A program made the translations under genes and the position numbers. From the IMG/VR virus record IMGVR_UViG_3300038409_000057, positions 1 to 25,380 of that record: a stretch of 25,380 nt of DNA; one strand, written 5' to 3'. Below are positions 1 through 25,380 of the stretch, in pieces. Under the pieces are notes generated by a model, which had not been told where the DNA came from, searched no databases, and worked only from the letters and a program-made list of their open reading frames with translations. Every line of letters starts with the position of its first letter. The first letter of the stretch is position 1. This stretch comes from a virus.

Positions 1-2
1 CG

Positions 3-167
3 GCCAGGTGGGCGGGCAGGATCGCGGGGCTGCGGCCGGGGCGGCCGGCGGCCAGGGCGGGTCGGCGCAGGACGGGGACGGAATCGCTGACGGCGGGCTG
101 GGCGGTGGACAGGCTGGTGACCACGGGGCCGGCGGGCGTTTCGGTGCGGATTCGGCGTTGGTTGTGA
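3..167 (+). CDS. C-terminal end of an unknown protein (5' partial)
   Basis: The reading frame is open from the window edge to a TGA at 165-167 and gives about 54 residues, Arg- and Trp-rich, ending in VSVRIRRWL. Nearly every third codon position is G or C, as in the confident genes of this window. The overlapping frame starting at position 8 encodes Gly-rich low-complexity sequence with poor third-position bias. I therefore take this frame as the real tail of an upstream gene, and the position-8 frame as coding only from 182. No family is recognised and the start lies outside the window. Confidence 0.5.
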   Translation, partial: ARWAGRIAGLRPGRPAARAGRRRTGTESLTAGWAVDRLVTTGPAGVSVRIRRWL

Positions 168-181
168 CCTCACGAGAGAAT

Positions 182-610
182 ATGCGTCCCGGTGGTCGTG
201 GAGGCCTGATAGGCCCTCCGTTCGAGGCCGGATCGGACCGTGTTCGGGCACTGGCGTCTGCGGGCGGCCGGGCCAGGGCGGCGAAGCGGGAACAACGGCG
301 CCTTATGGCCGAACTCCAGGCCCAGCGCGGGTGGCTGGCCGGCGTCAAAAGCATCAGCCCGCCTCACATAAAGACATTCTGGGACGCCTTTAGGTCGTCT
401 ACGGCACAGCTGGCTATAGCCGCACACGAAGGCGACGCGCGGGCGTTCCGGGAACTGCGCGCGGCCGCTGGCCTGGTTGCGGACCGGCGGCTGGCCGAGG
501 CCGGCGGCGGCCTCACCGTCACGCTGCACATCGGGGCGGATGCGGCAGCGGGGCTGGTGCAGCTGGCGGCCGGCGCACTGGCGCGGAAGGCGGGGGGCGG
601 GGGCGGGTGA
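182..610 (+). CDS. Hypothetical helical protein, possible small-terminase-like
   Basis: This is a 142-residue protein. The frame stays open upstream to position 8, but the ATG at 182 is preferred: it has a GAGAG ribosome site about four bases upstream, and the upstream stretch is better explained by the partial gene ending at 167. The first 20 residues are Gly/Pro-rich. Residues ~20-110 are charged and probably helical, with an Arg/Ala-rich segment (RARAAKREQRR). The end is Gly-rich. Its size, its position upstream of the large terminase and its AAHEGDARAFRELRAAAGL-type helix recall small terminase subunits, which bind packaging sites on DNA. That link is weak, because six genes separate it from the large terminase and no clear helix-turn-helix is seen. 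Confidence 0.55.
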   Translation: MRPGGRGGLIGPPFEAGSDRVRALASAGGRARAAKREQRRLMAELQAQRGWLAGVKSISPPHIKTFWDAFRSSTAQLAIAAHEGDARAFRELRAAAGLVADRRLAEAGGGLTVTLHIGADAAAGLVQLAAGALARKAGGGGG

Positions 611-838
611 CGGCGCACTTCCGTCTGGCGAAGCTGATGCACGGCGCGGGCACGGGCCGGCACCGACACGGACACGGACGACACGGACGCAGGGCAGGAC
701 AGAAACGAAACAGAACAGAAGGGGATGGGGGGATGGGGGACTGGGTACGATGGTTGCTGTTGGTGGGTGATGGTGGTGTAGTCCCGCGCAAAAATTCTTT
801 ACATTTCGCTATTAGGCCGCCCTCGGCCAGAAAGGCAT
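611..838 (+). other. Non-coding stretch with short repeats and G-rich tract
   Basis: No convincing gene lies here. Positions ~663-689 carry an imperfect short repeat of GACACG units. It is followed by a purine-rich run (~690-745) ending in a G-quadruplex-type motif, and then by the only AT-rich patch of this region (~790-812). A GTG at 607 overlaps the preceding stop and opens a frame, but its product is low-complexity (His/Gly/Arg) and would run about 100 bases into the next gene, so I do not call it. Weak promoter-like hexamers (TTGCTG at 754, TGTAGT at 777) match consensus too poorly to call. Possible roles are control of the following operon or a packaging or replication site. Confidence 0.45.
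721..745 (+). other. Candidate G-quadruplex motif
   Basis: Four runs of G (4, 6, 5 and 3 bases) are separated by AT, AT and ACT, which meets the usual G3+N1-7 rule with very short loops. It sits in the non-coding stretch about 100 bases before the zinc-ribbon gene. The G-rich strand is the coding strand, so a quadruplex could form in the DNA or in a transcript leader. Function is unknown. Confidence 0.6.
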
Positions 839-844
839 TTGACA

Positions 845-1198
845 ATGGGACAGCACGAACTCCTACGGAAATACGACCCGAAACTGGACAATCCGCCCCT
901 CTACCAAATCGTAGGGGCGGCATCCACGGACGACATTCAGGTTGACCTTGCGGCACCTGGAAATCTTATCAGGATGCCCTCCGGGTCGGAAATCCGGCGG
1001 ATCGGCCCGGACAAGCCGATAGTGGACATTTCTGGCAAGCTGCTTCCCGACACCATTTCAGACGAAGTAGTTACCCACATCTGGGATCGTCTGTTCGGAA
1101 CTGGCCGTCGCGTCATCGTGCCGTGTCCGTATTGCAGCAGCCACAACGCCATAACGAATGCGACCTGCGTACAGTGCGGCGGGCCGATGGGAGCATAA
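845..1198 (+). CDS. Small protein with C-terminal zinc ribbon
   Basis: This is a 117-residue protein. Its last 25 residues hold CPYC and CVQC knuckles (Cys94, Cys97, Cys108, Cys111; C-x2-C-x10-C-x2-C), a typical zinc ribbon that probably binds one Zn2+. The N-terminal ~90 residues are not recognised; they contain a segment (PSGSEIRRIGPDKPIVDISGKLLP) that looks beta-rich. A TTG at 839 is in frame. The ATG at 845 is preferred because the AGAAAGG site (829-835) then has a 9-base spacer, against only 3 for the TTG. Zinc ribbons in small phage proteins often bind nucleic acid or protein partners; the role here is unknown. Confidence 0.8.
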   Translation: MGQHELLRKYDPKLDNPPLYQIVGAASTDDIQVDLAAPGNLIRMPSGSEIRRIGPDKPIVDISGKLLPDTISDEVVTHIWDRLFGTGRRVIVPCPYCSSHNAITNATCVQCGGPMGA

Positions 1199-1216
1199 AC
1201 AGAAAGGCTAACCCAT

Positions 1217-1375
1217 ATGACTCAAGAACAACCTAAAGACCATGCAGTTGAAGTCTTCCGCACCGCAAACGGCTATTTAGTTCGTCCTGTGGCCGGGGTT
1301 CTCCATCCGACTACAGACCAAGACACTTCACCAGGCCAGGGACCGAACCATCATGAACCTCTCCTACCTGTTTGA
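1217..1375 (+). CDS. Hypothetical 52-residue protein
   Basis: The ATG at 1217 follows an AGAAAGGC ribosome site (1201-1208), identical to the one before the zinc-ribbon gene. The product starts MTQEQPKDHAVEVFRTANG and includes a plausible small folded core (VEVFRTANGYLVRPV), followed by a His/Pro-rich tail. The end overlaps the next gene by 23 bases. No family is assigned. The strong ribosome site and the lack of any other gene in this gap support it. Confidence 0.65.
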   Translation: MTQEQPKDHAVEVFRTANGYLVRPVAGVLHPTTDQDTSPGQGPNHHEPLLPV

Positions 1376-1631
1376 CGCAATCAAGGCCATCTCGTCCGCG
1401 TTCCTGACGGCGCCGACCGGCCCGAACTACTGGGTGGGCATCAACCTGTCGGTGAACGTGCGCTACCCGGGCAACACCGAGTCGGTTACGCTGGACAGCA
1501 AGCGGCGGGACGTGGCCGGGTTCGCGCAGCGGCTGAACGACATGCGGGCGTCTATGGACGTGGCGGCCCGGGCCGCTGGAGACGCGGGCGACGTGACGGA
1601 CGCCGAGGCGGGCATTGTGACGGTGAAATGA
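1353..1631 (+). CDS. Hypothetical 92-residue protein
   Basis: The ATG at 1353 lies about ten bases after an AGGGA site, inside the end of the preceding small gene. The N-terminus (NLSYLFDAIKAISSAFL) is amphipathic or hydrophobic. A middle part, INLSVNVRYPG, looks like beta strand, and residues ~45-80 are a charged helix. The stop overlaps the next start (ATGA at 1628-1631), which points to translational coupling. No family is recognised. Confidence 0.7.
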   Translation: MNLSYLFDAIKAISSAFLTAPTGPNYWVGINLSVNVRYPGNTESVTLDSKRRDVAGFAQRLNDMRASMDVAARAAGDAGDVTDAEAGIVTVK

Positions 1632-1924
1632 CATTCCCCGACCCGCACGAGGCGTTCATCACCCATACGGCCCGTATTCTTACCGGGCTGGGGAAGCTCG
1701 TGCGGGCGCAGACGGAGATGAACAGTCTGGTGGTCGGCATCGCCCAGGCGCAGACGGCGATCGGCGGAGTGATAGACCAGACGCTTGTTGACGAAGTATG
1801 CAGGCGGGCCCTGCTGGCACAGAACGCGGTAGAGGCGGTTTCGGAGGCGGCCTGTGACCTTGTTCACGACTACGCCCAGCTAGAGACAGAGGCGAGCCAG
1901 AGGAGAATGGGAGATGGCCGATAA
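1628..1924 (+). CDS. Hypothetical 98-residue helical protein
   Basis: The start is coupled to the previous stop (ATGA). The product is almost entirely predicted helix with heptad-like hydrophobic spacing (for example ILTGLGKLVRAQTEMNSLVV and VDEVCRRALLAQNAVEAV), so it may form a small coiled coil or helical bundle. It overlaps the next gene by 11 bases. No family is recognised. The position among short genes before the terminase suggests an accessory role. Confidence 0.7.
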   Translation: MTFPDPHEAFITHTARILTGLGKLVRAQTEMNSLVVGIAQAQTAIGGVIDQTLVDEVCRRALLAQNAVEAVSEAACDLVHDYAQLETEASQRRMGDGR

Positions 1925-2243
1925 CGAACCGAGGGAAGCCAGCGGGGACGAGTTCAAGATAATCCTGGTGACGGCCATCATTGCCTTCCTGGTGGCGACC
2001 GCACTCGGGGCCGGTCTGTACCAGCTGGTTCTGCGTCCCGCGCTGGTGGCCGTGTCGGACGGGGCCGAGGCTGAGGCCGAATACTACCGGGGCCTGTACG
2101 ATGTCTGTTTTTGGGAAACGGGCGACCCGGTGGTGTGCAACGGGTTTGCGGGCCGGGCGATGGCGGCTGGCTGGTACGAATCGCCGTCGGATGGCTACGA
2201 CTGGGAAGCGGTGCTGCTGGCCGCAGAAGGCGACAGTGGATAG
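1914..2243 (+). CDS. Single-pass membrane protein with outer domain
   Basis: This is a 109-residue protein. An acidic N-terminus (residues 1-14) is followed by a strong transmembrane segment (about 15-40, IILVTAIIAFLVATALGAGL) and a soluble C-terminal part rich in Tyr/Trp. That part has two cysteines, Cys65 and Cys75, which could form a disulfide if outside the cytoplasm. The acidic N-terminus with Arg41 after the segment gives no firm topology. The start follows GGAGAATGGGAG. A small membrane protein beside another (2236-2337) could be part of a lysis or membrane-interaction pair, but no holin, spanin or lipoprotein signature is seen. Confidence 0.75.
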   Translation: MADNEPREASGDEFKIILVTAIIAFLVATALGAGLYQLVLRPALVAVSDGAEAEAEYYRGLYDVCFWETGDPVVCNGFAGRAMAAGWYESPSDGYDWEAVLLAAEGDSG

Positions 2244-2337
2244 CGAAACTACGGGCTTCCTGGTGTGGCTGGCGCTGATGCTGGGCGCGTGGCTGTGGAT
2301 CAAGCTGAACTGGGGAAGTAGACGCCGGAATGACTGA
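2236..2337 (+). CDS. 33-residue single-pass membrane mini-protein
   Basis: The GTG at 2236 follows an AGAAGG site (2225-2230) with a 5-base spacer. The start overlaps the end of the previous membrane-protein gene, and the TGA at 2335-2337 overlaps the terminase start at 2330. The product is one hydrophobic helix (residues ~8-25, LVWLALMLGAWLWI) with a short acidic N-terminus and a basic tail ending SRRRND. The longer frame upstream (from 1981) is a shadow of the 109-residue gene. The pairing with that gene suggests they act together at the membrane. The function is not known. Confidence 0.6.
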   Translation: MDSETTGFLVWLALMLGAWLWIKLNWGSRRRND

Positions 2338-3913
2338 ACTCATCGCTGAACAATTCGGCCAGCTGCGCGAAGCCGTCCTGGTGGACTGCCCCGAGGGCTT
2401 CCAGATTTTCTACCACCTGATCCACAACCGGCCACTGCCCGAACACGGGCGCCGCTGGATCCACGCGGCGTATGAGGCAAGGCGGCGCGGCCGCGGCTTC
2501 ATGGCTAAGGGGTTCCGGGGTTCGACGAAGACCACCATCTTCACCAACACCCTGATGGCCTACCAGATCGGGCTGTACCCGCGCAAGACAAGGATGCTGA
2601 TTCAGGCCGTGGACGACTCGGCCAACGACAATACGGCCCTGGTAGCGGCCACCATCCAGCACAACCCGGCCTGGAAAGCCCTTTTTCCGAACGTGGTCCC
2701 GGACGAAAAGGCGGGCTGGGGGGCGCAGGGTTACGAGGTCTACGACACGACGGTGGACTATGGGGAGTGGACGCGCACCAAGACGCCCAACCCCACCTTC
2801 GTCGGCTACGGAATACACAACTCCAGCATCGTCGGCAAGCACCCGTCGGGCGAGTTGTTCATCGACGACATACACGACGAGAAGAACACAGTTTCGGACA
2901 AAGAGATTGGCCGCGTCAAGCGCGAGCTGTACGCCAACGTCATGCCAACCCGCACGCCCAACTACCCGTGGACGATTGTCAGTTACACGCCCTGGACGGA
3001 CAACGACGCCTACACCGTTCTGGAAGCCAGCGGCGAGTTCGAGATGATGTCCACGCCGGTTTACGAAGAGGCCGAGGCGGGCGATGCGGGCGCCGAGTGG
3101 TACGCCGAAATTGACAAATGGGTGATACCCGCCTGGCCGGCCGGGATGCCACTGGAGCGCATCGAGCAGGAGCGGCGCACGGGCCAGAGCTACGACGGCG
3201 GCCTGGAGTTCGCGCGCATGTACCTGCTAGACCTCGCGGCCGCGCAGAACCGCATCATATCTTACCAGAACTACCCGGAGGATCTGATCGAAGTGACCTG
3301 GCCGACCACCGGCGGCGTGGACTACGCCAGTGTGTACGACGCCGCAAAGCGCGGGCAGGCCGGCCAGTCTCATTTCGCAATGGCCTACGTGGCCGAACTG
3401 CCCGATGGCGGGCTGGTGGTGGTGGACGGCGTTCTGGAGCAGTGCAGCCAGGTGGCGGCCGAGAACTATGTTTACCGGGCGCAGATGTCGTTCCCGCAGT
3501 GGCGCACATCCAGCATCGAGTCGGACGGCAAGGGCGGCGACTTCATCCAGACCATCGCCCGCCGCCCGGAGATACTGTATGCGCCTCACCCGTCGCGCGA
3601 GCTGGGCAACATGGCGAAGGAAGACCGGCACGCGAAGCATCTTGGGGCCTGGATGGGAAACGGGCGGGTCAAGATTTCGACGAAGCGCAGCAAGTTCCTT
3701 GACAAGCTGCGGAACTACTGCAACGCCTTCCCGAACGTGGGCAAGAACCATCCGGGGGCTGATGCGGCCGACGCGGTGTACGTGGCCCTGCTGGACTTGC
3801 AGCACCATCTGTACCTGCCCAAGCCGCAGAACGAACTGCCACTGTCACGCTTCTACTCACAAAAGAAAGCCAGTAAGAACCCCTGGTCCGCGCTGGCAAA
3901 GGTTGGACAATGA
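2330..3913 (+). CDS. terL: Terminase large subunit (packaging ATPase/nuclease)
   Basis: This is the DNA-packaging motor: it cuts concatemeric DNA and drives it through the portal with ATP. It is 527 residues long, a normal length for the family. The N-terminal ATPase has a Walker A-like loop at residues 60-68 (KGFRGSTKT, a variant P-loop) and a Walker B at about 175-184 (ELFIDDIHDE). The C-terminal RNase H-like nuclease shows the expected acidic residues: Asp331 (GGVD), Glu397/Asp399 (IESDGKGGD) and Asp478/Asp481 (HPGADAADA). The gene is coupled to the portal gene by an ATGA overlap. I cannot fix the packaging type (cos or headful) from sequence alone. Confidence 0.95.
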   Translation: MTELIAEQFGQLREAVLVDCPEGFQIFYHLIHNRPLPEHGRRWIHAAYEARRRGRGFMAKGFRGSTKTTIFTNTLMAYQIGLYPRKTRMLIQAVDDSANDNTALVAATIQHNPAWKALFPNVVPDEKAGWGAQGYEVYDTTVDYGEWTRTKTPNPTFVGYGIHNSSIVGKHPSGELFIDDIHDEKNTVSDKEIGRVKRELYANVMPTRTPNYPWTIVSYTPWTDNDAYTVLEASGEFEMMSTPVYEEAEAGDAGAEWYAEIDKWVIPAWPAGMPLERIEQERRTGQSYDGGLEFARMYLLDLAAAQNRIISYQNYPEDLIEVTWPTTGGVDYASVYDAAKRGQAGQSHFAMAYVAELPDGGLVVVDGVLEQCSQVAAENYVYRAQMSFPQWRTSSIESDGKGGDFIQTIARRPEILYAPHPSRELGNMAKEDRHAKHLGAWMGNGRVKISTKRSKFLDKLRNYCNAFPNVGKNHPGADAADAVYVALLDLQHHLYLPKPQNELPLSRFYSQKKASKNPWSALAKVGQ

Positions 3914-5841
3914 GAAGTTTTGAAGACTACCAGGACATTGCCTCGTGCATGATAAAGGATGACGATGGGCTGGCGAAGCTCTACGGCCAGATAGACCGCA
4001 TGGTTCATCTGGAGTGGGCGCTGCCCGATGCACTCTCGCGCATGGAGCATATTCGCGCGTACACCAGCGACGACCCGTACAAGGCGGTGCAGGCCGGGAC
4101 GCGGGCGCTGTCGTCCATCACCCCGCGCCTGATGATCGATCCCATCACGGTCTACAAGGCGGCCGACCAGAAGCGGCCCAACGTGAACTCGGCCAGGCTG
4201 CGCGAGAAGGCGAACGACTGGGAGAGGGTGCTGATCTGGCAGTGGGAACTTCTCAAGCGCAGGAGCGGCAGCCTGCTGGCGGACATCGTGGCCTCGGCTA
4301 TCCGCTACGACGCGGTGAGGGCGCAGGTCATATACCTCCCTTACCAGATCAAGTCCATCGAAGAGTCGGGCGGGAACGCCAACCGCTACAAGGCTGCGCG
4401 GCGCTACGGAGACTTTGCGGTTCAACTCTACCATCCCGGTATGGTGCATGTAAGGCGTTCGGTGTACATGACCGAAGAAGTCCTGGTGGCCACCCCGATG
4501 GCCCCGCGCGCCATCGTCGATATGTACGGGGACAAGGCCGCCTCTCTCGCTCAACTGCTGGACACCGACGAAGAGCCGGAGAACTGCTTCCTGTTCGACA
4601 TGCAAAGTCTGGAGCATCGCTGTGTCTGGGCTGTGAAGTCTGCCGAGGGACAAGTCCTGGACGCGGGCAGCCTGGAGGCCAAAGAGGTATTCGAGATCAT
4701 CCCGCCCGAGGACAACAAGTACCCGTTCATTTCCTGGGTGTGCGCCGACGGCGGCACGATGCTGGACAGCAGCCCGGAGCACCAGCACCACCCCATGCTG
4801 TATCCGATCGTGAAGTCTGGGGCGTGGGAGAACGACAACATTGCCGGCACCATCATGCTTTCCGAGACTATCGCCGAGGCGGCCCAACCCGGACTCATCA
4901 TCAGCGGAGTCGGCGCGGACGAGGTGGAGGTGGACTACTCCGTGCCGCCCAACATCCTGCGACTAAAGCCGGCGCAGACCGCAGTGGTTCAGCAGAAGAA
5001 CGGGCTTGACCCGGCGAAACGAGAACTTGTAGACCGCCTCAAGGCCGAGATGAACGAGGCCACTGTGGCGCGCGTCCTGGTGAGCGCCGAAACCGGGCCG
5101 GGTGAGGCGTACAGCGCGTTCGACCTGCGGGCGAAAATTGCCACGCGGTCACTGTTTCCGTTCCGAAACTTGGCCCAGATCGCGGTCGGCGGCGTGTTCG
5201 AGACGATGCTGCTGTGGGCGCACTACACCGGCAACAACATCGACGGCTACGACCAGCGCAAGAACAAGCGCGGCAAGTATTACTGCATTGAGTCGGACGA
5301 CATTGACCCGAACTGCCTGTACATCGCCGCGGAGCTTCAGGAAGACGTGCCGACCGACCGGCAGCAGAAGATAAACGGCGCGTCCATTCTCAAGCGTGAA
5401 GGTCTGTACCCGGACAGCAAGATCCTCGAAGAGCTCGGGGACACCGACCCCGAAGGCACGATGGACGAGCTTTACCGCGAGCAAATCTTGAAGGCGCTGA
5501 TGCAGGGCAAGCTGCAATTCCTTACCATGCAGGCCTCGGGTGAAATACAGCAGCTCATCCAGCAGGCCGCGCAGGAGATGGCCCAGCAGCAGGCCCAGAG
5601 TCAGACCGAAGCGCCGCAGTTCGGAGAAGGCACGCCGCAGGGACTCGAAGGGCTTCCGCCCGAGGTGGCCGGGATGCTGGGCGGGCAGGCACAGGACATC
5701 ACCGGCGGAATGGGTATGCCGGGTGTGGGGGGCGCGGGCATGGCCCCGCCGATGGGCGGGCAGCCGCCGGCAATGATGAACCCGGCCGGTAACGTGAGGG
5801 AACAGCAGACCGGGTTGACCAGGACGGGCGAGGAGGTCTGA
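3910..5841 (+). CDS. Portal protein
   Basis: This is a 643-residue protein that forms the ring at one head vertex through which DNA enters and leaves. It is called from its position directly after the large terminase, its length, and its portal-like N-terminal part (early WERVLIWQWELLKRRSG helix and YDAVRAQVIYLPYQ segment). A long helical region follows (about 360-400, DPAKRELVDRLKAEMNEATVARVL), consistent with portal stem/wing helices. The last ~100 residues are Gln-rich, then Gly/Met/Pro-rich and probably disordered. The start overlaps the terminase stop (ATGA at 3910-3913). Confidence 0.88.
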   Translation: MRSFEDYQDIASCMIKDDDGLAKLYGQIDRMVHLEWALPDALSRMEHIRAYTSDDPYKAVQAGTRALSSITPRLMIDPITVYKAADQKRPNVNSARLREKANDWERVLIWQWELLKRRSGSLLADIVASAIRYDAVRAQVIYLPYQIKSIEESGGNANRYKAARRYGDFAVQLYHPGMVHVRRSVYMTEEVLVATPMAPRAIVDMYGDKAASLAQLLDTDEEPENCFLFDMQSLEHRCVWAVKSAEGQVLDAGSLEAKEVFEIIPPEDNKYPFISWVCADGGTMLDSSPEHQHHPMLYPIVKSGAWENDNIAGTIMLSETIAEAAQPGLIISGVGADEVEVDYSVPPNILRLKPAQTAVVQQKNGLDPAKRELVDRLKAEMNEATVARVLVSAETGPGEAYSAFDLRAKIATRSLFPFRNLAQIAVGGVFETMLLWAHYTGNNIDGYDQRKNKRGKYYCIESDDIDPNCLYIAAELQEDVPTDRQQKINGASILKREGLYPDSKILEELGDTDPEGTMDELYREQILKALMQGKLQFLTMQASGEIQQLIQQAAQEMAQQQAQSQTEAPQFGEGTPQGLEGLPPEVAGMLGGQAQDITGGMGMPGVGGAGMAPPMGGQPPAMMNPAGNVREQQTGLTRTGEEV

Positions 5842-6116
5842 TGCCGGAAGTCTTGGGAAAGGAACGGAAGTTTGACGAGGCCACGTTGGAGCAGAGCTTG
5901 AGACTCGATCGCCTCATCGAGGAAGTCATGGCGGACTATCTCGGTTCGCGCCGTAATCCGCAAAAGGAAAAACCGAATGGCATCCAAACCAAAGGCGGGC
6001 CGGGCGCCTACTCCGGTAGTCAAGCCGCCGCCAACGCCGGTAATACAGAACCAGGCGGCGCGGGCGCCGCTCCCGCCAGCGAAACCCGGCCAGCCCCAGC
6101 AACAGCAGGGTACTAG
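5841..6116 (+). CDS. Hypothetical 91-residue protein
   Basis: The ATG at 5841 shares one base with the portal stop (TGATG) and follows a strong GAGGAGG ribosome site. Residues 1-~40 look like a real helical domain (EATLEQSLRLDRLIEEVMAD). The rest is Gly/Ala/Pro-rich and lies under the start of the next gene in another frame (140-base overlap). Either the tail is a non-functional extension, or the two frames are joined by frameshifting or split by an error. No family is recognised. Confidence 0.65.
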   Translation: MPEVLGKERKFDEATLEQSLRLDRLIEEVMADYLGSRRNPQKEKPNGIQTKGGPGAYSGSQAAANAGNTEPGGAGAAPASETRPAPATAGY

Positions 6117-6729
6117 TCGCACTAACACCCGGACGCAGACCAGCGGCTATACCGGGTTGGCAAAACCGGCGACGCCCGCCAGGCCGACCGTTGTGGGCGG
6201 CATTGTCTCGGGCGTTCTGGGCGCATTGACCGGGGCCGGACTGGCAACGCCCCAGGCTAAGACATTCGCCCAGACGATGTACAACAAGTTCGCCATCGGC
6301 AAGGCGGGCAGCGAGGGCGAAGCAGGGCAGGCGGCGTACAAGTACGCGGCAGGCGCCGTGGGCGGCGCGCTGGTGGGCGCGGGCCTGGGAGCAAAAAACA
6401 AGCCGGGCGGAAAGGCAACGCCCGACGTGCCGGGCGGGCGGCCGGGCTACCCGACCCAGACAGCCGCCGACATGCCGCCGGGCGTGGCATGGTTTGGGGA
6501 TCTGAAAACGAGAGGCAAGACGCCCGAGTTGATTGCGGCCGGCATTCCCAACTTCCACGCCACGGACACGGGGACAGGCGGGTATGCAGAGACGCCCGAG
6601 CCCGACTTTGGCGGTTACGGCTGGGGCGGCGATGGGTGGGACCGCAGCTTCGGATATGGCGGGGGCGGAGGCGGCGGAGGTTACGGGGCCGACCAGTTGT
6701 TTTTGACGTGGAGAATTGGCGCTGAATGA
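5977..6729 (+). CDS. Pro/Gly-rich virion-associated protein candidate
   Basis: This is a 250-residue protein. The ATG at 5977 has an AAAGGA site nine bases upstream. Residues 1-65 are basic and Pro/Gln-rich and surely disordered. Residues ~70-135 contain Gly/Ala-rich hydrophobic segments (VVGGIVSGVLGALTGAGL and YAAGAVGGALVGAGLGA) that resemble glycine-zipper membrane-active helices. The C-terminus is Gly/Tyr/Trp-rich (about 205-240). Such zipper-like proteins in phage virions can be membrane-interacting or ejected; that role is inference. Its stop overlaps the next start (ATGA at 6726-6729). Confidence 0.75.
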   Translation: MASKPKAGRAPTPVVKPPPTPVIQNQAARAPLPPAKPGQPQQQQGTSRTNTRTQTSGYTGLAKPATPARPTVVGGIVSGVLGALTGAGLATPQAKTFAQTMYNKFAIGKAGSEGEAGQAAYKYAAGAVGGALVGAGLGAKNKPGGKATPDVPGGRPGYPTQTAADMPPGVAWFGDLKTRGKTPELIAAGIPNFHATDTGTGGYAETPEPDFGGYGWGGDGWDRSFGYGGGGGGGGYGADQLFLTWRIGAE

Positions 6730-7103
6730 GTGCAGAAGGGCAAGCGATTACACCCGAAGAAATCGACGCCATGCCGGCGGGCCGGGAGATGGACGGGCTG
6801 GTGGCCGAGGGCGTGTACGGATACAAACGGGAGGGGGAACGTAGGTGGAACACCGGAAAGGGATTCTGGGTAAATGACATTCCTCGCTACAGCACCGACA
6901 TTGCGTCGGCGTGGTTCGTTGTGAATAAACTCTACCTGGTGGTCGGAAGAGTACATCCGGGAGATCCAAACTCTCTATGGGTTGCGACTCGCGGGTGGGA
7001 CTCCTATGATGGGCGCGACTCCGTAGGCGAAACCGCCCCGCTCGCCATCTGCCGCGCCGCCCTCAAGTTGTGCATGAAGAAAGCGAATGACTCAACCCAC
7101 TAA
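6726..7103 (+). CDS. Phage ABA-sandwich domain protein
   Basis: This is a 125-residue protein. The N-terminal pattern ITPEEIDAMPAGREMDGLVAE, then PRYSTDIASAWFVV and a C-terminal PLAICRAALKL helix, match the small phage proteins I know as the ABA-sandwich family (helix-strand-helix units). Their function is unknown. They are found scattered through phage genomes rather than tied to one complex. It overlaps the giant gene by 17 bases and the previous gene by ATGA, so it is translated within the same operon. Family assignment is from memory of the pattern, without a search. Confidence 0.8.
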   Translation: MSAEGQAITPEEIDAMPAGREMDGLVAEGVYGYKREGERRWNTGKGFWVNDIPRYSTDIASAWFVVNKLYLVVGRVHPGDPNSLWVATRGWDSYDGRDSVGETAPLAICRAALKLCMKKANDSTH

Positions 7104-10100
7104 GGCAGGACAGAAAGCAAAGGGCGGGGGCCGCATTGCGCGCGGCTCTTCTCAGGCCACGCAGGCGGACAGACCAGCGCGGCCCGCAACCCGCCCTCCG
7201 GGAGGGCCGCCACGTCTGGGCAAGCTGACGACGAAGAAGCCGGGCACGATTCGCACGGGCGGGCCGGGCGGCGAGGCTGGCCCGGTGTCAGGCGGCCCGC
7301 CTCCGCGCCGCACGATCGGGACGACCGCGCCTTCCGCCTGGGTGGACAAGCCCATCGGGTACGGCGATTCTGTGTCCGTCGAAGACGCGCCCAACTATGA
7401 GAAGCTGACGGCCAGCGAGAAGTGGCTGACAAACTTCCTGCCCGGTATCACGTCGGCAAAAAACCCTCTGAACGCAGGCGAGACTGTGGGCGAGGCCCTG
7501 GAGAAATTCAACGCCAGTCCGGTCGGCAAGGTGCTGGGCTGGCTGGATGTGGGCGCGGAAGCGGCCGAGAGGCTGGTGGGTTTGGGATGGCAGGCGATAC
7601 AGGCCAACCAGGCCGGGCCGGAAGCGAAGGCGCAGTTCGACAAGGACTGGAAGGCGGCCTGGTATGCCGGTTCGTCGGCCTACGACGTGGCGCCGCTGGG
7701 CATTGACTTCCAGAACCCTTTCACGTTCGAGGAGATGGAAGGCGGAGCACCGAAGGAACTCCAAGACGTTCCGGGAGCCGTGCTGGGTGATATTGCCCGC
7801 CGTATTCCGGTAAGGTTCTGGTTCGACCACGACGCGCCCGGCACGGACGCCCTCATAGCGTCTCGTAAGCGCATCCGCGAACTGGTGGCAGGAGGACTGT
7901 CGTACTCGGAAGCCAACCAGGCGGCGCGCGAAGAGATGTACAACAGCCAGGGCGCACTGGCTCTGAGGATGCAGACGCGCGACGCCATCGGCCACATGGT
8001 ACTTGACCCCATCAACCTGCTGGGCGAGTTCTTCAAGCCAATTGAGTTCTTACAGGCCAGGCGGCTGAAAATCCTTTCCACCGCAATCAAGGAAGAAGGC
8101 GTTCTGGAGGCGGCAGCGGCAGTGACAAGGCTGGAGGGAACGGCGCAGGCCGTCGCAGACCTGTCGAAGCTGGACGCGGGCGCACTCATCAAGGCGGCCG
8201 GCGACCTGCCCGACCCTGACGACGCGGCCCGGCTGGCGAAGGCCATCGAAGAAGCGCAGGCAGCGGGCGACCTGGCGAAGGTGGGCGAGTTGGGCGGAGA
8301 AGTGCAGAAGGCGGCGAAGGTTGGCCTGGAGGCGGCCGAAGAACAACTCAGACTGGCGCAGAAGTTCAAGCTGACGCGCGGCCAGCAGTTCGTCATCTGG
8401 GCTACCGGCGGCCTGGACGTAAACAAGACCGGCTGGCAGAAGTGGAACCCGTTTGCCCTGACGCCGGCGGCGAAGGCACAGGAGTACGTCGGCATCATCC
8501 GCGAAAACATCAACTCGCGCCTTCTGCCTAACGCGATTCTGCCGGACGGAACTTTCGACATCAACAAGGTCGCCCGTTCCATTCAACGCGCCGCGGACGG
8601 CACGATGTCTAAAGAACTCGGCCATATGATCGCCACGCTGGAAGGCCAGCACGTCCGGGGCGTCCTGCAGCAGATAGGGCAGGAAGTGGGTGGAGTGGCA
8701 CGCGCGTACAACGCCGCCGGAGACTTCGAGCGCCCGATGGCGAAAATCGTCTCGGGCGCGCTGGGCGACAATCTGGTGAACATCGTGCGCCGGGCCGAAA
8801 AGGGCGAGCACGCCGCCATATTCAAAGAGTTCGTTTCCAAGCTGTCGCAGGTGCCCGACGCCCGAAAGATGTTTGACGCCTTGCTGGCCTCCAGGGAAAT
8901 GACGCCCGCAAACTTCACGCCCGACATGCTGAGGTCACTGCTGCTGACTTTCTCGGGCGACGGCATGGCGGCAGCAGACAGCACCCTGGCCGTGGCGAAA
9001 ATTGGCGACATGATTGCCGAGGCCTCGATGCGGCAGGCGGTGCTGCGGTTCGGCGTGCAGCAGCGCGGCCTGGTGGAGGGCATGGCCCATCTGTTGAAGC
9101 AGGCCGAGACGATGGCATTCCTGAAACTCAACCCGGTTTACCCGGTTCGGAACTTCATCAACAACGTCTTCACCATGTTTGCGCGCGGGACGCTGGGCGG
9201 AATCACACCCGACTTCATCAAGCACTTCTGGAAGGCGGAGGGGTTTGTTCCGGCCCGCCTGCTGGAGGGCATTGGGCCGGCGGGCGACCTGGCCGCCGAC
9301 ATCGCCAGAGTAGGCGACGCCGAGAGGATCGCCATTCTGTCGGGGCAGCTCTCCCCGATGGTGACGGGCGGCGACGAAGCGGCCCGCATCCTGCACGAGG
9401 CTACCAGCTTCAAGAGCGGCTGGGTGCAGAAGGTGAGCGACAGGCTGGGCGACATCAACCGCAACGGCTGGGGATTCTCGCAGCTCTCACACAAAATCGA
9501 GCGCCTGTCGTCCGAGAACGCCATGACTACCTTCTACATTCGCGGCAAGGGAATGTTCGGCAAGGTGGGCGGTGGAATCGTTCAGCGCGTGGTGGACTTC
9601 AACCCGAAACTGGCAAACGAATTAGGTAGCGACCTGGCTAAACAAATTCAAGGGATAGTCGAAGACGCAGGCCTGAACCCGGCCAAACTGGACGCGGCCA
9701 TTTCGTCGGGCGCCGACCTGAACATCTCGGGCGCAAGGCTGCGAAGCCTGGTAGAGAAGCAGTTCGGGCGTCCAGTGTCGAACGTGATACCGGATGAGTT
9801 CTTTGAGCCGTTCGAGCAGAAGATGGTTGATGCGCTGAGGTCGCGCGACACCGGAAAGATAGACGGCGTTTTCGACGAGATGAGGGATGCGCTGGACAAC
9901 CACGTTGCCGGGATGCACGACGACGCCCTGAAAACGCTTTCGGACGAGGCGCTGGCCCGCGTCAAGACCGAGGGGCCGGGCGCGTTTGCGAAGGTGTGGG
10001 GCGACTCGATGGATGAGTGGTACGGCGGCATCGTGCGCTACGACATGGACGCCGCCAAGACCGCCGAGGCCATCAAGCAGGGCGTCAACCCGGAGCTGTC

Positions 10101-13100
10101 CAACATCGAATGGAACAAGTTCATGCGCGAAGGCGAGCGGTACTGGGGCCGCCAGTGGGACAGGCTGGACGCGCGCATGTCGGGCATGGCGAAGGGCGCG
10201 CAGGAAGCCGGTCTGAAATTGCAGGCCGGGCGAGTGCAGCAGACGTTCAAGCAGTGGCGCGGTGACTGGCAGGACTTCTTCAAGACGCGCGAGAAGATGT
10301 ACAGCCAGTTCTTCGAGGCGAAGCTGAAAGGCGAAACGCCGAAGATGGAGTGGGACACCATCACCGCCACATTGGACGAGAAATATGCAAAGGCACTGGC
10401 GAACGAAGACGCCTACGCCAAAGCTATCGACGAAGCGGTGGCCGTGCTGCTGCCCGACCAGCAGGCCGAGATGTTCCTGGCCTGGAGAGGGCGGGTGAAC
10501 CAGCTCAGGCGGACAGACAAAGAGATGGTGGTTGCGTTCCGCAAGAAGATTCGCGGCCTGAAGCCTGAGCAGGTGCAGGCTGAGTACGCAAAGCACTGGC
10601 AGACCCGCATCCAGGGCCAGATCGCGCTGTGGCAGGAGGAGCGCATGGGCGCGGCGGCGATGGGCGGCAACCCGGTCGCACAGCAGGCTTACGCTCAGGC
10701 CACCCAGCAGGCCGCCGGAGAGCCGCCCATCATGGCGAGGCTCAGGCGAGCCGAGGCCGTCAAGGCCGGCGCAACGCCCGAAGAAGCGGCTCGGATGAAG
10801 CAGCTTTCGCAGGTGGAAGAAGTCCTGCCGAAAGACATCTCGAAGGTGCCGCGCGACCAGCTGCCCGAAGAGTTGTCGCGCGAGATCGAGTACACCGCAA
10901 AGCGGATGTCCGAAGAGCTGTCGATGGGCGAAGGGCCGCTGTCTCTCCGGTACACGGACGTGGAAGGCGGCGCGGAAGTCACGCGGTTCCAGCGCACGCC
11001 ATCGACCAACCCTGACTGGTTTCAGGAGTTTGGCGCAGAGTTTGGCTACACCAAGAAGCAGGTGAGGGATGCGCTGGATAAGGTGATTGCCGACGCGGGC
11101 GCGGACGTGGACAAGCGCGGCGGTCAGATCATCAAACGGCTAAAGACCTACATCAAGGACGAGATGATGAAGCCCGACCCGCTGACGGGCGAGCCCCCGA
11201 ACCAGCGGGTGATTGAGATGCTGCAGGCCCAGACCGGCCCGGCGGCGCAGGCGGCCAGGGCGGACGAGCTTCGCGCCCTGGAAGAAGGCATACTGGCGAG
11301 AGGCGCTGGGGCGCCGCAGGCCCCGCCCCGACAGTCCAGCTTCGTCCCCGACTCGGAAGTGCTGTTCAAGCCGGAGATGTACGCCGGGACGGGCCTCGAC
11401 CAGCTGGTGTACACGCGCGGCCATGAAGTGCTGGACATGATGAAGGCCGAGGGCATGAAGATGCTGGACGAGCCGCCCTTGAAGTGGAAGAACCTTACGC
11501 CCGACCAGCAGGCAGGCCTGCAACGCTACTTTGAGACAGTGAAAGGCAGTTTTGCCGATGCCAGGTATGCAAGCACCCGGTTTGCCGAGTTTGGCCGTGA
11601 TAGCGCCTTACTCAACTACAACAGGCGCTACAACTACAACACCTGGTTTGGGATGGTCTTTCCTTTCGAGTTCTGGACGACACAGAGCGCGTTCAAGTGG
11701 GCGCTGCACAGCATCGACCGGCCAGGTATGCTGGCCGCCTACTACCGCATCCGCAAGTTCATGGAGACGGCCTACAACCCGCGCGAAGGGCTGCCCTCGC
11801 GCCTCAAGGGAACGTTCCGCCTGAATTTGCCGTTCCTGCCGGACTGGATGCAGGACCAGATATTCGTTGACCCGATCCGGGTGGCGCTGCCGTTCGACGG
11901 CTGGTTTGGCGCAGCAGAGCAGGCCGAGCGCCAGATGGTGAGCGACGAGGGCAAGGCAAATCGAAAATTACAGGAGCTTCTGAACGACGGCGACATTACC
12001 CAGCAGGACTACAACCAGGCCATTCAGACCAGGCAGGGCGAGGTATGGGAGAGGGCGATCGCGCTGGCCGAGCAGGACGACCAGGAAAACCGCCTGGACC
12101 CGTTCGACTTCGTGGGCATTATGAGCGCGCCGCACGCGCCCCTGGTGTGGGCCCACAACGCCCTGCGCGGCCGGGAGCCGATACCGGGCGCCGTTCTGCC
12201 CATCACGAACACGCTGGGAAGCATTTACGGCGCGCTGGGCATTGACCCGGCCGGGCCGCTGAACCCGGAAGCCGCAATCCGCAAGCACTACGGCCTGCAT
12301 CCGTTTAATAAGTGGGATGACTATTATACGGAACGTCAATTGACGAACCTTGTAGCCGAGGGCGTGATAAGCGCCGCCGACGCCCGGCTGGCGATGGTGA
12401 AGCACGAGGGGCCGGCCTGGGAAGAGGCCTACCGCCGAACCTGGACAGAGAGAAGCGGCGGCCCGGTTGGAGCGTTTCTGGGCCTGCTGGGTATGCCGCC
12501 AAAGGCGTACCCGGAAGGCGAAGAGTACCTGCGCCAGTCGAAGGACGACTACGAAGCGGCCTGGGACGAATACAACGGCATCCAGGATGCCTACGAAGCG
12601 AAACTGGCCGAGTTCGGCCCCAACATTCAGGCTGTGGCCGAAGTGTACTTCAAGCTGGAGGGCGAGCAGAAGAAGGCGTACTACGACGCGCACCCGGAGA
12701 TAAAGGCGTACCTGGCCTACGAGAAGCAATTCGACCAGCAGTACCCGGAAGGCGTGTACCAGGCCACCATCGGGAAGTTCGTGGACGACCACCCCGGCTA
12801 TGAAGAGCGGCTGGCGCTGTTTGACAAGCCCGAGGACCGCCTGCGGAAGTTCATCAGCGATGAGGTCTGGAACACATGGAACGACCTGCCCAAACTGACG
12901 CAGGACGAAATCAAGGAGCAGCTGGGCGATGAGTTCACCGAGGGGTTCCTGTACGCCGAGAGCAACAACCGCAAGAACGTCACCCCGGAGACGCTGGGCG
13001 TGTGGCTGAAGCTGATGGGCGGCGAGAACCCCGGCTACATCGATACGCCGTACCAGAGGCTGCTGACCCTGACGGATCCGCAGGTGGCCTGGTCGGTGGA

Positions 13101-13665
13101 CAACTTCTACAAGTCGCGCGAGCAGATGTTCCCAAATTACTCCGAGCTGTCTATGGAGTTCGGGGCAATCTCAAAGGATGCGCGAGTGAACGTCGCGCCG
13201 TCGAACTATAACGCCCTGTTGCAGCAGTACATCCAGCTTCCGAAGGGGACGGGCGAGCGGTCCCGGTTCCGCCAGGAGCACCCGGAGTTTTCTGCCTACC
13301 TGGACACCGACAAGCCGTTCACTCGCTCGGCCCGCTCCGTGTGGCTGGATCGCCACCCCGAGTACCGCCAATACCTGAACTGGCGCACGGACTGGATGCT
13401 GCGTAACCCGCAGGCGGCGATGGCGATTACGGACAAGCCGCCCGAAGGCGTAGAAGAAGCCGCGCAGGGGCCGCTGGGCGCGCCGGGCTTCTCAAAGGAC
13501 GAATGGCGCAGCCAACTTGGATGGCCGCTTCTGAATTTGATTGAGGATTTTGCGAGGGATGAGCCACTTCCAGACGTTGCGCGGGAAGAACTTGAGAAAT
13601 ACGCCGAACGTTACGGATTCAGTAACGCCGAAGCACTGGCCGAATACATTGCGGCCTCGCCATGA
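7087..13665 (+). CDS. Giant 2192-residue protein, probably an internal virion protein
   Basis: At about 240 kDa this is by far the largest gene here. Residues 1-~85 are basic, Gly/Pro-rich and disordered. Then come long Ala/Glu/Lys-rich helical stretches. Two segments recall large environmental-phage virion or polyvalent proteins: LKLNPVYPVRNFINN (from residue 679) and GMVFPFEFWTTQSAFKWAL (from about 1522). The C-terminal third (about 1800-2130) carries HPE-type repeats. I see no lysozyme, protease, RNA polymerase or ADP-ribosyltransferase motif and no clear membrane span. Its place between portal and capsid genes fits an ejected inner-head protein. The start at 7087 overlaps the previous gene by 17 bases and has an AG-rich ribosome site. 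A single intact frame over 6.5 kb argues for strong selection. Confidence 0.85.
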   Translation: MTQPTKAGQKAKGGGRIARGSSQATQADRPARPATRPPGGPPRLGKLTTKKPGTIRTGGPGGEAGPVSGGPPPRRTIGTTAPSAWVDKPIGYGDSVSVEDAPNYEKLTASEKWLTNFLPGITSAKNPLNAGETVGEALEKFNASPVGKVLGWLDVGAEAAERLVGLGWQAIQANQAGPEAKAQFDKDWKAAWYAGSSAYDVAPLGIDFQNPFTFEEMEGGAPKELQDVPGAVLGDIARRIPVRFWFDHDAPGTDALIASRKRIRELVAGGLSYSEANQAAREEMYNSQGALALRMQTRDAIGHMVLDPINLLGEFFKPIEFLQARRLKILSTAIKEEGVLEAAAAVTRLEGTAQAVADLSKLDAGALIKAAGDLPDPDDAARLAKAIEEAQAAGDLAKVGELGGEVQKAAKVGLEAAEEQLRLAQKFKLTRGQQFVIWATGGLDVNKTGWQKWNPFALTPAAKAQEYVGIIRENINSRLLPNAILPDGTFDINKVARSIQRAADGTMSKELGHMIATLEGQHVRGVLQQIGQEVGGVARAYNAAGDFERPMAKIVSGALGDNLVNIVRRAEKGEHAAIFKEFVSKLSQVPDARKMFDALLASREMTPANFTPDMLRSLLLTFSGDGMAAADSTLAVAKIGDMIAEASMRQAVLRFGVQQRGLVEGMAHLLKQAETMAFLKLNPVYPVRNFINNVFTMFARGTLGGITPDFIKHFWKAEGFVPARLLEGIGPAGDLAADIARVGDAERIAILSGQLSPMVTGGDEAARILHEATSFKSGWVQKVSDRLGDINRNGWGFSQLSHKIERLSSENAMTTFYIRGKGMFGKVGGGIVQRVVDFNPKLANELGSDLAKQIQGIVEDAGLNPAKLDAAISSGADLNISGARLRSLVEKQFGRPVSNVIPDEFFEPFEQKMVDALRSRDTGKIDGVFDEMRDALDNHVAGMHDDALKTLSDEALARVKTEGPGAFAKVWGDSMDEWYGGIVRYDMDAAKTAEAIKQGVNPELSNIEWNKFMREGERYWGRQWDRLDARMSGMAKGAQEAGLKLQAGRVQQTFKQWRGDWQDFFKTREKMYSQFFEAKLKGETPKMEWDTITATLDEKYAKALANEDAYAKAIDEAVAVLLPDQQAEMFLAWRGRVNQLRRTDKEMVVAFRKKIRGLKPEQVQAEYAKHWQTRIQGQIALWQEERMGAAAMGGNPVAQQAYAQATQQAAGEPPIMARLRRAEAVKAGATPEEAARMKQLSQVEEVLPKDISKVPRDQLPEELSREIEYTAKRMSEELSMGEGPLSLRYTDVEGGAEVTRFQRTPSTNPDWFQEFGAEFGYTKKQVRDALDKVIADAGADVDKRGGQIIKRLKTYIKDEMMKPDPLTGEPPNQRVIEMLQAQTGPAAQAARADELRALEEGILARGAGAPQAPPRQSSFVPDSEVLFKPEMYAGTGLDQLVYTRGHEVLDMMKAEGMKMLDEPPLKWKNLTPDQQAGLQRYFETVKGSFADARYASTRFAEFGRDSALLNYNRRYNYNTWFGMVFPFEFWTTQSAFKWALHSIDRPGMLAAYYRIRKFMETAYNPREGLPSRLKGTFRLNLPFLPDWMQDQIFVDPIRVALPFDGWFGAAEQAERQMVSDEGKANRKLQELLNDGDITQQDYNQAIQTRQGEVWERAIALAEQDDQENRLDPFDFVGIMSAPHAPLVWAHNALRGREPIPGAVLPITNTLGSIYGALGIDPAGPLNPEAAIRKHYGLHPFNKWDDYYTERQLTNLVAEGVISAADARLAMVKHEGPAWEEAYRRTWTERSGGPVGAFLGLLGMPPKAYPEGEEYLRQSKDDYEAAWDEYNGIQDAYEAKLAEFGPNIQAVAEVYFKLEGEQKKAYYDAHPEIKAYLAYEKQFDQQYPEGVYQATIGKFVDDHPGYEERLALFDKPEDRLRKFISDEVWNTWNDLPKLTQDEIKEQLGDEFTEGFLYAESNNRKNVTPETLGVWLKLMGGENPGYIDTPYQRLLTLTDPQVAWSVDNFYKSREQMFPNYSELSMEFGAISKDARVNVAPSNYNALLQQYIQLPKGTGERSRFRQEHPEFSAYLDTDKPFTRSARSVWLDRHPEYRQYLNWRTDWMLRNPQAAMAITDKPPEGVEEAAQGPLGAPGFSKDEWRSQLGWPLLNLIEDFARDEPLPDVAREELEKYAERYGFSNAEALAEYIAASP
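12670..13400 (+). repeat. HPE-type protein repeats in the giant protein
   Basis: Four copies of a helical unit with the core H-P-(E/G)-x3-x-(Y/R)-L start at about residues 1869 (AHPEIKAYL), 1902 (DHPGYEERL), 2065 (EHPEFSAYL) and 2090 (RHPEYRQYL). They fall into two pairs spaced 33 and 25 residues apart. Each is preceded by an aromatic or basic helix. The DNA is not conserved between copies, so these are old protein-level repeats and not a recent DNA duplication. Confidence 0.7.
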
Positions 13666-13678
13666 GTGAAAGGAAACG

Positions 13679-13885
13679 ATGGCTAAAACGACCGTAACGC
13701 CCCTTCCTGAATACAGCGCGCCAAGTCTGACACTTGGGGGGCGCGCCGAAGTGCTTCACCCGCCCGACAACCGGCGAATGGACGCAAAAACACGGGCGCT
13801 GTGGGCCGGGATTAGCCTTGCGCTGCGGACAATTGCGGGCGGAATCAACGCGGCGGCTAAGGCGATAGACGCCTTTATTGCATAG
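13679..13885 (+). CDS. Hypothetical 68-residue protein with amphipathic C-terminal helix
   Basis: The ATG at 13679 follows a clean GAAAGGA ribosome site 14 bases after the giant gene's stop. The N-terminal half is Pro-rich and polar. The C-terminal ~30 residues (WAGISLALRTIAGGINAAAK) form a hydrophobic or amphipathic helix that could sit on a membrane or pack against another protein. No family is recognised. It is the last gene before the promoter and RNA unit; its final codons contain the candidate -35 element. Confidence 0.7.
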   Translation: MAKTTVTPLPEYSAPSLTLGGRAEVLHPPDNRRMDAKTRALWAGISLALRTIAGGINAAAKAIDAFIA

Positions 13886-13906
13886 CGGGCGCAATTCCGC
13901 TATAAT
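13878..13906 (+). promoter_or_regulatory. Sigma70-type promoter
   Basis: A perfect TATAAT (13901-13906) is preceded by TTGCAT (13878-13883) with the ideal 17-base spacer. Transcription would begin near 13913. It is the only perfect -10 box I noticed in an intergenic position in this GC-rich window. The -35 is only a half match, and an upstream or activator element cannot be excluded. Confidence 0.7.
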
Positions 13907-13912
13907 GCGGTT

Positions 13913-14060
13913 ACTCCCCCGGAGATAGCATCTCCGGGCCGTCGCCCAGAGCATCGGGCGACCCAACATCATACCCGCCCCTGCCGAAGCGCACAGCCCG
14001 GCGGGGGATGAAGTGGAGCGAAGAGCCCGCTTGAGTAGCAATACTCAGGCGGGCTTTTTT
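13913..14060 (+). ncRNA. Structured RNA of about 148 nt, four hairpins
   Basis: The RNA is bounded by a promoter and an intrinsic terminator and has no open frame. Hairpin 1: 13918-13925 pairs with 13931-13938 (8 bp, loop TAGCA). Hairpin 2: 13941-13947 pairs with 13956-13962 (7 bp, 8-base loop AGAGCATC). Hairpin 3: CATC 13967-13970 with GATG 14007-14010 plus CCCGCC 13974-13979 with GGCGGG 14000-14005, with a small inner TGC/GCA pairing. Hairpin 4 is the terminator, 14024-14055. Three loops carry AGCA. I cannot match it to tRNA, 6S RNA, hammerhead or HDV-like ribozymes. It could be a stand-alone small RNA, a leader or attenuator for the capsid operon, or a packaging-type RNA; only the first two follow from position. 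Confidence 0.65.
14024..14060 (+). terminator. Strong intrinsic terminator
   Basis: A 14-bp stem (14024-14037 with 14042-14055, one G-T pair) is closed by a GCAA tetraloop of the GNRA type and followed by six T (14055-14060, the first in the stem), then CGTTTT. It would end both the small RNA and upstream read-through. As no promoter is seen between it and the scaffold gene at 14141, capsid-operon expression must rely on read-through or antitermination, or on a promoter I cannot see. Confidence 0.88.
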
Positions 14061-14140
14061 CGTTTTCCGGGGCGCGCACGACCGGCAACGGGAGCGCAGA
14101 AAGCGGCGAAAGCCCGCCCCGACAAAGAAAGGAACAAGCA

Positions 14141-14836
14141 ATGCCTGACGAAACGCCGGAGAGCACCCAGGAAAGTACCGAGAGCAAGGCGTCGCCAACG
14201 CCCATCATTTCGGAAAATTCTGGCGGTAGCCAAACTTCGACACCAGACTTTGGGCAGTTCATCGAGCGCCTGGACAGGCTGGAGAAGGCAATCCCCGATA
14301 TGGTCGGCAAGGCCGTTCAGTCCACGAAGGACAAACGGTTCACGCAGCTTGAGAGCTTGATCGGAGACTTCCAGACCATGAGCGAATACCTGAAAGCCGC
14401 GAACGGCGACCCCGCCGTGGCGGCCCGCAACTTCAAGGTAGACCAGCTCCTCAGCCAGCCCGTCAGTGCTTCGCCCGCTTCCGCCGGCAACGGGAGCGCG
14501 AGCGGAGAGCGCAGGGTGAGCCAGGATAAGTCGGACGCGCTGGTGGCAGAGCTTGGGCTTGAAGCCGACGACCCGGTGGTGCAGGAGTGGGGAAACAAGA
14601 AATACCGCTCGGAGGAGCACGCCGAACTTGAGCTGCGCCGGATGGCCGACAAGGCCCGCCGGCAGGCCGGGGCCTCGGGTACGCCCGTGTTCGACGGGCA
14701 GGCGCATCCCGCTCCCGCGAGCGGGAACGTGGAGCAACTTACCAACAATCTCAACCGGCTGATGGAGTCCGGCGCGTCTTCTAAGGACATTGCAGACGCA
14801 CACAAGAAACTACAGGACGCCATGAGCCGAAAGTAG
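14141..14836 (+). CDS. Scaffold-like capsid assembly protein
   Basis: This is a 231-residue, polar, largely helical protein immediately before the major capsid gene, the usual place for a scaffold. The N-terminal ~35 residues are Ser/Thr/Glu-rich and disordered. A coiled-coil-like segment follows (about 36-75, FIERLDRLEKAIPDMV), and the C-terminus is helical and basic (NNLNRLMESGASSKDIADAH and KKLQDAMSRK), as in scaffolds that hold capsid protein by a C-terminal helix. The start has an AAGAAAGGA ribosome site. Function rests on position and composition, not on a family match. Confidence 0.75.
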   Translation: MPDETPESTQESTESKASPTPIISENSGGSQTSTPDFGQFIERLDRLEKAIPDMVGKAVQSTKDKRFTQLESLIGDFQTMSEYLKAANGDPAVAARNFKVDQLLSQPVSASPASAGNGSASGERRVSQDKSDALVAELGLEADDPVVQEWGNKKYRSEEHAELELRRMADKARRQAGASGTPVFDGQAHPAPASGNVEQLTNNLNRLMESGASSKDIADAHKKLQDAMSRK

Positions 14837-14843
14837 GAACGAA

Positions 14844-16073
14844 ATGGCCGTAACAACTACGAGCGTAATGTCCAACTCGGTACAAGCCCTGTACCAGAGT
14901 TCGTTCATTATGAACGCTCGGAAACGCTACATCTACTCTCAACCGCCCCTGGCGTGGGTTCCGCCACAGGGCATCATTGGGCAGGGGAACCGGGGCTCCA
15001 GCCTCAAGATCCCCGTTTACTTCAAGCTGCTTCCGGCAACCTCCGCCCTGTCTCAGACGGCGGATGTGACGCCGGTCACGTCGCGTGACGCGCTGATCAC
15101 CGTCACGCCCGACCTGTACGGCAACGCCGTGCAGCTGGCCGAGAAACTGTCTCTGACAGCGTTCACCGACCAGAGCGCAGTGGCTACGGAGCAGGTGGGC
15201 GACAACGCCGCTGAAACCGTGGACTACCTGGCGCGAACACAGGCCATCGCGGGCGGGGTGGTCATCTACGGCAACGACGCCACATCCCGCGCCACATGCG
15301 GCAGCGCCGACGAAATCGACACCGTGGACGTTCTGTCGGCCATCGCCCACCTGGAAGCGGGCCAGTGCCCGCGCATCCCCGGCTTCGACGCCGCGGGATA
15401 TGCGGCGGTCATTCACCCCGTCACCCTCATGGACTTCGTTGAGGATGCGGTGGTGATCCTGATGGCCGAATACGGCCAGAAGCCAGAGATCATCCTGAAC
15501 GGCGAGGTCGGGATGCACATGGGCGGGGCGCGGCTTCTCAAGAGCAACTTCGCCAAGCGGTTCATCGGCGCGGGCGCGGACAGCGGCGCGATGTCGTCCA
15601 CCACGACCCTGAACGGCGCGGTGAACGCGGGCGCGACCAGCATCATCGTCGCCGCGGACAACGGCGCGACGGCAGGCGAGTACCTGAGCATCGGCACCAT
15701 CGAGTCGGTCGCCAACGGCGAGAACTCGGAAGCCGAAACCGTGCTGGTGACAACGGGCGGGTCCACGACCTACACCGTGACCGGGGCCGGCCCGAACGGC
15801 GGCCTGCTGTACGACCACGACTCGGGCGAGGCCGTGACGGACGCCTACGACGTTCACGCAACCGTGTTCCTGGGCGCCCAGTCCCTCGGCATGGCTCACA
15901 CCAACGAAGACGGCATGAGCCGTGACCCCTACCTTCTGCCTCCCGAAGTGACCGGCCTGTTGAAGCAGTTCAACAGCATGGGCTGGAAGTGGTTCGGCGG
16001 GTTTGGCCGCATCGCAGACTCGCGTCTGTTCCGGGTAGAGCACACCGCCGCCCGACAAATCATCGGGAAATAA
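14844..16073 (+). CDS. Major capsid protein, N4-gp56 family (HK97 fold)
   Basis: This is a 409-residue protein that builds the icosahedral head shell. Hallmarks are the TVTPDLYGNAVQLAEKL segment (about 87-102), the AVIHPVTLMDF segment (about 188-198) and the C-terminal WFGGFGRIADSRLFRVEH (about 383-400), the pattern I know for N4-gp56 capsid proteins. Residues ~243-340 form an inserted Thr/Gly/Ala-rich beta domain (from TTTLNGAVNAGATSI to the YDHDSGEAV region), likely on the outer surface. The ribosome site is AGGA, and the scaffold-like gene ends 7 bases upstream. Confidence 0.9.
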   Translation: MAVTTTSVMSNSVQALYQSSFIMNARKRYIYSQPPLAWVPPQGIIGQGNRGSSLKIPVYFKLLPATSALSQTADVTPVTSRDALITVTPDLYGNAVQLAEKLSLTAFTDQSAVATEQVGDNAAETVDYLARTQAIAGGVVIYGNDATSRATCGSADEIDTVDVLSAIAHLEAGQCPRIPGFDAAGYAAVIHPVTLMDFVEDAVVILMAEYGQKPEIILNGEVGMHMGGARLLKSNFAKRFIGAGADSGAMSSTTTLNGAVNAGATSIIVAADNGATAGEYLSIGTIESVANGENSEAETVLVTTGGSTTYTVTGAGPNGGLLYDHDSGEAVTDAYDVHATVFLGAQSLGMAHTNEDGMSRDPYLLPPEVTGLLKQFNSMGWKWFGGFGRIADSRLFRVEHTAARQIIGK

Positions 16074-16085
16074 GGAGAGTGTGAC

Positions 16086-16853
16086 ATGACAACCGGAAAC
16101 AAGCAAGGAATGGCGGGCGGGTCTGTCCCGACCTACGGCGAAAGCGAACTGGTTCAACAGACCGCCGCAACCGACTTCTTGACGCTTACGGGCGCCTCGA
16201 GCATGACCGGGGACTTCCTGGTTCTGCGAAACTCAAGCAACACCGAACTGTGGTACGTCGTGGCGGCAGGGCGGCAGATCATGGCCGTGACCCACTCGGG
16301 CACATCGGCCCTGGCCTCTCTGGACATCACCACGACCGACGCGACGACCTACTCCAGCGGGTACGGCGCGGCAATCTACCTGCGCGCCACCAACAGCGGG
16401 GCGAAGACCGGCAGCGCCAACACAAGCCAGTGGAACGTGCTGGCCGAAGACATCACCATCGCGGCCGCCGCCCCGTACATCACGGGCGCTTACTTCTACT
16501 TCGCGCAGAGCGGCAGCCCGACCCTGACCAGCACATCGGTGTTGGGCATGGTGATCTTCATCGAAGAACTGGGCGCGACCGACCGCATCCACGGCCTGTC
16601 CATCGAGAAAGCCAACACGACTCTCGGCACGAACTACGACACCTTCATCCGGTGCGCGTGCCAGGGTTCCGGCGTGACCTCGACCGGCATCTACTTCACC
16701 GGGACGCACAACCCGACCTACTTCTTGCAGTGCCAGTCTGTAGCGGACTGCTTCGACGCGGGAACGGGCGCATCGTCCTCTGTGAACGGCCACATCAAGG
16801 TCAAGCTGGGATCGACCGACGGCTTCCTGCGGGTTTACGCCTCGGCTTCATAG
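16086..16853 (+). CDS. Beta-rich surface or decoration protein candidate
   Basis: This is a 255-residue protein, Thr/Ser/Gly/Ala-rich with alternating hydrophobic residues throughout, consistent with beta structure. It ends with NGHIKVKLGSTDGFLRVYAS, a type of strand pair found at the end of phage surface and fibre-like proteins. It follows the capsid gene by 12 bases with a strong AAGGAG site, so it may be made in large amounts as a head decoration or fibre. Three cysteines cluster at ~197-220. No specific family is named. Confidence 0.7.
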   Translation: MTTGNKQGMAGGSVPTYGESELVQQTAATDFLTLTGASSMTGDFLVLRNSSNTELWYVVAAGRQIMAVTHSGTSALASLDITTTDATTYSSGYGAAIYLRATNSGAKTGSANTSQWNVLAEDITIAAAAPYITGAYFYFAQSGSPTLTSTSVLGMVIFIEELGATDRIHGLSIEKANTTLGTNYDTFIRCACQGSGVTSTGIYFTGTHNPTYFLQCQSVADCFDAGTGASSSVNGHIKVKLGSTDGFLRVYASAS

Positions 16854-16872
16854 CGGGGCACAACGGCGGAAC

Positions 16873-16894
16873 GGGGGACTCGCGGGAGTCCCCC
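16873..16894 (+). other. GC-rich intergenic hairpin
   Basis: A perfect 9-bp stem (GGGGGACTC with GAGTCCCCC) with loop GCGG lies between two late genes. It is followed by CACCCC and not by a T run, so it is not an ordinary intrinsic terminator. It may act as an RNA stabiliser or processing signal that raises the level of the upstream capsid and surface-protein message. Confidence 0.6.
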
Positions 16895-16916
16895 CACCCC
16901 GCCAGAAAGGCAGCAA

Positions 16917-17246
16917 ATGAAACGGATAGAACTCAAGCGGTTCCAGTTCACCATGCCCGAGGGCGGGCAGCAGACGATGGACTACAAGGGCCAGCTTCAA
17001 CACATCATGCGTATGGCGACCGACCCACAGCGCGGGGCGGACATCGACGAAATCCGGCATTCCCTCCGGGTAATCGACGCCCTGGATAAAGCAGATGGGT
17101 TCGTAGAACTGGAAGACGCCGACTACGAGTTCATGGTCAAGAAAGTCAGGGCGGCCCGGTTCCCCGTGGCGGTTCCCGAACTGCTCCAGTTCCTTGACGA
17201 CGTGACCGCCCACTCTACCCCGCGCGGAAAATTCGGGGGCGAGTAG
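16917..17246 (+). CDS. Hypothetical 109-residue protein
   Basis: The ATG at 16917 follows AGAAAGGC (16904-16911), the same ribosome site as before the genes at 845 and 1217. The product mixes strands at the start (KRIELKRFQFTMPEGG) with a helical middle (IDEIRHSLRVIDALDKAD) and is charged throughout. In size and position (after capsid and surface protein) it could be a chaperone or head-completion protein, but I recognise no family. Confidence 0.72.
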   Translation: MKRIELKRFQFTMPEGGQQTMDYKGQLQHIMRMATDPQRGADIDEIRHSLRVIDALDKADGFVELEDADYEFMVKKVRAARFPVAVPELLQFLDDVTAHSTPRGKFGGE

Positions 17247-17284
17247 AAAGCCTACCGGCGGGGCGAACAACGCCCCGGAGGCCT

Positions 17285-17668
17285 ATGCCCGGAATCATTC
17301 TCAAGAAGCCCTACCGGAACCGCAGCCACAAAGACCGGGCCAACCCGGACATCGTGAAGGCGAAGAAGCAGACCATCGTGGTAGACGCGCTGGACAAGAG
17401 CGCGCGCCGCGAAGTGCAGACCGAGGCCGGCACGGTGCTGTTCGAGGACGGCATGGCGGTTCTGCCCGCAGACGGGCGCGGAGACGAGGTGATGGCCGAA
17501 CTCAAGGCGAAGTCGCGCGACCCGAACGCCGTGGGCGGCCTCAAGAACCGCGAGAGCATGATGACGCACCGGGGCCACGAAGCCAGCCAGTCATTTTTCG
17601 GGAACCATCCCGGCGTTCCGTGGGCGATGTACGACGACCTGGGCCGCCGGATAAGGAGAAGGAAGTAA
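17285..17668 (+). CDS. Hypothetical 127-residue basic protein
   Basis: The ATG at 17285 has GGAGG just upstream; this site lies beside a small hairpin (GGGGCG-aacaa-CGCCCC, about 17258-17274) that could affect its use. The protein is basic at both ends (LKKPYRNRSHKDR at the start, RRIRRRK at the end) with an acidic middle, and includes HPGVPWAMYDD near the end. It may bind DNA or another virion protein. Its stop directly abuts the next start. No family is assigned. Confidence 0.7.
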   Translation: MPGIILKKPYRNRSHKDRANPDIVKAKKQTIVVDALDKSARREVQTEAGTVLFEDGMAVLPADGRGDEVMAELKAKSRDPNAVGGLKNRESMMTHRGHEASQSFFGNHPGVPWAMYDDLGRRIRRRK

Positions 17669-18169
17669 ATGGCAAAACGAATCACAACCATTTCGGCCTC
17701 GGTGACGAGGCCTGCCAATACCACCGCCTACGACGCAAACGACGCGCTGGCCGACTCGACCAGCGCCCCTTCCGCCATCGCCACCGGCAAGATACGCCTC
17801 AGCGGCGCCGCCTGGCTGGTGAACGCCAGGGCCGTGTCTACCGCCTACCAGTCCACGCTGCCGCAGTTGAGGGTGTTCCTTCTGCCGTATGCTCCGGCGA
17901 TGACGAACGACGGATCGGCTTTCACCCTGACGGACGCGGAGATGCAGGCCGCGTTCGGGTACGTGGACTTCCTGAACTGGGTTGCGGGCGACGACACCAG
18001 CGGCGCGACCGGCAACGCCATGTCGGACGCCTCGGCTTTCAACCCGAAGGCGATCATCACCCTGGCCGCAGGTCGCCTGGTGTACCTGAAACCGAAGGTT
18101 CTGAACGCATACACGCCAGTTTCGGGTGAAGTGTTCACCTTCCTGTTCGACCTGGAGCCCGTGGAGTGA
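17669..18169 (+). CDS. Beta-rich phage structural protein
   Basis: This is a 166-residue protein. The opening SASVTRPANTTAYDANDAL matches a start (TRPA-TTAY-a-D) that I know from small phage proteins encoded near capsid genes. The rest alternates strands (GKIRLSGAAWLVNAR, LPQLRVFLLPYAPAM) and ends LFDLEPVE. It has a very good AAGGAG ribosome site. It is probably a virion surface or neck component; the exact role is unknown. It is coupled to the next gene through GTGA at 18166-18169. Confidence 0.75.
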   Translation: MAKRITTISASVTRPANTTAYDANDALADSTSAPSAIATGKIRLSGAAWLVNARAVSTAYQSTLPQLRVFLLPYAPAMTNDGSAFTLTDAEMQAAFGYVDFLNWVAGDDTSGATGNAMSDASAFNPKAIITLAAGRLVYLKPKVLNAYTPVSGEVFTFLFDLEPVE

Positions 18170-18891
18170 GCATCGCCCGTTCTCCGCACTTCTTCCGCCC
18201 TGACGCCGCAAAACGCATCGCGGCCATCTGCGGTACGTCTCTGGTCGCCCACTGGGGCCTCCAGGAGAAGTCGGGCGCGACCGCGATCGACTCCGGCTTC
18301 CGTCACCTGAACGGTACGCACACCGGCGTCACCCTGAACCAGCCGGGGCCGGGCCGGAGCACGAGCGGACTGTACGACGGCTCGTCGGATTTCACCAACG
18401 TCTACTCGGCGGCGCTGGCGGCGGCGTTCAATGGGTCAGCGGGGACAATTGGCATATGGGCAAAGATACCGACGACTGGCATATGGACGGACACGGTTCG
18501 CCGGAGAATGATTCAGTTTTACGTGAATGGAAGCAATTACGTCCACATCATCAAGAGCGGAACGGATAACACCATTGAGTTTGCCTATAACGCCGGGGGA
18601 ACAAGCGAACTTGTGAATGCCACTCAATCCAGTCTTGCCTTTGTATTTTACGCCCTGACATGGGACAAGCCAGCGGAAGCCGTGAAAGCATACATGAATG
18701 GTTCTCAAACGGGGACGACACAGACGTCTCTTGGAAGCTGGTCTGGAACTCCGGCGGCTACCAATAGCCTCATCGGAGCATTCAACACTGTGCCTGCAAA
18801 CGTAATGAGCGGCAACCTCGCCCACGCCCTCCTCCTCAACCGCGCCGCGACCGCGAGCGAAGTCAAGGCGCTCATGCAGGCTGTTCGATAG
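18166..18891 (+). CDS. LamG/concanavalin-like beta-sandwich protein
   Basis: This is a 241-residue protein starting at a GTG that overlaps the preceding stop. The pattern LVAHWGLQEKSGATAIDSG, then a loop with GLYDGSSDF, GTIGIWAKI, FYALTWD and a closing helix RAATASEVKALMQAVR is typical of Laminin-G-like (concanavalin-fold) domains, which bind carbohydrate. In phage virions such proteins decorate the head or tail and may hold host surface sugars. The usual Ca-binding Asp cannot be verified by eye. Confidence 0.82.
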   Translation: MSIARSPHFFRPDAAKRIAAICGTSLVAHWGLQEKSGATAIDSGFRHLNGTHTGVTLNQPGPGRSTSGLYDGSSDFTNVYSAALAAAFNGSAGTIGIWAKIPTTGIWTDTVRRRMIQFYVNGSNYVHIIKSGTDNTIEFAYNAGGTSELVNATQSSLAFVFYALTWDKPAEAVKAYMNGSQTGTTQTSLGSWSGTPAATNSLIGAFNTVPANVMSGNLAHALLLNRAATASEVKALMQAVR

Positions 18892-18900
18892 GGGGACATC

Positions 18901-19317
18901 ATGGCTCATGTTTACTACGGCGTAGAAGCGATGAACATTACCGTTCCGCAGCGCAACACCATCGTGGCCGCCATCCAGGCAATACCGCCCATGATGAACG
19001 GGATGCCTGCGAGGCACAACCACTGGCGCGTGCGCTCGGACAACTGGGCCGCCATCTTCGAGGCCTACTGGAACGACGCGGATATGACCATCAATGCCTT
19101 CAAGACGCGCATCGCGGACGCGCTGGGCATTGACCCGGCTACGGTGACGCACAGCGTTACCAGCACCGCCTATGGGCCGCTGGTGACGTTCACTCGGGCC
19201 GGGCAGACCCGGTTGAGAGTGATCCAGTTCGGCGGGGCCAGTCCAACGTGGGCGGAAAGCAGCGCGGCGGCGCGGCAGTACATCCAGGACAACGCCGCAG
19301 AATGGGAAGGTGAGTGA
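18901..19317 (+). CDS. Hypothetical 138-residue protein
   Basis: The ATG at 18901 has a GGGGGA site six bases upstream. The protein appears mixed alpha/beta, with a conserved-looking core (HNHWRVRSDNWAAIFEAYW) and a C-terminal amphipathic helix. No family is recognised. It lies between the LamG-like gene and a cluster of tiny basic genes, and its stop overlaps the next start (TGATG at 19315-19319). Confidence 0.72.
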   Translation: MAHVYYGVEAMNITVPQRNTIVAAIQAIPPMMNGMPARHNHWRVRSDNWAAIFEAYWNDADMTINAFKTRIADALGIDPATVTHSVTSTAYGPLVTFTRAGQTRLRVIQFGGASPTWAESSAAARQYIQDNAAEWEGE

Positions 19318-19859
19318 TGTTTCGTAAGCGACAACCCCGCACTCTAGGGCGGCGCGGGCCGTCAAACATCGGGCAGAGGACGCGGGACTTTTTCAGGAGC
19401 CATAAGCTCAAGGAGAAACCCAATGGCGCAGACATTCGAGACGGGCGGGGCGATCCCGACCGCGATGAAACCGGCGAAGCGCAGCAAGCGGGCCAAAAAG
19501 TCGAAGAACGACGCGATGAACTCGCTGCACTCGGCATCGCCCAGCCGGAAGCAGGGCCAGTTCAAGCGCAGGTGGAAAGGCGGGAAGTAAACAATGGCGA
19601 AGAAAGCAAGAAAGAAGTCGATGCGACCGGGGGGCGGCGGGCGGTTCAAGAAGATGGTCGGAAAGCTGCGCGGAAAGGTAAGAAACCCGCGAGCCGTAGC
19701 CGCCGCGATCGGGCGCAAAAAGTTCGGGGCAAAGAAGATGGCGAAGTGGTCGGCGGCGGGAAGAAAGCGAGCCGCAAAGCGAAGGCGGTAGATGGCATTT
19801 ACATTGAGCCAAATGCTTCAGTCGATGTACAAGGAGCTGGGCCAGCTTCAACTCCGTAG
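19317..19859 (+). CDS. Charged 180-residue protein overlapping two nested genes
   Basis: The ATG at 19317 is coupled to the previous stop and has a GGAAGG site. The first ~36 residues are basic (MFRKRQPRTLGRRGPSNIG) and cover DNA with no other gene. Beyond residue ~36 the frame stays open through two shorter basic genes (19423 and 19594, both in a different frame) and into the adaptor gene. That part is an Arg/Glu/Gly/Lys mix that could be a passive shadow. If the start is used the product must run to 19859 unless ribosomes shift frame, for example to the frame used at 19423. The start is reasonable; the extent is uncertain. Confidence 0.4.
   Translation: MFRKRQPRTLGRRGPSNIGQRTRDFFRSHKLKEKPNGADIRDGRGDPDRDETGEAQQAGQKVEERRDELAALGIAQPEAGPVQAQVERREVNNGEESKKEVDATGGRRAVQEDGRKAARKGKKPASRSRRDRAQKVRGKEDGEVVGGGKKASRKAKAVDGIYIEPNASVDVQGAGPASTP
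19423..19590 (+). CDS. 55-residue very basic protein
   Basis: The ATG at 19423 follows a strong AAGGAG site (19410-19415). The product is MAQTFETGGAIPTAMKPAKR followed by Lys/Arg/Ser-rich sequence (SKRAKKSKND, later FKRRWKGGK). It has about 16 basic and few acidic residues, so it is likely to bind nucleic acid or the packaged DNA. It lies wholly inside the longer frame 19317-19859 and shares its own frame with the next basic gene. Confidence 0.72.
   Translation: MAQTFETGGAIPTAMKPAKRSKRAKKSKNDAMNSLHSASPSRKQGQFKRRWKGGK
19594..19791 (+). CDS. 65-residue highly basic protein
   Basis: The start lies 3 bases after the stop of the preceding basic gene, with only a weak GGCGGGAAG ribosome site, so coupling is likely. 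The product is over one-third Lys/Arg (start MAKKARKKSMRPGGGG, end GRKRAAKRRR) with Gly spacers. It resembles protamine-like or nucleoid-condensing peptides that neutralise packaged DNA in some virions. That is inference from composition; a domain match is not possible for such a sequence. Its stop abuts the adaptor-gene start. Confidence 0.75.
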   Translation: MAKKARKKSMRPGGGGRFKKMVGKLRGKVRNPRAVAAAIGRKKFGAKKMAKWSAAGRKRAAKRRR

Positions 19860-20688
19860 GGCGACGGGCGGCGGCACTTCGACCGTAATCGACACGACCA
19901 TTCTGGGCCGCTACACCGACGAGACGCCGGTGAACGGGACGATGTTCATTGTCCGAGACTCGGCGGGCGCGGGAGCGGCGCCGGAAGGCGAGTTCAACCG
20001 CATATCCAACTACGTCGATAGCACGACCACGTTCACGGTGGACACCGCCTTCACGACGGCGGTGGCGTCGGGCGACATATACGGCTGGGCCAACAGCCGC
20101 TACCCGCTGGATCTGATGATCCAGATGGCTAACGACGGCCTGCGCGCCCTGGGCGACATGCCGCTGGTGGACACGACCACGCTGGACACGGCGGCGGCGC
20201 AGACCGAATACACCTATGCGGTGGCCTGGAAGCGGACGCCGCCCTACCGGGTAGACATCCAGGGCACGGTGGGGGACGCGAACGACAACGACTGGCTGGA
20301 GACGCGCAACTGGGAGTACGTGCCGGCGGCTGCAGGCTCGACCGGCCTGGTTGTGTTCCACTCACAGCCGCCGACCGGGCGCGACATCCGCATCTGGTAC
20401 AGGGGGCCGCACGGTACGCTGAACGCATATTCGGATGTCGTGAACGAAGCCATCAACCCGGAGCTGGCCGTGGTGATGGGGGCGCTAAAGGCGCTGGAGT
20501 TCGCAAACTCAAGGGTGCAGGGTTCGGACCCGTTCATTCTCCAGCGCATCAACAAGCTGGAGGCCAGGCGCATTGAGTTGACCAGCGACCGGCCCATACA
20601 CCGCCCGACGCGGAAGGCGAAAATTCTGGTAGTCGGCACGGGCCAGGGCGACCACCTGCCCTACCCGCCGCCCTACGGTCCTTCATAG
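19792..20688 (+). CDS. Head-tail adaptor-like (tail tubular A-type) protein
   Basis: This is a 298-residue protein. A short N-terminal helix (FTLSQMLQSMYKELGQLQL) is followed by a beta unit (about 28-100; GTMFIVRDSAGAGAAPEGE, FNRISNYVDSTTTFTVDTAF). Next come a helix (LDLMIQMANDGLRALGDMPL), another beta region and a C-terminal helical part with FILQRINKLEARRIEL. This helix/beta/helix order and the place directly before the large hub gene recall adaptor or tail-tube-A proteins that dock under the portal. Family naming is tentative. Confidence 0.65.
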   Translation: MAFTLSQMLQSMYKELGQLQLRRATGGGTSTVIDTTILGRYTDETPVNGTMFIVRDSAGAGAAPEGEFNRISNYVDSTTTFTVDTAFTTAVASGDIYGWANSRYPLDLMIQMANDGLRALGDMPLVDTTTLDTAAAQTEYTYAVAWKRTPPYRVDIQGTVGDANDNDWLETRNWEYVPAAAGSTGLVVFHSQPPTGRDIRIWYRGPHGTLNAYSDVVNEAINPELAVVMGALKALEFANSRVQGSDPFILQRINKLEARRIELTSDRPIHRPTRKAKILVVGTGQGDHLPYPPPYGPS

Positions 20689-20691
20689 CTC

Positions 20692-23325
20692 ATGCCCACC
20701 CAGGTACGAGTCGGCCCGGAAATACCGGATCCAACGCATCACATCAGCCTGTCGAACGGGAGGCGGACATATGGCCTGATACTGCCCGACGGCCCGAAGT
20801 CGATTCGGGAAGTGCCTATGACGCCCAGCACGCTTGTCACGGGCGGCGGGGGCGGAAAGTTCGGGGACGATGAGCCGGGGATGCACCACTCGATGCAGGA
20901 GGACTGGAGCGGCGGGCGGGGCGCCGAGCTGTGGAGTGACGACCCGACGCGCTACTTCGACGCAAAGAACTGCTGGACGCTGACGCCGAACTACCTGCTT
21001 CCCGGACCGTCGATTGAAGTCACCAGGAACGACAATCTGAGTTATGCCTATTGGCCTGGGATGAACGATGACTTACACCATCACGTTGCCTGGTATTCGT
21101 TCGTTTCCAGTGCGAACAGGTATGTGTCGTCCCCTATAGTTCCCGGATCTTTCACGGCAGACTATGCGCTGATGATGATACGGAGAGTGGGCAGCCCGGC
21201 AACGCTTACGTTCGAGATTAGAACAGATGATGGGGCCGGCAAACCGAGCACGACGGTTCTCCAGACGGTTACGAAAACAATCGCCACAATTACGGACTTC
21301 GTGGCCGAGATCGTAAAGTTTGACTGGAGCAGCACGCAGGCTTTCTCAGCAGCCACCACGTATCATCTGGTGGTTTATGGTGCTTCTACGGACAACATTT
21401 ACAACCACTGGGAGATTGCCACAGACAAATCAGGGGCGCAGGGTGGGCGCTCGTCCAACGGGACGACCTGGAGCGGAGGGGCCACGCAGCCATACTACCG
21501 CCTGGCCGTTGCCGGAGACGCAACCCTGACGTTCTTTGAGCTGGACGGCGCCCTGTACGCGGTAGACCGGAACCTGGACGGTTCGACCGCAACGAACCTG
21601 TACCTGAACGGGGCGCGCGGAAAAGCAACCAGCGGGGCTTCTACAACCCTGACCGACACGAACCAGGCAATGACCAGCAACGAGCACCTGGACGCCAAGA
21701 TAAGAATTATCAACGGAACCGGAAAGGGCCAGATTAGAACGATTTCATCTAACACCGCTACGGCGTTCACGGTGAGTCCTGCATGGAATGTGACTCCATC
21801 AACCGATAGCGAGTATGTGGTTTACGACAGTCACACCTGGAGGGCGGTGACGGGGCACGGTTTCGGCAACGCAACGGTAAAGAGCGTTGTAGTAGTGGGC
21901 GGGCTGGCGGGCACCGCCTACTTCGCGCAGGGAAGCGGGACGAACATGCGCCGGATGCGGTTCAACGCCGGAGCAGCACCGCCCGCGCACGAGTTCGCCG
22001 CAGACGGCACAAACACCGCCGACCTGCTGATGGTGTTCCCGGCTGGGCACCAGGTCTACCGGGTCACAAGCAAAAATCTGGTATCCGGGGCCGCCCTTGA
22101 GACATCATTGGGAACACCCATAACATGGGGAACAGACCTGTCTTTCACGGTGCCGCCTGCTTTCAGCGTTGGAACGTCTGAGTACGCCATCACGAAAATG
22201 GTGGAATCGAACGGGTCCATATTCATTATCAAGGAAGACAGTATCTGGTCATACAGCGGTAGAAACTACACTGAAACCAGTAAGGTAGATGTCGGCCTTG
22301 ACAGTTCTCCGCACCCCAATAACGGCATCGCCGCCGAGTCTTTGAACAAGTTCCTGTTCTTCTCCTATATGCACTCGATTGAGCGCCTGTACGGCGAAAC
22401 GCTGGACGACATAGGCCCGTGGCGCGGCGCGGGCATTCCTGCCGGGCGCACGGGCGTCATCTCGTGCATGACGAAGGCTTTCGGCTGGCTGTTTGTTGGA
22501 GTGGACGCCGGCACAAGCGGAACAAGCTGCGTGCTGGTGTACGACGGACGGGGCTACCACGAGATATTCCGCGCGCCAGCGGCGGGTATGCGAGTGAGGT
22601 CGATTTACTGGCAGTCGAACCCCGACGGCAGGCCGATCTTGTGGGTTGAGTGCGGTCGTCTTATGTGGCTTGTGCGTTTCCCGAAAGATACCCTGAACCC
22701 TCTTTCAAACGACGGCGGAACAACGTCAACTTCTTTCCACTACAACCACGAAGGCGTGCTCATCACATCAATTTTCGACATGGGCAAGTGGCGCCTGCCG
22801 AAGCTGTGGAAAGAGTTGACATTCCTGACGCGCAACCTGGCGTCAGGCATCGAGGTCAAGGTGGACTACCAGAAGGACGAGGAGATAGGCTCGACCACCT
22901 GGACGCACATGGGCGCAGCGAATATCTCTCCAGAAGACACGATCCCGATCTCCCTGGGCAACGCCCGGCAGATACGCTTCAGGTATCGCATTATTACTAA
23001 CACATCAACCGCGCCTCCGGTTATCAGGGCAACCGACCTGGAAGGGTTCGGGCGAACGCCTCTCAAGTACCAGTATCTTCTGAAAGCGCAGGTGGGACAC
23101 CCGAGAGGCACACTGAAAGGCGACCCAGACCACGACCCGGACGAGATCGACTCCTTCTTGAAGAGCGCCGCAGCGGGCGCAGAGAAGATCATCATGCGCT
23201 CGATCTGGAAGCGGTTTGACCGGGTGATTGTGCAGGTCGAGCCGCCCACCTGCGACATGCTGACCACCGACACGCAGGAGAAGCAGTGGAGCGGCCTCTA
23301 CACGCTGGCGCTGAGGCTCGTATGA
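20692..23325 (+). CDS. Large tail hub/nozzle protein, propeller-like
   Basis: This is an 877-residue, beta-rich protein. The N-terminal part has LPDGPKSIREVPMTPST and DWSGGRG at residues 71-77. I know this pairing from large tail proteins with beta-propeller bodies. Repeated strand groups with ALYAV, TAYFAQGSG, SIFIIKEDSIWSYSG and FGWLFVGVDAG look like propeller blades. A small beta insert lies at about 307-380 (GTGKGQIRTISS core). In short-tailed phages such a protein forms the tail nozzle. The start at 20692 is 3 bases after the previous stop and has no clear ribosome site; ATG 20818 would drop the typical N-terminus. Confidence 0.75.
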   Translation: MPTQVRVGPEIPDPTHHISLSNGRRTYGLILPDGPKSIREVPMTPSTLVTGGGGGKFGDDEPGMHHSMQEDWSGGRGAELWSDDPTRYFDAKNCWTLTPNYLLPGPSIEVTRNDNLSYAYWPGMNDDLHHHVAWYSFVSSANRYVSSPIVPGSFTADYALMMIRRVGSPATLTFEIRTDDGAGKPSTTVLQTVTKTIATITDFVAEIVKFDWSSTQAFSAATTYHLVVYGASTDNIYNHWEIATDKSGAQGGRSSNGTTWSGGATQPYYRLAVAGDATLTFFELDGALYAVDRNLDGSTATNLYLNGARGKATSGASTTLTDTNQAMTSNEHLDAKIRIINGTGKGQIRTISSNTATAFTVSPAWNVTPSTDSEYVVYDSHTWRAVTGHGFGNATVKSVVVVGGLAGTAYFAQGSGTNMRRMRFNAGAAPPAHEFAADGTNTADLLMVFPAGHQVYRVTSKNLVSGAALETSLGTPITWGTDLSFTVPPAFSVGTSEYAITKMVESNGSIFIIKEDSIWSYSGRNYTETSKVDVGLDSSPHPNNGIAAESLNKFLFFSYMHSIERLYGETLDDIGPWRGAGIPAGRTGVISCMTKAFGWLFVGVDAGTSGTSCVLVYDGRGYHEIFRAPAAGMRVRSIYWQSNPDGRPILWVECGRLMWLVRFPKDTLNPLSNDGGTTSTSFHYNHEGVLITSIFDMGKWRLPKLWKELTFLTRNLASGIEVKVDYQKDEEIGSTTWTHMGAANISPEDTIPISLGNARQIRFRYRIITNTSTAPPVIRATDLEGFGRTPLKYQYLLKAQVGHPRGTLKGDPDHDPDEIDSFLKSAAAGAEKIIMRSIWKRFDRVIVQVEPPTCDMLTTDTQEKQWSGLYTLALRLV

Positions 23326-23810
23326 CCCAGCCGTTCCAGTACGACTTGCCGAAAAGCGGGGCGCGCATCGATCGCGTGGACCGCCTTGAGACGCCAGCGG
23401 CAGACGAGTTTTTCACCGGACAGGTGAAGGGCCTGCCGGCTTCGGACATCGAGGAGCGGTCGGCCAATTACCTTGACCGGCGCGGCGTGGACTACGAGTT
23501 CCGCCCGGTGTACGTGGCGGGCCGCAACCTGCCAGGATCGGTGGAGCTGGACTTCCTGGTGTACATCGGCGACGTGATGCAGCCGGTGCAGATCGACGGC
23601 GAGTTCGCGCATTTCACTGCCAACCAGCGCGCGGAAGACCGCACGAAAGACGCCTACCTGAACGACCAGCTGCGCGGGTCGGGCGCGTTCCCGGTCATAC
23701 GCATCCCGCAGAAACGAGGCGAGAAAACCTACCTGGAGACGCCGGCGCAGGTGGCCGTCACCTGGGACAGGGTGCTGGCCGGCGACATTGGAGACTTCAT
23801 CGATGCCTAG
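23322..23810 (+). CDS. PD-(D/E)XK-like nuclease fold protein
   Basis: This is a 162-residue protein. A GTG at 23286 lengthens the frame, but ATG 23322 overlaps the hub stop (ATGA) with GAGG upstream and is preferred. The core matches small endonuclease-fold proteins of the Vsr/DUF559 type: a helix with Glu44/Glu45 (ASDIEERSANYLDRRG), then VELDFLVYIGD with Asp77, then VQIDGEFAH with Asp92, Glu94 and His97, then RAEDRTKDAYLND with Asp106 and Lys109, and a VIRIP strand. Such folds cut DNA, but some virion copies are structural. The exact catalytic set is not certain. It lies among tail genes, which is unusual. Confidence 0.72.
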   Translation: MTQPFQYDLPKSGARIDRVDRLETPAADEFFTGQVKGLPASDIEERSANYLDRRGVDYEFRPVYVAGRNLPGSVELDFLVYIGDVMQPVQIDGEFAHFTANQRAEDRTKDAYLNDQLRGSGAFPVIRIPQKRGEKTYLETPAQVAVTWDRVLAGDIGDFIDA

Positions 23811-24180
23811 CTTCACTCCGCCCTACACCGGCAAGCGAACAACGCTCATCTGGGACTTAGACCAGCCCTGGGTGCTGGGTGGGCCCATCTTCCAGCTTCC
23901 CGGCACGATGGAGAGCATAGCCTATACGGTGACGGTGAAGGGCAGCAACGCGCCGGCCAGCCCGGCAGTGGACAAGGTGTACCGCAACGGAACCGACGTA
24001 GAAAGCACGGTGATGCCGTCGGGCAGCAGCAGCGCCAGCGGGCAGGTGATCACCATGCCGGCTATGACAGCCCTGACGCCGGGCAGCGATTACGTCATCA
24101 TTCTACAGGCTACCATCAACTCGCAGACTTACGCGGTGAAGATACCCGTGCAATGCCTGGAGGCAAAGAGTTTCCTGTGA
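23803..24180 (+). CDS. Hypothetical 125-residue beta-rich protein
   Basis: The ATG at 23803 (MPSFTPPYTGKR) lies within the last codons of the nuclease-like gene and has a GGAGA site eight bases upstream. A TTG at 23788 would add five residues and is less likely. The sequence (IAYTVTVKGSNAPASPAVDK, QVITMPAMTALTPGSDYVIIL) looks like an immunoglobulin- or fibronectin-like sandwich, with TPGSDYVIILQ as a typical edge. It is probably a tail or baseplate-type accessory. It is coupled to the fibre gene by GTGA at 24177-24180. Confidence 0.7.
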   Translation: MPSFTPPYTGKRTTLIWDLDQPWVLGGPIFQLPGTMESIAYTVTVKGSNAPASPAVDKVYRNGTDVESTVMPSGSSSASGQVITMPAMTALTPGSDYVIILQATINSQTYAVKIPVQCLEAKSFL

Positions 24181-25380
24181 ACCGAATAGGCGACATCCTG
24201 GAGAGAGTGGCTATGGGCGAGAAGGCGAGCCCGGACGATGCTGCGCGCCTGCGGGTTGAATTGAACCGTCTCCAGGGGCGAGCTGATGTGCCTGTGCCGT
24301 TTGACAAGGGCTCGGACATCGCATCTGCGGCCGCGCTCATCCTCGGGCAAGGGGACTACTTTCACGTCACCGGCACTACCACCATCACCTCTATATCGCC
24401 TCGCCCGCCGGGAGATAAGGTTTGGCTGGAGTTCGACGGGGCGCTGACGCTTACCCACAACGCAACCAGCCTGATACTTATGGGCGCAACCAACCTGACC
24501 ACGGCCGCCGGCGACGTGCTGGGGTTTGTTTCCGAAAGCGGTGGGAACTGGAGAGAAATCAGCCGGCGTCTGGCGGCAAGTGGGGATGCCTCCGAATACC
24601 TGGGGGGCGACGGGCAGTTTCACCCGTTGCCTATCAACGTCTCCCTGTTCTTCGACGACACGGACAGCGACATCTCCGGCTACGAGACCTTGACCACCAC
24701 CAGGCCCACGGACGCCAAGACTAGCATTGGAGTCAGTGTTTCATCAGCGGATACGGTCATCCAGGAGTTTGCCCTTGCTGCAGGGGAGTTTGATTTCATC
24801 TCTGCTCAAGTTCTACATGCCCATCTTCATCTGGAGAAAACGAGCGGCACTAAAGATGTTGACGCTTATGTGAAAGTCTTCCACCGCACCAGCGGCGGCA
24901 CGGAGACGCTCATCGGCACCTCGGCTACCGCTCTCAGCATTTCAACCGATGAGACAGAATATGATTTTGACATAGCCGCGTCGGACACCCAATTTGCCGC
25001 CACGGACAGGTTCGTGGCTAAAGTGTTTGGCTCTCCCAGTGGCGGTGGCAGCACTCCAGAATTGACGCTGTACTTTGAGGGTGACACCAATACCCGATGC
25101 GAGATAGGTACCAATCTGGCGGCGGCCTCAAATGCGCTGCTGGACGGGAGCATTCATACCGATACGGTGGCGCAGGCCGTTACGCGCGGATCGCTGATTT
25201 ATGGGAACAGCACGCCCAAGTGGGACGAGCTGGCGGTAGGCTCGGCCCGGAAGTTCCTGCAAAGCGACGGCACGGACGTTTCATGGCAGTTTGGCACCCT
25301 GGACAGAGTAAGCGAGCAGACCGCATCGGACAGCGCAACCCTGAACTTCACCGGTCTGGATTCGACCTATCGTTATTACT
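24177..25380 (+). CDS. Tail fibre / receptor-binding protein (3' partial)
   Basis: The frame starts at a GTG overlapping the previous stop (GTGA) and is open to the window end (401 codons, unfinished). An N-terminal charged helix (ILERVAMGEKASPDDAARL) is followed by GDYFHVTGTTTITSI and a GGNWREISR strand (about 60-130), as in phage fibre shafts. Next is a beta region (about 150-320), then RGSLIYGNSTPKWDELAVG and KFLQSDGTDVSWQFG (about 338-370), a repeat-type signature of fibre proteins. The final FTGLDSTYRYY is the start of a common C-terminal fibre domain. It probably recognises the host surface. The C-terminus and any cleavage domain are outside the window. Confidence 0.85.
   Translation, partial: MNRIGDILERVAMGEKASPDDAARLRVELNRLQGRADVPVPFDKGSDIASAAALILGQGDYFHVTGTTTITSISPRPPGDKVWLEFDGALTLTHNATSLILMGATNLTTAAGDVLGFVSESGGNWREISRRLAASGDASEYLGGDGQFHPLPINVSLFFDDTDSDISGYETLTTTRPTDAKTSIGVSVSSADTVIQEFALAAGEFDFISAQVLHAHLHLEKTSGTKDVDAYVKVFHRTSGGTETLIGTSATALSISTDETEYDFDIAASDTQFAATDRFVAKVFGSPSGGGSTPELTLYFEGDTNTRCEIGTNLAAASNALLDGSIHTDTVAQAVTRGSLIYGNSTPKWDELAVGSARKFLQSDGTDVSWQFGTLDRVSEQTASDSATLNFTGLDSTYRYY

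Follow-up and report, generated by a model that had tools for sequence, protein, structure and literature searches.

The DNA analysed here is a virus record of 25,380 nt, itself a fragment, and we refer to this whole stretch as the window. Between its giant gene and the genes for the scaffold and the capsid lies a gap of 255 nt (13886–14140); by the ORF list, the main genes are flanked by no larger non-coding gap. An earlier note on this DNA had placed a structured RNA unit between the giant gene and the scaffold gene. The region is right, though a 68-residue ORF that follows the giant gene had been left out. The features are as follows.

2330–3913: terminase large subunit gene (phrog_38)
Between the terminase large subunit gene and the giant gene: portal-like gene
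7087–13665, + strand: giant gene encoding a 2192-residue protein (ORF list), the query that led to the phage family
13679–13885, + strand: 68-residue ORF after the giant gene (ORF list), with the −35 element inside its 3′ end
13878–13906, + strand: sigma70-type promoter, TTGCAT-N17-TATAAT, predicted start about 13913
13914–13962, + strand: H1+H2 element, CUCCCCCGGAGAUAGCAUCUCCGGGCCGUCGCCC...GGGCGAC, homolog of an NYN-linked RNA of Chloroflexota
13918–13938, + strand: hairpin H1
13941–13962, + strand: hairpin H2
about 13978–14008, + strand: hairpin H3, a phage-specific extension not present in host copies
about 14018–14067, + strand: H4, a strong intrinsic terminator with the U tract TTTTTTCGTTTT
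14141–14836, + strand: scaffold-type protein gene (ORF list), first after the RNA unit and directly before the major capsid gene
14844–16073, + strand: major capsid protein gene (phrog_1357 major head protein, E 3.7e-40)

About 74 nt separate the U tract from the scaffold start. A small ORF resembling the 68-residue ORF occupies the same place in two related loci, L003 and L002; the likeness to the L003 counterpart was judged by eye, and tblastn gave no significant match.

The promoter is the best in the window. A TATAAT promoter with 17-base spacing had been proposed and is present: the −35 element TTGCAT (13878–13883) and the −10 element TATAAT (13901–13906) are 17 nt apart, TATAAT occurs once on the + strand in 25,380 nt, and the promoter ranks first of 25,380 positions by sigma70 score, on a general sigma70 matrix. 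A simple promoter scan overlooked it because the −35 element matches at only three of six bases.

The transcript predicted from this promoter would be highly structured. About 150 nt of non-coding RNA lie between promoter and terminator end, and the stretch 13912–14064 folds at −87.1 kcal/mol (z −8.4; none of 200 shuffles reached a value that low). With the terminator removed the fold is still stable (z −4.4; none of 300 shuffles that low). The opposite strand folds too (z −5.3), and the strand is therefore assigned from the promoter and the terminator. At about −30 kcal/mol, H4, here delimited as 14020–14066, is the strongest terminator in the window and the sole strong intrinsic terminator among its late genes. 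The structured non-coding block with a strong terminator that the earlier note described is thus there, and so are hairpins H1, H2 and H3; the fourth hairpin, which had been counted separately from the terminator, is the terminator itself. Computation establishes the promoter and terminator sequences and the RNA structure, and from these the unit is probably transcribed.

No family in Rfam matched the unit at gathering or relaxed thresholds (weak E-value matches lay far below them), in keeping with the earlier statement that it could be matched to no familiar RNA class. A tRNA/tmRNA search found none, and BLAST of the unit region against phages and plasmids gave short weak matches only.

The window belongs to a family of related phages. 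The giant protein led to a first relative, Podoviridae sp. ctptF532 (MW202608), and alignment-based searches gave 18, 32 and 45 viral-contig loci, partly overlapping; a further member, L022, lies on a contig labelled as a Chloroflexi MAG. Single-protein searches of viral contigs with MCP and TerL queries found no relatives. Across some 60 related phages, a sigma70-like promoter lies almost always right before the scaffold gene. It scores at p < 0.05 against the rest of its own contig in 24 of 28 loci tested, and is the best or near-best of its contig (combined p 3e-37 over the 28 loci). In most relatives the −10 element stands a few tens of nucleotides 5′ of the scaffold start and there is no RNA. 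A leader with an intrinsic terminator follows the promoter in 16 of 61 de-duplicated loci (L066, which has a poor U tract, was put into this count by eye), and the terminator is always downstream of the promoter. On the giant-protein tree the trait is scattered, with 10 changes, at least nine of them forced.

What recurs in these phages is an arrangement of promoter, leader and terminator, not one RNA, because leader bodies differ and inserts vary within a clade. No conserved leader sequence was found across the family, leader bodies being dissimilar between lineages, and the clade of L022 and L063–L066 holds the promoter and terminator stem constant while the sequence between them varies. A supposedly conserved AAGTGAA motif before the terminators was rejected, as it largely reflects the A-rich arm of bidirectional terminators.

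Several family members show peculiarities of their own. The window's closest relative, L003, carries a different structured RNA of about 295 nt in the same slot (6880–7174). A second family contig, L012, has an RNA before a transketolase gene (11270–11521), and the two RNAs share CCTAATCGAATA..TTCT..GGAACTG and a position before a terminator; neither has an Rfam or BLAST match. L081 (3490–3605) has two tandem terminators before the scaffold gene, with CCTAGACGTARAACGC ahead of each. In L022, L063, L065 and L066 the first transcribed bases, just after the −10 element, include a conserved TATAGTCA that resembles a second −10-like element; such elements cause sigma-dependent pausing at lambdoid late promoters. 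The capsid gene of L020 is apparently split by a group I intron-like stretch (8873–9400), the opposite strand of which carries an endonuclease-like ORF; both were recognized by eye.

The 5′ part of the window's unit, H1+H2, is homologous to a covarying RNA of Chloroflexota that is linked to NYN genes. In a sample of 400 genomes from the phylum of the MAG, positions 13916–13948 of the window are identical at 32 of 33 nt in genome G381, where the copy also lies directly downstream of a promoter and is followed by an NYN gene. Weaker matches in G293 and G163 were rejected as the H2-like part only or probable coding sequence. Of 346 genomes of the class, 9 contain the exact H1 pattern and none the reversed control pattern. 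A covariance model, R1, built from seven host copies with the window left out, scores the window at 45.6 bits; over 750 kb of phage DNA this corresponds to E 2.7e-7, and the runner-up has E 0.22. The other phage loci of those 750 kb gave no convincing match; H1+H2 is seen in one phage of the family only. Among bacteria, R1 matches 26 of 396 sampled class genomes and 5 of 400 in the phylum sample. This RNA element, too, has no matching family in Rfam. Together with the Chloroflexi MAG contig, the host match makes Chloroflexota the probable host of the phage.

Covariation among the copies is strong. In an alignment of 31 copies, which was fitted to R1 and somewhat favours structure, 13 of 20 pairs show changes in both partners (71 cells of this kind), 95.9% of cells are paired, none of 500 shuffles did as well on any of five measures, and slid versions are far worse. 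A seven-row alignment made without structure points in the same direction with less power. The earlier note had looked to homologous phages for compensatory changes; they are found not there but among the host copies, and they include an A–U to U–A swap in H2 that the window alone carries.

The window's copy retains H1 and departs from the host RNA in H2. In host copies the lower stem of H1 varies while its GAUAGCAUC cap is constant, and H2 (GACGCC..GGCGUC) is followed in most hosts by UCUUUU, and therefore reads as a terminator there. A GAUAGCAUC-capped H1 directly after the promoter is true of the window as well (13924), H1 is kept exactly, and the spacing from the −10 element to CCGGAG is 12 nt (11–16 in host copies). 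H2 in the window has the compensated swap and a different loop, and is followed by CCAACA, not UCUUUU. With no U tract and a shorter helix, the terminator half of the host RNA has not been retained; the window instead adds H3 and a separate terminator hairpin.

The ORF downstream of the host RNA encodes an NYN-domain protein (PF01936, E ~1e-11), which matches PADLOC HEC-09 over its full length (E 8e-87). HECs were nominated by guilt by embedding: they are Hma-embedded candidates, of which some are validated and most not (PMC12988326); as a member of a candidate family, HEC-09 has a putative role in defence. An NYN gene or NYN remnant adjoins the RNA in 19 of 26 RNA-bearing genomes: 12 have it downstream in the orientation of the RNA and 7 on the opposite strand, for the most part divergently. 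The remaining 7 genomes have no NYN in the neighbourhood examined, some of these contigs being short. Among 24 control genomes without the RNA, one has the NYN gene (Fisher p 3.6e-7, or 4.7e-6 without the two remnants, kinship ignored). In about half of the RNA-bearing host genomes the RNA precedes a gene as a terminated leader. Several genomes have two tandem RNAs; these, and the copies divergent from the NYN gene, indicate that the RNA forms its own transcription unit there instead of a leader. This favours an RNA that works together with the NYN protein or acts on it. From this linkage, the host RNA is probably a partner, substrate or inhibitor of the NYN nuclease.

The tandem H1–H2 copies, in L136, L139, L141 and L150/L153, lie about 80–425 nt apart; some have separate promoters, and either an NYN gene on the other strand adjoins them or there is none. 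A weak H1–H2 copy in L145 (614–670), with no NYN, is immediately followed by an ORF judged by eye to resemble a DNA methyltransferase.

We tentatively propose to read the unit as a phage RNA gene whose H1+H2 domain mimics the NYN-linked RNA of the host and may act as a decoy for the nuclease. The unit would run from its promoter through a Chloroflexota-derived H1+H2, H3 and an intrinsic terminator, all before the scaffold and capsid genes. During infection the phage would make this short RNA, and the NYN nuclease, a candidate anti-phage protein, would bind its 5′ domain instead of the host RNA; occupied in this way, the nuclease would be blunted. RNA polymerase reading through the terminator would supply scaffold and capsid, and such read-through may set their expression. 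A precedent for the decoy is phage PhiTE, which carries a ToxI-like RNA and escapes ToxIN through its expression (PMC3475682). The proposal draws on the match of the host-built R1 model to the window, the near-identity with G381 downstream of a promoter in both, the covariation and the linkage to NYN. Moreover, no NYN homolog was found in the window or in the other phage loci examined, as expected if the phage carries the RNA alone. The single phage copy counts against it, and a recent functionless capture or a borrowed promoter or leader is possible. So do the missing terminator half of the host RNA in the window, the 7 of 26 RNA-bearing genomes with no NYN nearby, and the host being a probable one.

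The anatomy gives equal support to a conditional leader of the capsid operon, a reading that we hold just as tentatively and that keeps alive the earlier suggestion of an attenuator. The promoter would here make a short terminated transcript, and scaffold and capsid expression would need read-through, either by attenuation or by antitermination as at lambda pR′, whose terminated leader RNA goes by the name 6S RNA; H1+H2 would have been borrowed as a 5′ module that serves control or stability. The near-universal promoter before the scaffold gene (combined p 3e-37 over 28 loci) argues for such a leader, as do the strong terminator between promoter and scaffold in 16 of 61 loci with 9–10 changes on the tree, the clade that keeps both ends and varies the middle, the isolation of H4 among the window's late genes, and the fact that the host RNA is itself a terminated leader in about half of its genomes. 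However, no known Q, Antiterm or NusG family protein (PF06530, PF03589, PF02357) was found in any of 13 terminator-bearing relatives, the window itself being a fragment; no convincing alternative antiterminator pairing was seen by eye in the window; most relatives manage without a terminated leader; and the match of H1+H2 to an NYN-linked RNA is left unexplained. Decoy and attenuator are both possible, because one terminated transcript from the capsid promoter can play the two roles together.

Other readings fit less of the evidence. The complete promoter–RNA–terminator unit, the 7 of 26 host genomes without a nearby NYN and the tandem or divergent copies would suit a trans-acting small RNA that regulates some other target, be it an mRNA or a protein of host or phage, unconnected with NYN. 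We consider this unlikely: nearly all of the conserved part is base-paired, with little single-stranded seed, and the NYN linkage is strong. We also think it improbable that the phage recently captured a host promoter–leader piece in which promoter and terminator insulate or tune the capsid level and the RNA has no function. One occurrence in the phage family and near-identity to one host copy would agree with this, but the compensatory swap and the different H2 loop imply that structure was kept through divergence, and against simple promoter capture the 5′ module is shared although the promoter sequences are unlike. Very improbable, finally, is the packaging or virion RNA (pRNA-like) that the earlier note had also entertained from the location among virion genes. 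We rejected it on its distribution: most relatives have the same capsid and terminase genes without a leader RNA, and the leaders are unrelated in sequence. Of the ideas in the note, a complete small-RNA gene and a phage regulatory RNA gain support, since H1+H2 copies a covarying Chloroflexota RNA with its own promoter; its interpretation as a whole is partly supported.

Parallels for the proposed mimic exist in type III toxin–antitoxin systems. As in ToxIN (PMC3475682, PMC5086642), a bacterial structured RNA and terminator stand before a nuclease gene, and as with the pseudo-ToxI of PhiTE (PMC3475682), only the RNA part is copied in the phage. However, the nuclease here is NYN and not ToxN, no pseudoknot repeat array was seen, the window having a single H1–H2 of two simple hairpins, and the NYN-linked RNA is often divergent from the nuclease gene. 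The lambda pR′ leader (PMC6266700, PMC4604602) shares a promoter, a short non-coding transcript and an intrinsic terminator before late genes. Lambda has Q, whereas no known antiterminator was found among the 13 relatives; the unit here lies in the middle of a virion gene block, and leader bodies vary between relatives. HK022 put RNA (PMC9378689) likewise has two hairpins just downstream of a promoter, but it acts in early operons and has no sequence similarity or Rfam match to the phage unit. An NYN gene adjoining the host RNA is the HEC-09 of PADLOC, a candidate single-gene anti-phage system; HEC-09 is defined by the protein alone, and our literature search on NYN leader RNA in Chloroflexi found no pertinent description of the linked RNA.

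A strongly covarying RNA outside Rfam is thus linked to a nuclease with a candidate role in defence, and the catalogue entry for this nuclease consists of one protein. Should the RNA prove to be a functional component, HEC-09 has so far been read as half of a system. On this wider and more doubtful view, HEC-09 would be a defence module of an NYN nuclease and its own RNA, and the phage RNA alone would be an anti-defence mimic made from the capsid promoter; such a copy would join pseudo-ToxI among the RNA mimics directed against bacterial defence. The promoter before the scaffold gene, with its leader–terminator form in about a quarter of the family, makes late-gene control in Chloroflexota phages testable.
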